Below are positions 1 through 64,000 of a stretch of DNA of 64,000 bases, piece by piece. How positions within the stretch are numbered: the first letter of the stretch is position 1; each line of letters begins with the position of its first letter. The notes under the pieces were generated by a model, which saw only the letters and a program-made list of their open reading frames with translations, did no database searches and was not told where the DNA came from. The stretch comes from Algoriphagus iocasae (GTDB lineage Bacteria > Bacteroidota > Bacteroidia > Cytophagales > Cyclobacteriaceae): NCBI RefSeq assembly GCF_014206875.1, contig NZ_JACIJO010000002.1, positions 186,001 through 250,000 on the forward strand. The letters are read 5' to 3'. The position numbers and the translations under genes are program-made.

Positions 1-916
1 TCTCAATGATTTCCTCCATTCTTGCCTCAATGATGGAAGCAAGGTTTCTGATTGAAATTTCTTTTGGCGGTCTATTTCTCAGGCCTGGGATAGACACTAT
101 TTCATTTGGGTTGGCCTCATTGGCAATGGCTTTGCCAAATCTGGTTTTAAGGAGTTCAGCTTGGTTTTGCATCACCATGCATCCTTCTTTGATGTCAGTG
201 GTGATGATGTTTCCTCCCAAAGGAATCACTGCTGTGTGGCGAATAATATTCTCGTAGAAAATGGCAATGTCAGTGGTTCCTCCACCGATATCTACCAAAC
301 AAACACCGGCTTCTTTTTCCTCTTCGCTCAATACCGACAAGGAACTCGCCAATGGCTCGAGAATCAACTGCTTGGAAGTGAGGTTGGCTCTACGAACGCA
401 TCTGTTTATGTTATTAATTGCTGTGGTTTGTGCGGTGATAATGTGGAAATCAGCTTCAAGCCTTGTTCCTGACATCCCTACAGGATCTTTAATTCCACCT
501 TCGTAATCGACGGTGTAATCCTGAGGCATCACATGGATAATGCTGTTTCCTGGAGGCACGACGATATTTTCCATATCACTGGATAGTCTTCGCACATCTT
601 CTACCGTGATTTCATCTTCGGTAGGAGTTCTCATGATGCTACCATGCACAATTTTGCTTTGAATGTGCTGTCCAGCAATACCGACAATCACCTCCACGAT
701 ATCCACATCAGCCATTTCGGAAGCATCTTCCACGGCTTTTTGGATCGCATGAACGGTCTTGTCAATATTCGTGACCACACCACGGTTGACACCATCAGAA
801 ACGGCTTTCCCCATTCCGAGTACTTCGAGTTTGCCAAACTCATTTTTTCGGCCGATGATCGCACAGATTTTGGTTGTTCCAATATCCAGTCCGACAATTA
901 GTCTTTCATTTTCCAT
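1..916 (-). CDS. ftsA: Cell division protein FtsA (C-terminus beyond window)
   Basis: Actin-like ATPase that tethers FtsZ to the inner membrane and recruits the late divisome. My translation from the ATG at 916 gives 305 codons with no stop before the window edge. It begins MENERLIVGLDIGTTKICAI, the phosphate-1 loop of the FtsA/actin fold. The phosphate-2 loop, VDIGGGTTDIAIF, lies near residue 207. The 1C subdomain typical of FtsA fits the VIVGIAGQHIQSK stretch near residue 75. The gene starts 10 bases after the ftsQ stop as the last visible member of the dcw cluster; ftsZ would be expected next, outside the window. The C-terminal membrane-targeting helix cannot be checked. Confidence 0.95.
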   Translation of the reverse strand, partial: MENERLIVGLDIGTTKICAIIGRKNEFGKLEVLGMGKAVSDGVNRGVVTNIDKTVHAIQKAVEDASEMADVDIVEVIVGIAGQHIQSKIVHGSIMRTPTEDEITVEDVRRLSSDMENIVVPPGNSIIHVMPQDYTVDYEGGIKDPVGMSGTRLEADFHIITAQTTAINNINRCVRRANLTSKQLILEPLASSLSVLSEEEKEAGVCLVDIGGGTTDIAIFYENIIRHTAVIPLGGNIITTDIKEGCMVMQNQAELLKTRFGKAIANEANPNEIVSIPGLRNRPPKEISIRNLASIIEARMEEIIE

Positions 917-926
917 TCCCAAGCTA

Positions 927-1685
927 TTATTCACAAACAATTTGATCTTTAAACTTTACGCTTACCCTTGCATAGGCATTCCAGCCTTTTCGTGGTAATA
1001 TCTCCTTATAGAAGACTTCAATCTTTTTAAACTTCTCTTCAATATCCTTCGCATCACCGAACTCAATCACCTGCTTTCCCACTTGCTGCATCATTCGGAT
1101 ATCTGTCTTCGAATTCACTTCCAATTCAGGAATCTGTGCCGACCAAAACTCATCTTCAACAATGAAATTGATCAGGTCCATTAACTCAGGCATTTGCTCT
1201 ATCACATCTCCTTTTTCCATCAGCAATTCTGCCTGCTTACCCTGCAAAATCAGCACTCGGCTGGTGTATGAAGGAGAGGTGGGAATCACCTTGCCCTCCA
1301 CAGTGATGTATCCATCAGCAGCATATGGCCGCGCAATTCTTGCAATTGGCTGATGCTGCTCTATCGTTAAATTCAAAATTCCTTTTTGACCAATCGAAGC
1401 CTCCACTGATTTGATAAATGGATGGCCATTCAATCGCTTTTCGATCTCTCTCAATCGTACTTCCTCTAGCATCAAACCTGCTTTCAATTCTGGAAATGCC
1501 GCTTTCATGATCTCCTGGATTTCTTTGTCTTCGACAAAATAAACCCCGCTTACTCCCTTGATATTTATCTCCGTTCCTTGGAATGTCTTGTACATTGTCT
1601 GCTTCTCCACAAAACCTATGAAGCCGACCAGCACTGCGCAGAGCACCAGAAAAACAAGCGTCTTTTTGATCCTGATCTTTTTCAT
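927..1685 (-). CDS. ftsQ: Cell division protein FtsQ/DivIB
   Basis: Bitopic divisome protein that links early and late division proteins in the periplasm. The 252-residue product begins MKKIRIKKTLVF, with a basic cytoplasmic tip, one membrane segment (about residues 8-26), then a POTRA-type domain (about 35-110, including the RLNGHPFIKSVEAS stretch) and the FtsQ beta domain. A longer in-frame start exists at 1718, but I prefer 1685: it gives the expected short cytoplasmic tail and an ATGA overlap with the murC stop, which is the style of this operon. The identification rests on architecture and position between murC and ftsA, because FtsQ diverges strongly in sequence. Confidence 0.9.
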   Translation of the reverse strand: MKKIRIKKTLVFLVLCAVLVGFIGFVEKQTMYKTFQGTEINIKGVSGVYFVEDKEIQEIMKAAFPELKAGLMLEEVRLREIEKRLNGHPFIKSVEASIGQKGILNLTIEQHQPIARIARPYAADGYITVEGKVIPTSPSYTSRVLILQGKQAELLMEKGDVIEQMPELMDLINFIVEDEFWSAQIPELEVNSKTDIRMMQQVGKQVIEFGDAKDIEEKFKKIEVFYKEILPRKGWNAYARVSVKFKDQIVCE

Positions 1686-3094
1686 ACGACATTCAGTTTT
1701 TGTCTGGAATTCATCCAAGAAGCGATTCCTGGTACCAAACGGTCAATATCTCCTGCGCCTAAAGTCACCAAAACTTCAGGTGCTGATTTCTGCAAGTAAT
1801 CCATCAATTCCCCCTTGCTCAACACCAGTTTTTTCTTGGAATTGATTTTTTCCAAAAGCATTTCAGAAGTCACTCCTTCAATCGGAAGTTCTCTCGCAGG
1901 ATAGATATCCAGCAAAATCACCTCATCTGCCAGAGAAAGACTTTCAGAAAATCCATCTGCAAAATCTCTGGTTCTGGAATATAGATGTGGCTGGAATACC
2001 ACGGTTAGTTTGCTAGCCGGATACATGGCAATCACCGAACTCAAGCATGCTCTGATCTCTTCTGGATGATGGGCATAATCATCGATGTACACTAATGAGT
2101 TTTGATTGACATGAATTTCAAATCTCCTTTTCACTCCACGGAAAGAAGCCAGACCCTTCTTGATTTCCTCGTCTGTAATTTCATGCGCTGAAGCAATCGC
2201 GATTGCTGCCAATGCATTTTCTACATTGTGGAAACCCGGAATAAACAGCTCCAATTGAGAGATCACTTTCTGCCCATCCACATAATCAAAAACAAAAGAT
2301 CCCGGACGTGCCTGAATATTTTCTGCACGGATTCCTTCTGATCTCAGGCCATAAATTCGAGTAGGCACTTTTGGAAGCCTTGCTGCTCCCAACCGGTCTG
2401 CTGCATTGTACTGGATAAACAGCTTTCCTTTTTTATCTATCAGTTTGATAAACTCTCCAAATCCATCCAAAATGGTGTTTTCATCTCCATAGATATCCAA
2501 ATGATCCGCATCGGTGCTAGTCAAAACTGCTTCGTTTGGATGCAATCGCAAGAAGGATCTATCGAACTCATCAGCCTCCACCACCACAAATCTTTGCTTC
2601 TTGGATTTCTTCTTACCCAAAATCAAATTGCTTTCATAGTTCTGGGTAATTCCTCCTAGAAAAGCTGCAATCGGCTTTCCGGCATCTTTAAATAAATGTG
2701 CGATCAAAGAAGAAGTAGTGGTTTTCCCGTGGGTTCCAGCTACAGCAATGGTGTAGAAATTTTTGGTCACCATTCCCAAAACCTCTGATCTCTTTTTCAG
2801 AGTAAATCCATTTTCCTGGAAGTACGCCAGTTGGATACTGTTCTTAGGTATCGCCGGAGTCCATACTATCAAAGTAGATTCTGGAGACTTCTTCACATTG
2901 GCTGGAATTGTATCCAGCGAATCTTCAAAAGTCACGTTCATGCCTTCGGCGATCAACTCATCAGTCAATGGAGAAGGGGTACGGTCATATCCGGATACAT
3001 TGTATCCCTCATGCGCAAACCAACGAGCCAAAGCACTCATGCCTATGCCGCCGATTCCGAGGAAATAAACCCTATGTACACCTTCGAAGCTCAT
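1682..3094 (-). CDS. murC: UDP-N-acetylmuramate--L-alanine ligase
   Basis: Cytoplasmic ligase that adds L-alanine to UDP-MurNAc with ATP, the first peptide-stem step. It has 470 residues, a normal family length. The N-terminal Rossmann-type domain opens with FLGIGGIGMSALA (about residues 11-23). The Mur-ligase P-loop GTHGKTTT is at about 120-127, and EADEFDRSF follows near 195. The C-terminal domain contains DDYAHHPEEI, typical of MurC. The start overlaps the murG stop by four bases (ATGA) and the end overlaps the ftsQ start in the same way, which implies translational coupling. Confidence 0.97.
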   Translation of the reverse strand: MSFEGVHRVYFLGIGGIGMSALARWFAHEGYNVSGYDRTPSPLTDELIAEGMNVTFEDSLDTIPANVKKSPESTLIVWTPAIPKNSIQLAYFQENGFTLKKRSEVLGMVTKNFYTIAVAGTHGKTTTSSLIAHLFKDAGKPIAAFLGGITQNYESNLILGKKKSKKQRFVVVEADEFDRSFLRLHPNEAVLTSTDADHLDIYGDENTILDGFGEFIKLIDKKGKLFIQYNAADRLGAARLPKVPTRIYGLRSEGIRAENIQARPGSFVFDYVDGQKVISQLELFIPGFHNVENALAAIAIASAHEITDEEIKKGLASFRGVKRRFEIHVNQNSLVYIDDYAHHPEEIRACLSSVIAMYPASKLTVVFQPHLYSRTRDFADGFSESLSLADEVILLDIYPARELPIEGVTSEMLLEKINSKKKLVLSKGELMDYLQKSAPEVLVTLGAGDIDRLVPGIASWMNSRQKLNVV

Positions 3095-4173
3095 GCTACC
3101 AATTGTTCTAATTCTTTTCTAATGCCAATCGCCGCATCAGGCTTTGCCAAACTTTTAATATTTGCTCCCAATGCAATCCCGATTGCCGGATCCTGCATCA
3201 GTTCGTCTACTTTCAATTTCAATTTCCCAACCGCCTCATTGTCTTTCAGAAGCCAAGCCGCATCGTGGCTGACATAGGCCATCGCATTTTTTGTCTGATG
3301 ATCCTCAGCCACATTGGGAGAAGGAATGAAGATTACTGGCTTTCCTACCAAGGAAAGTTCAGAAACCGACAATGCACCAGCACGGGAAACAATCACATCT
3401 GCTGCTGCATAAGCCAAGTCCATTTCGCGGATAAATTCCCTCAAATGGATATGTTTTAATCCAGAAGCGTCAGTCTTTTCAAGCATGTCTTTGAAATAGA
3501 ATTTGCCTGACTGCCAAAGAACCTGATAACCCGCTTTGTCCAGTGCTTTCATGTCTTTCAGCACCGCTTGATTCAAGGTTCTTGCTCCCAAAGAGCCTCC
3601 TAAAATCAAAATGGTTTTTCTTTCCTCTTCCAATCCAAAGTGCTTCAGCGCTACTTCTCTCTTACCATTTAATTCCAGAATATCTTTTCTCACAGGGTTA
3701 CCTGTGTAGGCAATTTTATTCGCAGGGAAAAACCGCTCCATCTCTGGATAAGCGACGCAAATTCTTTTCGCTCTCTTAGCCAAAATCTTATTGGTAAGTC
3801 CAGCATAGGAGTTTTGCTCCTGAACCAAAGTTGGAATTCCCTTTCTTTGCGCAGCGAATAAAACCGGTCCGCTTGCATATCCTCCTACTCCTACCACCAC
3901 ATCTGGGCGGAAATCCATTACCATTTTTCTAGCCTTCATCAGGCTTTTCAAAAGCTTGAAAGGGAATTTCAAATTCTCCAAACTCAAGCTTCTTTGCAGA
4001 CCTGCCACTGGCAAACCTTCAATCCTATAGCCTGCTTCAGGAACCTTTTGCATTTCCATTTTGCCAAGCGCACCCACAAAAAGAATCTCGCTGTCCGGAA
4101 ATTCTTCTTTCCAGGCATTCGCAATGGCAATCGCCGGATAGATATGTCCTCCGGTTCCTCCGCCACTGATCAT
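3091..4173 (-). CDS. murG: UDP-GlcNAc:lipid I N-acetylglucosaminyltransferase
   Basis: GT-B glycosyltransferase at the inner face of the membrane that converts lipid I to lipid II. It is 360 residues from the ATG at 4173. The glycine loop MISGGGTGGHIYPA is at the very start, a second glycine loop GGSLGARTLNQAV is near residue 188, and the UDP-GlcNAc site around SELSLVGKPVIFIP is near 265. The ATG at 4173 removes most of the first beta strand that normally precedes the glycine loop. The frame is open upstream to a TAA at 4213-4215, and it encodes KRTYRI just before M1 but contains no ATG, GTG or TTG. Initiation at a near-cognate codon (ACG at 4194 or ATC at 4200) is possible; see findings. Confidence 0.95.
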   Translation of the reverse strand: MISGGGTGGHIYPAIAIANAWKEEFPDSEILFVGALGKMEMQKVPEAGYRIEGLPVAGLQRSLSLENLKFPFKLLKSLMKARKMVMDFRPDVVVGVGGYASGPVLFAAQRKGIPTLVQEQNSYAGLTNKILAKRAKRICVAYPEMERFFPANKIAYTGNPVRKDILELNGKREVALKHFGLEEERKTILILGGSLGARTLNQAVLKDMKALDKAGYQVLWQSGKFYFKDMLEKTDASGLKHIHLREFIREMDLAYAAADVIVSRAGALSVSELSLVGKPVIFIPSPNVAEDHQTKNAMAYVSHDAAWLLKDNEAVGKLKLKVDELMQDPAIGIALGANIKSLAKPDAAIGIRKELEQLVA

Positions 4174-4201
4174 GATGCGATATGTTCTTTTCGTTTCGAT
4201 G

Positions 4202-5368
4202 TTATACTGGTTTTAATCTTGATTTATTCGCTGCAGTAACACTGCTCATTTCTTCATCCTGATGATCTCCTCGACTGACAGACAGAATGATTCCCAAAGA
4301 AATCCCTGTAAATACCAATGAAGTACCACCCATACTTAATAGAGGCAAAGGCAATCCGGTAATCGGTCCTAATCCGACCGCAACGGCCATGTTTACCAAA
4401 GCCTGAATCACTAATGCAAAGCTCAATCCGGCAGATAATAAACCTCCAAATGCCTTATTGGAATTGGCGACAATCCGCATCCCTCGATAGAGCAAAGCCA
4501 GATATAAAAAGAGAACTGAAACGCCTCCAACCAAGCCATATTCTTCGATGATAATTGCATAAATGAAATCTGAATAAGGGTGAGGAAGTGAGTTTCTTTG
4601 CTCACTGTTCCCCGGTCCTTTTCCAGTCACCCCTCCAGTAGCAATCGCGATGTAAGATTGCTCTGCCTGGAATGGAACATCTTCCTTATCCATAAATGCC
4701 TCGATTCTGGAGAAGAAGGTTTCCCCTCTTTGTCCAAGAAATACCGCTGCTGTCAATCCGAGCATACCTACCATCACTACCATTGCCAGATATTTCACCG
4801 GAACTCTCCCCACAAACATGATAAGCAGGCAGGTCAACAAAAGGAGAATGGCTGTGGACATATTTGCCAAAGCGATCAATAAACAGATCACGCCGATCGC
4901 AATAATGATCGGAACGAAGGTGTTTTTGAAGTCTTTGATATTATTCTGTTTGCTCGCCAGCATCGCTGCCAAAGCTGCAATCAGGGCTAGTTTTGCTAAG
5001 TCTGAAGGTTGGAAAGCCTGGTTAATCACAGGGATCGTCAACCAACGATTTGCCTCATTGATATTGGAACCAAACATGTAAGTCAGTGCCAATAGAGGAA
5101 TGGACAAGTACATGGCCAGTCGGGCATACAAAGCATAATTTCTATATGGAATCTTATGTGCAAACCACATCACTACCAGTGAAACCAATACCAGAAATGA
5201 ATGTCTGAACAAATACACTTCCGTATTGCCGCCAGCATATTTATAGGCCAAGGAACCCGTGGCGGAGTAAACCACCAGAATGCTGAACAGCGACAATAAG
5301 ATCACAATCCCCCAAATCAGAGGATCTCCCTTAAAGTGCTCATCTATCCATGCTTTAAACTGATTCAT
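4202..5368 (-). CDS. ftsW: SEDS peptidoglycan polymerase FtsW
   Basis: Polytopic membrane glycosyltransferase of the SEDS family that polymerises lipid II at the septum with its partner class B PBP. It has 388 residues and about ten hydrophobic segments. The conserved periplasmic-loop motif LPHPYSDFIYAIIIEEYG spans about residues 261-278, with D267 as the likely catalytic Asp (family knowledge). NRWLTIP and QPSDLAKLAL near residues 107-129 are also typical. It could be called RodA from sequence alone; the position between murD and murG decides for FtsW. The start overlaps murD (ATGA), and 28 bases separate its stop from the murG ATG. Confidence 0.93.
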   Translation of the reverse strand: MNQFKAWIDEHFKGDPLIWGIVILLSLFSILVVYSATGSLAYKYAGGNTEVYLFRHSFLVLVSLVVMWFAHKIPYRNYALYARLAMYLSIPLLALTYMFGSNINEANRWLTIPVINQAFQPSDLAKLALIAALAAMLASKQNNIKDFKNTFVPIIIAIGVICLLIALANMSTAILLLLTCLLIMFVGRVPVKYLAMVVMVGMLGLTAAVFLGQRGETFFSRIEAFMDKEDVPFQAEQSYIAIATGGVTGKGPGNSEQRNSLPHPYSDFIYAIIIEEYGLVGGVSVLFLYLALLYRGMRIVANSNKAFGGLLSAGLSFALVIQALVNMAVAVGLGPITGLPLPLLSMGGTSLVFTGISLGIILSVSRGDHQDEEMSSVTAANKSRLKPV

Positions 5369-6717
5369 GCGATGGTTTCTGGTTTGAGTTCATTCACTGC
5401 GGATCGAAATTGCTCTCCGCGATCTTCATAATTCTTAAATAAATCAAAGCTGGCACAAGCCGGAGAAAGCAAAACCACATCTCCCGGTACTGCCAATAAT
5501 TGTCCCCAGCTCACTGCTTCTTTGATACTTTGAGTTTCTCTGATTTCTGAAACAGCTCCGCTGAAAGCTTTTTTCAACTTCTCATTGTCTTTTCCTAGGC
5601 AGATCAAACATTTCACTTTTTCCTCCACCAAGCGGACAACCTTACTGTAATCATTTCCTTTATCCACTCCACCTGCTATCCAGATCAAAGGACTATCATA
5701 TGCATCCAAAGCATAAGCAGTAGCTTCTACATTGGTTCCTTTGCTGTCATTGACAAAGCTGACTCCGTTGATCTCTCTGATCAGCTCCATACGATGAGAA
5801 GCATTTCTGAAAGTGCCAAAAGCCTCTTCCAACTTTTCCGCTGGCACTCCTGCTAGCAAAGCTGCAGTTCCTGCACACATGGCATTCATATAATTATGCT
5901 CACCTTTCAAAGAGAGTTTGTCTAAAGCAATTGAGATACTCGTCTCATTTACCTTCAATACCAATTGTCCGTCATGGACAAATCCACCATTTTCCTGAGT
6001 TGAATTGGTGGAAAACCAGAACAATTCCGGCTTTACTTTATTCTTATTTAAGCCTTCCGCAGTCAAAGGGTCAAGAGCATTCAAGATGACTTTATCCCGC
6101 TGGCCCATATTTTTAAACAACCTAAATTTGGACTGTAAGTAATTCTCTAGCTTGTAGTCATAGCGATCCAAATGATCAGGAGTGACATTTGTCAAGATTG
6201 CAATTGCTGGTCTAAAGCAGATAAATCCATCAATTTGATAGCTGCTGCATTCGATAACCCACCAATCGTGATCTCCATCCAACAATTGAGCAGCCCAGCT
6301 TTTGCCGACATTTCCTGCCAATCCCACATCCAAACCAGCTGACTTCAACAAATGGTAAGTGAGCAAAGTGGTGGTCGTTTTCCCGTTTGTCCCGGTAATT
6401 GCGATCACTTTCCCTGCACTGAATCGATTGGCAAATTCCAACTCATCAATAACCGCAATACCTTCGTTCAATGCTTTCTGGACGATATAGGCTTTTTCCG
6501 GAATCCCTGGAGATTTGATAATCAAATCAGAATTGAGAATAATTGCTTCAGAGTGCAACCCCTCTTCGTAGGGGATTTCTTCCAACTCCAACTGCTCTTT
6601 TCTTGCCTCTGAAATCTTACCCGAATCTGAAACCCACACGGCAAAGCCATTCCGTTTTGCGAGCATTGCTGCCCCCAATCCGCTTTCTCCGGCTCCTAGT
6701 ATGGTTATTTGTTTCAT
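5365..6717 (-). CDS. murD: UDP-N-acetylmuramoylalanine--D-glutamate ligase
   Basis: Cytoplasmic Mur ligase that adds D-glutamate to UDP-MurNAc-L-Ala. It is 450 residues, the usual length. The N-terminal nucleotide-binding fold begins ITILGAGESGLGAAMLA, the P-loop GTNGKTTT is at about 109-116, and ECSSYQID near 157 plus NVTPDHLDRY near 189 are characteristic MurD stretches. The C-terminal domain carries NDSKGTNVEAT, where the Lys/Thr contact substrate in studied homologues. It lies 6 bases downstream of mraY and overlaps ftsW by four bases. Confidence 0.97.
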   Translation of the reverse strand: MKQITILGAGESGLGAAMLAKRNGFAVWVSDSGKISEARKEQLELEEIPYEEGLHSEAIILNSDLIIKSPGIPEKAYIVQKALNEGIAVIDELEFANRFSAGKVIAITGTNGKTTTTLLTYHLLKSAGLDVGLAGNVGKSWAAQLLDGDHDWWVIECSSYQIDGFICFRPAIAILTNVTPDHLDRYDYKLENYLQSKFRLFKNMGQRDKVILNALDPLTAEGLNKNKVKPELFWFSTNSTQENGGFVHDGQLVLKVNETSISIALDKLSLKGEHNYMNAMCAGTAALLAGVPAEKLEEAFGTFRNASHRMELIREINGVSFVNDSKGTNVEATAYALDAYDSPLIWIAGGVDKGNDYSKVVRLVEEKVKCLICLGKDNEKLKKAFSGAVSEIRETQSIKEAVSWGQLLAVPGDVVLLSPACASFDLFKNYEDRGEQFRSAVNELKPETIA

Positions 6718-6723
6718 TTTCTT

Positions 6724-7935
6724 TTATCTCAATTTTAAAGTCGCCAATGTGATGACTGCCAGTAAAATCCCAACAATCCAAAACCGGGTTACGATTTTGG
6801 CTTCAGGGATACTTTTCTTTTGATAATGATGATGTAGTGGGGACATGAGGAAAATCCTCTTCCCTTCTCCATATTTCTTTTTTGTGTATTTGAAATAGCT
6901 CACCTGCAGAATAACACTGGCATTTTCAACCACGAAAATCCCACACATCAACGGAATCAATAATTCCTTTCGAAGTGTCAAAGCCAATACTGCGATCACT
7001 CCTCCAAGCATCAAGCTTCCTGTATCTCCCATAAAAACCTGGGCTGGATATGCGTTGTACCAAAGGAATCCGATACATGCTCCGATAAATGCGGATGCGA
7101 AAATCACCAACTCTCCAGAGTTAGGGATATACATAATATTTAGGTACTGGGAGAAAATGGCGTTACCACTGATATAGGCAAAAATGGCGATTGTAAGGCC
7201 TATTATGGCCGAAGTTCCAGCTGCTAATCCATCAATCCCGTCCGTGATATTTGCTCCGTTAGAAACTGCCGTGATGATAAAAATCACCACAAGAATGTAC
7301 AGTACTGGAGTCATTGCCTCACCCAAAAAGCCTAAAAGCGTCTCATAATTGAGCTCGTTATTTTTTACAAATGGAATAGTGGTCTTCGCAACTTTTACAT
7401 CCTTAAATGCCGGAGTTTCAACTATTCCTTCCTCAATAGAAACAGGGTTTTGGAATTCACGAATCACCACATCCTCATTGAAATAAAGCGTAGCTCCCAC
7501 GATAATCCCGATTCCGATTTGACCGACGATTTTGAATTTACCTGCAAGTCCTTCTTTGTTCTTTTTGAATACTTTGATGTAATCATCCAAAAAGCCGATT
7601 GCTCCTAACCAAATAGTGGTGATCAACAAAAGAATGATATAGATATTATTCAGGTCTCCGAAAAGCAGTGTTGGAATCAGAATCGCAGCAATCATCATCA
7701 ATCCCCCCATAGTTGGAGTTCCTTTTTTCTGATTCTGTCCTTCTAGCCCCAGATCTCTTACTGTTTCTCCAATCTGCTTTTTTCGAATCCAATCGATGAT
7801 TTTATGACCGAAACTGATGGTGATGATCAATGAAAATAGCGCAGCCATCCCAGCCCTGAACGAAATGTATCGAAATACACCTGTACCAGGGATGTCCAAG
7901 ACTTGATCTAAATATTCAAAAATGGGATACAACAT
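6724..7935 (-). CDS. mraY: Phospho-N-acetylmuramoyl-pentapeptide transferase
   Basis: Integral membrane enzyme that transfers phospho-MurNAc-pentapeptide to undecaprenyl phosphate, giving lipid I. The 403 residues exceed the roughly 360 of proteobacterial MraY. The extra length is an extramembrane insertion around residues 155-195 (from NEDVVIREF to [10 protein letters not shown]), an arrangement I associate with Bacteroidota. Catalytic motifs are [21 protein letters not shown] and the histidine motif PLHHHYQKK near the C-terminus. GTPTMGGLM near residue 72 is also diagnostic. Only one base separates it from murE upstream. Confidence 0.97.
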
Positions 7936-7936
7936 C

Positions 7937-9400
7937 TCAGCTCTGGGTAAATTGAGTTAATAATTCTGTCACTACTTCTGCATCATCAAAATGATGCTTG
8001 ACACCTTTTATTTCTTGATAATCTTCATGGCCTTTGCCGGCGATCAAGATGATATCTCCTTTTTGGGAAAGCATACAAGCCGTTTTGATGGCCTCTCTGC
8101 GATCTTCTATGGTCAATATTTTTCTGATTTCTGTTGGACCAATACCTGCCTGCATGTCCTTCAAGATTTCCATAGGTTCTTCAAACCTTGGATTGTCAGA
8201 AGTCAAAATGGCTTTATCACTTTCCTGAACAGCTATTTTAGCCATCACAGGTCTTTTGGTCTTATCGCGATTTCCACCACAGCCAACTACTGTGATCAAT
8301 TGCTCATTTCCAGTCCGGACTCCGTTGATGGTTTTCAGAACATTATCCAAAGCATCTGGTGTATGCGCATAATCCACGATGGCTGTGATGCCGCCGATCG
8401 AAATTCGATCAAAGCGGCCTTTTGCACCTCTGATTCCTGAAAGTTCTCTCAGCACTTCCTCTTCATCTTCTCCTAACAGAACCGCTGTGCCCATCACTCC
8501 AAGAAGATTATAGGCATTAAATGATCCGATCATTCGGAACCAGATCAACTTGTTATTGATCTCTAATTCCAATCCTTCAAGCGTATTGGAAATGATTTTT
8601 GCCTTAAAATCTGCAGGAGACCTCAGCGCGTAAGTCTGATGAGTCGCTTTGCTGTTTTGAAGCATCACCATCCCTCTTTTATCATCCGCATTTACTAGTG
8701 CAAAAGCATCTTTCGGTAATTCATCAAATAGCTTTTTCTTCGCCTTGATGTACTCGTCAAAGGTTTTATGATAATCCAGATGGTCGTGAGAAATATTGGT
8801 AAAAACGGCCCCGGCTAGTTTCAATCCGGCAATTCTTTCTTGCACAATTGCATGGGAACTCGCCTCCATAAAACAATGAGTACAACCCGCATCTAGCATT
8901 TGACGAAGGAGGCTTTGTACACTGACTGAATCCGGAGTGGTATGCGTAGCAGGAATTACTTCTGAATTGATTTTATTTTCTACCGTAGAAAGCAAGCCAA
9001 CACTATATCCCATCGCAATGAAAAGCTGATGAAGAAGCGTGACCGTAGTGGTTTTCCCGTTTGTTCCTGTTACTGCAACAACCTTGATTTTATCCGAAGG
9101 ATTATCAAAATAATTGGCCGCCATGATTCCCATTGCTTTGGAAGAGCTCACCACCTGTACATAAGTGATACCTTCTTTTAGCGGCTCTGGCAAAGTTTCA
9201 CAAACGATGACCGTAGCACCTTTTTCGATGGCAGTATCGATAAAATCATGACCATCAACTTGAGTACCGGGAACAGCCACAAAAACGGATCTTTCAACCA
9301 CTTTGCGGCTATCAAAGACAATATTCTGAATCCGCAATTCCATGTCACCGGTAGTGCTGATCAGAGATACTTTATATAATATGTCTTTTAATACTTTCAT
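7937..9400 (-). CDS. murE: UDP-MurNAc-L-Ala-D-Glu--meso-diaminopimelate ligase
   Basis: Cytoplasmic Mur ligase that adds the third stem residue. It is 487 residues, with the P-loop GTNGKTTT at about 112-119, THTTPDSV near 152, the carbamoylated-lysine region [10 protein letters not shown] near 217, and [13 protein letters not shown] near 343. The specificity motif DNPR is at 402-405. In studied enzymes this motif selects meso-diaminopimelate over lysine, so a DAP-type peptidoglycan is inferred. The stop directly abuts the next gene's coding region with no gap, and the start is an ATG. Confidence 0.97.
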
Positions 9401-11509
9401 TTAGCCTAAAACCAGATTGATGGTTGCGTTTTGAGTTAATGTAGTTCCAGGGGAAAGCGATTGGGTTTTGACCACTCCTTTTCCTGAATAATTGACTTTC
9501 AAACCTTTGTTTTCAAGAATAAATAGGGCATCCCGTAATGGTAAACCTGATACATCAGGGATTTTAGCCTCATCTGTTTCATTGTTTTGCCATTGGATTT
9601 GATCTGAATTTGAGACCATTTTCACCCATTCCTCTGCATTCGCTGCACCAGCCTTTACTCCTAGTTCTTCGAAAATCTCATTCAATTCTCCTCCTCTACC
9701 TGCTTTGATAAATGGAACTTTTGAGTCGTTATTTTCAGCCTGGAAAATCTGGTTTTGATTGGATGGATTCAATTCGATATCCAAAGCGTAAATCCTATCT
9801 GCGATCTCTTTAAATACTGGAGCAGAAACATCACCACCATAGGCAGCAAAACCTTCCGGACTATCGATCACCACAATCATGGAGTATTTCGGGTTGTCAG
9901 CAGGGAAATAGCCAGCGAAACTTGTATAGTATTTTCGGGTATATCTCCCGTTTACCAACTTCTGCGCTGTTCCAGTTTTACCTGCAATTTTATAGTCTGC
10001 ATTGGCTATGTTTCTAGCTGTACCTCTGATAACTACTCCCTCTAATAGCTCTTGTAATTGCTTGATGGTCTTTTCAGAAGCAATTCGATCTCGAATGATT
10101 TCAGTATCAAATCTTTCCTGAATAGTATTCCCTTTAGAAATTGACCGTACGATCATAGGCTTGACCATTGTACCGCCATTGGCGACAGCATTGTAAAGTG
10201 CCAGCGTATGCAGCGGATTCAACTTGATTTCGTACCCAATAGAGATCCATGGAAGAGAGGTTCCATACCAGTTTTTATCTCCAGGCTTCTTGAAATAAGG
10301 CTTTCCTTCTCCGACCAACTGGAATCCAACTGGCTCTTTTAAACCAACTTTATCGACATAGGCCATAAACTTGGAAGGGCTCGAGCCAAAATATTCATCC
10401 ACCAATTTTGATATTCCAACATTCGAGGATTTCTCAAATGCCTCACGGACAGTCAATGTGCCGTAGCCTCCGTTTTTTGCATCGGTCATGGTACGGTCAT
10501 AAAATTTATGAGCACCATTTCCAGTCTCTACTTTATCATTTAAGCTGATTTTATTCTCTTCCAGAAGGGCCAAAATCGACAACAATTTAAAAGTGGAACC
10601 AGGCTCGGTATTCCCCTGATCTCCAATGGCGAAATTGTAGTTTTCACCATATCCATTGCCGCTCTTATTTTTTTGAAGGTTGGTAATGGCTTTGATCTCA
10701 CCGGTTTTTACCTCCATCACGATAACAGAACCAAATTCCGCATTTCGATCTACCAATTGCCTTCTCAATGCTGTTTCAGCAACATCCTGAATATTTACAT
10801 CCAGGGTCGTCACGATATCTGACCCGTTTTCTGGCTTCACATCTTCCGCATCGAAAACCGGCTTCCAGCTACCTCCGGCAAGTCTTTGGAACAAAGCTTT
10901 TCCGTCCGTGCCTTTCAAGTACTCATTGAATGAATATTCGATTCCTGCACCGTATTCATCTTCATTCAAAAAGCCAACGGTACGGCTGGCAAGGGAATTA
11001 AATGGTCGATATCTTTTTTCTACTTTTTCAAACAGCACTCCTCCGCCCAAACGGCCTCCTCTAAAAATTGGCCACTTAGACATTTCCTGCATATCCTGAT
11101 AGCCGATTTGTCTTCTATTAAGAACCAAATACCGCTTATTGTCTTTTCGTGCATCGTTGATCATCCGCTTATAAGCTGTTGCGGATTTGTCTTTATAAAA
11201 TGCTGAAAGCTTCTGGGCCAAAGAGTCGATTTTTGCCTTGTACCGATCTTCTTTGACAATTGTTGGATCAATTGCTACTCTATAAAAAGGTAAACTTGTG
11301 GCCATCAAACTTCCGTCACCGGCATAGATATTTCCCCGAGTGGCTGGCACCTCTCTATATTGGAAATTGATGGTTTCGGCTTTTTCTCTCCATTTGTCCC
11401 CCTCATCTAGTTGGAGCTGGGCAATACGGTAAGGTATTGCGGCCGCAACCAGCGCAACAAGGATGAATACCACCCTCACTCGGAGCAATATGGATCGTTT
11501 TATATTCAC
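9401..11509 (-). CDS. ftsI: Class B penicillin-binding protein with PASTA domain (FtsI-type)
   Basis: Septal D,D-transpeptidase anchored in the inner membrane. The 702 residues comprise an N-terminal membrane segment (about 10-30), the PBP dimerisation domain (about 52-215, with PATRGNIYAGDG), and the transpeptidase domain with all three active-site motifs: STFK (305-308), SSN (361-363) and KTG (511-513). A C-terminal PASTA domain (about 640-702) starts at IPDVSGLPLRDAL. That tail is absent from E. coli FtsI but occurs in SpoVD-like proteins. The start codon is GTG at 11509, overlapping the ftsL stop as GTGA. Murein polymerisation would come from FtsW of the same operon. Confidence 0.93.
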   Translation of the reverse strand: MNIKRSILLRVRVVFILVALVAAAIPYRIAQLQLDEGDKWREKAETINFQYREVPATRGNIYAGDGSLMATSLPFYRVAIDPTIVKEDRYKAKIDSLAQKLSAFYKDKSATAYKRMINDARKDNKRYLVLNRRQIGYQDMQEMSKWPIFRGGRLGGGVLFEKVEKRYRPFNSLASRTVGFLNEDEYGAGIEYSFNEYLKGTDGKALFQRLAGGSWKPVFDAEDVKPENGSDIVTTLDVNIQDVAETALRRQLVDRNAEFGSVIVMEVKTGEIKAITNLQKNKSGNGYGENYNFAIGDQGNTEPGSTFKLLSILALLEENKISLNDKVETGNGAHKFYDRTMTDAKNGGYGTLTVREAFEKSSNVGISKLVDEYFGSSPSKFMAYVDKVGLKEPVGFQLVGEGKPYFKKPGDKNWYGTSLPWISIGYEIKLNPLHTLALYNAVANGGTMVKPMIVRSISKGNTIQERFDTEIIRDRIASEKTIKQLQELLEGVVIRGTARNIANADYKIAGKTGTAQKLVNGRYTRKYYTSFAGYFPADNPKYSMIVVIDSPEGFAAYGGDVSAPVFKEIADRIYALDIELNPSNQNQIFQAENNDSKVPFIKAGRGGELNEIFEELGVKAGAANAEEWVKMVSNSDQIQWQNNETDEAKIPDVSGLPLRDALFILENKGLKVNYSGKGVVKTQSLSPGTTLTQNATINLVLG

Positions 11510-11895
11510 TTATCTACCTCGATCTTGATCGGTGGTTGATTTAATTCTTCTATTTCTTGTGCCGAAACACGTTTTGCCACTTCTGACTGCATGCTGCTTA
11601 GCATGTACTCAGCTTCAAGCGTAGTTACATCCGCACGAAGGTCCTCGACCTCCTGCTGTGCCTTTTCAATTTTTCGCACCATGTTTTCAGCATGGTGATT
11701 ACTCCAGATATAGATCAACGCCAAAAGGACTACAAACCCAACTGGCGGAACCAACTGCACCGGGACACCTTCTCCAAGCAACCCCGTCACATTTAACTTT
11801 TCTTCTATCCAAGTGAATATGGTCTTTCTAGGACCTCCACTCTTTTTGGAAGCATTTTCCTTTTTAAGTTTCTTCTTAAAGCTGTTCTCGCTCAT
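11506..11895 (-). CDS. ftsL: FtsL-like cell division protein
   Basis: Small bitopic protein of 129 residues, with a basic Lys-rich cytoplasmic N-terminus, one membrane segment (about residues 46-64, VPPVGFVVLLALIYIW) and a predicted coiled coil (about 70-110, KIEKAQQEVEDLRADVTTLE). This is the architecture of FtsL/DivIC proteins, which scaffold FtsQ and the FtsWI synthase. Sequence identity is weak in this family, so the call rests on size, topology and position between rsmH and ftsI. Both ends overlap neighbours by four bases. Confidence 0.8.
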   Translation of the reverse strand: MSENSFKKKLKKENASKKSGGPRKTIFTWIEEKLNVTGLLGEGVPVQLVPPVGFVVLLALIYIWSNHHAENMVRKIEKAQQEVEDLRADVTTLEAEYMLSSMQSEVAKRVSAQEIEELNQPPIKIEVDK

Positions 11896-12803
11896 TTCCC
11901 TGTCTTTTTAGCAACTCTCAGTTTTGCACTTCTTGCTCTTGGATTCCTTGCTATTTCTTCCTCATCAGCGACTACCGCTCCCCGTACTACCGGTTCAAGT
12001 GGCCTGATCAGATTGCCATAAAAATCCTTTTCTACTTCTCCCTGAAATTTTCCTTTTTGAATCAGGTTTTTGACCAATCGGTCCTCTAAACTATGATAGC
12101 TCATCACTACCAACCTTCCCTCTGGCTTTAGCAATTCCACAGCACTCAGCAACATTTCTTCCAAAGCTCCCATCTCATCGTTCACTTCTATTCTCAAAGC
12201 CTGAAAGACCTGAGCATAATATTTGAAATCCTTGCCTCGAGGGGCATATTTCTTCAAGAAAGACGTAAACCCTTCTGTCGTTTCAAAAGGCTGCGAAGCC
12301 CGCTCAGCGACAACTGCTTGTGCCAAGGTTTTTGCGTTTTTTACTTCTCCATAAATGCCGAAAATCTTATGAAGCTTAGATTCCTCATAAGTATTGAGCA
12401 CCTCTTTGGCAGAAAGATCCGCCGACTGATTCATCCGCATGTCCAGACTACCACTAAAGCGGGTAGAAAATCCCCGACTAGGTTCATCAATCTGATGGGA
12501 AGAAATTCCCAGATCCGCCAAAATCCCATCAACCTTCTTCACACCATGTAATCTGAGATACCTTTTCAGATCCCGGAAATTGGCTTCCACGAAAGTGAAC
12601 CGGTCATTTTCCGGAATATTTGCAATGGCATCTGCATCCTGATCAAATCCATAAAGATGGCCTTTGTCCAAATGCTTGAGGATCTCACGTGAATGCCCAC
12701 CTCCACCGAAAGTGACATCGACATAGGTTCCGTTGGGGTCAATAGCCAAGCCTTCAGTGCATTGAGCTAGCATCACTGGAATATGGTAAACAGACTCTGT
12801 CAT
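11892..12803 (-). CDS. rsmH: 16S rRNA (cytosine-1402-N4)-methyltransferase RsmH
   Basis: SAM-dependent methyltransferase (also MraW) that modifies C1402 in the ribosomal P site. It has 303 residues. The SAM-binding loop DVTFGGGGHSREIL is at about 29-42, LADLGISSHQID near 95, and SYHSLEDRLVKNL near 229. The Arg/Lys-rich C-terminus (NPRARSAKLRVAKK) fits RNA binding. It is the second gene of the dcw operon, three bases after the mraZ stop and overlapping ftsL by four bases. Confidence 0.97.
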   Translation of the reverse strand: MTESVYHIPVMLAQCTEGLAIDPNGTYVDVTFGGGGHSREILKHLDKGHLYGFDQDADAIANIPENDRFTFVEANFRDLKRYLRLHGVKKVDGILADLGISSHQIDEPSRGFSTRFSGSLDMRMNQSADLSAKEVLNTYEESKLHKIFGIYGEVKNAKTLAQAVVAERASQPFETTEGFTSFLKKYAPRGKDFKYYAQVFQALRIEVNDEMGALEEMLLSAVELLKPEGRLVVMSYHSLEDRLVKNLIQKGKFQGEVEKDFYGNLIRPLEPVVRGAVVADEEEIARNPRARSAKLRVAKKTGK

Positions 12804-12806
12804 GGT

Positions 12807-13241
12807 TTAGGAGAGGTATTTTTCCATCAAAGCCGACAAGTCAGCCGGATCAGGGATGACATGCTTGGCATGATTTTCAGGATTCCAGATTTCTATTCGT
12901 GCCCCGTTTCCGGCGACAACTACTTCTTTTTCAAGTCCTGCGTAAGCCTGAAACGTTTTCGGTATCAAAAGCCTACCGGCGCTGTCCAACTCCACATCGA
13001 CTACAGTATTGAAAAATGCACGCTGCAATGCACGCTGTTCAGGATTGTTGATGTTCAGAGATTTTATCTGATTTTCTAACTTCCTATATTCCACCATAGG
13101 ATACAAAGCCAAACAATGATCCTCTGCCATCCGAAGCATCAAAGTAGTCCCATTAGCCTCTGGTATCGCTGCCTTAATTTTTGCCGGCAGCGCCAGACGA
13201 CCTTTCGGATCTAGCTTACAATCGTAATGGCTGTTGAACAT
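12807..13241 (-). CDS. mraZ: Transcriptional regulator MraZ
   Basis: Ring-forming DNA-binding protein that in studied bacteria represses the dcw operon from repeated boxes ahead of its own gene. The 144-residue protein contains two SpoVT/AbrB half-domains with the repeated signature: DPKGRLALPAKIK near residues 11-23 and DSAGRLLIPKTFQAY near 85-99. An in-frame ATG at 13298 would add 19 hydrophobic residues, but it lies upstream of the predicted -7 element, and MFNSHYDCKLD is the normal family start, so 13241 is chosen. Three GTGG boxes lie 64-90 bases upstream. Confidence 0.93.
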   Translation of the reverse strand: MFNSHYDCKLDPKGRLALPAKIKAAIPEANGTTLMLRMAEDHCLALYPMVEYRKLENQIKSLNINNPEQRALQRAFFNTVVDVELDSAGRLLIPKTFQAYAGLEKEVVVAGNGARIEIWNPENHAKHVIPDPADLSALMEKYLS

Positions 13242-13274
13242 CGCTTTCTTTTTCCCTGATATATGTGGTAAAGA

Positions 13275-13282
13275 CAAAAGTA
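13275..13282 (-). promoter_or_regulatory. Predicted -7 element of the dcw promoter
   Basis: The minus strand reads TACTTTTG, matching the Bacteroidota -7 consensus TAnnTTTG. It lies 33 bases upstream of the mraZ ATG. No clean TTG -33 element is visible at the usual spacing; that position falls at the edge of the innermost MraZ box. Confidence 0.55.
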
Positions 13283-13304
13283 ATAAAATGATATACACAT
13301 TCTA

Positions 13305-13331
13305 CCACTTTCCCCCACTTTTTCCCACTTT
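13305..13331 (-). promoter_or_regulatory. MraZ box: three AAAGTGG repeats
   Basis: Read on the minus strand, AAAGTGG occurs three times at exactly 10-base spacing (13331-13325, 13321-13315, 13311-13305). This matches the known MraZ operator style of GTGG-containing direct repeats about one helical turn apart. The boxes lie just upstream of the predicted mraZ -7 element, so bound MraZ would block polymerase, giving autoregulation of the whole cluster. Confidence 0.88.
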
Positions 13332-13631
13332 CTCTTAAAAGTAGCCAAAAGTTTCATCCAAGCCAATATTTTTCAAAATATTTCAAGGAATATTTCAGAG
13401 ATATTCAGATGATTAACAGCCCATTATAAAATTCAAAAAACCTCAATTATTAACATTCTGGAGGGCTTTTTTTCCTGTAAAATCCAATTTTATTGAATCA
13501 TTCCCAGAAGAGGGGTAGAAAAGTGGAGAGATTTCCCAAAATTTTTAAAAGAATCTCCAAAGCCAGTTTATTTTTCTCAATTCAAACATATACTACCCTA
13601 CAAATCTTGTAGACTTAATTGAATATTAATT
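13332..13631. other. Intergenic region between dcw promoter and lipoprotein gene
   Basis: About 300 AT-rich bases between divergent transcription units. I see no convincing ORF, RNA gene or strong hairpin. A T7 run follows a weak CCTC/GAGG pairing near 13441-13470, too weak to call a terminator. Confidence 0.5.
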
Positions 13632-13639
13632 TAGATTTG
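13632..13639 (+). promoter_or_regulatory. Predicted -7 element of the TlpA-like lipoprotein gene
   Basis: TAGATTTG fits TAnnTTTG and lies 18 bases before the ATG at 13658. A TTG occurs 22 bases upstream, slightly longer than the usual 19-20 base spacing, so the -33 element is uncertain. Confidence 0.45.
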
Positions 13640-13657
13640 TAGCTACGCTCCTCACCT

Positions 13658-14878
13658 ATGAAAAAATTAATCCTACTAGCACTGATTCCCTTCCTATTTG
13701 GATGCAATACCTCCACAAAAAAAACCGCGAATTTTGAAGGAGAATGGCATGGATATTTAGATTTAGGAGATGACCATCTTCCTTTTTGGATCAATCTGGA
13801 AAAATCTGAAAATCAATGGACTGCTTATCTGATAAATGATCAGGAAAGACTAGCCGTCCCAGATGTCACCATCAAGGGTGACAGCATTCATATTGAAATG
13901 AATGCCTTTGATTCAGAGGTATTTGCGAAGCTAGATGAGGATGGAGTAATACGTGGAAGATATCAGCGCAATTACCAGGAAAACTATAAATCTGCATTTG
14001 TTGCGGAAAGAAATATCCAAACAAGATTCCCTGTTCTGGAAGAACCAACTTCTGATTTTTCCGGGAAATGGGAGTTTGAATTCACAAGATCAGACAGTAG
14101 CACTTATCAGGCAATTGGAGTTTTCAAGCAAAATGGTAATAAAATCACGGGAACTTTTCTAACCAATTTTGGAGACTATCGATTTTTGGAAGGAAACGTC
14201 AGCGGAGACACTTTTTTTCTAAGTGCATTTGATGGAGGACATGCCTTTTTCTTTACCGGTTCCGAGTCAAATTCCGGAATAGTATCTGGCAGATTTAGGT
14301 CAGGCCCAATTTATTTTCAGACCTTTTCCGCTATTAGAAATAAAGATTTTGAATTGCCGGAAAACAATGATCTGACTCAGCTAAATGAAGGGTATGAAAC
14401 ACTTGACTTCAGTTTTCCGGATATAGATGGAAAGATCATTTCTCTTGGCGATTCGACTTTTGAGGATCAAATTGTCTTGGTTCAGCTTTTTGGAACTTGG
14501 TGCGCCAACTGTATGGACGAAACAAATTTTCTGGCTCCCTGGTACGAGGAAAATAAAGGAAAAGGGATCGAAGTAGTTGCTTTGGCTTTCGAAAGTAAGC
14601 CTGATTTTGAATATGCAGTAGGCCGATTAAAAAAACATGCCGAACGATTTGATGTTCCTTATCCGCAATTGATTGCCGGGGTTTCCAACAAAGAAAAAGC
14701 TGGCGAAGCTCTCCCTGCACTTAAAGAAGTGCAAGCTTTCCCGACGTTAATTTACATGGATAGAAACCATAAAGTAAGGAAAATCCACACAGGATTTAAC
14801 GGTCCGGGAACAGGAGAATATTATGCTAAATGGGTTGAAGAGCATAAACTTTTTATCGACAAACTCTTGGCCGAATAA
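13658..14878 (+). CDS. Lipoprotein with C-terminal TlpA/thioredoxin-like domain
   Basis: The 406-residue protein has a lipoprotein signal peptide with Cys16 after LFG, so it is probably membrane-anchored in the periplasm. Two similar beta-rich modules follow (about 25-110, starting FEGEWHGYL, and 134-215, starting FSGKWEFEF). A thioredoxin-fold domain (about 245-400) carries the redox motif GTWCANC, with Cys282 and Cys285, as in TlpA/ResA proteins that reduce disulfides. The partner is unknown. The N-terminal module resembles the N-terminus of the hydrolase at 33196. The stop lies three bases from the convergent MFS gene stop. Confidence 0.8.
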   Translation: MKKLILLALIPFLFGCNTSTKKTANFEGEWHGYLDLGDDHLPFWINLEKSENQWTAYLINDQERLAVPDVTIKGDSIHIEMNAFDSEVFAKLDEDGVIRGRYQRNYQENYKSAFVAERNIQTRFPVLEEPTSDFSGKWEFEFTRSDSSTYQAIGVFKQNGNKITGTFLTNFGDYRFLEGNVSGDTFFLSAFDGGHAFFFTGSESNSGIVSGRFRSGPIYFQTFSAIRNKDFELPENNDLTQLNEGYETLDFSFPDIDGKIISLGDSTFEDQIVLVQLFGTWCANCMDETNFLAPWYEENKGKGIEVVALAFESKPDFEYAVGRLKKHAERFDVPYPQLIAGVSNKEKAGEALPALKEVQAFPTLIYMDRNHKVRKIHTGFNGPGTGEYYAKWVEEHKLFIDKLLAE

Positions 14879-14881
14879 AAC

Positions 14882-16108
14882 TTAAACTGCTTTCAAAAGC
14901 CTAGTAGAAAGCACTCTATAGGCAAATATCAAGCTGATGACCATCAATATTGACGCAAGATAAAATGAAGCTCCTGGTAGATAAATCGGAGCATCTTCAG
15001 AACTGAAATAAGCGAATATTGAATTCATCATCAATGGACCAATAATAGATGTCAAACTGACTAAGCTGGTCAACGCTCCTTGCAATTCTCCTTGTTGATT
15101 AGAGGGGACCTGACTGGAAATTATCCCTTGCAATGCCGGTCCGGAGATTCCTCCCAAACAATAAGGGATCAAAAAGACAAACATCATCCAACTCAAAGAA
15201 GCAATACCGAAGCAGAAGAGTCCAATGGCATTTAATGCAATCCCAAAATAGACAGACTTTGCCTGACCCAATTTGGGAATCACGACCCGAATCAATCCTC
15301 CCTGAACTATCGCCACCAATAAACCAACCACTCCCAGGGAATATCCCACCATCGCCTCATCCCAACCAAATTTAAACATGGTATAATAGGACCAATTGCT
15401 TTGGACAGCATGGCTGGAAATATAAATCAAGACCAATGATAAAACCAGGCCCGATATCACTGGATATTTTCTGAGGTGCATCAACGAGCCAATTGGATTT
15501 GCCCTTCGCCAATCAAAAGCCCGTCTTTCCGATGCCTCCAAAGATTCTGGAAGAACAAAATACCCGTAAAGAACATTTAATAAGGACAATGCCGCGGCGA
15601 CTAGAAATGGAGCTCTAGGCCCAAATTCTGCACCGGCCATTCCGCCAATTACAGGTCCAATGATAAACCCCAATCCAAAAGCAGCTCCAATAAGTCCAAA
15701 ATTTTGAGATCGTTTTTCTGGAGTACTGATATCAGCAATATAAGCGGTGGCGGTAGTGAAACTTGCCCCAAAAATCCCTGCTACAAGGCGACCTACAAAA
15801 AGCCAAAAAAGTGTTGGGGCAAAAGCATGAAAAACATAATCAATCCCTAATCCCAGCAAGGAAAGTAAAAGTACAGGTCGTCTACCAAATCGATCGGAAA
15901 GCCCACCCATAATTGGTGAAAAAACGAATTGCATGGCTGCAAAAGAAAAAAGCAACCAGCCACCATATTGTGAAGCCTGACTTAGTCCCTCTCCTGTCAA
16001 TTCCTCGATCAAACTCGGCACCACCGGTATAATTACGCCTAGACCGATCACATCCACCAAAATGGTGATGAAAATAAACAGCAAGGAACGCTTCGAGTTT
16101 TGTCGCAT
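14882..16108 (-). CDS. MFS transporter, TCR/Tet family
   Basis: A 408-residue, 12-helix major facilitator of the drug:H+ antiporter type related to TetA. The first helix contains [16 protein letters not shown]. The loop 2-3 signature [14 protein letters not shown] is at about 68-81, with [20 protein letters not shown] in helices 4-5 and [10 protein letters not shown] in helix 5, the antiporter motif C region. Family members export tetracycline or other small molecules, but substrate cannot be deduced here. It appears to be transcribed alone, downstream of a terminator that ends the M56 peptidase transcript. Confidence 0.85.
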
Positions 16109-16177
16109 GATTTAGTGAAAGTTCAAACTTAAAATTCTTGATGCAATTTTTTGTCATGGTCCTCGAATGAGAACAAA

Positions 16178-16208
16178 AAAAAGACCTGCTCATTGGGCAG
16201 GTCTTTTT
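16178..16208 (-). terminator. Rho-independent terminator after the M56 peptidase gene
   Basis: A 12-base perfect inverted repeat (arms 16178-16189 and 16197-16208, core AGACCTGC/GCAGGTCT) with a 7-base loop. A-rich on one side and T-rich on the other, it could work in both directions. It lies 57 bases past the peptidase stop. Confidence 0.85.
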
Positions 16209-16264
16209 CGAAGCATCAACACACAATTACCTTTTCAGGCATTTATCTTTCTTAAAACGATCAA

Positions 16265-18361
16265 TTACTTGTTATCGTTTTTTTTCTGTAGTTCTTCTTG
16301 AAGTCTTTTTTGAAATTCCTGGATTTTGGCTTGATTTTCCTTTTGCCAAACTTCCATTTTACGCTGGTATTCTTCCATTTTTGGCTGCATCTCCTTCTCC
16401 CAAGCCTTCATTTTTTCTTCAAACTCCTTCAATTTTGGTTCATTTGATTTTTGCCATTCCTGCATCTTCATTTCAAACTCTTTCATTTTAGGCTCATAGG
16501 CCTTCTGCCACTCCTGCATTTTAGCTTCGAATTCCTTCATTCTTGGCTCATTGGCTTTCTCCCATTCTTTCATTTTCAGCTCATACTCCTTCATTCTAGG
16601 CTCATTTTCTTTCTCCCAAGCCTTCATTTTCTCCTCAAACTCCTTCATTTTAGGAGCCATAGTTTTCTCCCACTCAGCTGCTTTTTTCTCCATATCTGCC
16701 GCTCTGGCATCCATTTCTTTTTTCCACTGCTCCTTTTCGGCTTTGGTCATTCCCACTGTGTCTTTGTGAAAATCCTTCCATTCAGTCCCATCAAAATCCC
16801 AGAACCCTTCTATGCCCTCAAACTCTATTGGAGGCATTGGAGCCATCTCAAATTCCATCGGTGGCATCGGTGCCATTTCAAATTCAAAATCTGGAGCCGG
16901 AGCCATTTCGAAATTCATTTCAGGTGCAATTGCCAATTCAAAGTCCATCATTGGAGCCATAGCCCCTTCTGGAAACTCAGGCATGGGAGACAATTCCAAT
17001 TCCGGCATATTTTCAAGAACGACTGTCTTGCCATCATGCTTGTAAACGAAAGTGCCTTTCTTATTACCCTTCATGATCACTGTATCACCCTCTCGTATGA
17101 TTGTATCCCCTTTGATCTGAATGCGGTACTCCTTACGGTCTTTCAGTTCGATCACCTCATTATTTTCATTCACCCAAACTGGGTTTCCATCTGTGATAAT
17201 GATTTTCTCACCCTTTTCAGGAATGGTGTCTAAAGTCAAAGCAAGGTTTTTCGTTGATCTAGTGGAGACCACAGAAGAAACTTCTGTTTGATTGATAGGC
17301 TGAATTTTTTCCGTTTTGGCAGGAGCATCCTGCTGCGCACTTGCCATCAGGCCGGCACTAAGTATTAATGTGATTAACATAGGGATAGAAATTATAGGGT
17401 TCTGAGGATATGTCTGAGCTGGGTAGCCCATGATTCTTTTGATTCTTTGTAGGGTTGGATTTCTTTTTTTGCCAGCTGCAAGCGCTAACTCGGGCGGATT
17501 TTGCTTCGCAAAGTTTAAAACCTCTGCAAGTCCATAAGCCAGTTCCTTGGCAGAAACTCCCGCTGATACTGCTAGATCATCGGATGCATTTTCACGCAAT
17601 TCTTTCACAGTCTGACTCATCCACCAGAAGCAAGGATGGTAGAAGAAAACCACCTCTAAAGTAGATTGAAGCAGATTTGCCAAATAATCATTTCGCTTGA
17701 CGTGGGCTAATTCATGTGCTATGATTGCTTCCAGTTGAGCAGGTGAAAGCTGAAATATCAAACCTGCTGGGATTAAGATTACGGGTTTCAAAAACCCAAA
17801 AGTGATTGGAGAAAGTCCTACTTCAGATATTCTAAGCTGCACTTTTTTGGAGATCCCTAAGTTGGAAGCCATTCTAGACACTGTCTCGTTCAACTGGGCA
17901 TCTAGACTAATGCTGGATGATTTTCTGAGAATCCGGATTTCTGAAAGACTGTTTACCAATCTAAAGAGGAAGAGAATTGCTCCCAAAAACCAAAAATTAA
18001 CGAGGATAGGTAATTGACTTTCGATCCATTGGATCAGTTTAGGAATCAGACTTTCTGAAGCTGTGGCTGAAATTTCTCCCATTTGACTCCACACCATCGC
18101 GTCCAAAACCAGGTCTTCTGAAGCTGTGGTTGCAACTGGGATATCAAGTTGGTAGATAAATGTAGCAACAGCCGCTATTAAAGTGATGCCTAAACTTCCA
18201 AGGGCCAGATTATATTTAAATGCTGGAGTTCGGTGAGAAAACAACTTGAGTAACACCCAAAGAGAGGCTCCAATTAATACAAGCTGCCAAACAGAATGCA
18301 CCAAGGTCCATCCAAGGGCATACAGCAAATGATCCGGTATCAAATCGTTTAAAATTGTCAT
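16265..18361 (-). CDS. M56 family (BlaR1-like) metallopeptidase with 18-residue repeat tail
   Basis: The N-terminal half (about 1-340) is an M56 zinc peptidase with several membrane segments and the motif AHELAHVKRND (HELAH at 216-220). In BlaR1/MecR1 this domain cleaves the BlaI repressor after a signal. There is no penicillin-binding sensor domain. Instead a hydrophobic segment near 323-342 is followed by a beta-rich stretch, a Met/Pro repeat (MAPMPPMEFE, about 497-514), and seven tandem 18-residue units (572-698; consensus MKEFExKMxEWxKxNEPK). The tail is probably one long charged helix. The gene overlaps the blaI-like stop by one base (TGATG), so the pair is co-expressed. The sensed signal is unknown. 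Confidence 0.88.
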   Translation of the reverse strand: MTILNDLIPDHLLYALGWTLVHSVWQLVLIGASLWVLLKLFSHRTPAFKYNLALGSLGITLIAAVATFIYQLDIPVATTASEDLVLDAMVWSQMGEISATASESLIPKLIQWIESQLPILVNFWFLGAILFLFRLVNSLSEIRILRKSSSISLDAQLNETVSRMASNLGISKKVQLRISEVGLSPITFGFLKPVILIPAGLIFQLSPAQLEAIIAHELAHVKRNDYLANLLQSTLEVVFFYHPCFWWMSQTVKELRENASDDLAVSAGVSAKELAYGLAEVLNFAKQNPPELALAAGKKRNPTLQRIKRIMGYPAQTYPQNPIISIPMLITLILSAGLMASAQQDAPAKTEKIQPINQTEVSSVVSTRSTKNLALTLDTIPEKGEKIIITDGNPVWVNENNEVIELKDRKEYRIQIKGDTIIREGDTVIMKGNKKGTFVYKHDGKTVVLENMPELELSPMPEFPEGAMAPMMDFELAIAPEMNFEMAPAPDFEFEMAPMPPMEFEMAPMPPIEFEGIEGFWDFDGTEWKDFHKDTVGMTKAEKEQWKKEMDARAADMEKKAAEWEKTMAPKMKEFEEKMKAWEKENEPRMKEYELKMKEWEKANEPRMKEFEAKMQEWQKAYEPKMKEFEMKMQEWQKSNEPKLKEFEEKMKAWEKEMQPKMEEYQRKMEVWQKENQAKIQEFQKRLQEELQKKNDNK
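16268..16648 (-). repeat. Seven tandem 54-bp coding repeats
   Basis: In-frame repeats that encode the 18-residue units at the C-terminus of the M56 peptidase (residues 572-698). The units share M-K-E-F/Y-E at the start and N-E-P-K/R at the end, with a Trp at position 11 in most. The last unit is degenerate. Being coding and in frame, this is a protein repeat, not a CRISPR or satellite. Confidence 0.9.
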
Positions 18362-18732
18362 CAGGAATTCTGTTCTAGTTGGTCTAAAAATTCTCTTATT
18401 TCATTCAATTCTTCCTTAGAAGGATTTTCTTGTCCAAGTGCCTGCATCACAAGCTTTTTCGCCGAGCCTCCAAAAGCAGTAGCCATCAGATTTTTGATCA
18501 GAGACTTTTGAGTTTCTCCCTGATTGGTGGCAGGCTTGTAGATGTGTGTTCTACTTTTTTCGTCTCTAGTCACCATTCCTTTGGCATGCATGATCTGCAT
18601 GATTTTCAGCGTGGTGGTATATCCGGTTTCTTTGGTTTTAGAAATCTCCTCGTGAATCTGTCTCACACTGGCTTCTTTCTTTTCCCAAAGCAGGGATAAA
18701 ATCTCAAGTTCGGCTTCTGTAGGTTTGCTCAT
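18361..18732 (-). CDS. BlaI/MecI/CopY family transcriptional repressor
   Basis: Winged-helix repressor of 123 residues from the ATG at 18732 (MSKPTEAELEILSLLW). The helix-turn-helix covers about residues 9-70, including SVRQIHEEISKTKETGYTTT, the family recognition region. The C-terminal part gives dimerisation and would carry the cleavage site for the partner M56 peptidase. In-frame starts at 18750 and 18789 exist. Both lie within or upstream of the predicted operator-promoter, so 18732 is preferred. The gene is the first of a two-gene operon with the peptidase, under probable self-repression through the three palindromes just upstream. Confidence 0.9.
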   Translation of the reverse strand: MSKPTEAELEILSLLWEKKEASVRQIHEEISKTKETGYTTTLKIMQIMHAKGMVTRDEKSRTHIYKPATNQGETQKSLIKNLMATAFGGSAKKLVMQALGQENPSKEELNEIREFLDQLEQNS

Positions 18733-18742
18733 GGCTTTGTTA

Positions 18743-18811
18743 TACGACATCTTTCGTACAAAGTTATACGAAGACAATCGTAATATCAAAAATTCTACGA
18801 AAATAATCGTA
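18743..18811 (-). promoter_or_regulatory. Triple operator and promoter of the BlaI-like/M56 operon
   Basis: Three palindromes of identical form, TACGA-N6-TCGTA, at 18743-18758, 18767-18782 and 18796-18811. The minus strand also shows TTTTTG (18792-18787) and TAACTTTG (18766-18759) 20 bases apart, a good fit to the Bacteroidota TTTG/TAnnTTTG promoter. One palindrome lies upstream of the -33 element, one between the elements and one over the expected transcription start. Five-base symmetric arms are typical of BlaI-family sites. Confidence 0.82.
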
Positions 18812-18965
18812 TTAAAAAGTGTTAAACATCTCTAATTCAATTAAAATGCCTCAAAAAATAAAATAGATCTCAGAAATCTCAACTCTAAAAATTAGAGAAG
18901 GAACTTTCTTACCTAGACATTAGTTGTATAAACATTGAATTTTTAAACAAAACCAACTAAATACC

Positions 18966-20075
18966 ATGAGTAAGAATCAAGCATTATTAAGACCGATCAC
19001 ACTCGGGAATCTTAATTTATCGAATAGAGTCTGGATGGCTCCAATGACTAGATCTAGAGCAGCCAATCCTGAAAACAAACCATTTGAAATTCACGCAAAA
19101 TACTACCAGCAAAGAGCTTCTGCCGGATTGATCATTACGGAAGGATCCCAAATTTCCAAAAGAGCTGTAGGGTATATTAATACGCCTGGAATTTATTCGC
19201 AAGAGCAAGTAGATGGTTGGAAAAAAGTAACTAAAGCCGTGCATGAGGAAGATGGACATATTTTCATCCAGTTATGGCATGTAGGAAGGATCTCACACCC
19301 TGACTTCCATAATGGAGAGTTGCCATTGGCACCTTCTGCCATCAACCCAAATGAAAAATCCTACACTCCGGAAGGCTTTAAGGAAACAGTCACTCCGAAA
19401 GCGATGAGCATTGAGGAAATCAAACAGACCATCGAGGACTTCAAAAATGGAGCGAAAAATGCGATGGAAGCTGGTTTTGACGGAGTAGAAATTCACTCTT
19501 CCAATGGCTATTTATTGCATCAGTTTTTTAACAGAACAAGTAATGTCCGAACTGACGAATACGGTGGAAGCATTGAAAACAGAGCAAAAATCCTTTTTGA
19601 AGTAATCGAGGCAATTAAGGAAGTGATGCCAGAAAATAAAATCGGTGTAAGATTGAATCCATCACTAAATGGTGTTTTTGGTATGAAAGCTGACGAAGAA
19701 ACCATTCCGACTTTTGACTACATTATCAAGAAGTTGAATGAATACGATTTGGCCTATCTACACTTATCAGAACCTTTCAGTGACGTATCGGACATTCCAT
19801 ATTTGGAACCAAACATCGCCAAAAGGTACAGACCTATGTATAAAGGTACGTTGGTGATAAACAATCAATTTGATCAGGAAAAAGGAAATAAGATTATCGA
19901 AGAAGGACTGGCAGATGCTGTAGCCTTTGGAAAGTTGTTTATCTCAAATCCTGATTTACCTATTAGGTTTGAAAGCGAAGCACAGTTGGCAGATTGGGAT
20001 CAGGACACCTTTTACACTCCTGGTGAAAAAGGATACACTGACTACCCATTACTAGAAGAAACAATAGTTGGTTAA
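18966..20075 (+). CDS. Old Yellow Enzyme family alkene reductase
   Basis: FMN-dependent TIM-barrel oxidoreductase of 369 residues that reduces activated C=C bonds or other electrophiles with NAD(P)H, like NemA and related OYEs. Family features are NRVWMAPMTRSRA near residue 20, IQLWHVGRISHP near 100, the substrate-binding His177-x-x-Asn180 in EIHSSNGYLLHQFF, and TDEYGGSIENRAKILFEV near 197. AVAFGKLFISNPDLPIRF near the C-terminus is the phosphate-binding end of the barrel. Physiological substrate is unknown. It stands alone, between the BlaI operator region and a terminator. Confidence 0.9.
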   Translation: MSKNQALLRPITLGNLNLSNRVWMAPMTRSRAANPENKPFEIHAKYYQQRASAGLIITEGSQISKRAVGYINTPGIYSQEQVDGWKKVTKAVHEEDGHIFIQLWHVGRISHPDFHNGELPLAPSAINPNEKSYTPEGFKETVTPKAMSIEEIKQTIEDFKNGAKNAMEAGFDGVEIHSSNGYLLHQFFNRTSNVRTDEYGGSIENRAKILFEVIEAIKEVMPENKIGVRLNPSLNGVFGMKADEETIPTFDYIIKKLNEYDLAYLHLSEPFSDVSDIPYLEPNIAKRYRPMYKGTLVINNQFDQEKGNKIIEEGLADAVAFGKLFISNPDLPIRFESEAQLADWDQDTFYTPGEKGYTDYPLLEETIVG

Positions 20076-20081
20076 TTACCG

Positions 20082-20106
20082 AAAGGGCCGGAAATTCCGG
20101 CCTTTT
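20082..20106 (+). terminator. Terminator after the OYE gene
   Basis: GGCCGGAA paired with TTCCGGCC, flanked by A and T runs, beginning 7 bases past the stop. One unpaired G interrupts the left arm. Confidence 0.8.
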
Positions 20107-20120
20107 CTTTACATTTAAAA

Positions 20121-20909
20121 ATGTGTTTAGTAGCTATTTCCTGGAAAAATCATCCAGAGTACCCACTGATTATTCGAGCTAATCGAGATGAATTTTTCGA
20201 TCGCCCGACTGCTAAGATTCATTTGTGGGAATCTGGTTTTTATGGAGGAAAAGACCTAAAAAGCGGTGGAACCTGGATGGGTTTTAACCCTAATGGAAGA
20301 TGGGCTTTGCTTACCAATTATCGAGATTTTAATAATCCAAGGAAAGCTCAAATCAGCAGAGGAAAATTGGTGCAGGATTTTTTAGAAAGCACAGTAGCAC
20401 CAAAAGAATATCTGGCTTCGGTTGAAGCACATCGAGATAAATATGATGGTTTCAATCTGCTGGTTTCCGACGGAGTAAAACTCTTTTATTTCAGCAATTT
20501 TGGAAAAGGAATCTCTGAAGTAGCTCCTGGAATTCACGGGCTAAGCAATGGCTTATTAAACGACCCATGGCCTAAAGTTGAATTGGCTAAATCTGAATTA
20601 AACCAAGTGACTTCGGAACAATTTACTGTCGACAAGCTGTTAGGAACACTTATTTCAAAGAAAACTTATCCAATCAGCCAACTCCCAAACACAGGTGTTC
20701 CTGAAGAAATGGAAATTGGGCTTTCGGCTCAGTTTATCCGATTGGGAGATAATTATGGAACAGTTTCGTCTACTGCTTTGACTTTGGATAAAAGTGGAAA
20801 AGTATGGATGAAAGAGCGGAGTTTTCAACCTGATTACAGTAAATTCACCGATGAGACCTATTCGTTTCATAGCTCAAACCTAGAAATTGATGAACCAGAA
20901 AATATATGA
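20121..20909 (+). CDS. NRDE (TANGO2) family protein
   Basis: A 262-residue protein that starts MCLVAISWKNHPEYPLI and contains the defining NRDEFFDRP motif at about residues 20-28, followed by GGKDLKSGGTWMGFN. Cys2 would become N-terminal after methionine removal, as in Ntn-hydrolase-like folds, which this family resembles. Biochemical function is not settled; eukaryotic TANGO2 is linked to heme and lipid handling. The end overlaps the ypdA-like gene by 20 bases, so the two are probably translated from one mRNA. Confidence 0.88.
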   Translation: MCLVAISWKNHPEYPLIIRANRDEFFDRPTAKIHLWESGFYGGKDLKSGGTWMGFNPNGRWALLTNYRDFNNPRKAQISRGKLVQDFLESTVAPKEYLASVEAHRDKYDGFNLLVSDGVKLFYFSNFGKGISEVAPGIHGLSNGLLNDPWPKVELAKSELNQVTSEQFTVDKLLGTLISKKTYPISQLPNTGVPEEMEIGLSAQFIRLGDNYGTVSSTALTLDKSGKVWMKERSFQPDYSKFTDETYSFHSSNLEIDEPENI

Positions 20910-21864
20910 TGTCCTGATCGTGGGCGGAGGACCAATTGGCCTTGCTTGTGGTGTTGAAGCTCAAAAAGCGGATCTTGACTATGTAATTCTTGAAAAAGGA
21001 GCTTTGACCAATTCCATTTTCAACTACCCCATCAACATGACTTTTTTCTCCACTTCAGAAAGATTGGAGATGGCCAATATTCCTTTTATGTCTATCGGGA
21101 ATAAACCCACCCGAACGGAAGCATTGGAATATTACAGAAGGGTTTTCCTTCATTTTAATCTAAATGTCAAGCTTTACGAAGGAGTAGAAACCTTGGCTAA
21201 AAACGGTGAGAATTTCGAGGTCAAGACCTCCAAAGGAACTTATCAAACCAAAAAGATTATCCTAGCTACTGGCTTTTACGATCTTCCAAATCTAATGAAT
21301 GTTCCCGGCGAGGATTTGCCAAAAGTTCAACACTATTACAAAGAACCATGGCCCTTTATCGGCCAAAAAGTATTGGTAGTGGGCGGAGCGAATTCTGCTG
21401 TCGATGCAGCATTGGAAACATGGAGAAAGGGAGCTGAAGTAAGTATGGTTCTGTTGGAAGATGAAGTCGACGAAAATGTGAAATATTGGGTTCGCCCGGA
21501 TATCATGAACCGCATCAAAGAAGGTTCGATCAAAGCTTTTACGAAATCCAGAATCAAAGAAATCCGAGAGCATGAAGTTGTGATCAACACTCCAGAGGGT
21601 GAGGTAACAATTGAAAATGATTTTGTATTGGCGATGACAGGTTACAAACCCAATTTTGCCCTACTCGATCAATTGGGAGTGGAAATGAGCCAGGATGAAA
21701 AAAGACAACCCTGCTACGATGAGTTAAATCAGGAATCTAACGTACCGGGAGTTTATTTGGCAGGTGTGGTTTGCGGGGGACTGAATACAAGGGAATTCTT
21801 TATCGAAAACAGCATCGTACATGCAGAGATGATTATGAAGGATATCAAAGAAAAGTTGGGTTGA
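20890..21864 (+). CDS. ypdA: YpdA-family bacillithiol disulfide reductase (putative)
   Basis: FAD- and NAD(P)-binding flavoprotein of 324 residues. The FAD loop GGGPIGLACG is near 12-21, the NADPH loop VVGGANSAVDAALE near 165-178, and the distal FAD motif GVYLAGVVCGG near 289-299. It lacks a thioredoxin-reductase CxxC. FNYPINMTFFSTSERLEM is typical of YpdA/Bdr, the enzyme proposed to reduce oxidised bacillithiol. The presence of bshA at 50.6 kb supports a bacillithiol system in this genome. The start is the ATG at 20890, because the codon at 20887 is TTG. Confidence 0.85.
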   Translation: MNQKIYDVLIVGGGPIGLACGVEAQKADLDYVILEKGALTNSIFNYPINMTFFSTSERLEMANIPFMSIGNKPTRTEALEYYRRVFLHFNLNVKLYEGVETLAKNGENFEVKTSKGTYQTKKIILATGFYDLPNLMNVPGEDLPKVQHYYKEPWPFIGQKVLVVGGANSAVDAALETWRKGAEVSMVLLEDEVDENVKYWVRPDIMNRIKEGSIKAFTKSRIKEIREHEVVINTPEGEVTIENDFVLAMTGYKPNFALLDQLGVEMSQDEKRQPCYDELNQESNVPGVYLAGVVCGGLNTREFFIENSIVHAEMIMKDIKEKLG

Positions 21865-21872
21865 TTTGTACC

Positions 21873-23057
21873 TTATTCAACCTTAACTTTTCCCCAATAA
21901 ACAGTAAAATCTTCTGCTTCCGTATTTGGATCAGTTTTTTTCATCCAATGTATCTTGTCATCAACCATGACAAATGATTCATAATACATCTCAGGAAAAT
22001 TCACAGGAAAGACGTTTCCAGAATTATCCATAAATACTGTCTTTCTGGATATTTCTTTGAATAGTTGATCCCGCTGTTCTTTTGTTATTTCTTTAGCTTT
22101 ATAGAGGCTATATAGACTTTTGCTGGGTTTAGTACTGTAAGTAATTAAAAATCCATTTTTTACCTGAGCTATACCTTGAATCCGAGCAGGGAAGGGCTCA
22201 TTTTCTGGATCACTCACTTGCCCTAATACATAAGCTCCGTTTTCAACTCCTTCATTTTCTTCAAAATCCGATAATGGAATAGCAAGACTTGATAAAAAAG
22301 CAGGATTGCCATCATTCCATTCGTAAGTATATAAAACAAGTTCGTTTTGAAATATTAAATACATACGATTTTCCTCCTCATTAACTACAAATCGAGGCCT
22401 GAAATCTTCGAATGGAAATGTCTTACCTGATAGAAACTTGGATCCCTCTGGAAAGGGGACTATCAGACGAACTTCATCAGTCTTTAAGTTGGCCAAAATC
22501 AGATTTCTTCTTTTTTGAAGATATTCCGGACTGTATTCCTCTGCATTCTCTAGTAAATCAAGAGAATACAAAACATATTCTTCCCCATTAATTGAAACAA
22601 TCTGACTGTCTGCAAGTAAGCTAACTGGCCCTCCAAAACTTACCTGATTTTTCACTGGTTTTCCGGCCATTATCAATTCCCCATTTTTTTGAAAAACTCG
22701 TTGGCCAGACATATAATCTACAACCACAATATTTCCTTCTTTGGACAAAGTCAAGGGTTTGGTCATAGAACCAAAAGCACCAGGTACATCACCGGATTTA
22801 CTCCATTCGTATTCTAGTTCTCCATTGCTTTTGTTGACGACAAAAACCTTGGAATTTAAAAAATCCTTGAAAATCACATGCTTTTCATCGGCAGTCTGAA
22901 ATAGAAACGCTTTTGCCAAAATACCTTTGACAGTTACCGAATCTTCAACTTCGATGGAGACTTCTTTTGGTTGATCAGTTTCTGATATTTCATTGTTGGG
23001 GGTTTGGCAAGAATAGACACTAATTAATAAAAAGTAGAATGAAAGCTTTTTCATCAT
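21873..23057 (-). CDS. Lipoprotein, probable beta-propeller (DUF4221-like)
   Basis: A 394-residue protein with a short hydrophobic signal ending VYSC, giving a lipid-anchored Cys near residue 17. The body is beta-rich with repeated stretches such as VFVVNKSNGELEYEW and NIVVVDYMSGQRVFQKNGE, which look like propeller blades. The style recalls lipoproteins of unknown function abundant in Cyclobacteriaceae (DUF4221 or six-bladed propellers); I cannot confirm which family. Two adjacent ATGs (23057, 23054) are possible starts. The gene converges on the YpdA-like gene with 8 bases between stops. No function is assigned. Confidence 0.6.
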   Translation of the reverse strand: MMKKLSFYFLLISVYSCQTPNNEISETDQPKEVSIEVEDSVTVKGILAKAFLFQTADEKHVIFKDFLNSKVFVVNKSNGELEYEWSKSGDVPGAFGSMTKPLTLSKEGNIVVVDYMSGQRVFQKNGELIMAGKPVKNQVSFGGPVSLLADSQIVSINGEEYVLYSLDLLENAEEYSPEYLQKRRNLILANLKTDEVRLIVPFPEGSKFLSGKTFPFEDFRPRFVVNEEENRMYLIFQNELVLYTYEWNDGNPAFLSSLAIPLSDFEENEGVENGAYVLGQVSDPENEPFPARIQGIAQVKNGFLITYSTKPSKSLYSLYKAKEITKEQRDQLFKEISRKTVFMDNSGNVFPVNFPEMYYESFVMVDDKIHWMKKTDPNTEAEDFTVYWGKVKVE

Positions 23058-23168
23058 ATATAAAATTGGTGGTTCCTTAACAAGATTATCAAAACTAAGG
23101 ACTTCTGCAACATCTCGAAGAATATAAATTTCTATCTCTCAACAGAAAATGGCTAACTTTGCATTTCT

Positions 23169-23903
23169 ATGAAAAAGAAACCATTTACAGTTGTCTATGA
23201 AGACAACCACCTTTTAATCGTCAATAAAGCTGCGGGCATCTTGGTCCAAGGTGATAAGACGGGCGATAAAACCTTGACGGACTACCTCAAAGATTACATT
23301 GCCAAGAAATACGATAAGCCAGGAGCAGTTTTCCTTCACCCTATCCACAGACTGGACCGACCGGTTAGCGGTTTGGTGGCATTTGCGAGAACTTCCAAAG
23401 GACTTGAGCGCATGATGGAGCTATTCCGCAAGCGCGATATCCATAAAGTATATTGGGCCATTGTCAAAAGAAAGCCTCGTGAAGAACAGGGCAAATTGAC
23501 TCATTGGCTTACAAAAGACGAGCAGAAAAACTTTGTCACTGCGCATGATCGAGAAGTGCCAGGATCCCAAAAAGCAGAATTGAACTACAAGACATTGGGC
23601 TTTATGAATGACCATTGGCTTTTGGAAGTTCGACCGGTTTCCGGTAGACCTCATCAAATCCGTGTTCAGTTGGCATCCATGGGCTGTCCAATTAGAGGAG
23701 ATATCAAATATGGCTTCGCAAAGCCAAACCCAGACGCAAGCATCAACCTGCATGCTTTCAATCTGGTCTTTGTTCACCCGATCAAAAAAGAAAAGCTTTA
23801 CTTAAGAGCGGCAGTTCCTGAAGAAGAATTCTGGGAGCAGTTTTTGGAGTTTGAAACTGTCAAAACCAAAGACCAACATCTGGACAATTCCTTCTCTGGA
23901 TAA
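23169..23903 (+). CDS. RluA-family RNA pseudouridine synthase
   Basis: A 244-residue enzyme that isomerises uridine to pseudouridine in rRNA or tRNA. The catalytic motif HRLDRPVSGL is at about 60-69, with Asp63 as the nucleophile. VVYEDNHLLIVNKAAGILV opens the catalytic domain, and RPVSGRPHQIRVQLASMG near 158-175 is the family motif III. No S4 domain precedes it, so it resembles RluA/TruC-type short members; the target site is unknown. A TAnnTTTG match (TAACTTTG, 23154-23161) ends 7 bases before the ATG, so the mRNA may be leaderless. A strong hairpin terminator follows. Confidence 0.9.
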   Translation: MKKKPFTVVYEDNHLLIVNKAAGILVQGDKTGDKTLTDYLKDYIAKKYDKPGAVFLHPIHRLDRPVSGLVAFARTSKGLERMMELFRKRDIHKVYWAIVKRKPREEQGKLTHWLTKDEQKNFVTAHDREVPGSQKAELNYKTLGFMNDHWLLEVRPVSGRPHQIRVQLASMGCPIRGDIKYGFAKPNPDASINLHAFNLVFVHPIKKEKLYLRAAVPEEEFWEQFLEFETVKTKDQHLDNSFSG

Positions 23904-23925
23904 CAGAATAAATCCACTCAATTTT

Positions 23926-23969
23926 ATAACCTTTAGTTTGAATCATAGATCGCTAAAGGTTATTTTTTT
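23926..23969 (+). terminator. Terminator after the pseudouridine synthase gene
   Basis: An 11-base perfect stem (23926-23936 with 23953-23963, ATAACCTTTAG/CTAAAGGTTAT) followed by a run of seven T. Confidence 0.88.
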
Positions 23970-24008
23970 GCTCCTTTTAGTTAATATTGATAGACATTTC
24001 TCAAAATC

Positions 24009-24506
24009 ATGAAAAACTTCCTTCTACTTTTAGCAGCAATTGCATTCTTGGCTTCTTGCTCTCCAGAGCCAAAATCCAAGACCATTTATATCGTCCGTCA
24101 TGCAGAAAAACAGCTGGTGGGAGATGATCCTGAGTTGGCACAATCTGGGGCACTTCGTGCTCAAAAGCTCGCTCAAATTCTATCAGATCAAGATATCAAA
24201 CATATTTACAGCACTAACTATCAAAGAACAAAACAAACTGCACAACCAACTGCCGATGAATTTGGATTAGAGATCGAGTTGTACGACCCAAGAAATAATG
24301 ATGAACTGGTTGAGAAATTAAAATCGGTAGATGGAAATGCTCTTGTAGTTGGCCATAGCAACACGGTCGGGCAGATCGCTAACTATTTTGTAGGAGAAGG
24401 AGAAAAATTTCAAGACCTGGATGACTCTCAATACAACTTTATTTACATAGTCTCCTTAGATGAAAACGGATCTTCCGTGATTACAAAAACATATAAGGAT
24501 TATTAA
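24009..24506 (+). CDS. Histidine phosphatase (SixA/phosphoglycerate-mutase-like) lipoprotein
   Basis: A 165-residue protein with a lipoprotein signal (LASC, Cys17) and a compact histidine-phosphatase domain. The catalytic motif VRHAEK places the phospho-accepting His at residue 31. The second active-site His is in VVGHSNTVGQ near residue 115. The size matches SixA-like minimal phosphatases, but the lipid anchor puts it outside the cytoplasm, so the substrate is unlikely to be a phospho-His signalling protein. Its stop overlaps the convergent GlpR stop. Confidence 0.85.
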   Translation: MKNFLLLLAAIAFLASCSPEPKSKTIYIVRHAEKQLVGDDPELAQSGALRAQKLAQILSDQDIKHIYSTNYQRTKQTAQPTADEFGLEIELYDPRNNDELVEKLKSVDGNALVVGHSNTVGQIANYFVGEGEKFQDLDDSQYNFIYIVSLDENGSSVITKTYKDY

Positions 24507-25264
24507 ACCAAAACCACTTCGATGCCTTTCTCCTCTAATTTCTGGAGAAATAAATCTGGAATTTTGGCATCCGTAATAATCACATCCACGTCTTCTAGTT
24601 CGCAGATTTTTCCAAAACCTTTCTTGCCAAATTTTTTAGAATCTGCCAAGACGATGGTTTTCTGAACATTCTTGATCATTTCGGCATTGAGATGAGCTTC
24701 CATCATATTGGAAGTAGTCAATCCATGCTCCAAACTGACTCCATCCACACTTAAAAAGAGTTTGCTGCATGCAAAATTCTTTAACATCTCCTCTGCATAA
24801 TGTCCCACAGCAGAGCTACTGCTTTTTCTAACGACCCCTCCCAATTGCACCAATTCAATTTCAGGTGAATCAATCAAAGCTAATGTCACATTCATTGCTG
24901 CAGTCAATACAGTCAGCGGCTTATTTCTTGGGATTGCCTGAGCAAAAGCCACCACAGTGGTACCAGAACCAATTAAAATCGCTTCGTTATCTTCCAGATA
25001 TTCCAGCGCTTTTTCCGCGATTTTGTTCTTCTCTTCTACTTGCTCCAGCTTTTTCACATTAACGGATCGATCCGACACATATGGGGAAACGGGAGTTGCA
25101 CTACCATGCGATCTATACAGCAAGCCCTTATCTTCTAGAAGTTTAAGATCTTTTCTGATCGTCACCATGGTCACTTCCATGCTTTTGGCAAGGTCAGAAA
25201 CGGAAACAAAACCCGCCCGATTTAGCTCATCCAGTATATATTTATGTCTTTCAGCAATGGTCAT
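24503..25264 (-). CDS. glpR: DeoR/GlpR family transcriptional repressor
   Basis: A 253-residue regulator with the N-terminal DeoR winged helix (about 5-58; VSVSDLAKSMEVTMVTIRKD and RSHGSATP) and a C-terminal DeoR sugar-phosphate sensor domain (IGSGTTVVAFAQAI near 96; ADSKKFGKKGFGKI near 206). Such proteins release DNA when a sugar or glycerol phosphate binds. Divergent orientation from glpD-glpK-glpF makes glycerol-3-phosphate the likely effector. That is an inference from neighbours; the family also includes regulators of other carbon sources. Confidence 0.85.
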   Translation of the reverse strand: MTIAERHKYILDELNRAGFVSVSDLAKSMEVTMVTIRKDLKLLEDKGLLYRSHGSATPVSPYVSDRSVNVKKLEQVEEKNKIAEKALEYLEDNEAILIGSGTTVVAFAQAIPRNKPLTVLTAAMNVTLALIDSPEIELVQLGGVVRKSSSSAVGHYAEEMLKNFACSKLFLSVDGVSLEHGLTTSNMMEAHLNAEMIKNVQKTIVLADSKKFGKKGFGKICELEDVDVIITDAKIPDLFLQKLEEKGIEVVLV

Positions 25265-25302
25265 AGCTTTCTTTTCTGACCTAAAAATAAGTAAAACAAT
25301 AG

Positions 25303-25335
25303 GAAAGCATACTATTTTCAGAAAAATATACTTTC
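25303..25335. promoter_or_regulatory. Candidate GlpR operators in the glpR-glpD divergent region
   Basis: Two adjacent elements, 25303-25319 and 25321-25335, each bounded by GAAA and TTTC and each with ATACT in the middle. GAAA/TTTC-type sites are common for DeoR-family repressors. The elements sit in the 125-base divergent spacer, between the glpR start and a T-rich tract before glpD. This is only a visual match. Confidence 0.35.
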
Positions 25336-25389
25336 TTTTTATTTCCTTTTCTTTCTTTTTTGTTTACTTTTAAAACGATTTAGATAGAA

Positions 25390-26955
25390 ATGAAAAGAGA
25401 AGAAAACATAAACCAACTGAAAAACGCCGAGAAAGTGTGGGACATCGCTGTAATTGGGGGTGGTTCATCTGGCTTAGGCGTAGCTTTAGATGCTATTTCA
25501 AGAGGTTTATCTGTGATATTATTGGAGAAGGCGGATTTTGCAAAAGGGACTTCCAGCCGAAGCACCAAACTGGTCCATGGCGGAGTCCGCTATTTAGCGC
25601 AAGGTGATGTAATGCTTGTTTTGGAAGCATTGAAAGAAAGAGGAAAGTTGCTTAAAAATGCCCCTCACCTTGCGCATGACCAGCCTTTTATCATCCCTAT
25701 CTACACCTGGAAAGATCGAATTCAATACATCGTCGGTCTCAAACTTTACGATTGGATGTCTGGACGATTAAGCTTGGGGAAATCCAAATTCATTTCCAAA
25801 AAAGAAACTATCAAGAGACTACCAGCAGTCCTACAAAAAGGTTTGATGGGAGGAGTTGTTTATCACGACGGGCAGTTTGATGATGCGCGCCTTGCTTTGG
25901 ATATTGCTCAAACAGCTGACGAAGCAGGCGCATGCCTTTTGAATTACACCAAAGTCAACAATCTTTTAAAGACTGAATCTGGCAAAATTTCGGGTTTGAA
26001 CGTTCAGGACTTAATAGGCAAGAAAAAGTATTCAATTCAAGCTAAAATGGTGGTAAATGCCACCGGGGTATTTGCGGATAAAATCCTTCAAATGGATAAT
26101 CCTGAAGCTCCAAAGATGATTCAACCTAGTCAAGGAATCCATTTGGTGATGGACTTGGACTTTTTAGGTGGCTCTGATGCTTTGATGATCCCAAAAACCC
26201 GGGATGGAAGAGTTCTCTTTGCCGTTCCATGGCATGGCAAATTAGTGGTTGGGACGACAGACACTCTTCGGGAAAAACCAAAATTGGAACCTGAAGCTTT
26301 GCAAAAGGAAATTGATTTTGTGTTGGAAACTGCGGGCGGCTATCTCTCCAGAAAACCAACCCGAGCAGATGTAAAAGCAGTTTTTGCCGGCTTAAGACCC
26401 TTGGCAAGACCACAGGAAGGCAGAACAAAAACCAAAGAGATTTCAAGATCACATAAAGTGATAATTTCCGATAGCGGATTGGTCACCTTGACAGGTGGCA
26501 AATGGACGACTTTTAGAAAAATGGGAGAAGATACTTTAGACTATTTCCAGCAAATCACAGGAGAAAAACCTGCTTCCAGCAATTCTTTGGACATGAAAAT
26601 CCATGGATATACTGAGCAGCTTCCCGCTGGACACTGGCAACTTTATGGATCCGATGCAAAAGCCATCCTAAAACTTGCATCTGAAAACTCAGAATTAGCA
26701 GAGAAGCTTCACCCAGATTTCCCAAATATTGCCGCTGAAGTAATTTGGGCAGTAAGAAATGAAATGGCAATGAAAGTTGAGGATGTGCTATCAAGAAGAA
26801 TTCGTATTTTGATCCTTGATGCTCAGGCGGCGATTGATTCTGCTGAAAAAGTAGCGCAAATCATGGCCAAAGAGCTCAAGAAAGATGAAACCTGGATCTC
26901 AAAGGAAATTCAGGACTTCAACAAGGTGGCGGAAAAGTACTTAATCAAAAAATAA
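25390..26955 (+). CDS. glpD: Glycerol-3-phosphate dehydrogenase (FAD)
   Basis: Membrane-associated flavoenzyme that oxidises glycerol-3-phosphate to dihydroxyacetone phosphate and passes electrons to quinone. It has 521 residues. The FAD loop VIGGGSSGLGVALDA is at about 21-35, TSSRSTKLVHGGVRYL near 55-70, and KLVVGTTDT near 286. The C-terminal domain (about 390-510) is the GlpD/GlpO accessory domain, including VIWAVRNEMAMKVEDVLSRR. It is the first gene of the glycerol operon and is followed by glpK after 69 bases. Confidence 0.95.
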   Translation: MKREENINQLKNAEKVWDIAVIGGGSSGLGVALDAISRGLSVILLEKADFAKGTSSRSTKLVHGGVRYLAQGDVMLVLEALKERGKLLKNAPHLAHDQPFIIPIYTWKDRIQYIVGLKLYDWMSGRLSLGKSKFISKKETIKRLPAVLQKGLMGGVVYHDGQFDDARLALDIAQTADEAGACLLNYTKVNNLLKTESGKISGLNVQDLIGKKKYSIQAKMVVNATGVFADKILQMDNPEAPKMIQPSQGIHLVMDLDFLGGSDALMIPKTRDGRVLFAVPWHGKLVVGTTDTLREKPKLEPEALQKEIDFVLETAGGYLSRKPTRADVKAVFAGLRPLARPQEGRTKTKEISRSHKVIISDSGLVTLTGGKWTTFRKMGEDTLDYFQQITGEKPASSNSLDMKIHGYTEQLPAGHWQLYGSDAKAILKLASENSELAEKLHPDFPNIAAEVIWAVRNEMAMKVEDVLSRRIRILILDAQAAIDSAEKVAQIMAKELKKDETWISKEIQDFNKVAEKYLIKK

Positions 26956-27024
26956 TCCGCCATGACCTAAGATTATTAACCCCATCCGTTTTGGTTGATT
27001 CATCACGGATAATACCCAAAAATA

Positions 27025-28527
27025 ATGACCCAAGAAAAACCTTACCTGATGGCTTTGGATCAGGGCACAACCAGCTCCAGAGCAATCATTTTTGACAAAA
27101 AAGGGCAAATTGTTTCGGTTGCCCAAAAGGATTTTAAACAGCACTTCCCTCATTCTGGCTGGGTAGAACATGACCCCAATGAGATTTGGACCAGCCAATC
27201 CAATGTGATGATCGAATCATTGGTTAATAATGGAATTAGAGCCAATCAGATTGCTGGAATTGGAATAACCAATCAGAGAGAAACCACCATCGTCTGGGAA
27301 AGGAAAAGTGGAAAAGCGATATACAATGCCATTGTCTGGCAAGATCGACGCACGGCTTCTTATTGCAACGAACTGAAAGAAAAGGGGAAAGCAGAATTGG
27401 TAGCTTCCAAAACAGGGTTAATTATTGACGCTTACTTTTCCGCTACCAAAATCCGATGGATTCTGGAAAATGTGGAAGGTGCAAGAGCAAAAGCTGAGGC
27501 CGGAGATCTCGCATTTGGAACCGTGGATTCCTGGCTTATCTGGAATCTCACTGCTGGAAAAACCCATATTACCGACATCACTAACGCCAGCCGAACCATG
27601 CTTTTCAATATCCATACTCAGGAATGGGACAAGGAACTATTAGAACTATTTGATATTCCAGAGTCAATGCTTCCAGATGTGAAATCCTGTAGTGAGGTCT
27701 ATTGCGAAACAGCGGGAGATGTGTTAAGCACCAAAATCCCGATTGCTGGCATCGCCGGAGATCAGCAAGCAGCGCTTTTCGGCCAACTCTGCACCGAGCC
27801 GGGAATGGCAAAAACCACTTATGGCACAGGATGTTTCTTGGTCATGAATACTGGAACTGAAGCAGTAAAATCCGAAAACCAATTGCTTACAACAGTTGCT
27901 TGGAAAATTGGCGATGAAATCAATTATGCACTAGAAGGCTCCGTCTTTATTGGTGGAGCAGCTGTTCAGTGGCTACGGGATGGAATCGAATTGTTTGAAA
28001 ATGCCAAGGATTCTGAAAAGCTGGCTACAAGCCTAGAAGATAACGATGGTGTTTATTTCGTTCCTGCCTTGACAGGTTTGGGAGCTCCACACTGGGACCA
28101 AAACGCTAGAGGTGCATTTTTCGGAATTTCCAGAGGAACCACCAGCGCACATTTGACAAGGGCAGCATTGGAAGCCATCGCTTATCAAGTTTATGATGTT
28201 TTGAAAGCCATGGAGAAAGATTCGGGTAAACCTACCCAAGAACTTCGGGTGGATGGCGGAGCAACAGCAAACAATTTCATGATGCAGTTTCAGGCGGATT
28301 TACTGGACTGCGAAATCAAAAGACCAGAAATCATAGAAACCACTGCAATCGGGGCGGCATTTTTGGCTGGTCTTGCAGTAGGATTCTGGAAAGATAGAGA
28401 GGAAATTCAATCCCTTTGGACGGCAGATAAAAGCTTTACTCCGAAAATGGAGGCATCCAAACGAGAAAAATTATTACATTTTTGGCACAAAGCTGTAGAG
28501 CGTTCTAAAAACTGGATAGAATCATGA
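27025..28527 (+). CDS. glpK: Glycerol kinase
   Basis: FGGY-family kinase of 500 residues that phosphorylates glycerol to glycerol-3-phosphate. It begins with the ATP-binding [15 protein letters not shown] loop. [31 protein letters not shown] sequence covers residues 81-107, with the conserved Arg/Glu pair for glycerol. The second FGGY signature region [15 protein letters not shown] is near 312, and [17 protein letters not shown] near 351 is characteristic of GlpK. The stop overlaps the glpF start (ATGA), so the two are translationally coupled. Confidence 0.97.
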
Positions 28528-29258
28528 ATCCATATGTAGCAGAAATTATAGGAACTGGCCTCCTCCTTTTACTTGGATCGGGTGTTGTAGCAAATATGCT
28601 TTTGTCCAAAACCAAAGGCCAAGGTGGCGGAATTATGGAGATCAGTACGGCTTGGGCTTTGGCAGTTTTTGTCGGAGTAGTTGTTGCCGGACCATACAGC
28701 GGTGCACATTTAAACCCGGCTGTAACGATTGGATTGGCATTGGTAGGAAAATTTGATTGGGCGATGGCTCCTGGGTACATCGGAGCACAAATATTAGGAG
28801 CAATGATCGGCGTGGGACTTGCCTGGTTTCATTACAAAGACCATTATGATGCCACGGAAGATGCAGGACTTAAGGCTGCTCCTTTTGGCACCTCTCCTGC
28901 TATCAGAAATCTTCCTTTAAACTTCTTTTCGGAGGTGGCAGGAACATTTGTTCTGATTCTAGTGATCCTCTATAATGCAGGAGTTAAGATTGAAGATGCA
29001 AATCAAACCCCAATTGGAATGGGCTCATTGGGAGCAATTCCAGTGGCTTTTTTGGTTTGGGTAATTGGTCTGGCTTTGGGGGGAACAACCGGATATGCCA
29101 TCAATCCTGCACGTGACTTTGGCCCAAGACTAATGCATTCCATCTTACCAATCAAGGGAAAAGGAAGTTCGGACTGGGGATATGCCTGGGTACCAATTTT
29201 AGGACCTATCGCAGGGGCCGCTGTAGCAGCAGGATTGTATTTGATTGCAGGAGCTTAA
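28524..29258 (+). CDS. glpF: Glycerol facilitator / aquaporin (MIP family)
   Basis: A 244-residue channel with six membrane helices. Both pore motifs are present: NPA in [10 protein letters not shown] (near residue 60) and NPA in [11 protein letters not shown] (near 195). The Asp after the second NPAR is the hallmark of glyceroporins over water-selective aquaporins. Its place behind glpD and glpK supports glycerol uptake. It is the last gene before a bidirectional-looking hairpin. Confidence 0.93.
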
Positions 29259-29311
29259 CAAGCTGGAAAACTGGATCGACGGAAAAATTATTCTAGGAAA
29301 TTATAAAAACG

Positions 29312-29345
29312 AAAGGCCTGAATCTTATTTGATTTCAGGCCTTTT
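29312..29345. terminator. Terminator between glpF and the acyl-CoA dehydrogenase gene
   Basis: Arms AAAGGCCTGAA (29312-29322) and TTCAGGCCTTT (29334-29344). T-rich on both outer sides once each strand is read 5' to 3', so it can serve the two convergent genes. Confidence 0.85.
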
Positions 29346-29364
29346 GTTTAGTCCGATATTTAAA

Positions 29365-30504
29365 TCATTTCAAAATCTCTCTCGCAATTACCATTTTCTG
29401 GATCTCTGAAGTCCCCTCCCCAATCGTACAAAGCTTAGAGTCTCGATAGTATTTTTCAACAGGATAATCCTTTGTAAAACCGTAACCACCGAAAATCTGA
29501 ACTGCATCATTTGAAACAGAAACACATATTTCAGAGGCATAATATTTAGCTTTTGCAGACGCCAAGGTCACTTTTTCTCCACGGTTTTTAAGGTCTGCCG
29601 CTTTCATAATCAAAAGTTTCGCAGCCTCCACTTGGGTAGCCATATCGGCTAATTTGAAAGAAATCCCCTGGTATTTACTAATAGCCTTACCAAACTGCTC
29701 TCGTTCTTTTGAATATTGAATAGAAGCTTCCAAAGCTCCCTTGGCAATACCTAAGGAAAGTGCAGCTATAGAAATTCTTCCCCCATCCAAAATTTTCATT
29801 GATTGGATAAAACCTTCTCCGACATTCCCCAAAATTTGGGATTCATGCACACGGCAATCGGTAAATATCATTTCTGCGGTTTCCGAAGCCCGCATTCCCA
29901 GCTTGTCTTCCTTTCTCCCACCTTTAAATCCGGGAGTTCCTCTTTCCACTATAAATGCGGTCATTCCATGACTGTCACCAACTTCACCTGTTCGGGCAAT
30001 TACTACCGCCACATCTCCAGAAACACCATGTGTAATGAAATTTTTTGCACCATTAATGACCCAGTGATCTCCATCTTTCACCGCAACTGTGCGCATATTT
30101 CCGGCATCTGAACCTGTATTTGGCTCCGTGAGACCCCAAGCTCCCAACCATTCGCAGGTCGCCAACTTTGGAAGGTATTTTTGTTTTTGCTCATCATTTC
30201 CAAACATCATAATATGCTCGGTACAAAGAGAATTATGAGCTGCCATTGACAGTCCAATCGAAGGATCCAATTTAGAAAGCTCCACGATCGCGGTGACATA
30301 TTCAAAATATCCAAAGCCTGAGCCTCCATATTCTGTGGGAACCAAAACGCCCATCAGACCAAGTTCTCCAAGTTTCTTAAAAAGTTCTTTCGGGAAAAAC
30401 TGGGAATCATCCCACTCTTTTCTGAAAGGGGTGATTTCTTTGGCTCCGAAATCACGGATCATATCTGCTATCATCCGCTGATTTTCATTTTCATTAAAGT
30501 TCAT
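29365..30504 (-). CDS. Acyl-CoA dehydrogenase
   Basis: FAD enzyme of 379 residues that introduces the alpha-beta double bond in acyl-CoA during fatty or branched-chain acid breakdown. Family motifs are LTEPNTGSDAGNMRT (near 126), GMRASETAEMIF (near 205) and the C-terminal QIFGGYGFTKDYPVEKYYRD. The catalytic base is most likely Glu363 in IGEGTSEIQ, the short/medium-chain position. Chain-length preference cannot be read. It is monocistronic, flanked by a terminator and a divergent histidine kinase gene. Confidence 0.93.
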   Translation of the reverse strand: MNFNENENQRMIADMIRDFGAKEITPFRKEWDDSQFFPKELFKKLGELGLMGVLVPTEYGGSGFGYFEYVTAIVELSKLDPSIGLSMAAHNSLCTEHIMMFGNDEQKQKYLPKLATCEWLGAWGLTEPNTGSDAGNMRTVAVKDGDHWVINGAKNFITHGVSGDVAVVIARTGEVGDSHGMTAFIVERGTPGFKGGRKEDKLGMRASETAEMIFTDCRVHESQILGNVGEGFIQSMKILDGGRISIAALSLGIAKGALEASIQYSKEREQFGKAISKYQGISFKLADMATQVEAAKLLIMKAADLKNRGEKVTLASAKAKYYASEICVSVSNDAVQIFGGYGFTKDYPVEKYYRDSKLCTIGEGTSEIQKMVIAREILK

Positions 30505-30738
30505 AGAGAAGTTATATGGGTTTATATATTCATTTAACCCTAAGATTCAGAATAAGTTTGGTTTCCACAAATCATCCCTAACCATAGAAAATTTTATGAT
30601 ATTTATACTTTCCACCTAAATGTCTTTGTCAGAAATAGTTTATCCTACTATTTTTCGAAAGAAGAGCTTAAAATCAATTTTAAATTTCCTTTTTCAGCTG
30701 AAGATTTTTTGATTTATTCAACTTCAAATCAACTATTT

Positions 30739-32679
30739 ATGCGAATTATTCGAGTATTTTCTCTATTCTTTCTAGTTCTTACTTTTTCGACCAATTCATT
30801 TTCCCAATCAATTTTTGAAGTTTTAGATAGTCTGAAAGTAGAATTACAACAAAGCAAAACCCCTACTGAAGAAGCTGCCATTCTATCCGAATTGACTTGG
30901 TTTTATGTTCAAGTCTCATTGGACACAGCTGTAATGTATGGGAAAAAAGCAATTGAAGTTGCCAATGATTTAAATGATCCGGTACTTCTTAGCCAAGCTT
31001 ACAGCGACCTTGCCTATGCCTGGATGGAAAAAGGTGAGTTGGTAAACGCAAGAGAAAACTATCAAAGTGCGCTGGATATTCGCTATGAAATCGGAGACTC
31101 CTCCAAAATTTATGGAACAATCACCAATTTAGGTTCTGTCTACCAACGGGATTTTCAGTCGGATTCTGCAATGGCTAATTATTTGAAAGCTTTGGCATTT
31201 TTCGAAAGATCAGGAAATGAGCGCAATGCAGATTTTATCAGAAATAATATCGGTGTCATATACCTTGAACTTAAAAATTACCGAAAAGCACTTGAAATTC
31301 TGGAGCAAGTAGCCAAATACCGAGAAGCAAATGAGGATTATTATAACCTCGCAACCACATTGAATAATTTGGGAAGCATACACAAGCATCAGGGAGATGA
31401 TAAAAAATCTGAGGAAACCTATCTGAAGGCTCTGGAAATCTATAAAGATATTGGTGATGCTTATTACACCTCAACGACCTATAATAATCTGGCCACTTTA
31501 TACAATTCCCAAAAACGAAGTAAACTGGCGATAGAATTTGCGGAGGAGGGCCTCAAATTAGCTGAACAAGCAGGTGCAACCTATGATTATGTCTTGTTAT
31601 TATCAAATCTGGCTCAATCTTACAGCGATCTGAAAGAGTTTCCCAAATCGAAACAGTATTATCTAGAATCTGTGGCAGGTTTCAAAGCTCAAAATGCTGA
31701 AGAAGACTTGATGACAATGTATTTGCTCATGTCTCCGGTTTATGCTGCCTTAAACATGCCAGATAGCTCTGCACATTATACACAAGAATACATTGCACTG
31801 CAGCGAAAGCTCAGCGAACAAGAAATTTTAGAGCTTACTTCCGACTTGGAAACAAAATATCAGTCCGAGAAGAAAGACAAGGAAATTGCTGAAAACCAAT
31901 TGGCTTTACGAACCAAAAATATCCAATTGTTTGGATCCCTAGGATTGGCGGTTATCCTGGCAATTGTCGGGTATCTTTTGTACAATCAGCAAAAGCTGAA
32001 AAACAGACAATTACAACAAGAAGTGGAATTAAAAGCGGCTTTGGCACAAATAGAAACTCAGAACAAACTTCAGGAACAGCGGGTTTTGATTTCCCGTGAT
32101 CTTCATGATAATATTGGCGCCCAACTCACTTTTATCATTTCAGCAATTGAAAATCTGAAATATTTTGATCCAATCAAGGAAACCCTGAGTCATCGATATG
32201 AATCCATAGCTGACTTTGCCAAACAGACCATCACAGAACTACGTGACACGATCTGGGCGATGAATGCCGGGCAAATCACTTGGGAGCAACTAGCCTCAAG
32301 AATTTCCAATTACCTTCAAAACGCAGAAAAAGCTTCCTCCATAAAATTTGATTTCCAAGTATCTGAAAACCTTACTTCGGAACACCAACTTGCATCTGCT
32401 GATGGGATTCAAGTTTATAGAATTCTTCAGGAAGGAATCCAAAACGCTGTAAAATATGCGGATCCTAATACTATCTCGGTAAAAGTCTATGAGCAAGAGT
32501 TATCTCTCCACTTGGAAATAAATGACGATGGAAAAGGTTTTGATGAATCTAAAATTCTTCCGGGCAATGGGCTTTTTAATATGAGAAAAAGAGCGGAAGA
32601 GCTCGGAGGAACTATTTCCATCATTTCTGAAAAAGGAAAAGGAACTCAGATCCATCTTATTTGGCCAACTAATTCCTAA
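30739..32679 (+). CDS. TPR-containing sensor histidine kinase
   Basis: A 646-residue two-component kinase. The order is an N-terminal signal segment, periplasmic tetratricopeptide repeats (about 55-345), a membrane helix (about 395-417), a coiled coil, a HisKA_3-type dimerisation motif SRDLHDNIGAQLT with the phospho-acceptor His456, and an HATPase_c domain (about 535-645; NDDGKGFD and GNGLFNMRKRAEELGG). This is the NarX/LiaS-like class whose partners are LuxR-type response regulators, but none is encoded nearby, so it is an orphan here. The ATG at 30739 is used; an upstream in-frame TTG at 30709 would precede the signal peptide. Confidence 0.88.
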   Translation: MRIIRVFSLFFLVLTFSTNSFSQSIFEVLDSLKVELQQSKTPTEEAAILSELTWFYVQVSLDTAVMYGKKAIEVANDLNDPVLLSQAYSDLAYAWMEKGELVNARENYQSALDIRYEIGDSSKIYGTITNLGSVYQRDFQSDSAMANYLKALAFFERSGNERNADFIRNNIGVIYLELKNYRKALEILEQVAKYREANEDYYNLATTLNNLGSIHKHQGDDKKSEETYLKALEIYKDIGDAYYTSTTYNNLATLYNSQKRSKLAIEFAEEGLKLAEQAGATYDYVLLLSNLAQSYSDLKEFPKSKQYYLESVAGFKAQNAEEDLMTMYLLMSPVYAALNMPDSSAHYTQEYIALQRKLSEQEILELTSDLETKYQSEKKDKEIAENQLALRTKNIQLFGSLGLAVILAIVGYLLYNQQKLKNRQLQQEVELKAALAQIETQNKLQEQRVLISRDLHDNIGAQLTFIISAIENLKYFDPIKETLSHRYESIADFAKQTITELRDTIWAMNAGQITWEQLASRISNYLQNAEKASSIKFDFQVSENLTSEHQLASADGIQVYRILQEGIQNAVKYADPNTISVKVYEQELSLHLEINDDGKGFDESKILPGNGLFNMRKRAEELGGTISIISEKGKGTQIHLIWPTNS

Positions 32680-32774
32680 CCTTTCTCCACATATACTCTA
32701 AATGCCGTATGGTTTTAGGATATATCTTCTTCTAGTTTTGAACATGTCTAAGTTTCATTTTTTTGAAAGAGCAC

Positions 32775-33062
32775 ATGTTCGTATCGATTTTGGAAAAAGG
32801 AGGAATAGGATTGCTGGTTTTCATCGTCCTGATAGCAATAGCATTTCTTCATTATTTACTTTTTAGAGAATACGTTTCCCAGGAAAAAATCCAGGAAAAA
32901 AGGATCAAAGACATGGAAAAGTTGGTGAAAATAGAAATTAACCGCTCCAGATCCTTAAACAATCAGGTTGACAATCTGTCTCAAATCAAAGAGAAAACAC
33001 AAGATCAACTAGACCTGATCAAACTCCAGGTTGATGCTATCGATAAAGGCTCTAAAAAATAG
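32775..33062 (+). CDS. Small membrane protein with coiled-coil tail
   Basis: A 95-residue protein not recognised as a named family. One strong membrane helix (about 9-30, GLLVFIVLIAIAFLHYLLF) is followed by a Lys/Glu/Gln-rich, probably coiled-coil cytoplasmic tail to the end. This is the layout of small scaffold or phage-shock-like membrane proteins, but no specific role can be claimed. The ATG at 32775 is chosen over an in-frame TTG at 32763. It lies between the histidine kinase and the hydrolase gene, 95 bases after the kinase. Confidence 0.6.
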   Translation: MFVSILEKGGIGLLVFIVLIAIAFLHYLLFREYVSQEKIQEKRIKDMEKLVKIEINRSRSLNNQVDNLSQIKEKTQDQLDLIKLQVDAIDKGSKK

Positions 33063-33195
33063 TCTCATTGTTACAATTACAATCTAATCAGAAAATTGAA
33101 TTGGATTGTCTGAAGCTGGATTTATAGATTTTAACGAATAACTTAGCTAATATTGAATTTCAGCACCCTATTATTCTGATAAATATATTTCTATT

Positions 33196-34590
33196 ATGAA
33201 AAGACTTTTCACTCTTATAATTACAGCAATTTTAATTTCAGTTTCTGCCAATGCCCAAGAAATAGCTGGGCAATGGAATGGGATTTTGAAAGTTCAAAGC
33301 ACCCAACTGAGATTGGTTTTTCATATCGAAAAAACTGAAACCGGTTATACCTCCAAAATGGATAGTCCAGACCAAGGTGCATTTGGCATCCCTGTTACGG
33401 CGACAAGTTTTGAAAATGGTACTTTGAAAATATCGATCACCAATGCAAGAATCGAATACAAAGGTACGCTTGAGGATGAAGGAAAAATCATTGGAGTTTT
33501 CACACAAGCGGGGCAACCTTTTCCCATGAATCTGACCAAAGGTGAAGTAGAAAAAGAAGTAGCTAACCGACCTCAAGAGCCGAAACCTCCTTTTCCATAT
33601 TTGTCAGAAGAAGTGAAATTCGAGAACCCTAAGGCAGGAATAACCTTGGCAGGAACCCTGACCATGCCAAAAGATGGAAGCAATTTCCCTGCGGTAATTT
33701 TAATCAGTGGCAGTGGAGCACAAAACCGGGATGAAGAATTAATGGGACATAAACCGTTTTTGGTTTTATCGGATTTTCTCACGAGAAATGGAATCGCCGT
33801 TTTGCGGTATGACGATCGAGGTACTGGAGAGTCCACCGGTAAATTTAGCACTGGAACAAGCTCAGATTTTGCCGATGACGCAGAAGCAGCTTTTGATTAT
33901 TTAAGAACGAGAAAAGAGATCAATTCGGAAAAAATCGGATTTGCTGGACATAGTGAAGGAGGAATCATAGCTCCAATGGTGGCCGCAAGAAATGCAGATG
34001 TTGGATTTATCATCCTCATGGCAGGAACAGGAATCCCAGGTGACCAATTACTTCTGCTTCAGCAGAAACTTTTGGGAGAAGCAGCTGGCATGAATGAAAA
34101 CCAGCTTGCTGCAAATGACAATATCAGCAGAAAGGCGTTTGAAATCATTAAAACTTCTGCAAATCCAGAAAGAGATTTATCCGATTTTATGATTGAGACG
34201 TTCCGAAGTCTTCCTAAAAATCAGATCCCAAATGGAATGACTGAAGCAGATTTTGTGAATGCTCAAGTGAATCAAATGACCAGTCCTTGGATGAAGTATT
34301 TTATCCAATACAACCCAGCTCCTACTTTGCAAAAAGTGAGCTGCCCTGTCTTAGCAATAAATGGTTCAAAAGATTTACAGGTTGCTCCAAAGGAAAATTT
34401 AGAAGCTATCAAAAACGCACTGGATGAAGGTGGAAATTCGGATGTTAAAATCGTAGAAATTCCAGGTCTAAATCATTTATTCCAAGAAAGTAAAACCGGA
34501 GCTCCAAGTGAATATCAAAGCATTGAGCAGACGTTTTCACCTATGGCAATGGAAGAAATCCTAAATTGGATCAAAACTCAGGTAAACTAG
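33196..34590 (+). CDS. Secreted alpha/beta hydrolase
   Basis: A 464-residue protein with a signal peptide (cleavage likely after SANA, residue 20) and a beta-rich N-terminal module (about 23-118) that begins EIAGQWNGILK. The alpha/beta-hydrolase domain (about 130-460) has RYDDRGTGES, the nucleophile elbow GHSEGG with Ser253, a probable acid in NGSKDLQV and a base His in GLNHLF. Related proteins are annotated as esterases or S9-like peptidases; the substrate is unknown. The stop lies six bases from the convergent BNR protein gene. Confidence 0.85.
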   Translation: MKRLFTLIITAILISVSANAQEIAGQWNGILKVQSTQLRLVFHIEKTETGYTSKMDSPDQGAFGIPVTATSFENGTLKISITNARIEYKGTLEDEGKIIGVFTQAGQPFPMNLTKGEVEKEVANRPQEPKPPFPYLSEEVKFENPKAGITLAGTLTMPKDGSNFPAVILISGSGAQNRDEELMGHKPFLVLSDFLTRNGIAVLRYDDRGTGESTGKFSTGTSSDFADDAEAAFDYLRTRKEINSEKIGFAGHSEGGIIAPMVAARNADVGFIILMAGTGIPGDQLLLLQQKLLGEAAGMNENQLAANDNISRKAFEIIKTSANPERDLSDFMIETFRSLPKNQIPNGMTEADFVNAQVNQMTSPWMKYFIQYNPAPTLQKVSCPVLAINGSKDLQVAPKENLEAIKNALDEGGNSDVKIVEIPGLNHLFQESKTGAPSEYQSIEQTFSPMAMEEILNWIKTQVN

Positions 34591-34596
34591 AGGGGA

Positions 34597-37500
34597 TTAT
34601 TTCATCCCCTCAAATTTTGATTTTACATCTTTAAACTTCGATTTTAACTCTTCGAAACGCTCGTAGGCATCTTGCCCTGGTTTCTGATCAGCCTGACCTA
34701 GCATTGATCCTAAATATCTTACCTGATCCTGAAGCATTGGCTGCATGTATGTACCGTCTTCTGTGACCAGTTCATGGTAAAGAACATCCAGCTGATCCTT
34801 TTTGACTTTTGCACTTCGAACTGGATTTTCTTTGTCCAATACAAGTTCTAATGCTTCTCTTTCTTTTTCGATTTCAACAATCAATTTCTCCACTTCATCT
34901 CGGAAAGACTGAATCTGTAGGGACAATGCTTCTTGCTCAGCCACATCTGCATCCGTCACCATGGTAACTCTTGGGTCAAGCACAACTTCAAATTCTCCTT
35001 CTACCATTTCATCACCAGCAATCAATCTTGCTTTATAAGTACCAGTTGCCACCATTGGTCCATTTCCTGTGTAAGCTTTTTTAGGATCCTTATCCCATCC
35101 CCCTTGGTGCCTCATGTTCCAGTTAAAATGGTTCATCCCTGCCTTGTTTGGTAAACCTTTGGAAGCTGGAGCTTCAGAAAACTCAGTAGACATATTTCTA
35201 GTCGTATCAACCTCAGGTTCCTTTGGCCCATCGGCCAAATAGGCGTGAACCACTTCTCCTTTTTCATTTAGAATCTCTAAACGTAGATTTTCCTTCTTTT
35301 CTGCCAAATAGTAATCCAGATTCGCGGCAGCTCGTGGATATTCAGGGCCATTAGTTTCTCCTCTTGCAGAAAGGAAATTTCTTATTGCTGGCTTGGTTTC
35401 AAACAATACTACTCCTCTATTTCCGATGGAAGTGATTCCTCTTAAACTGATCAGGTTATCCAAAATCCAGAATCCACGTCCCATCGTTGACATCACCAAA
35501 TCATCTTGGTGAATCTTGATATCTGTAATCGGCGTTACAGGAAGGTTGCTTTTAAAAGGCGTCCAGGTTTCTCCATCGTTCATCGAAATAAATAAACCAA
35601 ACTGAGTTCCGGCATAAAGAACTCCTTCTTTCTCAGGATCCTCTCTTGTTACCAAAGTTGGGTAATCAGCCGGGATTCCGTTTGACCCGGTGCTCAATAA
35701 CTTCCAGGATTTTCCATAATCTTCAGTCTTGTAGATATATGGCTTGTCATCACCCATTAGGTATCTCAAAACAGTAACATAAGCTTTAGCAGGATTGTGA
35801 GGAGAAGGTTCCACAGCATCCACTCTTCCACCCTTCGGCATGTCTGGTGTCACATTTTCCCAGGTTTTTCCTCCATCTTTTGTGACATGAACAGGTCCAT
35901 CATTGGCGCCTACCCAAATCAAACCTTCTTGGATGGGAGATTCACGAATGGCGTAGATCGTACTGTAATATTCCTCTCCTGTCACATCTCTGGTAATTGG
36001 AGAGCCAGGCACCACTTGTTTGTCTGGTTCAAAAGCTGTCAAATCCGGAGAAATAATTTCCCAGGTTTTGCCATCGTCTGTTGTCTTGTGCACATACTGA
36101 GAAGTATGATAAACCACGTCAGGATTGTGTGGCGAAACATGAATTGGTGCAACTCGCTGGAATCTGAATTTCAAATCTTTAGGATTGTGTCCATAGATAT
36201 TTGCTGCTCCCACATAATATTGCATCTCCTGACCGGACGTTTTATCATAAACTCCAAATCGCCCTTTACAATTAGAATAGACAATATTAGGATTTCCAGG
36301 CTTTGGCACGGCCGGCCCAGTTTCACAACCTCCTACATTGATGAAAAATGCATTGGCACCAGCTTGGGCACTGAATGGAGGCATACTTGGAACTGCTATC
36401 GCGCTGTAATTATCCTGCTGACCAGCATACAACCAGTACGGATATTGATCATCCACTTCCACCGTGTAGAGTTCAGCTGTCGGTTGATTAAATTGGGAGG
36501 ACCAGCTTTTTCCTGAATTCTGGGTAATGTTTGCTCCACCGTCATTTGCCTGAATCCAAATTGTAGTGTCATTTGGGTTAATCCATATATCATGATTATC
36601 ACCATGAGGAGTAGAAATGGATTTCCAGGATTTACCTCCATCAAAAGACCTTAGAAACCTTAAGGAATTGTTATATACCGTGTTGGCATCTTTCGGATTT
36701 GCGTAAATGTTGGTGTAATAAAACGGTCTATTCGTCAAGTTGGCATTATCGGAAACAAACTCCCAGTTTTCTCCTCGGTCTGCAGATCTATACAATCCTC
36801 CCTGATCGTCAGATGCTTCAATATTGGCATACACGACATTTGGATCTGCCGGAGAAACTGCAAAATCAATTTTCCCTGTAAGGCCAGTTGGAAGTCCTTT
36901 ACTTAATTTATTCCAGGTTTTTCCTCCGTCAGTAGATTTATAAACGCCTCCTTCCGAAGATCCAGAAGTAATGGTCCAAGGTTTTCTTTCTCCCCTCCAA
37001 GCTCCTGCATAAATAGTATTTGGATCATCTGGAGCAAGTTCAAGATCGGAAACACCAACGCTGTCAGAATGGTAAAAAACCTTTTCCCAACTCTTTCCAC
37101 CATCGATCGTTTTGAAAACTCCTCTTTCTTCATTTTTCTGAAAAGCCTGACCAATGGCCGCCACATATACGATATCCGGATTATCTGGATGGATCTCGAC
37201 AGAACCAATTTGCCCACTTTCCTTGAGGCCCACAAAAGCCCAGGTTTTTCCCTCATCTGTGGTTTTGTAAACACCCTTTCCTGTGATCACATTGGACCGT
37301 AAGCCATCAGAGCCAGTTCCTACATAGATAATTTCAGGCTTTTTCTGGTAAACAGAAATTGCTCCGATGGAAGGTGTTGGAAAATAGCCATCAGAAATAT
37401 TTTCCCAGGTAATCCCGTAATCTTCTGTTTTCCAAACCCCTCCTCCTGTGGCTCCCATATAAAAAAGTGAAGGCTTTGAAGCAACCCCAGCGACGGCAGT

Positions 37501-37629
37501 CACCCTTCCTCCTCTAAGTGGGCCGACATTTCGGAACTTATAGGAATTTAAAAGAGGGGTTAAGTCCTGGCAAAAGGCAACAATGCTCAATGGAATAAGA
37601 AAGGCGGTGGTCAGTAGCTTTTTTAGCAT
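34597..37629 (-). CDS. Large secreted BNR/sortilin-like beta-propeller protein
   Basis: A 1010-residue exported protein whose signal peptide begins MLKKLLTTAFLIPLS; an upstream in-frame ATG at 37686 would precede it. The first about 740 residues hold many repeats of the type GVYKTTDGGKTW or GLYRSADRGENW, the BNR/Asp-box turns that mark VPS10/sortilin and sialidase-like propellers; I count roughly ten or more. The C-terminal third has a beta domain and a helical end (EVEKLIVEIEKEREALEL). Such proteins are often labelled glycosyl hydrolase, but I see no catalytic residues that prove it. Function is not assigned. Confidence 0.8.
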   Translation of the reverse strand: MLKKLLTTAFLIPLSIVAFCQDLTPLLNSYKFRNVGPLRGGRVTAVAGVASKPSLFYMGATGGGVWKTEDYGITWENISDGYFPTPSIGAISVYQKKPEIIYVGTGSDGLRSNVITGKGVYKTTDEGKTWAFVGLKESGQIGSVEIHPDNPDIVYVAAIGQAFQKNEERGVFKTIDGGKSWEKVFYHSDSVGVSDLELAPDDPNTIYAGAWRGERKPWTITSGSSEGGVYKSTDGGKTWNKLSKGLPTGLTGKIDFAVSPADPNVVYANIEASDDQGGLYRSADRGENWEFVSDNANLTNRPFYYTNIYANPKDANTVYNNSLRFLRSFDGGKSWKSISTPHGDNHDIWINPNDTTIWIQANDGGANITQNSGKSWSSQFNQPTAELYTVEVDDQYPYWLYAGQQDNYSAIAVPSMPPFSAQAGANAFFINVGGCETGPAVPKPGNPNIVYSNCKGRFGVYDKTSGQEMQYYVGAANIYGHNPKDLKFRFQRVAPIHVSPHNPDVVYHTSQYVHKTTDDGKTWEIISPDLTAFEPDKQVVPGSPITRDVTGEEYYSTIYAIRESPIQEGLIWVGANDGPVHVTKDGGKTWENVTPDMPKGGRVDAVEPSPHNPAKAYVTVLRYLMGDDKPYIYKTEDYGKSWKLLSTGSNGIPADYPTLVTREDPEKEGVLYAGTQFGLFISMNDGETWTPFKSNLPVTPITDIKIHQDDLVMSTMGRGFWILDNLISLRGITSIGNRGVVLFETKPAIRNFLSARGETNGPEYPRAAANLDYYLAEKKENLRLEILNEKGEVVHAYLADGPKEPEVDTTRNMSTEFSEAPASKGLPNKAGMNHFNWNMRHQGGWDKDPKKAYTGNGPMVATGTYKARLIAGDEMVEGEFEVVLDPRVTMVTDADVAEQEALSLQIQSFRDEVEKLIVEIEKEREALELVLDKENPVRSAKVKKDQLDVLYHELVTEDGTYMQPMLQDQVRYLGSMLGQADQKPGQDAYERFEELKSKFKDVKSKFEGMK

Positions 37630-37802
37630 AGAGTTTTTCGGTTGATCGCAGAATATAATCGGATTTTGATTGAAAAAACAAAGCAATTATAGGAATGGAA
37701 AAAATGTGATGCTATGATGACTTTAGAAGCAATGGTGTTAAGCTATTCTTGAATCTATATTCCATTTTGGAAAAAAATAATTCTAAATTTTTTCACCTTT
37801 TG

Positions 37803-37832
37803 ATAGGGGTAAGTGCTAGATGAGTTGTCCTA
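37803..37832 (+). promoter_or_regulatory. Predicted ECF-type promoter of the sigma/FecR operon
   Basis: ATAGGGGT (37803-37810), 14 bases, then TTGTCCTA (37825-37832). The same layout and nearly the same sequence occur at 41158-41187 before a second gene of this locus. GGGGT and GTC at this distance resemble -35 and -10 elements of ECF sigma factors, so this is probably the sigma factor's autoregulated promoter. Confidence 0.65.
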
Positions 37833-37883
37833 TTTATAATAACCATTCAAAACCTTAACTTGCAGGATCAGCAAAATGCCTCC

Positions 37884-38465
37884 ATGCAAACAAGCGATCA
37901 AATGATTTTTCAGTCGATCAAGTCAGGTGATGAAAATGCACTGGAGATGTTATTTAAAGAATATTATCAGCCCCTCTGTCGCTACGCAAATTCCTATTTG
38001 GGAGATCCCGATGACGCAGAAGAAGTGGTGCAAAACTGCTTTATCAAGCTTTGGGAAAAAAGAGAATCCATTCTCATCCAAAGTTCAGTCAAATCCTATC
38101 TCTATCAGATCATCCGAAATGCCTGTCTCAACGAAATCAAGCATCAAAAAGTGAAAAGAAATTATGGAGAAATGATTTCTCAGGAAGGAGAGCAGTTGGG
38201 AGAAGCTTCAGATCAATCCACTCTCAAAAGCGAATTGGAGGAGAAGATTGCAATTGCACTTCAGACTTTGCCACAGCAATGTAGATTGATTTTCACCATG
38301 AGCAGATTCGAAGAATTGAAATACAAGGAGATCGCCGACCAATTAAACCTATCTATCAAAACGGTAGAAAATCAAATGGGTAAAGCCCTGAAATTGATGC
38401 GCACGCAATTACAGGAATATTTACCGTTGATTATTTTGATTTTAAACATCAGTCTGGAAGGATGA
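37884..38465 (+). CDS. ECF RNA polymerase sigma factor (FecI-like)
   Basis: A 193-residue sigma-70 of the extracytoplasmic function group. Region 2 (about 20-85) has EYYQPLCRYANSYLGDPDDAEEVVQ, here given only as residues of region 2.1-2.2. Region 4 (about 130-182) has ELKYKEIADQLNLSIKTV, the -35-binding helix-turn-helix. The ATG at 37884 is preferred to an in-frame TTG at 37860. The stop overlaps the FecR-like anti-sigma gene start (ATGA), so the pair is co-translated and activity is probably controlled by that partner through an outer-membrane signal. Confidence 0.93.
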   Translation: MQTSDQMIFQSIKSGDENALEMLFKEYYQPLCRYANSYLGDPDDAEEVVQNCFIKLWEKRESILIQSSVKSYLYQIIRNACLNEIKHQKVKRNYGEMISQEGEQLGEASDQSTLKSELEEKIAIALQTLPQQCRLIFTMSRFEELKYKEIADQLNLSIKTVENQMGKALKLMRTQLQEYLPLIILILNISLEG

Positions 38466-39442
38466 ACGAGCAAGAAGAATTCTATATCGACAGTCTGATC
38501 GCCAAATACATCGTTGGCGAAATAAGCTCTCAAGAAGAAAAGCAGCTGATGGATTGGTGCGCACTTTCTGATCAAAATCAAAAAGTCTTGGATGATGAAT
38601 TGCTGATTTTCCAAAAGGCGAATCTTGGCTCAGATCAATCTTTTGATGCAGAACTCGCCTGGAAAAAGATCCAGCCTAAAATTCAAAAGACTAAAAAAGG
38701 AAAAGTCATTGCATTTCCAGTTTGGAAAGTGGCCGCCGGATTTATCCTGATTTGCGCCATGGCCTTCCTGATTTATCAGCAACTCAACCAACCTGAAAAG
38801 TTTGAATTTCTGAGTGAAAATCAAGTTGAAACCCAAATTCTTCCCGATCAAACAAGCATTTCTCTAAACAGAGGTTCTGAGGTAAATGTGGAGTACAATG
38901 AAAAGAAAAAGACAGGGCTCATTAAACTGAGTGGAGAATCTTTGATATCAATTCCCGAAGACAAAAAAGTAAACTGGCAAGTTCAGGTAGACCAGCTTTT
39001 GATAGAAGATATCGGGACGGTTTTTAATGTGAATGCGTATCCAGAAAACCCGATTGTCGAGGTGACTGTCATCGAAGGTGAAGTCAGGATGTATTTGAAT
39101 TCACAGGAGGGCATAAACATAAATCTATTGGCAGGAGAAAAGGGTACTTTCGATAAATCTACCGGAGTATTTTCCAAAGCCGAGGCAGAATCAAATGTTG
39201 CTGCCTACAGTTCAAGATCTTTCTCTTATTTCAATGATGATTTAGCTTCGATTATTGACCAACTTTCTGAAGTTTATCAAAGGCCTATAAGACTCGAAGG
39301 AGCAATTGGAAATTGCCGATTGACGGTAGATTTTGAAAATGAGGAATTGGATACGATTTTGGGCATCATTGCCGAAACCTTAAATTTGGAAATCAAAACA
39401 TCAGGAAACGAAATCGTACTTTCCGGAGAGTCCTGCAATTAA
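38462..39442 (+). CDS. FecR-family anti-sigma factor
   Basis: A 326-residue transmembrane anti-sigma regulator. The cytoplasmic N-terminus (about 1-88) would hold the sigma factor, a single membrane helix follows (about 89-107), then the periplasmic FecR domain (about 115-225, with LLIEDIGTVFNVNAYPE and VTVIEGEVRM) and a C-terminal DUF4974/STN-like domain (about 253-320). In the known Fec-type pathway the periplasmic part contacts an STN domain of an outer-membrane receptor. Here the only STN protein is the next gene, 8 bases downstream, which is not a TonB receptor. Confidence 0.93.
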   Translation: MNEQEEFYIDSLIAKYIVGEISSQEEKQLMDWCALSDQNQKVLDDELLIFQKANLGSDQSFDAELAWKKIQPKIQKTKKGKVIAFPVWKVAAGFILICAMAFLIYQQLNQPEKFEFLSENQVETQILPDQTSISLNRGSEVNVEYNEKKKTGLIKLSGESLISIPEDKKVNWQVQVDQLLIEDIGTVFNVNAYPENPIVEVTVIEGEVRMYLNSQEGININLLAGEKGTFDKSTGVFSKAEAESNVAAYSSRSFSYFNDDLASIIDQLSEVYQRPIRLEGAIGNCRLTVDFENEELDTILGIIAETLNLEIKTSGNEIVLSGESCN

Positions 39443-39450
39443 TTTTTTCA

Positions 39451-41130
39451 ATGAAGCATCACTTTTACCAGTTTGCATTTGCCCTGATACTGGCAATAAC
39501 CTCATGCAGCTATGTCATAGCGCAGCAAAATTCTCTTTTGGAAAAAAGAGTCAGTATGAATGCTGAGTCAGAACCACTTGATGCATTCTTGAATCGCTTG
39601 TCCAAGGAAGTTGGAGGTGTATTTTCTTACAGCCCCTCCACACTGGACATCAACAGAACAATTACTGGGAGTTTTTCTGATCAATCATGCCGGGAAGTTC
39701 TGGAAGAAGTTTTTGATGGATCGATCAATTACAAGCAAAAGGGTGTCTATCTAATTCTAACTCCTGCCCCACCAGCTGAAAAAGAAATCACAATTAGTGG
39801 CTACGTGGTGGATCAAAAATCAGGGGATAGAATCCAAAATGCGACTGTTTATAACCCCATCACATTGCAATCTTCTGTCACGGATGAATTTGGTTTTTTT
39901 GAATTTCAGGTAAAAAATCCAGCTGAAGAAAATTTTGAATTAATCGTCAAAAAGAAGGATTATGCTGACACCTTGCTCGTCGAAAGCCGAACATCCAGAT
40001 TTCAGAAAATTTTCTTGAAAGGAGAAGGAGAAGATGCTTCACCTATCGTTCGCAGCCTCACGGAGCCGATGAAAAACTTTTGGATCTGGACCAAAAACTC
40101 GGTTGGATTTACCAACCTGGAAAACGTCCCGGACACGCTGCATCGAGGTTTTCAACTTTCATTCGTTCCTTTTATTGGTACCAACAGAAAAATTTCTGGC
40201 TCGGTAACCAATGATTTCTCTCTCAATGTTTTGGGAGGTTTTTCCGGAGGAACAGAAAAAGTTGAAATTGGCGGGCTTTTCAATATCAACCGAAGAAATG
40301 TAAAATTCTTTCAGGCGGCAGGACTTTTCAATCAGGTCGGCGGTACAGTCAAAGGCTTTCAGGTGGCAGGTTTAACAAACGTCAATTTGGATTCTGTAAA
40401 AGCAGCCCAGTTTGCCGGGATTGCCAACTTCACCACAGGTCCAGCTTCAGGCTTACAGACCGCTGGTGTTTTTAATATTTCTACTTCTGACATAAAAGGT
40501 GTTCAGCTTGCTGGAGTTGCCAATTACACCCATAAAAATGTCTATGGCGGTCAAATAGCAGGGATTTTGAACATTGGCAAAAATGTGAATGGATTCCAAC
40601 TTGGATTGCTAAACTATTCTGACAGCACCTCTGGCACGCCCATTGGTTTGATCAGTTTTGTGAGAAAAGGCTACCATAAAGTGGAAATTGGAGCTGATGA
40701 AGTACTTCCACTGAATATTTCTTTGAGGACAGGAACGAGAGGATTTTACAATATGATTTTCGCTGGGATGCGTCCTGAAAAAGCTGATTCTGTAACCTGG
40801 GCTTTCGGATATGGTGTGGGCACATCACCCAGGCTGGCGAAAAAGCTATTTTTAAATTTTGAGCTTAGCTCACAGCAATTGATCAAAGGAAATATCCAAG
40901 CTTTAAACCTGATCAACCGAGCCTATTTAGGCTTAGATTACCAGTTTGCAAATAAGGTCGGCATCTACGCAGGACCTAGTATCAATCTTCGTGTTTACGA
41001 CAGCACTTTCAGTGATCACCCGGATTTATTTTCTTATATGAACCCTAAAATCATCTCTGAAAATGACTTCCAAGGTGATCTAAAAAGTCAACTTTGGTGG
41101 GGTTTCCGAGCTGGAATACGCTTTTTTTAA
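39451..41130 (+). CDS. STN-domain outer-membrane protein with QxAGxxN repeats
   Basis: A 559-residue protein with a signal peptide (an ITSC at 16-19 could be read as a lipobox, but cleavage near AQQ at 24-26 is as likely). An STN (secretin/TonB short N-terminal) domain covers about 35-105, and a carboxypeptidase-regulatory-like beta domain (ISGYVVDQKSGDRIQNATVY) about 115-195. Then come six units of about 16 residues (288-382, consensus QxAGxxNxxxxxVxG). The C-terminal 150 residues are beta-rich and end FRAGIRFF, a terminal aromatic as in outer-membrane barrels. No TonB plug is present. It probably acts as signal donor to FecR; this is inference. The repeats recall the LA_2272-type surface repeats named from Leptospira. 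Confidence 0.8.
   Translation: MKHHFYQFAFALILAITSCSYVIAQQNSLLEKRVSMNAESEPLDAFLNRLSKEVGGVFSYSPSTLDINRTITGSFSDQSCREVLEEVFDGSINYKQKGVYLILTPAPPAEKEITISGYVVDQKSGDRIQNATVYNPITLQSSVTDEFGFFEFQVKNPAEENFELIVKKKDYADTLLVESRTSRFQKIFLKGEGEDASPIVRSLTEPMKNFWIWTKNSVGFTNLENVPDTLHRGFQLSFVPFIGTNRKISGSVTNDFSLNVLGGFSGGTEKVEIGGLFNINRRNVKFFQAAGLFNQVGGTVKGFQVAGLTNVNLDSVKAAQFAGIANFTTGPASGLQTAGVFNISTSDIKGVQLAGVANYTHKNVYGGQIAGILNIGKNVNGFQLGLLNYSDSTSGTPIGLISFVRKGYHKVEIGADEVLPLNISLRTGTRGFYNMIFAGMRPEKADSVTWAFGYGVGTSPRLAKKLFLNFELSSQQLIKGNIQALNLINRAYLGLDYQFANKVGIYAGPSINLRVYDSTFSDHPDLFSYMNPKIISENDFQGDLKSQLWWGFRAGIRFF
40312..40596 (+). repeat. Six 48-bp-period coding repeats (QxAGxxN units)
   Basis: Five units of 16 residues and one of 15, each starting Gln-x-Ala-Gly and with Asn at position 7, for example QVAGLTNVNLDSVKAA. 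They encode residues 288-382 of the STN protein. Confidence 0.85.
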
Positions 41131-41157
41131 AATTTCTGAAAAAAAATTACTGACCGA

Positions 41158-41187
41158 ATAGGGGTTGGAAAGTTTTCGATTGTCATA
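41158..41187 (+). promoter_or_regulatory. Second ECF-type promoter in the sigma/FecR locus
   Basis: ATAGGGGT (41158-41165), 14 bases, then TTGTCATA (41180-41187), 24 bases before the ATG at 41211. It matches the site upstream of the sigma factor gene in both elements and in spacing, and is preceded by an A-rich tract. Confidence 0.65.
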
Positions 41188-41210
41188 GAACCGAAAACTA
41201 AACCAACATT

Positions 41211-42410
41211 ATGAAAACGGTTCAAAGACTTATAGTAGCAGCTCTTTTATTTGGGTTTAATCCTATTGACTCATTTTCACAGTCTGAATCAGATACTACC
41301 GAAAAAGAGATCATCAATCATACGGAGCTTCAAATTTCTATTGTTCCTTATTTGGGAACCAATGGAGGTAATTCAGGAAATACGATCAATGATTTCTCAT
41401 TCAATTTATTTGGAGGTTATTCTGCAGGTACAAACAAACTGGAATTAGCGGGCTTATTTAACATCAACCGATTTGATGTAAAGCATGCGCAATTTGCCGG
41501 GATTTTCAACCAAGTAGGAGGTTCATTTGAAGGAGCCCAATTTGCAGGAATTGTGAATTCCACTTTGGATTCCATCCAGGGTGTTCAGGGCGCTGGAATC
41601 GTAAATTTCACAACTGGAAAAGTGGATGGAGCCCAAATGGCCGGAATCACCAATTTCACCAGCAAGTCAATGAGAGGATTCCAAGGTGCCGGAATTTTGA
41701 ATTTCGCTGGTCAAAATCTTACTGGGTTTCAAGGCGCGGGTATTGCTAATTTCGCAGGAGGAAATGTCCACGGAGTCCAAGCGGCAGGAATTTTGAATTT
41801 CACTCCAAAAGATGTCCAAGGTGCGCAAATCGCGGGTATTCTGAATTTTGCCAGAAATGTAAAAGGAAGTCAAATCGGATTAATAAACTATTCCGATAGC
41901 ATCACAGGAGCTCCAATTGGATTGATCAGTTACGTGAAAAGCGGCTATCACACCTTGGAAATAAGTACGAATGAGGTCATGCCACTGAACCTTGCATTCA
42001 GGACAGGGACAAGAAGTTTTTATAACATTATCACTGCAGGATTCCGACCAGAGATTAGAAATGAAACTGTCTGGGCTTTTGGATATGGTCTAGGAAGCTC
42101 TCCGAGACTTGGAAAAAACACCTTCTTGAACATCGAACTGACTTCTGAACAAATGCAAAAAGGCAATGTCGAAGCGCTGAATCTGATCAATCGGTTTTAT
42201 ATAGGAGCCGATTTCCAAGTGGCTAATAAGTTTGGGATTTTTGCCGGTCCGACTATCAATTACCGAATTTACGAAACATCCTTTGACCAGCATCCAGAGC
42301 TATTTTACTACAACGGATTCCAAACTTTTTCGGAACATACTTTCCGCTACAATAAGGATCTAGCTGGTCAATTCTGGTGGGGATTCCGTGCTGGAATCCG
42401 ATTCCTATAA
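41211..42410 (+). CDS. Paralogous outer-membrane repeat protein without STN domain
   Basis: A 399-residue exported protein (signal peptide ending near SFSQ, residue 24) that aligns with the C-terminal part of the preceding gene product but lacks its STN and carboxypeptidase-regulatory domains. Eight QxAGxxN units (residues 94-220) are followed by the same INYSDSITGAPIGLISYVKS stretch and a beta-rich barrel-like region ending FRAGIRFL. The relation indicates a tandem duplication with loss or gain of the N-terminal module. It has its own predicted ECF promoter. It may modify or extend the surface structure sensed by the locus; function is unknown. Confidence 0.75.
   Translation: MKTVQRLIVAALLFGFNPIDSFSQSESDTTEKEIINHTELQISIVPYLGTNGGNSGNTINDFSFNLFGGYSAGTNKLELAGLFNINRFDVKHAQFAGIFNQVGGSFEGAQFAGIVNSTLDSIQGVQGAGIVNFTTGKVDGAQMAGITNFTSKSMRGFQGAGILNFAGQNLTGFQGAGIANFAGGNVHGVQAAGILNFTPKDVQGAQIAGILNFARNVKGSQIGLINYSDSITGAPIGLISYVKSGYHTLEISTNEVMPLNLAFRTGTRSFYNIITAGFRPEIRNETVWAFGYGLGSSPRLGKNTFLNIELTSEQMQKGNVEALNLINRFYIGADFQVANKFGIFAGPTINYRIYETSFDQHPELFYYNGFQTFSEHTFRYNKDLAGQFWWGFRAGIRFL
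41490..41870 (+). repeat. Eight 48-bp-period coding repeats (QxAGxxN units)
   Basis: Seven 16-residue units and a last 15-residue one, residues 94-220 of the paralogue, for example QGAGILNFAGQNLTGF. They are more uniform than the six units in the neighbouring gene, which suggests more recent expansion. Confidence 0.88.
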
Positions 42411-42487
42411 TCCTTTAAAATCCTAAAAACAACCTTCCTGAATTTATTCAGGCTGGAATCCTATTGTCTAAAAACCCTAACAAGCAC

Positions 42488-44836
42488 ATGGAAACAATAT
42501 TAAAAACCTATTTATTTCTAATGCTTTCTCTTTTAAGTTTTGCGGCCAAAACTCAAACTCTTTCTCAAACTATTAGAGGGAAAGTGGTAGACCAAGTGAC
42601 TCAAATTCCAATGCCCGGAGCAACAGTCATGGTGTTAAATACTGATCCGCTTTTGGGTGAAATCACCAATGAACTTGGAGAATTTAAAATCCCTGCTGTC
42701 CCTATTGGTTCGCAAACCTTACGGGTAAGTTTTGTAGGCTACAAGGACATCATTCTTCCAAATATCCAGGTCAATTCCGGTAAGGAAGTGGTTTTACAGA
42801 TTGCATTGGAAGAGGATATCACACAAATCCAAGAGTTTGTAGTCACCGCCACTGACAAAGACCGAACTATCAATGAAATGGTTGTAGTCAGCGGAAGAAC
42901 GTTCTCCGTGGAAGAAGCCAGAAAGTTTGCTGCCGCAGTGAATGATCCGGGAAGAATGGCTATTTCGTTTTCAGGAGTTGTGGGAACAGATGATGGGAAT
43001 AATACGATCTCTGTCCGCGGAAACAGCCCAAACGGTTTGCTTTGGAGAATGGAAGGAATCGACATCCCTAACCCAAATCACTTTGTCAATCCTGGCAGTT
43101 CGGGAGGCGGAGTGTCTATTTTGAGCAGCCAACTGCTCGCCAATTCGGACTTTCTTACAGGAGCTTTTGCTGCGGAATATGGCAATGCACTTTCCGGAGT
43201 GTTTGATCTAAATCTCAGAAAGGGCAATAATGAAAATCAGGAATTTACTGTTCAGGCTGGCTTTTTGGGATTGGATCTTGCGGCAGAAGGACCAATCGCT
43301 AAAAATTACCGAGGCTCTTACTTGGTCAATTATAGATATTCAACACTTTCCCTACTTTCAAAACTAGGCTTACCATTGGGTGATTTTGTCACCAACTTTC
43401 AGGATCTGTCTTTCAATGTGTACCTTCCCACTGGCAAAAAAAGCAGTATTTCGCTTTTTGGATTTGGTGGATTGAGTGATCAAAAAAGTAATGCAGAGTC
43501 TGACTCCTTGATTTGGGAGAGTGAAGGAGACCGATATAGTTCCAAATTTTTGTCCAATACCGGGGCTGTGGGAATCAAGTATTCAACGACATTAAACCAA
43601 TCCAACTTCCTGCAAACAACTCTTTTGGCTTCGGGGAATACTATTGGAGATCAAGGTTCGCGTTTGGACAATGAATATTTTAATGAAGATCGCTACGATG
43701 AAAAATTCAGTAATTCCAAAATCACTTTCAGTTCGGTTTTAAACTCCAAACTCTCTGCACGATCCAGCTTAAGATCTGGTATCTATCTGAACCAATTGTA
43801 CTACACACTCTATCAGGAAAATTATGATAAGGACGTAAAACGTTTGGTAAAAAACATTGATTCAGATGGAAGTACTCAAAGTATCCAGGCCTTTTCCCAG
43901 TGGAATTATCGGGCCACAGATCGGCTGACGGTGAACTTGGGATTACATTACCTCCAGCTTTTGCTGAATAACTCAAATTCACTTGAGCCTAGAGCGAGCA
44001 TTTCCTATGAATTGGATGAAAAACAGCGCCTGAGCTTCGGATATGGACTTCATAGTCAAGTTCAGCCACTTGGGACTTACTTTGCAGAAAAAGAAATATC
44101 AGGCCAAATCACTTTGCCAAACCACGACTTAGACCTGAGTAAATCACACCATTTTGTATTGGGATACGATCGTTCACTCAATCCTTTACTTCGTCTAAAA
44201 ATCGAAACCTATTACCAGCATTTATTCCAGATTCCAATCAAAGAAGGAGCTGATCAAACCTATTCCATTATCAATCAGGAATGGTCATTTGCAACCGACC
44301 CATTGATCAATAAAGGCTATGGAAAAAATTATGGAGTGGAAATGACTTTGGAACAGTTTACCCATAACAATCTCTATTTCCTTCTTTCAACTTCATTGTA
44401 TAATTCCCAATACAAAACCCAAGAAAATGTCTGGAGAAACACCCGATTCAATGGAAACCTGAATGTCACTTTTACTGGCGAGAAAGAATTTGAATTAAGA
44501 AAAAACAGAACATTGGGAATCAATATTCGGGGAATTTACGGTGGAGGATTGCGGACCACTCCAATCCTGCTGGATGAATCTATTCAAAAAGGCGAAACCG
44601 TACTGGATGATTCCAAAGCTTTTGAAGAACAAAATCCTGCTTATTTCAGAACTGATTTGAGGTTAAGTTTAAAAAGGAACAAGGAAAAATCGACCAGAAT
44701 CTGGGCATTGGATATTCAAAATGCTACCAATCGAAAAAATATTTATGGAAGATATTATGAGCCTATGGACTCAGAAATCAAAACTTCCTATCAAGCACCT
44801 TTAATTCCAATTTTAAGTTATAGGGTTGAATTCTAA
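42488..44836 (+). CDS. TonB-dependent receptor with carboxypeptidase-like N-terminal domain
   Basis: A 782-residue outer-membrane receptor. After the signal peptide (to about residue 24) comes a carboxypeptidase-regulatory-like domain (about 25-110, IRGKVVDQVTQIPMPGATV), then a plug domain (about 125-240, with SVRGNSPNGLLWRMEGIDI and AAEYGNALSGVFDLNLRKG) and a long beta-barrel to a C-terminal Phe (SYRVEF). There is no STN domain. No SusD-like partner gene follows. The ATG at 42488 is preferred to an in-frame TTG at 42464. A short CCTGAA-TTTA-TTCAGG hairpin lies at 42437-42452 in the 77-base gap upstream. The ligand is unknown. Confidence 0.9.
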   Translation: METILKTYLFLMLSLLSFAAKTQTLSQTIRGKVVDQVTQIPMPGATVMVLNTDPLLGEITNELGEFKIPAVPIGSQTLRVSFVGYKDIILPNIQVNSGKEVVLQIALEEDITQIQEFVVTATDKDRTINEMVVVSGRTFSVEEARKFAAAVNDPGRMAISFSGVVGTDDGNNTISVRGNSPNGLLWRMEGIDIPNPNHFVNPGSSGGGVSILSSQLLANSDFLTGAFAAEYGNALSGVFDLNLRKGNNENQEFTVQAGFLGLDLAAEGPIAKNYRGSYLVNYRYSTLSLLSKLGLPLGDFVTNFQDLSFNVYLPTGKKSSISLFGFGGLSDQKSNAESDSLIWESEGDRYSSKFLSNTGAVGIKYSTTLNQSNFLQTTLLASGNTIGDQGSRLDNEYFNEDRYDEKFSNSKITFSSVLNSKLSARSSLRSGIYLNQLYYTLYQENYDKDVKRLVKNIDSDGSTQSIQAFSQWNYRATDRLTVNLGLHYLQLLLNNSNSLEPRASISYELDEKQRLSFGYGLHSQVQPLGTYFAEKEISGQITLPNHDLDLSKSHHFVLGYDRSLNPLLRLKIETYYQHLFQIPIKEGADQTYSIINQEWSFATDPLINKGYGKNYGVEMTLEQFTHNNLYFLLSTSLYNSQYKTQENVWRNTRFNGNLNVTFTGEKEFELRKNRTLGINIRGIYGGGLRTTPILLDESIQKGETVLDDSKAFEEQNPAYFRTDLRLSLKRNKEKSTRIWALDIQNATNRKNIYGRYYEPMDSEIKTSYQAPLIPILSYRVEF

Positions 44837-44867
44837 TGACAGGAATTGGTCTTAAATACGGGATGTC

Positions 44868-44916
44868 GGTCACCCTGAGCGGAGTCGAAGGGTCCTCGAC
44901 TCCGCTCGGACTGACC
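44868..44916. repeat. Intergenic palindromic element (GAGCGGAGTCGA type)
   Basis: Perfect 12-base arms GAGCGGAGTCGA (44877-44888) and TCGACTCCGCTC (44896-44907) with a 7-base loop, extended imperfectly to GGTCA/TGACC at the ends. It is clearly richer in GC than its surroundings. From general knowledge, CTGAGCGGAGTCGAAGG-type sequences recur between genes in many Bacteroidota, so this is probably a member of a dispersed repeat family. It could also serve as a terminator for the TonB receptor gene. Confidence 0.75.
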
Positions 44917-45098
44917 CGCATATCGTGCAATTAAATCAATCTTTCATTAGTAGCATTGGAGCAACAAAAGTCGCGTAAAACGAAAGCCTAACGAAGCGAA
45001 ATAAAAAACATTTCTATTTGGAGAATCTCGTTTCTCAAGTGGTCAATGTGACAAAAATAAATTATAAAACAACCTCTAATTTTCGATTTTCTTGAGTT

Positions 45099-46640
45099 TT
45101 ACTTCAACTCTTTCTTCAAAATTTTACCGGTAGCGGACATTGGTAAGGCATGCATAAACTCGATTATTCTGGGATATTTATAAGAGGCGATATGCTCTTT
45201 CGTCCATGATTTCAACTCATCCTCTGTCATTTCAAATCCTTTGTTTAACACGACGCAAGCTTTGATTTCTTCACCAGATTCATCGCTTGGCACACCAATT
45301 ACCGCAACCATAGATACAGCCTCATGTTTCATCATCACTTCCTCGATCTCTCTAGGATAAACGTTCAGCCCTTTTCGGATAATCATTTCCTTGGTACGAT
45401 CCACGATGAAAAAGAACCCGTCCTCATCTTTTACGGCGACGTCACCTGAATATAGCCATCCATCTTTGATGGTTTCTGCTGTCGCTTTTGGGTTATTGTA
45501 ATACCCTTTCATCACATTGTGGCCTCTATAAATGAGTTCTCCTTTTTCTCCCACGGGCAATTCTTTTCCTTCAGAATCCACAATTTTCACTTCCACACCC
45601 CATACTGGAACTCCAACTGATCCTGGTTTTTTGCCAAATTCTTTTTGGTTAAAAGTCACCACTGGCGATCCTTCCGACATTCCATATCCTTCGAATATGG
45701 GTACGTTAAATTTCGCTTCAAAATTCTCCAGCACATTGACGGGCAAAGCAGCTCCACCAGAAACGCAGGTTTTCAGATTTTTGGCAATATTTTCCAGATT
45801 CACCCCATCCCCTTCCGCATTCAGCAGTCCCCAATACATGGTTGGAACTCCTGCAAAAATACTTACTTGATGCTTTTCCATTAATGAAAGAACCTGATTG
45901 CCTTCAAACCTTGGTAGCAATATGCTGGTAGCTCCTGCATATAATCCAGCATTCATCAAAACGGTCATCGCAAAAATGTGGAACAAAGGCAATACGATCA
46001 GTTGAGTGTCACTATTTTCCAATGAAAGAATCTTTACAGAGAGCATCGCATTCAGAAGCAGGTTAGAGTGGGTAAGCTCTGCACCTTTTGGTTTTCCGGT
46101 CGTACCGGAAGTATAGATAATCAAAGCTGTGTCATCGGCATCAGTCACCATGGTAGAATAAATAGGTGATCTAGTTGCCATTAACATGCCCAAAGTTTTT
46201 ATTCCTTCAAAAGGCGATGAATCTGACATTTGAGGTGTTATGACAAAGAAATGCTCACAGGAAGTCGCATTCTGAAAGCCTTCAAAACCTTCCTTCGCCA
46301 TCGGCAGTTCTTTGGTGCCCTCGAAACAAAAATAGGCTTTGGCTCCAGAATTTTTAAGATGGTATTCGACTTCATCATGTTTAAGCAAGACAGAAAGTGG
46401 TACCACTATAGCTCCGGCTTTTAAAATCCCGAAATAGACCATTGGAAAATAAGGAAGGTTGAGGCAGCTCAATGCCACTCGATCACCTTTGTGGATTCCC
46501 ATGGTATTTAAAGCATTTGCAATTTGGTTTGCTGCACCATTCACCTGAGCAAAAGTCAAATGCTTGTCCATAAAAATAAACGCGTCTTTTGTGGGGTACT
46601 TTCTCGCGCTTTCTTCCAGTAAAACTGCAAGATTCATCAT
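45099..46640 (-). CDS. Long-chain fatty-acid--CoA ligase (AMP-binding)
   Basis: Adenylate-forming enzyme of 513 residues that activates a carboxylic acid to its CoA thioester. The P-loop-like motif is IIYTSGTTGKPKGAELTH (about 170-187), followed by GYGMSEGSPVVTFN (near 318). YSGDVAVKDEDGFFFIVDRT-type A8 hinge sequence is near 400, and the C-terminal catalytic Lys is in SATGKILKKEL. Length and motifs fit FadD-like acyl-CoA ligases, though medium-chain or other acids are possible. Adjacent ATGs at 46640 and 46637 are both possible starts. Confidence 0.9.
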   Translation of the reverse strand: MMNLAVLLEESARKYPTKDAFIFMDKHLTFAQVNGAANQIANALNTMGIHKGDRVALSCLNLPYFPMVYFGILKAGAIVVPLSVLLKHDEVEYHLKNSGAKAYFCFEGTKELPMAKEGFEGFQNATSCEHFFVITPQMSDSSPFEGIKTLGMLMATRSPIYSTMVTDADDTALIIYTSGTTGKPKGAELTHSNLLLNAMLSVKILSLENSDTQLIVLPLFHIFAMTVLMNAGLYAGATSILLPRFEGNQVLSLMEKHQVSIFAGVPTMYWGLLNAEGDGVNLENIAKNLKTCVSGGAALPVNVLENFEAKFNVPIFEGYGMSEGSPVVTFNQKEFGKKPGSVGVPVWGVEVKIVDSEGKELPVGEKGELIYRGHNVMKGYYNNPKATAETIKDGWLYSGDVAVKDEDGFFFIVDRTKEMIIRKGLNVYPREIEEVMMKHEAVSMVAVIGVPSDESGEEIKACVVLNKGFEMTEDELKSWTKEHIASYKYPRIIEFMHALPMSATGKILKKELK

Positions 46641-46723
46641 AACAGTGTAGATTAAATTGGGTTCGATAAAACAATAAAGGGATATAATCTAAGAATTTTA
46701 TTCGGCAAATCCTTGATTTTCAA

Positions 46724-48841
46724 TCAATATGGTAAGGAAAAAGCCATATAAGCATCTCCACTTTTTGTTCCTTTTCCTCCTCCGCAAGCGATGACCAAAA
46801 ATTGCTTCCCATCGACTTCGTAGACAGCTGGTGTGGCATGTCCTGCAGCTGGCAAAGAAGCCTGCCAAAGCAACTCTCCAGTATCTTTATCAAAAGCTCT
46901 GATTTTTTCATCTTTGGTGGCTGCAATAAAGACTAAACCTCCAGCTGTGGCGACAGGTCCACCATAATTTTCTGTTCCGGTAGGTTCAAATCCTTGTGCA
47001 CTTAAAGAGTCGATTTCACCCAAGGTAATTTGCCATTTTTGCTTTCCTGTATTCATATCGATTGCCGTCAAAAGTCCCCAAGGAGGATTGCTTCCATATA
47101 GCCCTTCTTTGGTCGTTAACCTTTTATAGCCATTCATAAAATAGCGTGGAGCCAAAGGTGCATTTTCAAATTCCATCTCTTTCTTATCTCCCTCTTCGAT
47201 TTGTCCATTCAATATATAATTGACCAAAACTTTTCTGTTTTCCTCAGAAATATGATCAAAAGCCGGCATCGCTCCTCTTCCCTTTTTCAACAAAGTGTGA
47301 AGTGAATCCATTGTGTATTTTTGGTCAATACCCAACAGTGAGGGAACTGCAGGCGGATTCCCTTTCCTTTCCAACCCATGACAATTCCCGCAATAGGTTG
47401 TGTAGATAGACTGCCCGACATTCTCAAACGCTGCGTTTGGAGTCATTTCGATCAGCCATGGAATCTGATTGGCATTGATGTACATGGTTTGATTTTCCGG
47501 ATCAAAAGAGGCTCCACCCCATTCTCCTCCCCCGTCCATGCCTGGGAATAAAACGATCCCATGCTCGGCGCTAGGGGGTCCCCAAGTTTCTCCAATCTTC
47601 ACATTTTTCAATTGCTCGCGGATATCTGCTTCCCATTCGGGCTTCAGATTTAAGATATCCTGATCCTCAAATTTCATTTTCATAAAAGGCTCTGGGAGCG
47701 TTGGAATCGGTTGGGTCAAAGAAGTTTTCTCTCCGGGAAGATTGCTTTGTGGCATTGCTACTTCCTCGATCGGCCAGATTGGCTCTCCTGTTTCCCGATC
47801 AAAAACGTATGTCATTCCTTGTTTGGAAATCTGCGCCACCGCATCGATCCAAGAGCCATTTTTCTTGATTCGGATCAAGTTTGGATTGGCGGGAAAATCC
47901 CTGTCCCAGACATCATGATGGACAGCCTGAAAATGCCATTTTCTTTCACCCGTATTTGCATCCAGCGCGATCAAAGAATTTGCAAATAAATTATCCCCTT
48001 CTCTAAATCCACCCCAAAAATCATAGGTTGCTGACCCTGTCGGCACAAAAACGATTTCTCTTTGCTGATCGACAACCATACCTGCCCAATTATTTGCGCC
48101 ACCTATTTTCTTGACATGCTCGGGATCCCAAGTTTCGTATCCAAATTCGCCTTCATGCGGAATGGTATGAAAAATCCATTCTCGCTTTCCAGTCTTTACA
48201 TTATAAGCCCGGATATGACCAGGAGCTGCGTCCAGACCTTCGGAAAGCCGCATTCCTATGATGATTTTATCTTTGAATATCACTCCAGGTGCATTGGCAA
48301 CGATCAAAAAATCATCTCTTTCGGTATCTAAACCCTTTCTCAAATCTACTTTTCCTCCCTCTCCAAAATCCTCAATCGGCTTACCAGTCAAAGCATCCAC
48401 TGCCATCAACCAATTGCCAGCTCCAAAAAGGATTCTCTTGTCCTCTCCTTCTTCCCAATAGCTCACTCCTCTGTTGGTTCCTGCCCAAGAATTCTCTCCT
48501 CCCAAAATCTCAAATGGATCAAATCTCCAGACCTCTTTCCCAGTTCCTGCCTCCAAAGCAAATACGTTTAACTTGGGAGTGGTTCCATAGAGTAGTCCAT
48601 TGACAACTATAGGCTGGCACTGAATCTGCGATCGCTCGGTTTTATCGCCAGTTTGATAGGTCCAGGCAACATCCAAAGTGCTGACAGTTTCTCTATTGAT
48701 CTGATCTAATGAGGAATATCGGGAACCATCTTCTGGCCCGCCGTAATGAGACCAATCCGTGTAATCAATTTTGGGAGTTGGTTTTTCGCAGGAAAAATGT
48801 AAAAGTAAAAACAGTGTGAAACAGGCTTTCAGAAGTTTCAT
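46724..48841 (-). CDS. PQQ-dependent dehydrogenase lipoprotein with internal cytochrome c
   Basis: A 705-residue quinoprotein with a lipoprotein signal ending HFSC (Cys18), so it is probably anchored in the periplasm. The N-terminal region is an eight-bladed PQQ propeller of the glucose/alcohol dehydrogenase type (DWSHYGGPEDGSRYSSL; many W-motif repeats). A cytochrome c module with heme site C484-G-N-C-H488 sits inside the chain (about 470-545), followed by the last propeller blades (AAGHATPAVYEVDG). Electrons would pass from PQQ to the bound heme. The substrate, a sugar or alcohol, is unknown. No PQQ biosynthesis genes lie in the window. Confidence 0.88.
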   Translation of the reverse strand: MKLLKACFTLFLLLHFSCEKPTPKIDYTDWSHYGGPEDGSRYSSLDQINRETVSTLDVAWTYQTGDKTERSQIQCQPIVVNGLLYGTTPKLNVFALEAGTGKEVWRFDPFEILGGENSWAGTNRGVSYWEEGEDKRILFGAGNWLMAVDALTGKPIEDFGEGGKVDLRKGLDTERDDFLIVANAPGVIFKDKIIIGMRLSEGLDAAPGHIRAYNVKTGKREWIFHTIPHEGEFGYETWDPEHVKKIGGANNWAGMVVDQQREIVFVPTGSATYDFWGGFREGDNLFANSLIALDANTGERKWHFQAVHHDVWDRDFPANPNLIRIKKNGSWIDAVAQISKQGMTYVFDRETGEPIWPIEEVAMPQSNLPGEKTSLTQPIPTLPEPFMKMKFEDQDILNLKPEWEADIREQLKNVKIGETWGPPSAEHGIVLFPGMDGGGEWGGASFDPENQTMYINANQIPWLIEMTPNAAFENVGQSIYTTYCGNCHGLERKGNPPAVPSLLGIDQKYTMDSLHTLLKKGRGAMPAFDHISEENRKVLVNYILNGQIEEGDKKEMEFENAPLAPRYFMNGYKRLTTKEGLYGSNPPWGLLTAIDMNTGKQKWQITLGEIDSLSAQGFEPTGTENYGGPVATAGGLVFIAATKDEKIRAFDKDTGELLWQASLPAAGHATPAVYEVDGKQFLVIACGGGKGTKSGDAYMAFSLPY

Positions 48842-48930
48842 AAGGAGGGTTTATTGCTTTTAGACACAGAATATCGTCTTTTTTTAAGCCCTCCCCAAAT
48901 TATTACCTATGCCAAATGACAAAAAATAAT

Positions 48931-49755
48931 TTATCCGGAATATGGAAAATCTAAAGGGTCTGGATAAGTATATTGAAACCCTGTTTTTAATAACTTTTCA
49001 GTGGAAACCAGTCGGTCTTCACCCTCCTTCTCTGGTGCGTAACTCTTTGGCTTTTCCAACCCTACCGATTCGGCATTCTTTTCATAAACATCTTTTCTCT
49101 TCGGGTGAATTGGAGAAGTGGCATTAAACAGTTCACCCCAAATCTCATTTTCCAATACCCAAGCAATTGTTCTCACCGCATCCTCTTGATGGATGTAATT
49201 CACTCGAGTATGTCCGACGACGTTATCTTTTCCAGCGAAATATTTTCCTGGAATTCTTTCCTCTCCCATCAAACCTGAAAAACGAATAATCGTCAAGTCA
49301 TAATTTGTAGAACTTGAAATCATCTTTTCAGCATCCCAAAGTGTTTTGTTTCCCACATTATCTGTACTTAACTCACAATTTTCATCATAAGGAAACTCAG
49401 ATAGACTGCTGGGATAAATACCTGTACTTGAGATAAAAATCACCTTTTTCACTTTAGATTGATTGATCATACTTTTCAAAAACTTGATCTGTTCCAAATA
49501 AAAATCGGCTGACTGAACCCTAGACCTAGGAGGTATATTGATCACCAAATAATCTCCTTCAAAAAGCTTTTGAAATCCGCTACCTACAGGATGTGGAGCC
49601 ATTTCCAATCTCACCGCATCTAAGTCAGAATTCAATAAATCATTCTTCTTTTGCTCAGAGGTTGTACTTCCTACTACTTTCCAACCTTGATTTTTTAAAA
49701 ATATCGCGAGGGGTTTTCCGGTCCATCCGAGACCAATGATTCCTACTTCTTTCAT
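48931..49755 (-). CDS. NAD(P)-binding Rossmann-fold protein (SDR/YeeZ-like)
   Basis: A 274-residue protein with an N-terminal dinucleotide loop GIIGLGWTGKPLA (residues 5-17). KVIFISSTGIYPSS (near 103) is the extended-SDR pattern around the catalytic Ser/Thr and the nearby Tyr. Similar proteins include YeeZ-type NAD-dependent epimerase/dehydratase relatives, but the full YxxxK active site is not evident, so activity is uncertain. It is preceded upstream by the terminator of the hydroxylase gene and appears monocistronic. Confidence 0.75.
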   Translation of the reverse strand: MKEVGIIGLGWTGKPLAIFLKNQGWKVVGSTTSEQKKNDLLNSDLDAVRLEMAPHPVGSGFQKLFEGDYLVINIPPRSRVQSADFYLEQIKFLKSMINQSKVKKVIFISSTGIYPSSLSEFPYDENCELSTDNVGNKTLWDAEKMISSSTNYDLTIIRFSGLMGEERIPGKYFAGKDNVVGHTRVNYIHQEDAVRTIAWVLENEIWGELFNATSPIHPKRKDVYEKNAESVGLEKPKSYAPEKEGEDRLVSTEKLLKTGFQYTYPDPLDFPYSG

Positions 49756-49816
49756 TTGAGTTTTTTTACTTAGACAGCTAATGAAATTTGATTTGGGGAT
49801 TTTTTGGATTATAAAA

Positions 49817-49839
49817 AAACCTCCCGAATGAGGAGGTTT
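49817..49839 (-). terminator. Terminator after the fatty-acid hydroxylase gene
   Basis: AAACCTCC (49817-49824) pairs with GGAGGTTT (49832-49839) over a 7-base loop. On the minus strand the stem is followed by a T-rich run. It starts 7 bases past the hydroxylase stop. Confidence 0.85.
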
Positions 49840-49846
49840 GATTTTA

Positions 49847-50470
49847 TTATTTCTTAGGCATGGTTCCCAGAAGGATGTCCCATAGCGGTGTACTCACTCC
49901 AAATGCTACATCAGGATCTTTGTAATGATGGATAGCATGATTTACCCAAAGAACTTTCATGAAATTTTTTGGCGGAGCCAATGCATGTACTAAATAATGG
50001 AAGCCCAAATAGCTCGCATATCCGAAAAGAAATCCAGGAAGAAAATACAATGCATAATCTCCCATGATCAGGGTAAATACTAGGTAAAATATAGCTGCAT
50101 AGGCCGCAGACACAAAAGGTGGCATTGCCAGTCTATATTTATCTTTTGGGTAATCATGATGAACACCATGCACGGTATACTGTAATTTATCCTTGATTGG
50201 AGTATTTGGCTCCATGTGGAAAAAATGCTTATGCATCATATACTCCACAAAAGTGAAAACAATGTAACCAATGACGGTAATACCAAGTCCCATTACTAAA
50301 TCTATGCTGGTAGTGGTATAAGCATAATAAAATGAAATACCTGCAAAAACGATAAACATGGTAATTGGCACTAAAATGTTTGTCCGTGTCAACCTTTCCA
50401 ATACAGGGTTGGTAAACATCCGTGCTGTATTAAAATTGTCAGGTTTATCTAGTCTTCCAATCTTTTTCAT
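49847..50470 (-). CDS. Fatty acid hydroxylase / sterol desaturase family protein
   Basis: A 207-residue integral membrane di-iron enzyme with about four helices. The histidine clusters HKHFFH, HGVHHDYPKD, HYLVH and NHAIHHYKD together form the expected metal-binding set of the fatty-acid hydroxylase superfamily. Members hydroxylate fatty acids, sphingoid bases, sterols or carotenoids. Lipid 2-hydroxylation is plausible, given Bacteroidota sphingolipids, but this is inference. The ATG at 50470 is used; an in-frame codon at 50482 is TTG. Confidence 0.88.
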   Translation of the reverse strand: MKKIGRLDKPDNFNTARMFTNPVLERLTRTNILVPITMFIVFAGISFYYAYTTTSIDLVMGLGITVIGYIVFTFVEYMMHKHFFHMEPNTPIKDKLQYTVHGVHHDYPKDKYRLAMPPFVSAAYAAIFYLVFTLIMGDYALYFLPGFLFGYASYLGFHYLVHALAPPKNFMKVLWVNHAIHHYKDPDVAFGVSTPLWDILLGTMPKK

Positions 50471-50584
50471 ACTAAGATTCAATCAAATTTACTTATTCCT
50501 AAAGGTCTCCCCTTATTTGAAATACAAAGTTAAGCTATTTGAGTTATTAGAGGGTTTAATGTGTTATTATAATATAAGAAATTA

Positions 50585-51721
50585 TTAAATAGGTGCTAAT
50601 GTGGACTCTATTGTCTTTTTATAATAATCTACATATAATGGTAAAATCGCCGAAATATCGAATTCTAAAGCTCTAGCCAAGGCATTTTCCTTGAATTTAG
50701 CCAAATTTTTATCATCCAAAATATACAATGCCTTATCTTTCATCGCTTTAACATCGCCAACTTCACAGACAAATCCTGTCACTCCATCGACATTCAGCTC
50801 AGGAATTCCTCCTGCATTTGAGGTTAAAATAGGAACTTCACAGGCCATTGCTTCTAAAGCAGCCAAACCAAAACTCTCTTTTTCGGATGGCATTACAAAT
50901 AAATCCGCCACTGATAATACTTCTTCGACAGCATCGAGTTTACCAAGGAATCGGACATCATCACAAGTTCCTAATTCTCTGCAAAGCCGCTCCATTTTGT
51001 CCCGCTCAGGTCCATCACCAACGAGCAAAAGTTTGGCAGGAATCTGTTTTCTGACCTCATAAAAAACACGAATGACATCTTCCACACGCTTGACTTTTCG
51101 GAAGTTAGAGGTGTGAACCAATAATTTCTCTCCGTTTGGACAAATTGCCAATTTAAAGTGTTCCTTCTTTTGTCTCTTGAATCTTTCCAGATCTATAAAA
51201 TTGGGAATAACTTCTATTTCCCTTCGAATGTCAAAATGAGAAAACGTCTCTTTCTTCAAATCTTCTGAAACTGCGGTAACTCCATCTGATTGATTGATAC
51301 TGAATGTCACTACAGGTTCATAGCTTGGATCTTTTCCTACCAACGTAATGTCTGTTCCATGCAGAGTAGTCACTACAGGAATTCTGATTCCCTGCTCTTT
51401 CAGGATTTGTTTTGCCATGTATGCTGCAGAAGCATGAGGAATGGCATAATGAACATGCAATAAATCCAACTCTTCATATTTCACTACTGAAACCATTTTA
51501 CTGGCTAAAGCAAGTTCATAAGGCGCGTGCTCAAATAAAGGATAGCTTTTAATGTCTACTTCATGGTAGAATAAATTCTCACTAAAAAAGTCCAGTCGGG
51601 TCGGTTGTCTATAGGTAATGAAGTGAATTTCATGACCTAATTTCGCCAAGCCTTTTCCAAGTTCTGTAGCTACTACTCCACTACCCCCAAAGGTAGGGTA
51701 GCAAACAATGCCTATTTTCAT
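50585..51721 (-). CDS. bshA: N-acetyl-alpha-D-glucosaminyl L-malate synthase BshA
   Basis: GT4 glycosyltransferase of 378 residues for the first step of bacillithiol synthesis, joining UDP-GlcNAc to L-malate. The beginning IGIVCYPTFGGSGVVATELG (residues 2-21) is the BshA signature, together with HVHYAIPHASAAYMAKQIL near 99 and TTLHGTDITLVGKDPSYEP near 123. The C-terminal GT-B domain has the retaining EX7E region MPSEKESFGLAALEAMACE. The start forms ATGA with the stop of a possible 31-codon upstream ORF. The other bacillithiol gene in the window is the ypdA-like gene at 20.9 kb. Confidence 0.93.
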   Translation of the reverse strand: MKIGIVCYPTFGGSGVVATELGKGLAKLGHEIHFITYRQPTRLDFFSENLFYHEVDIKSYPLFEHAPYELALASKMVSVVKYEELDLLHVHYAIPHASAAYMAKQILKEQGIRIPVVTTLHGTDITLVGKDPSYEPVVTFSINQSDGVTAVSEDLKKETFSHFDIRREIEVIPNFIDLERFKRQKKEHFKLAICPNGEKLLVHTSNFRKVKRVEDVIRVFYEVRKQIPAKLLLVGDGPERDKMERLCRELGTCDDVRFLGKLDAVEEVLSVADLFVMPSEKESFGLAALEAMACEVPILTSNAGGIPELNVDGVTGFVCEVGDVKAMKDKALYILDDKNLAKFKENALARALEFDISAILPLYVDYYKKTIESTLAPI

Positions 51722-51813
51722 GTGATTATTTTTGATTTTCTACGGCCACATGGAATCTCGCATTGGCTGAATCCATCAAAACACCAGATGGGATAAGTCT
51801 TGCTTGATTTCAT
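51718..51813 (-). CDS. Possible 31-residue leader peptide upstream of bshA
   Basis: An ATG-started short ORF reading MKSSKTYPIWCFDGFSQCEI and ending with PCGRRKSKIIT. The stop overlaps the bshA ATG as ATGA. It contains three Cys in 31 residues. It may be a translated leader coupled to bshA, or just a chance ORF; nothing but position and Cys content supports it. Confidence 0.25.
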   Translation of the reverse strand: MKSSKTYPIWCFDGFSQCEIPCGRRKSKIIT

Positions 51814-52033
51814 ATTTCAGATGGTATCGGTGTTTAAACCTGACTTTAAACACGATTTGGGTTTGATTTTGTTCAAATTAAGAATTTTTAATCCAATTAA
51901 TTTTGAGAATCAACCCTTATCAACCATCAAACCTTTTGAAATACAAAGTTTTACAGAATAATTATTAGAAAAATAAATTTCAAAGAAATACAGAAAAAGG
52001 ACAAAATAGACTCAAAAAACAGCTATTTGAGAG
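51814..52033. other. Intergenic AT-rich region between bshA and the GH3 fusion gene
   Basis: Together with the short ORF next to bshA this forms a 312-base gap. I see no RNA gene, hairpin terminator or clear TAnnTTTG element in it. It should contain the bshA promoter. Confidence 0.4.
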
Positions 52034-54991
52034 CTATTTCGACTTACCCATAGCCTGATAAATGATATCGTGGATTTCTGTTCGAACCCCTTCTTTTAGA
52101 AGTTTTGTATTGTTGGCATCAGGATAAACCCGATTGGATAAGAAAACATAAATCAGATTATTATCCGGGTCAGCCCAAATACAAGTCCCAGTAAATCCGG
52201 TATGGCCATAAACTGATTTTGGAGCCAAGTCTCCAGCAGATCCTCCTTTTCCTACTTCCTTATTTGGCTTATCCCAACCCCAACCTCTTCGGCTTTGATT
52301 TGACTGGTTTTTGGTAAAGGTTTCCACCACCTCTGGCTTGATCAAAGCAACATCCCCATAGTATCCTTTGTTGAGCATCATCTGCATCATGACTGCCAAA
52401 TCATTTGCTTTACCAAAAAGCCCGGCATGACCAGCCACCCCTCCAAACATTGCAGCTCCAGGATCATGAACATAACCTCTCACTAGTCTTTTACGGAAAG
52501 CAACATCATCTTCTGTTGGAGCGATATTGTCAACTGGCATTTTTTCAGTTGGCTTAAAAGTTAGCGTACTCAACCCTAATGGCTCATAAAAATTCTGATC
52601 CATAAATTCATTCAATGGTTGATTGACTACTCTCTCTACTACCGCCTGCATCAAGTACATGGTCAAATCAGAATAAACATACTTGTATCTGCCTCCCGAT
52701 TTCTGCATCAACTTGGACTCTACAGTCCAGTTCCAGATGCTATCTCTTAAATCATCTCGACCAAACATGTCATTTGATACTGGCCTCGTAAAACCTGGTT
52801 CTGCAGTGGGTTTGTAAAAATCCCCTCTCCAACTCCCATTTTGGACAGTCTTGGCATAATGAGGAATGTATGCAACCAAACCTGCCTCATGGGCCATCAC
52901 ATCTTTCAAAACGAGCTTTTCTTTGTTGGTCCCTCTCAACTCCGGTAGATAGTCGCTAAGAGTTTTATTCATATCCAGCTCTCCTCTACTTACTAAAAAC
53001 ATGACCGCCTGAGTTGTTGCCAAAACTTTTGTAATAGAAGCTAAATCATATACAGTTTCTGAATTTACTTTCGGACTGGCTTTGTATTCCAACTGTCCAT
53101 AAGATCGCTCAAAAACAACTTTTCCATCTTTCACCACAAGTACACTTGCTCCCGGTGTCGCTTGAATTCTAATTGCTTTCTCAGCCACTTCATCAATCTT
53201 ATCTAACACTGCGCCGTCCAAACCTACACTTTCAGGAGTCCCATAAGATAATCTATGGTTTCCAGGCAAAAATCCTCCTACTCCTTCGGTATATTGATCA
53301 CTAACTGAAACCGGCAAAATACCTTGGGCAGGTCTACCTCCAAAAAGAATTTGAGGGGCTAGCTCCTGCGTGATATCATTATTTTCGTAGGCAAAAACTA
53401 CATTCTCCAAGCCTTCCAGATATTGGGCTGCATAAGAGTTGCCGAATAATACTACGACTACTTTCTGCCTTTTGCTTAAGTCTTTCAAGAGCTGAACATC
53501 TCCAGGCGCAATACCAAATTTACGTGAAGGACTATTCGTCACGCCCATCAAACCGACTACGACCACATCAAAGTCTTCTAACTTCTTCATGGTATTATAA
53601 TGTGACGTCTGATCTGCTGCTTTCTTGATGGAGAAATGCTCAAACTTGGAATATTTAGAGAGGTATTTTTGAAATTCTTTCCCCTCATCTCCAATCGTTA
53701 AACTGGCAAAGTTCTTTAGATCCAATTGCTTAAATGGAATCAGATCGTCCTTATTTGTAGCGACTGTAATGGCATCCGCATAGAGTTCTTCTGTAATTAC
53801 CTTTGTTTTAGGAGTATTTAGTCGGTCAATCAGGCCTCTGGTTTTTATCGGTCTATACTCATTTAAACCTGCCCAATATTTTGCCTTCAATACTTTTTTT
53901 ACCCTTCTATTTATTTCCGACTCAGCAATTACTCCATCCTCTACAGCTCTTTTTATAATTGCTTTTGCCTTGGGCACATCCTGTGAATACAATAAAATAT
54001 CATTTCCAGCCAGCAATGCTTTCAGATCCACCTCTCCGGGAGCATTTGTTTTGGCAACTCCCTTCATATTAAGAGCATCCGTAAAAATCAGTCCCTGAAA
54101 ATTCATCCTGTCCTGCAGGAGATCTGTCACCACTTTTTTGGAAAGGCTAGTTGCCATGTTGGCTGTCGGATCCAAGCTCGGAATATTTAAATGTGCCACC
54201 ATTACGGACATTAAATTTTCCCTGAATAACTCTTGATAAGGATATAAATCAATGTCCCAGATTCTTTGCTCTGGATTTTTGATCACGGGAAGAGAATAAT
54301 GGCTATCCACTTCAGTATCACCATGACCTGGAAAATGCTTGGCATTTGCAATTACTCCATGATCTTGAAGCCCTTTCATGTAGGCTACCGCTCGCTGGGT
54401 CACCAATTTTTTATTTTCTCCAAATGCCCTGTATCCAATCACAGGATTATCAGGATTGGAATTCACGTCGACTACGGGAGCAAAATTGATGTGCATGCCC
54501 AGTTCTTTGAACTGTCGTGCCATTTCAGTTCCCATTTCATAGATCAGATCCGTATCCTGCACAGCCCCTAAGGTCATTGCTTTTGGAAAATCAGGAACAG
54601 AGTCAAGACGCATACTGATACCCCATTCGGCATCCATAGCAATAAATAATGGGGTTTTGGAAAGTGCCTGGTAATAATTGGTCAATCGGGCTTGTCTATC
54701 CGGACCTCCCTGAAAAAATATCAATCCTCCCAGATTCTCATTCTCAACCAATTTTGCAATCTCATTGACATGGTTTTGATCTTTGTTTGAATAGGCAGCA
54801 ACCATAAACAATTGCCCAAGTCGATCCTCGAAATTCAGCGAATTAAATACACTATCAACCCAACTTTTTTGGTCTAATGCATCGTTGCTGATCAATGGAT
54901 CTTCGAGCCTTGCAAACTTATCCGCTTTTCCAGAAGTGAATAAAACTGCAATAAATCCTACGGTCAATACCCTCCAAAGCTTCATGCTCAT
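52034..54991 (-). CDS. GH3 beta-N-acetylhexosaminidase fused to beta-lactamase-family serine hydrolase
   Basis: A 985-residue exported protein with two catalytic parts. The N-terminal GH3 domain (about 40-370) has the NagZ-type motif KHFPGHGDTEVDSH (218-231), which carries the His/Asp catalytic dyad in this subfamily. A GH3 C-terminal domain follows (about 410-570). The last part (about 600-985) is a class C beta-lactamase/DD-peptidase-like domain with the SxxK motif SITK at Ser652 and a YSD near 745. This pairs cleavage of GlcNAc-linked sugar with peptide or ester hydrolysis, suggesting cell-wall fragment recycling. Adjacent ATGs at 54991 and 54985 are both possible. Confidence 0.88.
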   Translation of the reverse strand: MSMKLWRVLTVGFIAVLFTSGKADKFARLEDPLISNDALDQKSWVDSVFNSLNFEDRLGQLFMVAAYSNKDQNHVNEIAKLVENENLGGLIFFQGGPDRQARLTNYYQALSKTPLFIAMDAEWGISMRLDSVPDFPKAMTLGAVQDTDLIYEMGTEMARQFKELGMHINFAPVVDVNSNPDNPVIGYRAFGENKKLVTQRAVAYMKGLQDHGVIANAKHFPGHGDTEVDSHYSLPVIKNPEQRIWDIDLYPYQELFRENLMSVMVAHLNIPSLDPTANMATSLSKKVVTDLLQDRMNFQGLIFTDALNMKGVAKTNAPGEVDLKALLAGNDILLYSQDVPKAKAIIKRAVEDGVIAESEINRRVKKVLKAKYWAGLNEYRPIKTRGLIDRLNTPKTKVITEELYADAITVATNKDDLIPFKQLDLKNFASLTIGDEGKEFQKYLSKYSKFEHFSIKKAADQTSHYNTMKKLEDFDVVVVGLMGVTNSPSRKFGIAPGDVQLLKDLSKRQKVVVVLFGNSYAAQYLEGLENVVFAYENNDITQELAPQILFGGRPAQGILPVSVSDQYTEGVGGFLPGNHRLSYGTPESVGLDGAVLDKIDEVAEKAIRIQATPGASVLVVKDGKVVFERSYGQLEYKASPKVNSETVYDLASITKVLATTQAVMFLVSRGELDMNKTLSDYLPELRGTNKEKLVLKDVMAHEAGLVAYIPHYAKTVQNGSWRGDFYKPTAEPGFTRPVSNDMFGRDDLRDSIWNWTVESKLMQKSGGRYKYVYSDLTMYLMQAVVERVVNQPLNEFMDQNFYEPLGLSTLTFKPTEKMPVDNIAPTEDDVAFRKRLVRGYVHDPGAAMFGGVAGHAGLFGKANDLAVMMQMMLNKGYYGDVALIKPEVVETFTKNQSNQSRRGWGWDKPNKEVGKGGSAGDLAPKSVYGHTGFTGTCIWADPDNNLIYVFLSNRVYPDANNTKLLKEGVRTEIHDIIYQAMGKSK

Positions 54992-55271
54992 TCCCCTGTA
55001 AAATTTTTAATCCTTAACTTTTAAAATAAATTTGTGAAAACGGCCACGCGGATAATTCGTATGATAAAATTCCGCTCCTTTGTTCCCGGGCCGTCTGTTG
55101 GTCTATTACCTGTGGAACTAAGGATAATTGAAGATATAAAAGATCGACCAAGAATGATCAATTTTTAGGGTTAAATGCGCTATAAATTTGATATCTGGTC
55201 GATGTTCTTGAACTTTATCCCATCATGAACCTTCACATTAACGTGAAGTTTCATTCAAACCATATATTACC

Positions 55272-55676
55272 ATGAAATTTCCATCCGTATTTCGTACTGC
55301 CAGCCCGATGCGTTTTGATATCAAACCCAGGTATTATGACCCAGTCAAGGAGGAAATTGACCAGCGAACTTCCCGAATAAAAAAAGAGCTGGAAGCAGAA
55401 GGGAAAATCAGTCCTGGAGATGAAACTTCAGATTTTAAATATCAATCAGGTATCAGAGGTGCATTTGCCCAGCATAGAGGCATGAAAGAAAAGAGCGTCA
55501 ATCCATTGACAACTACCGGCATGATCCGGTCCTTTATTTTCTTTATACTTCTGGGTGGACTAGGTGGATATATTTATTTAGGACCAGTCATTTTTGAATA
55601 CATTTTATATCTCACGGCCATTATTGCAGGGATTTATTTTTTCTTCAGGCTAAAACCAAAAAAGAAAGATGAGTGA
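55272..55676 (+). CDS. Small membrane protein upstream of mutL
   Basis: A 134-residue protein of unknown function. The N-terminal 80 residues are charged and basic (DIKPRYYDPVKEEIDQRTSR). Two hydrophobic segments follow (about 83-104 and 107-126), with a Lys-rich C-terminus. It overlaps mutL by 8 bases and probably shares its mRNA. A conserved partner role is not evident. Confidence 0.65.
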   Translation: MKFPSVFRTASPMRFDIKPRYYDPVKEEIDQRTSRIKKELEAEGKISPGDETSDFKYQSGIRGAFAQHRGMKEKSVNPLTTTGMIRSFIFFILLGGLGGYIYLGPVIFEYILYLTAIIAGIYFFFRLKPKKKDE

Positions 55677-57513
55677 TATCATTCAGCTCTTGCCGGATGC
55701 CATCGCCAATCAAATCGCCGCTGGAGAAGTAGTTCAAAGACCTGCTTCTGCTTTAAAAGAATTATTGGAAAATTCGGTTGATTCTGGAGCTACTCAAATC
55801 CAGGTAATCGTCAAAGAAGCTGGGAAACAGCTGATTCAAGTCATTGATAATGGGAAAGGAATGTCTCAAACGGATGCTCGAATGAGTTTCGAAAGGCATG
55901 CAACTTCTAAAATCAAGACCAGTAATGACTTATTTTCAATCAAAACCTTTGGATTCAGAGGAGAGGCTTTAGCTTCTATTGCAGCCGTCGCACAAGTAGA
56001 GCTCAAAACAAAACAAGCAGACTCCGATTTAGGCACGCTGATCCAAATAGAAGGTTCAGACATCAAAAAACAAGAGCCAATCGCAGTGCAGAACGGAACA
56101 TCGGTGGCGATGAAAAATCTGTTTTACAATGTGCCTGCAAGAAGAAACTTCCTGAAATCCAATCCCGTGGAAATGCGTCACATCGTGGATGAATTTCAAC
56201 GAGTGGCTCTTTCTTATCCGGAAATCGCATTTACACTCTATCAACAAGATTTAGAAGTTTTCAATCTTCCCCCTGGCAAATTAAGTCAGCGGATTGTAGG
56301 GCTTTTCGGTAAAAATTATCAAGGACAATTGGTGCCTTGTGAAGAGTTGACTCCACACATCAATGTAAAGGGCTATATCGGCAAACCCGAAAATGCAAAA
56401 AAAACCCGCGGAGAACAGTTTTTCTTTGTTAACAACAGATTTATCAAAAGCAGTTATCTCAATCACGCAGTTTCTAATGCTTTTGAAGGACTGATCCAGT
56501 CAGATCAACATCCTTTCTATGTGTTATTTCTAGAAATTGATCCCTCTCATATCGATATCAACGTTCATCCAACAAAGACTGAAATTAAGTTTGACGATGA
56601 GAGGACTGTCTATGCAGTCATTCGATCTGCAGTAAAACAAGCCCTTGGAGCCCATCACGTCGTCCCTTCACTTGACTTTTCTTTTGATGTGAATTTTACT
56701 GATAACTGGACGAAAGATCCTTCCAAAAAAGATCAAGTGGACAGAGAATACAGCTACAAAAGCTACAATACTCCAGAATTTAAAAAATCAAGTACTTCCG
56801 GCTGGGAAAAGCTATTTGAAGGCCAAAATTCATCCGTTAAAACCGTGGACCAATCTACGGAAGAAGAACCTGAAGTACTGACGTTCCCAAGTCGGGCATC
56901 TCAGGAAGAAAATCGGGAATTCACTGCTCCAAGACCTGAAGAAGAATCCACTGGCACTACTTTTCAGGTGGAGTTAAACTATATTGTGGCTCAAATGTCT
57001 ACTGGGATGTTGATCCTGGATCAGCAGATCGCCCATGAAAGAATTTTATACGAGCGTTACATCAAGCAGTTGAATTCGGCACAAGGCCCATCTCAGCAAT
57101 GTTTGTTTCCGCCAACTGTCCAACTAAGTGCTTCAGACTTTGCTTTGGTCATGGATATCCTTCCTGAACTCCATAGCCTGGGTTTTATGGTTTCTGAGTT
57201 TGGAAAAGACACGATCATTATTCAGGGCGTACCGGCAGATATTCAGTCAAAAAGCGAAAAGGATCTTTTCGAAGGATTACTTGAGCAGTATAAAAACTTT
57301 AAAAACGAGCTTTCTTTAGAAAACAGAGAGAATTTAGCGAGATCATTGGCGAGAAAATCGGCATTGAAAAGAGGGCAAAAATTGACTTCACAAGAGATGG
57401 AAACACTCGTAGGACAATTATTTGCCTGCCAAAACCCAAATTATGGGCTTTCTGGGAACAAAACCTTTATCAAATTGGATTTATCCAGCATCCACTCCTT
57501 CTTCGGAAAATAG
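55669..57513 (+). CDS. mutL: DNA mismatch repair protein MutL
   Basis: GHKL ATPase of 614 residues that couples MutS mismatch recognition to strand removal. The ATPase motifs are IAAGEVVQRPASALKELLEN (about 17-36), DNGKGM (near 63), TFGFRGEALASIA (near 95) and GTSVAMKNLFYNVPARRNFL (near 143). DINVHPTKTEIKFDDE near 300 ends the N-terminal domain. A variable linker precedes the C-terminal dimerisation domain (about 430-610). I see no DQHAx2Ex4E endonuclease motif; the equivalent stretch reads DQQIAHERILYERY, so nicking activity is uncertain. The rhomboid gene starts two bases after the stop. Confidence 0.95.
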   Translation: MSDIIQLLPDAIANQIAAGEVVQRPASALKELLENSVDSGATQIQVIVKEAGKQLIQVIDNGKGMSQTDARMSFERHATSKIKTSNDLFSIKTFGFRGEALASIAAVAQVELKTKQADSDLGTLIQIEGSDIKKQEPIAVQNGTSVAMKNLFYNVPARRNFLKSNPVEMRHIVDEFQRVALSYPEIAFTLYQQDLEVFNLPPGKLSQRIVGLFGKNYQGQLVPCEELTPHINVKGYIGKPENAKKTRGEQFFFVNNRFIKSSYLNHAVSNAFEGLIQSDQHPFYVLFLEIDPSHIDINVHPTKTEIKFDDERTVYAVIRSAVKQALGAHHVVPSLDFSFDVNFTDNWTKDPSKKDQVDREYSYKSYNTPEFKKSSTSGWEKLFEGQNSSVKTVDQSTEEEPEVLTFPSRASQEENREFTAPRPEEESTGTTFQVELNYIVAQMSTGMLILDQQIAHERILYERYIKQLNSAQGPSQQCLFPPTVQLSASDFALVMDILPELHSLGFMVSEFGKDTIIIQGVPADIQSKSEKDLFEGLLEQYKNFKNELSLENRENLARSLARKSALKRGQKLTSQEMETLVGQLFACQNPNYGLSGNKTFIKLDLSSIHSFFGK

Positions 57514-57514
57514 T

Positions 57515-58306
57515 ATGTTTAGAAATATCACTCCTGTAGTACAAAATCTTTTATTGATCAACGTGGTCTTATTCCTGGTTTCGGGATTTATATTTCCACA
57601 GCTCGGTGACTGGTTTGCTTTATACTACATCAACAGCCCTTATTTTAAACCATTTCAGTTTCTGACTTACATGTTTATGCATGCAGGTTTTTGGCACCTA
57701 TTCAGCAACATGCTAGGCCTGGTGGTTTTTGGCCCATTGTTAGAGCAGTTTTTAGGACCTAAAAAATTATTGATTCTATGGATGGTTTGTGGAGTGGGGT
57801 CCGGAGTCCTTTATTCTGCTTATTCCAGCTATAAAATGAATTCACTTCAGGATAAAGTTGCTTCTTTTCAGATGGATCCTGATCCAGATAAATTCAATAA
57901 ACTGGTTTTAGAAAATAGAGGCTATTTTGACAGAGCCATCTTTGATTTTGTGGATGATTACAGCAGAAATCCTAACGATCAGGTAAAGATCAACAGAGCA
58001 AGTCAAACACTGGATGCAATTGTAAATATTCAGGGAAATGTACCTATGGTTGGAGCTTCGGGAGCTTTGTTTGGAATTCTGATTGCCTTTGGGATGCTAT
58101 TTCCAAATACTCAGCTTTTCCTTTTATTTCCACCAATGCCCGTAAAAGCCAAATATTTGGTGCTTTTTTATGGTCTTTATACGGTTTACAACGTACTGGT
58201 AAATAATCCAACGGACAATGTCGCCCACTTTGCCCATTTAGGAGGGTTGATCATTGGTGGGATTTTAGTTTACTTCTGGAAAAAAGATAGAAAAAGTTTT
58301 TATTAA
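57515..58306 (+). CDS. Rhomboid family intramembrane serine protease
   Basis: A 263-residue polytopic membrane protein. The catalytic serine is Ser182 in VGASGALFG, with His241 in HFAHLGG as its partner. HAGFWHLFSNMLGLVVFGP is the L1/TM2 motif region. An insertion of about 70 polar residues (about 108-178) lies between helices before the catalytic segment. The ATG at 57515 directly follows the mutL TAG; an in-frame upstream ATG at 57422 lies inside mutL and is not preferred. Natural substrates are unknown. Confidence 0.9.
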   Translation: MFRNITPVVQNLLLINVVLFLVSGFIFPQLGDWFALYYINSPYFKPFQFLTYMFMHAGFWHLFSNMLGLVVFGPLLEQFLGPKKLLILWMVCGVGSGVLYSAYSSYKMNSLQDKVASFQMDPDPDKFNKLVLENRGYFDRAIFDFVDDYSRNPNDQVKINRASQTLDAIVNIQGNVPMVGASGALFGILIAFGMLFPNTQLFLLFPPMPVKAKYLVLFYGLYTVYNVLVNNPTDNVAHFAHLGGLIIGGILVYFWKKDRKSFY

Positions 58307-58308
58307 CG

Positions 58309-59238
58309 ATGTACGGAAATTTTTGGGAAAATCTTCGAAACGCCTTCCGGCATGATAACAACAGCCTTTATAAGCTGATTGCAATCAATTTATTGGTGTT
58401 TTTGGTGTTGCTTGTCTCAAGAGTGATGCTCACTATTACAGGCTTTGGAGATGTTTATTCTGCAGGCGTTTCTCTTTTTATGATGCCTGCCTCTTTGACC
58501 AAGTTGATATCCCAACCTTGGGCTATATTTTCCTACATGTTCATGCATGAAGGGATTTTCCATATCCTATTCAACATGTTGTTTTTATTCTGGTTTGGCC
58601 AATTGGTGCACCAGTTTTTAGGCAGCAGAAAGTTGGCAAATCTATACATATTAGGAGGTTTGGCAGGTGCGCTATTTTATGTATTGATTTATAATCTAGC
58701 TCCTTATTTCCGAGGATCAGTGGATAGTTCATTGATGCTAGGGGCAAGCGCAGGAGTTTTTGCAATCGTAGTAGGTGCTGCGACTTTAAGTCCAAACACT
58801 ACTTTTTTCCTAATATTATTAGGTCCAGTCAAGATTAAATACATCGCGATTTTCTATGTAATCCTATCTTTTGCGAATTCTGCAGGGGCAAATGCCGGTG
58901 GAGAATTAGCGCATTTAGGCGGCGCGTTGATGGGCTTCCTTTACATTGTGGAGTTACGAAGAGGAATTGATTTAGGAGTGCCTGTGCAGAAAGTCGGAAT
59001 CTTCTTTGAAAACATATTTTCTAGACGGAAGAAAGTAAATGTCTCCTACAGAAGACCAAAAAGCAGCAGTAACTTTAAGCCTTTTACCAAATCAACTCCT
59101 GCAGCTAAGCCTGCGGCCAAACAAGGAGAAGCTTCTCAGGAAGAGATAGATGTTATTTTAGATAAAATCGCAGAAAAGGGCTACGAAGCACTTTCTAAAG
59201 ATGAAAAGAGAAAGCTTTTCGAATTCAGCAAAAAGTAA
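58309..59238 (+). CDS. Rhomboid protease with C-terminal helical domain
   Basis: A 309-residue rhomboid that starts two bases after the preceding rhomboid gene. Active-site residues are Ser147 in GASAGVFAIV and His202 in ELAHLGGALMG. HEGIFHILFNMLFLFWFG is the helix-2 region. The C-terminal about 100 residues are soluble, basic and Ala/Pro-rich, and end in a small helical module (EEIDVILDKIAEKGYEALS) that recalls DUF6576. Two paralogous rhomboids in one operon behind mutL suggest division of labour, but no substrate is apparent. Confidence 0.9.
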   Translation: MYGNFWENLRNAFRHDNNSLYKLIAINLLVFLVLLVSRVMLTITGFGDVYSAGVSLFMMPASLTKLISQPWAIFSYMFMHEGIFHILFNMLFLFWFGQLVHQFLGSRKLANLYILGGLAGALFYVLIYNLAPYFRGSVDSSLMLGASAGVFAIVVGAATLSPNTTFFLILLGPVKIKYIAIFYVILSFANSAGANAGGELAHLGGALMGFLYIVELRRGIDLGVPVQKVGIFFENIFSRRKKVNVSYRRPKSSSNFKPFTKSTPAAKPAAKQGEASQEEIDVILDKIAEKGYEALSKDEKRKLFEFSKK

Positions 59239-59709
59239 TTAAAGTGGAAATGCAAACCCAAAGCGGAAACCAACCTCGCGAGGATACTGGCTTTGAGCTT
59301 TGAATTCTGTACTCAAACCCACCCATTCGGTCATAGGAATATAAGCGCCAACACCTACGTTAGCTCCTTTATAATTCCTCTTTGTTCCTGCACCATCCGG
59401 ATTTGTATTTTCCCAGCTTTGGCTGTAGCCTGCCATAAAATAGAGCTGTGAAGTACCAACAGAAACATAATATCTCAAATCAGCACTGAAATTACTGGCC
59501 TTACCCACATTTGGGAAAATCTTGGTGTAACTCGGCATGATTGCAAAATTGTCCACAAAAAAATATTCGAAACCTGCACCTACACCAAAATACTTATATC
59601 GCAATCCATAGGATCCTAAAACATGTAATCTGCTGTCTCCCTGAGTCTGAGCAGAGGCCACAAAAGACAAAGCAAAACAGGCGAAAAACAAAAGAATGAC
59701 TTTTTTCAT
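59239..59709 (-). CDS. Small outer-membrane beta-barrel-like protein
   Basis: A 156-residue exported protein with a clear signal peptide (cleavage near ASAQ, residue 21). The rest is made of alternating amphipathic strands rich in Gly, Tyr and Phe (GSYGLRYKYFGVGAGFEYFF) and ends in GFRFGFAFPL. Size and strand content fit an eight-stranded barrel. Function is unknown. Its stop abuts that of the convergent rhomboid gene with no gap. Confidence 0.75.
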   Translation of the reverse strand: MKKVILLFFACFALSFVASAQTQGDSRLHVLGSYGLRYKYFGVGAGFEYFFVDNFAIMPSYTKIFPNVGKASNFSADLRYYVSVGTSQLYFMAGYSQSWENTNPDGAGTKRNYKGANVGVGAYIPMTEWVGLSTEFKAQSQYPREVGFRFGFAFPL

Positions 59710-59766
59710 AGAGGAGAATTTTTAAAAATTTAGCTGGCTTTTTGCAATTATCAAAATGAGGTGATT

Positions 59767-60825
59767 TTAAAGAGCGGCTACTTCGTTCCTATTTGCCAAT
59801 TGCCCACAAGCTGCATCAATGTCCTGACCTCTGGATTTTCTGACTTTGGCAATAATCCCCTGCCCTTCTAAAACGCGAACATACATGTCCACAGCCTCTT
59901 GTTTTGCCTGACGGAATTCGCCCTCATCAATCGGATTGTATTGGATAATATTCACTTTTGATGGAATGATTTTACAGAATTTGGCCAAGGCTTTCGCATG
60001 GCGCTCATCGTCATTCACTCCATCCCAAATCACATATTCGTAAGTAACTTTTCTACCAGTCTTCTGATACCAATATTTCAAAGCCTCTCCCAATTCCTCG
60101 ATCGGATTGCTGTCATTGATAGGCATGAGTCGGGAACGAGTTTCATTAATGGCTGAGTGTAGTGAAACTGCCAAATTGAACTTGACCTCATCGTCCGCCA
60201 TTTTACGGATCATTTTGGTCACACCGACAGTAGATAAAGTAATTCTTCTTGCAGCCATACCCAATCCTTCCGGAGAAGTGATTTTGTCAATCGCTGCGAT
60301 CACATTTGCATAGTTTAGTAAAGGTTCTCCCATTCCCATAAAAACGATATTGGTCAAAGGCCTTTGAAAATAGGTTTCTGCTTCGTCTTTGATAGCCACC
60401 ACCTGATCATAAATTTCATCAGGATTCAAATTCCTCATTCTCTTTAATCGCGCTGTTGCACAAAAATTACAGTCCAGACTGCAACCAACTTGAGAGGAAA
60501 CGCAGGCGGTAATCCTTTTGGAAGTAGGGATCAGAACCGACTCTACGATCTTATCATCATATAATTTAACCGCATTTTTGATGGTTCCATCTTCGGAGTG
60601 CTGCATCAAATCTACCCGGATATGATTGATAGTAAAATGAGTTTTCAATAGTTCTCTGGTGCTCAGAGAAATATTGCTCATATCATCAAAGTTCTTCAAA
60701 GACTTATTCCAAAGCCATTCATAAACTTGTTTGGCCCGGAACTTCTTTTCCCCTTGAGCCAAAAAAAACTCCTCCAATTCAGGTAGGCTTAACTTACGGA
60801 TGTCTTTTTTTGGGGTCTCTTCCAT
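59767..60825 (-). CDS. rlmN: 23S rRNA (adenine-2503-C2)-methyltransferase RlmN
   Basis: Radical-SAM enzyme of 352 residues that methylates A2503 in 23S rRNA and A37 in some tRNAs. The iron-sulfur cluster motif is C115-SLD-C119-NF-C122. Cys340 in AACGQLAN would be the mechanistic cysteine that carries the methyl group. VFMGMGEPLLNY near 165 is the SAM-binding GGE-like motif. A TAnnTTTG match (TAATTTTG on the minus strand, 60893-60886) lies 60 bases upstream and may be its promoter. Confidence 0.96.
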   Translation of the reverse strand: MEETPKKDIRKLSLPELEEFFLAQGEKKFRAKQVYEWLWNKSLKNFDDMSNISLSTRELLKTHFTINHIRVDLMQHSEDGTIKNAVKLYDDKIVESVLIPTSKRITACVSSQVGCSLDCNFCATARLKRMRNLNPDEIYDQVVAIKDEAETYFQRPLTNIVFMGMGEPLLNYANVIAAIDKITSPEGLGMAARRITLSTVGVTKMIRKMADDEVKFNLAVSLHSAINETRSRLMPINDSNPIEELGEALKYWYQKTGRKVTYEYVIWDGVNDDERHAKALAKFCKIIPSKVNIIQYNPIDEGEFRQAKQEAVDMYVRVLEGQGIIAKVRKSRGQDIDAACGQLANRNEVAAL

Positions 60826-60951
60826 GTTGCAATTTAGGGATTAAGGCTGGAAATAGTGGAATGCAATTTCCTGGCTTTGAGTTCGCAAAATTACAAGTTC
60901 TTGACTGGTCTTTACCAAGACTTTGTAAATTGATTATCAAATCTTCATCCA

Positions 60952-61872
60952 ATGAAAATCAAAGTTTGTCTAATTCAGGACTCCCCGGTCTTTTTTGACA
61001 AGGAAAAAACGCTTCAAAAAGTCGAATTACTTTGTCGAAAGCATGTAGAAGCAGGACATCAACTCATCGTTTTTCCGGAATCATTTATTCCCGGCTATCC
61101 AAGAGGTTTTTCTTTTGGAGCAAAAATCGGAAGTCGAAGCGAAGCGGGTAGGAATCTATACCTCAAGTATTACCAAAACAGCTTTGAATTGGAAACTGAA
61201 GATCAGGATCGTTTAGAAAAACTCTGTCAGGAGCTAAAGATTTATTTGGTCATTGGTGTAACAGAAAGAAATCGAAAGAGCGGGAGTTTATACTGCTCCA
61301 TGCTCTATTTTTCACCAAACGGCTTATTGGGTGTGCATCGGAAAATCAAACCGACTGGCACTGAGAGATTGATATGGGCAGAAGATTCAGGAAAGTCGCT
61401 GGTCAGCTTTGATACTAAAATCGGCAAATTGGGAGGGCTGATCTGTTGGGAAAATTATATGCCTTTAGCAAGAATGGCGATGTATCAAAAAGGTGTAGAA
61501 ATCTACATCGCTCCTACAGCCGATGCACGGGAAAACTGGATCGCTACCATGAAGCATATTGCATTGGAAGGCCGCTGTTTTGTCTTAGGATGCAATCAAT
61601 TTTTCACCAAGTCCATGTATTCTCAGGAATATCAACATGAAGTAAAAGATGATCCAGAAGTTATTTGTTCCGGAGGAACTGTAATCGTTTCTCCGATGGG
61701 TGAAATTTTAGCTGGTCCGTTACTGGGTGAATCTGGAGCAGTTTGTGCAGAAATTGATCTTCAGGAAATCATCAAAAGCAAATTGGATTTTGATCCAATC
61801 AGACATTATAACCGAGATGATATATTTCATTTTCAAGTAATTAACCAGCCTTATATAAAAGTTGAAAAATAG
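60952..61872 (+). CDS. Nitrilase / carbon-nitrogen hydrolase
   Basis: A 306-residue enzyme of the nitrilase superfamily. The catalytic triad is visible: Glu43 in FPESFIPGYPRG, Lys131 in HRKIKPTGTER and Cys165 in GGLICWENYMPLARMAMY. The CWENxMPLAR pattern and the GxYPRGxxFG start are those of true nitrilases (branch 1), which turn nitriles into carboxylic acids and ammonia. Substrate range cannot be read. It is monocistronic. Confidence 0.9.
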   Translation: MKIKVCLIQDSPVFFDKEKTLQKVELLCRKHVEAGHQLIVFPESFIPGYPRGFSFGAKIGSRSEAGRNLYLKYYQNSFELETEDQDRLEKLCQELKIYLVIGVTERNRKSGSLYCSMLYFSPNGLLGVHRKIKPTGTERLIWAEDSGKSLVSFDTKIGKLGGLICWENYMPLARMAMYQKGVEIYIAPTADARENWIATMKHIALEGRCFVLGCNQFFTKSMYSQEYQHEVKDDPEVICSGGTVIVSPMGEILAGPLLGESGAVCAEIDLQEIIKSKLDFDPIRHYNRDDIFHFQVINQPYIKVEK

Positions 61873-61929
61873 CCTTTTTGAATTCAATCACCTGAATTGA
61901 GGGAATATGCCGGTGGAATAAGCCTAAGT

Positions 61930-63510
61930 TTACTTCTCTTTTAGCATTAGCCAACCTCTAGGATCAACTTTTATAGGAGTAGTACTGGAAACAAATGTAG
62001 GCTTTGAACCCAAATTGATTTTTTCCAATCCGTTAGAAGTTTCGACCTCTACAGGCATGATGAAATCAATTCCTTTAAGACTTACTACATATCCTGCTTT
62101 GCCTTTCTTACTCACCTTTACTTCAGGAAGATCTGTCGTTTTCAGATAATAATTCAAATAGCCGCTTTGGTCTTGACCGGTATAAGACTGAACAAACTCA
62201 ATAAAATCATTGGTGGTAACTTGATTTTGGTAAGTAAATCGATCATCCATGATAAAGGCCTTCAACATAGGAAAGAAAACCTCATCTCCAAGTATTCCCC
62301 GGAGACCATGAATGACCGCAGCTCCCTTGCTGTAAATTTCGCCATGATATGCCTCTTCTTCTGTGCTATTCGGTGGAGATACAACTGGCTTTTCATTGGG
62401 AATGGTCCTTAAAACCGACGCAGCTTGGGTGAAATAAGCTTCGGAACCACCATGTGCTTCATAAAATAGCCAGTCTGCAAAAGCAGTAAAACCTTCATGA
62501 ATCCACATATCTGCCCAGTCTCCTACCGACATTTTATTTCCAAACCACTCGTGCCCAAGTTCATGATGCAATAGCCAGTCATATTGAACCTGACCCATTG
62601 GAACAAACTGAAAATTATTCCCATAGGCATTGATGGTCTGATGCTCCATGCCGAGATATGGGGTTTCTACAACTGCAATTTTATCCTTTGGAAAAGGGAA
62701 TGGCCCCAAATACTTCTCTTGTGTTTCAGTGCTTACTTTAAGGACTTCAAGAAGCGCCAAAGCCTTCGCTTGGTCTTCCTGAAGTACATAAACATGCATT
62801 GGGATAATTTCTCCTGAGATGGACTCGAAATCCATTTTAGCTTCATGAAATACTCCCAAAGTAAAATTCACATCGTAATTATTGATCGAATAGTCTGTTG
62901 CCCAATGATAAGTCACCTGATCTTCGGTTTCCTTTTTCTCAATCAGTCTACCGTTTGAGGCTACGAAATAGGGCTTATCAACAGTGAAGAATAAATCCAC
63001 TCCATTTTTTGGTTCACTCGACGGATGGTCCAAAGCCGGCATAAAAATCTTTGCTCCCTCTCCTTGTGAAGAAAGCCCCATCCAATGATTATCAAAGCGA
63101 TCCAATTCCCAGGTAAATCCCCCAGTCCAAGGTGGGTTTTGAGCAATTGGAGTTTTTCCACCGTAATAAACTTCTACCTGATCACAAGTACAGTCGATCG
63201 GAATAATATCCAAAATATCATCATGATGCGTGAATTCAACCTCTTCTCCATTCATCAAGACTTTATCGACCTTGTACTCATCTATTAGATTCAGACGCAA
63301 TGTATCCAACTTTTCAGAGGATTGAAATTGAATGGTATTTTTCCCCTGAATGGATTTTGACTCTGGGAGAATCTCCAATTCCAACTGGTAATGAAGCACA
63401 CTGAATTTCTCTTGTAAAGGATCCATAGGACCTCCCCAGTCCCAATTTTGTGCAAATCCTGACGCAAATGGGATGATAAAAAACAGGCAAAAAAAGAGGT
63501 GCTTTTTCAT
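61930..63510 (-). CDS. M1 family metallopeptidase (secreted)
   Basis: A 526-residue exported aminopeptidase. After a signal peptide (to about residue 20, FAQ), the N-terminal beta domain (about 30-215) leads to the catalytic domain with HELGH (316-320) and, 18 residues later, Glu339 in WIHEGF, completing the HExxH-x18-E zinc site. The GxMEN-type motif appears as LGMEHQTINAYG near 280. It lacks the long C-terminal domain of PepN, so it resembles the short leukotriene-hydrolase-like forms frequent in Bacteroidota. It probably cleaves peptides outside the inner membrane. Confidence 0.9.
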   Translation of the reverse strand: MKKHLFFCLFFIIPFASGFAQNWDWGGPMDPLQEKFSVLHYQLELEILPESKSIQGKNTIQFQSSEKLDTLRLNLIDEYKVDKVLMNGEEVEFTHHDDILDIIPIDCTCDQVEVYYGGKTPIAQNPPWTGGFTWELDRFDNHWMGLSSQGEGAKIFMPALDHPSSEPKNGVDLFFTVDKPYFVASNGRLIEKKETEDQVTYHWATDYSINNYDVNFTLGVFHEAKMDFESISGEIIPMHVYVLQEDQAKALALLEVLKVSTETQEKYLGPFPFPKDKIAVVETPYLGMEHQTINAYGNNFQFVPMGQVQYDWLLHHELGHEWFGNKMSVGDWADMWIHEGFTAFADWLFYEAHGGSEAYFTQAASVLRTIPNEKPVVSPPNSTEEEAYHGEIYSKGAAVIHGLRGILGDEVFFPMLKAFIMDDRFTYQNQVTTNDFIEFVQSYTGQDQSGYLNYYLKTTDLPEVKVSKKGKAGYVVSLKGIDFIMPVEVETSNGLEKINLGSKPTFVSSTTPIKVDPRGWLMLKEK

Positions 63511-63537
63511 GTTCCAAATTTACAGGTAGAAATTAAA

Positions 63538-63567
63538 AAAAGGCCGTTTTTCTAAAATTACGGCCTT
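63538..63567 (-). terminator. Terminator after the HdeD-like gene
   Basis: AAGGCCGT and ACGGCCTT arms (63540-63547, 63560-63567) with a 12-base loop. On the minus strand a T run follows, 8 bases after the HdeD-like stop. Confidence 0.82.
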
Positions 63568-63574
63568 CCTAATA

Positions 63575-64000
63575 TCATGATTGATTTTCGAGTTTGTCTT
63601 TGATCTTGCCAGGCAAATCATGTAGTTTTTTCAGTTTCAAAGAAAACAGCACTGCAACCACTCCAAGAAGTATAAAAATCAGCGCTGTGATGGTGACCAA
63701 AGTCATTCCGATTATTCCAGGATTCCAGATCAAAATAAAAGAAAGGATCACACCCCCGATTCCCAACCAAAGAAGAGATTGATATTCATCTCCATGGTCT
63801 TTTAAACTCAAAGCAAAACTGATCCCAACAATGGATTTGAACAAAACTCCAAATCCTACATAAAGCGGTAATGTAACCATCGACAAAGCAGGATTTGTCA
63901 AAAGTAAAACACCAACCATCGTACTTACCAGTCCAGAAGCGAGAAACCAACCCCAATGATCAAGCTGTTTTCTATTGCCATAAGCAAAAGTCAATTCGCT
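63575..64000 (-). CDS. HdeD/DUF308-family membrane protein (N-terminus beyond window)
   Basis: At least 140 C-terminal residues, open to the right edge of the window. Several membrane helices alternate with short loops (GWFLASGLVSTMVGVLLLTN; LWLGIGGVILSFILIWNPG). NRKQLDHWGWFLASG followed by LLLTNP is the HdeD pattern. HdeD-like proteins have about 190 residues with six helices, so the first two or three helices are missing here. An internal TTG at 63994 is not a likely start. Role is unclear; the E. coli namesake is linked to acid resistance. Confidence 0.8.
   Translation of the reverse strand, partial: SELTFAYGNRKQLDHWGWFLASGLVSTMVGVLLLTNPALSMVTLPLYVGFGVLFKSIVGISFALSLKDHGDEYQSLLWLGIGGVILSFILIWNPGIIGMTLVTITALIFILLGVVAVLFSLKLKKLHDLPGKIKDKLENQS

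Follow-up and report, generated by a model that had tools for sequence, protein, structure and literature searches.

An ECF sigma/FecR locus of Algoriphagus iocasae with its STN domain on a predicted solenoid-barrel protein beside an STN-less TonB-dependent receptor

An ECF sigma/FecR surface-signalling unit of Algoriphagus iocasae carries its STN domain on a protein predicted to combine a β-solenoid with an eight-stranded outer-membrane barrel, and this protein probably acts as the sensor through which FecR is controlled (we put the probability at roughly 0.6). In textbook surface signalling, sensor and importer are one protein. As read from the sequence of the window (the whole 64,000-nt stretch of DNA that was analysed), the locus comprises an STN fused to a carboxypeptidase-like domain (CPD), a tight and conserved operon, a second barrel gene and a receptor that both lack STN, and a common promoter-like motif. 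We interpret it as a variant of known cell-surface signalling in which the STN module lies on a companion barrel; what is new here is the promoter-like motif 5′ of the sigma gene and of the second barrel gene. Many related bacteria have the same arrangement, and in them it probably reports on conditions at the cell surface and activates the gene for the second barrel along with, in many cases, that for a TonB receptor.

Locus layout and protein architecture

The genes for sigma, FecR and the STN-CPD protein with 16-residue repeats form one tight operon, followed 3′ by a second repeat-barrel gene and then the TonB receptor gene (Table 1). The sigma and FecR reading frames overlap by 4 bases and a gap of 8 bases separates FecR from the 39451 frame, which reproduces the tight linkage given in the preliminary description of this DNA.

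Table 1. Features of the locus (window coordinates)
Feature	Position	Strand	Evidence or remark
Promoter-like motif 5′ of sigma (GATAGGGGTAAGTGCTAGATGAGTTGTCCTAT)	37802..37833	+	29.7 bits, window's best score
ECF sigma factor	37860..38465	+	Likely start ATG 37884; TIGR02985, Sigma70_r2, r4_2
FecR anti-sigma factor, 326 aa	38462..39442	+	PF04773 45.3 bits, PF16344 38.9 bits
STN-CPD-solenoid-barrel protein, 559 aa	39451..41130	+	Domain matches, AlphaFold2 model, upstream FecR in relatives
STN domain, residues 33-105	39547..39765	+	PF07660 29.0 bits; modelled strand-helix fold
CPD / NTE-like domain, residues 111-192	39781..40026	+	
β-solenoid with 16-residue repeats, residues about 229-405	40135..40665	+	
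C-terminal 8-stranded barrel, residues about 406-559, last residue F	40666..41127	+	
Second promoter-like motif (AATAGGGGTTGGAAAGTTTTCGATTGTCATAG) 5′ of second barrel gene	41157..41188	+	27.1 bits, window's second best
Second solenoid-barrel protein (bar2), 399 aa, without STN or CPD	41211..42410	+	LA_2272_repeat 25.1 bits
STN-less TonB-dependent receptor: CPD, plug, barrel	42488..44836	+	ORF from 42464, likely ATG 42488

The first two products have the features of the FecIRA type. In the Pfam and NCBIfam scans the sigma product exceeds the cut-off of Sig70_bacteroi1 (189.6 against 126.4 bits), as an ECF sigma factor of the FecI/Bacteroidetes type does, and the 38462 product carries FecR and FecR_C (residues 255-319), each above cut-off, with a hydrophobic segment at about residues 82-107 in the hydropathy profile, as in a membrane anti-sigma factor. 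The third FecIRA feature, an STN at the N-terminus of a TonB-dependent receptor, is absent: here the STN lies on the 39451 product, in which the Pfam and NCBIfam scan found no Plug.

The STN match of this protein barely passes its Pfam cut-off (28.4 bits) and that of CarbopepD_reg_2 falls below its own (26.8 against 32.2 bits). Among 61 aligned family members, the window's included, CPD matches all, STN matches 44 at E ≤ 0.01, and Plug, which was sought as a sign against the proposed architecture, is absent from the families matched. An AlphaFold2 model, whose domain placement is uncertain (pTM 0.54), comprises the STN, a CPD/NTE domain, a β-solenoid formed by the repeats and, distinct from it, an OmpA-like barrel of eight strands. 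Domain scans, alignment and model thus agree with the earlier account of an STN, a CPD-like domain, 16-residue repeats and a barrel-like C-terminus without a plug. The barrel predicts an outer-membrane location, and the N-terminus carries the sequence ITSC, which we take to be lipobox-like. A TonB-dependent transducer has a Plug and a 22-stranded barrel; the 39451 product has no Plug match and a modelled barrel of eight strands. A Foldseek search with the model returned no row at E ≤ 0.001, the PupA signalling-domain structure 2a02 being among the rows at E 0.13, and a PDB sequence search with the family returned a PilQ fragment alone (E 0.15).

The QxxGxxN repeat has a period of exactly 16 residues, with six copies in the 39451 product and eight in the 41211 product. 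The latter, which gave no Pfam match, shares 56% identity with residues 304-558 of the former. Its predicted structure is a solenoid-barrel without STN, as far as a weak model (mean pLDDT 71.9) allows. We rejected the idea that the repeats are transmembrane hairpins: the 39451 model shows short solenoid strands ahead of the barrel, though the model of the second protein is poor in this region. In four relatives the gene adjoining the second barrel gene belongs to one cluster; its 238-aa product in locus L034 weakly resembles PagL (18.6 bits, cut-off 23).

Gene order and the probable partner of FecR

The order proposed from this single locus proved to be conserved in a survey of relatives. FecR lies directly 5′ of the STN-barrel gene in 69/69 fetched loci and sigma is present in 68/69. 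The first 40 loci, strong STN and barrel matches chosen by hand out of 116 of 148 matching genomes, all have sigma, FecR and the STN-solenoid-barrel gene in this order; the next 29, which are weaker or more distant matches, have FecR in 29 and sigma in 28. In a further named set, whose loci share species with the 69, the order is kept in 55/57, and both misses are cut by contig starts. A chance assembly of domains is ruled out by this order, which has no exception wherever upstream sequence exists. Neither sigma nor FecR was found in the fetched flanks of any of 11 STN-less relatives located elsewhere.

The FecR proteins divide in a similar manner. Their tree places 64 with solenoid-barrel partners and 5 with short non-receptor partners on one side of 69 rows (support 97) and all 23 with receptor partners on the opposite side, although 8 of 72 solenoid-type FecRs fall among the receptor type. 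In the A. iocasae genome each of the remaining seven FecR genes precedes a receptor with CPD and Plug. Considering (i) the gene order, (ii) the absence of sigma and FecR beside the STN-less relatives and (iii) the FecR tree, the STN protein appears to be the partner of FecR. This is required by both readings offered in the preliminary description, in which the repeat protein either is the outer-membrane sensor or signals in trans for the receptor; both are thus supported, and the data discussed below lean to the first.

A promoter-like motif at the locus

A promoter-like motif with the consensus ATAGGGGTAAA-N11-TTGTCATA lies 5′ of sigma and of bar2. The core sequence AGGGGT-N14-TTGTC is found at two places in the 5.4-Mb genome, both at this locus, and the AGGGGT of the sigma-side copy starts 79 nt 5′ of ATG 37884. 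Training of the weight matrix used 41 sites taken from the first 40 loci, and the window was scored with a matrix from other genomes only; the next best score after the two motifs is 12.3 bits.

The motif recurs at corresponding places in relatives. In 902,804 bp covering the 69 loci, the strict motif has 52 matches, 44 of them in upstream windows, against none for a reversed control; it is found 5′ of the STN gene itself in 0/69, and 32/69 loci are without it upstream. A T at position −1, which lies outside the search pattern, is present in 54/54 sites. Of 29 held-out loci, 17 have a site scoring 10 bits or more, compared with 2.4% of random windows. Genome-wide, a looser pattern is often no commoner than its reversed control (3 versus 4 in G000), so the case rests on the position of the motif and not on its number.

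Furthermore, the motif accompanies receptors that are not linked to the operon. It is present in 10/20 regions that contain an unlinked STN-less receptor or its barrel partner (18 with a receptor start and 2 with a second-barrel-plus-receptor pair; the STN locus of G067 is represented only by its match in the genome search), compared with 0/20 in genomes without the system, which have no or only a weak STN-barrel match among the matches listed and whose receptors are less similar to the 42488 receptor. The hits in G015, G093, G140, G084 and G066 were known beforehand, and without these five the ratio is 5/15 versus 0/20 (p = 0.009). Restricted to test receptors below 700 bits, it is 4/14 versus 0/20 (p = 0.022), or versus 0/18 (p = 0.028) when controls G110 and G083, whose receptors are of STN-bearing size, are left out.

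A general promoter of all FecI-type sigma factors in this genome was considered and rejected. Sites scoring 10 bits or more are absent from 12 upstream windows at the own-genome loci L184-L187 and L189 (L184 lacks FecR but has an STN receptor) and from the whole of FecR loci L313-L315. Weak sites (10.3-11.1 bits) occur in 3/41 upstream windows of other STN loci. We infer that AGGGGT-N14-TTGTC is a promoter read by the sigma factor of the locus, a prediction that, with two genomic sites only, is readily testable with a reporter.

Signalling model, alternatives and related systems

In the proposed mechanism, the barrel would serve as the outer-membrane anchor of the 39451 protein, leaving its STN, CPD and solenoid exposed to the periplasm. 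The STN would bind the FecR C-terminus, holding or protecting it, as reported for FoxA/FoxR (PMC11637429), until a signal reaches the barrel or solenoid. FecR would then be cleaved and sigma freed to read the AGGGGT-N14-TTGTC promoters; this would increase expression of sigma's own operon in a positive feedback, and likewise that of bar2 and, in many genomes, of the STN-less TonB receptor. Candidate signals are an altered state of the outer membrane and a ligand that the receptor imports.

The 42488 receptor lacks an STN, as first described. It matches CPD (58.7 bits) and, slightly below the Pfam cut-off of 23.9, Plug (22.7 bits), both of which are found at E ≤ 0.01 in 12/12 aligned members, the window's included; STN is absent from the families matched by these 12, and the CPD starts directly after the signal peptide, which leaves no space for one. 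A missed plug in the STN protein or a missed STN in the receptor was rejected: relatives were scanned for both and neither turned up. A profile search with the receptor matched NTE domains and scaffoldins only, and a single receptor query matched nothing.

That this receptor is the true sensor, and the STN-barrel protein a relay in trans whose STN module split off the receptor, we consider possible with a clearly lower probability. The clade of the STN-less receptor (39 rows, support 100) includes seven receptors that bear an STN themselves and lie beside sigma/FecR, their branches placed among those of the 32 STN-less members, and the promoter motif is common to receptor and STN-barrel operon, in cis and, elsewhere, unlinked. 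However, this common promoter is also expected if the receptor is a mere target. The receptor lies 3′ of the operon in only 21/40 first loci, and it looks dispensable given four genomes (G082, G130, G010 and G047) in which the sigma-FecR-STN-barrel locus is present and no family receptor was found at E ≤ 1e-60 (seven candidates scored per genome). These four genomes are why we lean to the repeat protein as sensor. Conversely, family receptors of STN-less size also occur where the genome shows no strong match to the STN-barrel protein (e.g. frames of 807 aa in G011 and 801 aa in G013), which indicates that the STN-less form is independent of the STN-barrel protein. The same clade with and without STN, here with the STN on a small barrel beside sigma/FecR, offers a natural experiment on what STN signalling needs. 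The STN-bearing sister form and the common motif both go beyond the preliminary description.

Somewhat less probable still is a sensor of outer-membrane state, whose barrel would monitor lipid or envelope status instead of a nutrient, as in the Bacteroides Dma anti-sigma factors. Dma2, according to PMC13088901, consists of an anti-sigma domain, a transmembrane helix, a disordered tether and a C-terminal β-barrel and is linked to vesicle formation. The PagL-like neighbour of the second barrel gene would fit such a role, but its match is under cut-off, and uptake is suggested by the inferred regulon, of which a TonB receptor is part in many genomes. Among loci without the receptor, the scanned common neighbours (a desaturase, PS decarboxylase, glutamate dehydrogenase, DUF4254 and one unmatched) gave no lead. 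A vestigial STN fusion, with FecR answering to another protein, would suit the low Pfam STN scores and the 17/61 members that miss E 0.01, yet it is very improbable in view of the STN-region residues invariant in all 61 (e.g. L47, F58, S59, Y60, S61, R81, L84, E85) and the linkage to FecR, unbroken among loci with upstream sequence.

We give about even odds to a wider reading: a Bacteroidota family of receptor-free surface-signalling switches built on a portable STN-CPD module that links varied outer-membrane proteins to FecR. An OmpA-sized barrel on a β-solenoid stalk would be the sensor, command a dedicated sigma promoter and drive a pared-down TonB receptor, one that has its own STN elsewhere; sensing and uptake would in that case have parted in evolution.

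The preliminary description knew of no characterised system of this form; our literature searches gave nothing or known kinds, and two partial precedents qualify the claim. The locus resembles FecI-FecR-FecA and FoxI-FoxR-FoxA in its ECF sigma factor, its FecR with a C-terminal FecR_C, the adjoining gene for an STN-bearing envelope protein and, presumably, autoregulation; it differs from FecA and FoxA in that the STN lies on a predicted solenoid and small barrel without a plug and the receptor has none. VreA of the Pseudomonas aeruginosa VreA-VreI-VreR (PUMA3) system is likewise a non-TonB-receptor STN protein at a sigma/anti-sigma locus, predicted and found to be mostly soluble, with a TolA-like domain at its C-terminus and a probable periplasmic location (PMC2729926). 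The C-terminal part of the 39451 product is instead modelled as a solenoid and eight-stranded barrel, predicted to reside in the outer membrane. The Dma systems also place a Bacteroidota ECF sigma factor under an anti-sigma factor linked to a β-barrel, in a single chain; here FecR and the barrel protein are separate frames, putatively joined via STN and FecR_C, which makes the locus a two-protein counterpart.

Two close relatives, P0003 and P0083, bear the NCBI name "STN and carboxypeptidase regulatory-like domain-containing protein", an architecture label; literature searches found no functional study of such proteins, and the one paper with the phrase (PMC12893687) reportedly concerns gut barrier and ageing. 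Against the LA_2272 surface repeat family (NCBIfam NF047436, cut-off 25 bits), whose name NCBI gives to relatives P0153 and P0179, the 41211 product scores 25.1 bits, whereas the 39451 product stays below that cut-off (14.0 bits) and has STN and CPD.

The five-gene sigma/FecR locus

ORF positions and family scans agree with the preliminary description on the five genes of this locus (see table). The sigma and FecR ORFs overlap by 4 bases, FecR is separated by 8 bases from the ORF at 39451, and a further 80 bases lie between the latter and the ORF at 41211. In the family scans, the STN domain of the 39451 product scored barely above the cut-off and its carboxypeptidase-like domain (CPD) fell below threshold, while a Pfam scan of the 41211 product returned no match. 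The locus is flanked by a gene for a sortilin/VPS10-type BNR-repeat protein, which diverges from sigma and also adjoins the locus in two relatives (L044 and L045), and, past the receptor gene, by a GC-rich inverted-repeat-like stretch, a candidate terminator or interspersed repeat.

Coordinates of the locus genes, their flanks and genes noted at other loci (L numbers)
Feature	Position	Strand	Remarks
Sortilin/VPS10-type BNR-repeat protein	34597-37686	-	
ECF sigma ORF	37860-38465, likely ATG 37884	+	TIGR02985
FecR	38462-39442	+	FecR and FecR_C domains
STN-barrel protein, 559 aa	39451-41130	+	STN, sub-threshold CPD
Second barrel protein, 399 aa	41211-42410	+	LA_2272 repeat match at cut-off
TonB receptor	ATG 42488, to 44836	+	CPD; Plug just under cut-off
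Inverted-repeat-like stretch	44860-44930		gagcggagtcgaagggtcctcgactccgctcgg
Gene adjoining second barrel gene	L034 2292-3008	-	Weak PagL-like match, below cut-off
Second non-receptor STN type	L170 3830-5269		
Second non-receptor STN type	L172 3800-5206		
Second non-receptor STN type	L173 3839-5266		
Second non-receptor STN type	L174 3809-5215		
Second non-receptor STN type	L175 3824-5182		
Second non-receptor STN type	L176 3074-4321	-	No CPD
STN-CPD-receptor gene, own genome	L184 1559-4297 (G000 C2:65209)		

A FecR_C search of the same genome gave 12 matches. Eight are FecR-sized frames over the cut-off and three lie in receptors with STN; the last is a sub-threshold frame with a stop, to which the FecR profile gave no match. 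The gene after each of the seven other FecR genes encodes a receptor of 1101-1194 aa bearing CPD and Plug, and the 39451 product is the sole plug-less neighbour among the eight. Pfam STN was seen in three of these receptors (L313, L314 and L189; over the cut-off only in L313) and was marginal in L187 (E 0.084); in L315 it emerged only through the genome search (E 0.0078), and L185 and L186 match the STN-CPD profile, not Pfam STN. In L189, L313 and L314 STN lies ahead of the CPD/NTE domain, whereas the excerpt of PMC7782687 places the NTE of SusCs before STN.

Conservation of gene order and FecR partner type

The sigma-FecR-STN-repeat order, for which the preliminary description had proposed a genome survey, is conserved in relatives. 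Close relatives bear names indicative of Algoriphagus (Cyclobacteriaceae). Matches to the 39451 product, some confined to the STN or the barrel, occur in 116 of 148 family genomes. All 40 strong loci fetched display the order sigma, FecR, STN-barrel, and 21 of them have a member of the receptor family downstream. A further 29 loci, weaker in match or more remote (20 within the family and 9 outside it), have FecR upstream in 29 and sigma in 28 cases; no sigma was seen upstream of the STN-barrel gene in L130. A separate scan of named genomes yielded 61 loci, 57 with a fused STN-barrel ORF, of which 55 have FecR directly upstream and 55 have sigma; both loci missing FecR/sigma start at a contig end. 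The other four comprise three without an STN ORF (L247, L249, L252) and one split gene (L223, Algoriphagus vanfongensis), whose two ORFs of 170 and 385 aa come after normal-length sigma and FecR ORFs. Eleven STN-less solenoid-barrel genes from other families had neither sigma nor FecR within the fetched flanks.

In the tree of FecR proteins (102 rows), a split with a support value of 97 separates one side with 64 solenoid-type FecRs (partnered by a solenoid-barrel protein) and five with short non-receptor partners from another with all 23 receptor partners, eight solenoid-type and two short ones, one of which (L181) is cut by a contig end. This topology indicates that partner type is strongly clustered and has switched more than once.

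A promoter-like motif at the locus and at unlinked receptors

In the window, the motif AGGGGT-N14-TTGTC precedes both sigma and the second barrel gene. Its strict form (A or G first, both strands) occurs 52 times in 902,804 bp of the loci of 69 relatives versus 0 times for a reversed control, and 44 of these matches fall within -250 to +60 of sigma (17/68), FecR (10/70), the second barrel gene (13/26) or the receptor (4/31); none of 69 such windows of the STN gene contains it. At least one match is present in 37 of the 69 loci and none in 32. The motif lies at comparable distances from the ORF starts (33-39 for FecR, 43-56 for the second barrel gene, mostly 63-82 for sigma), and conservation extends outside the search pattern, with T at -1 in 54/54, A at -2 in 85%, and A, T, A after TTGTC at 61, 76 and 70%.

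With a weight matrix built from 41 sites in the first 40 loci, to which the window contributed none, 17 of 29 held-out loci have sites scoring 10 bits or more, versus 2.4% of 1500 random windows, a background that includes true sites. The upstream windows at the 11 STN-less loci, and those at L184-L187 and L189 in the genome of the window, contain no such site, and weak ones (10.3-11.1 bits) occur in 3 of 41 upstream windows of other STN loci. The two best sites in the window are at both expected places (29.7 and 27.1 bits; next 12.3). Genome-wide, the core has two matches, both at the locus (reversed pattern, 4), and allowing G first adds one elsewhere. As genome-wide counts across the family frequently do not exceed those of the reversed control, most distant matches are attributable to chance, and the argument rests on position. 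In the named set, which shares species with the training loci, the motif precedes sigma in 51/56, the second barrel gene in 31/31, the receptor in 16/34, FecR in 2/56 and the STN gene in 0/55 cases. Judging by this placement, expression of the STN gene is likely always coupled to that of FecR, and the second barrel gene and the receptor are likely further targets. In L034, L036, L037 and L038, a gene of 201-238 aa adjoins the second barrel gene, and a motif copy lies just downstream of the latter on its strand.

For loci without an adjacent receptor, the best receptor relatives at other places in the genome were considered. Of the 20 regions around their starts (two being second-barrel-plus-receptor pairs), 10 carry the motif, versus 0/20 control regions from genomes in which no STN-solenoid-barrel match is strong (Fisher p 0.0004). 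The motif is retained in 5/15 when five regions with a motif seen beforehand are left out (p 0.009), and in 4/14 when only receptors below 700 bits are considered (p 0.022).

Sensor or relay

The preliminary description offered two alternatives: the repeat protein is itself the sensor, or it signals in trans for the STN-less receptor. Four locus-bearing genomes (G082, G130, G010, G047) have no receptor of the family at E<=1e-60 (seven candidates scored per genome), which speaks for the barrel protein as core sensor, with the receptor as a putative output; the relay in trans is the less probable alternative.

The receptor tree contains one clade (support value 100) of 39 rows, seven STN-bearing and 32 STN-less, the latter count being biased since all 32 were drawn from solenoid-barrel loci or the window. 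The seven, two of them cut by contig ends, directly follow sigma/FecR in canonical fashion (L263 follows FecR, where the contig is cut). STN-less-sized receptors are also present in genomes without the STN-solenoid-barrel system.

The present system derives in type from signalling through an STN on the receptor, and differs in carrying STN on a barrel protein. According to the respective papers, (i) the STN of FoxA holds the anti-sigma factor FoxR before any signal and shields it from proteolysis (PMC11637429), (ii) VreA exemplifies an STN protein that is not a receptor (PMC2729926), and (iii) Dma anti-sigma factors bear their own β-barrel (PMC13088901); the present system is, on these accounts, unlike each. 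Some relatives are named 'STN and carboxypeptidase regulatory-like domain-containing protein' by NCBI, and the STN-CPD architecture is thus already catalogued; the literature search listings contained no functional account of the STN-CPD-barrel architecture.

Other STN genes were also met. STN-CPD-receptor genes of about 911-935 aa (L184, L265, L267, L268, L270, L272) have no sigma or FecR match within the fetched 8-9.5 kb, and that of L184 overlaps by 4 bases a 240-aa ORF lacking a Pfam match. A second non-receptor STN type (415-479 aa) occurs at six sigma/FecR loci and consists of STN, generally CPD, and a C-terminal part without an assigned family; in L170 and L173-L175 the STN gene stands between sigma and FecR, with sigma first.
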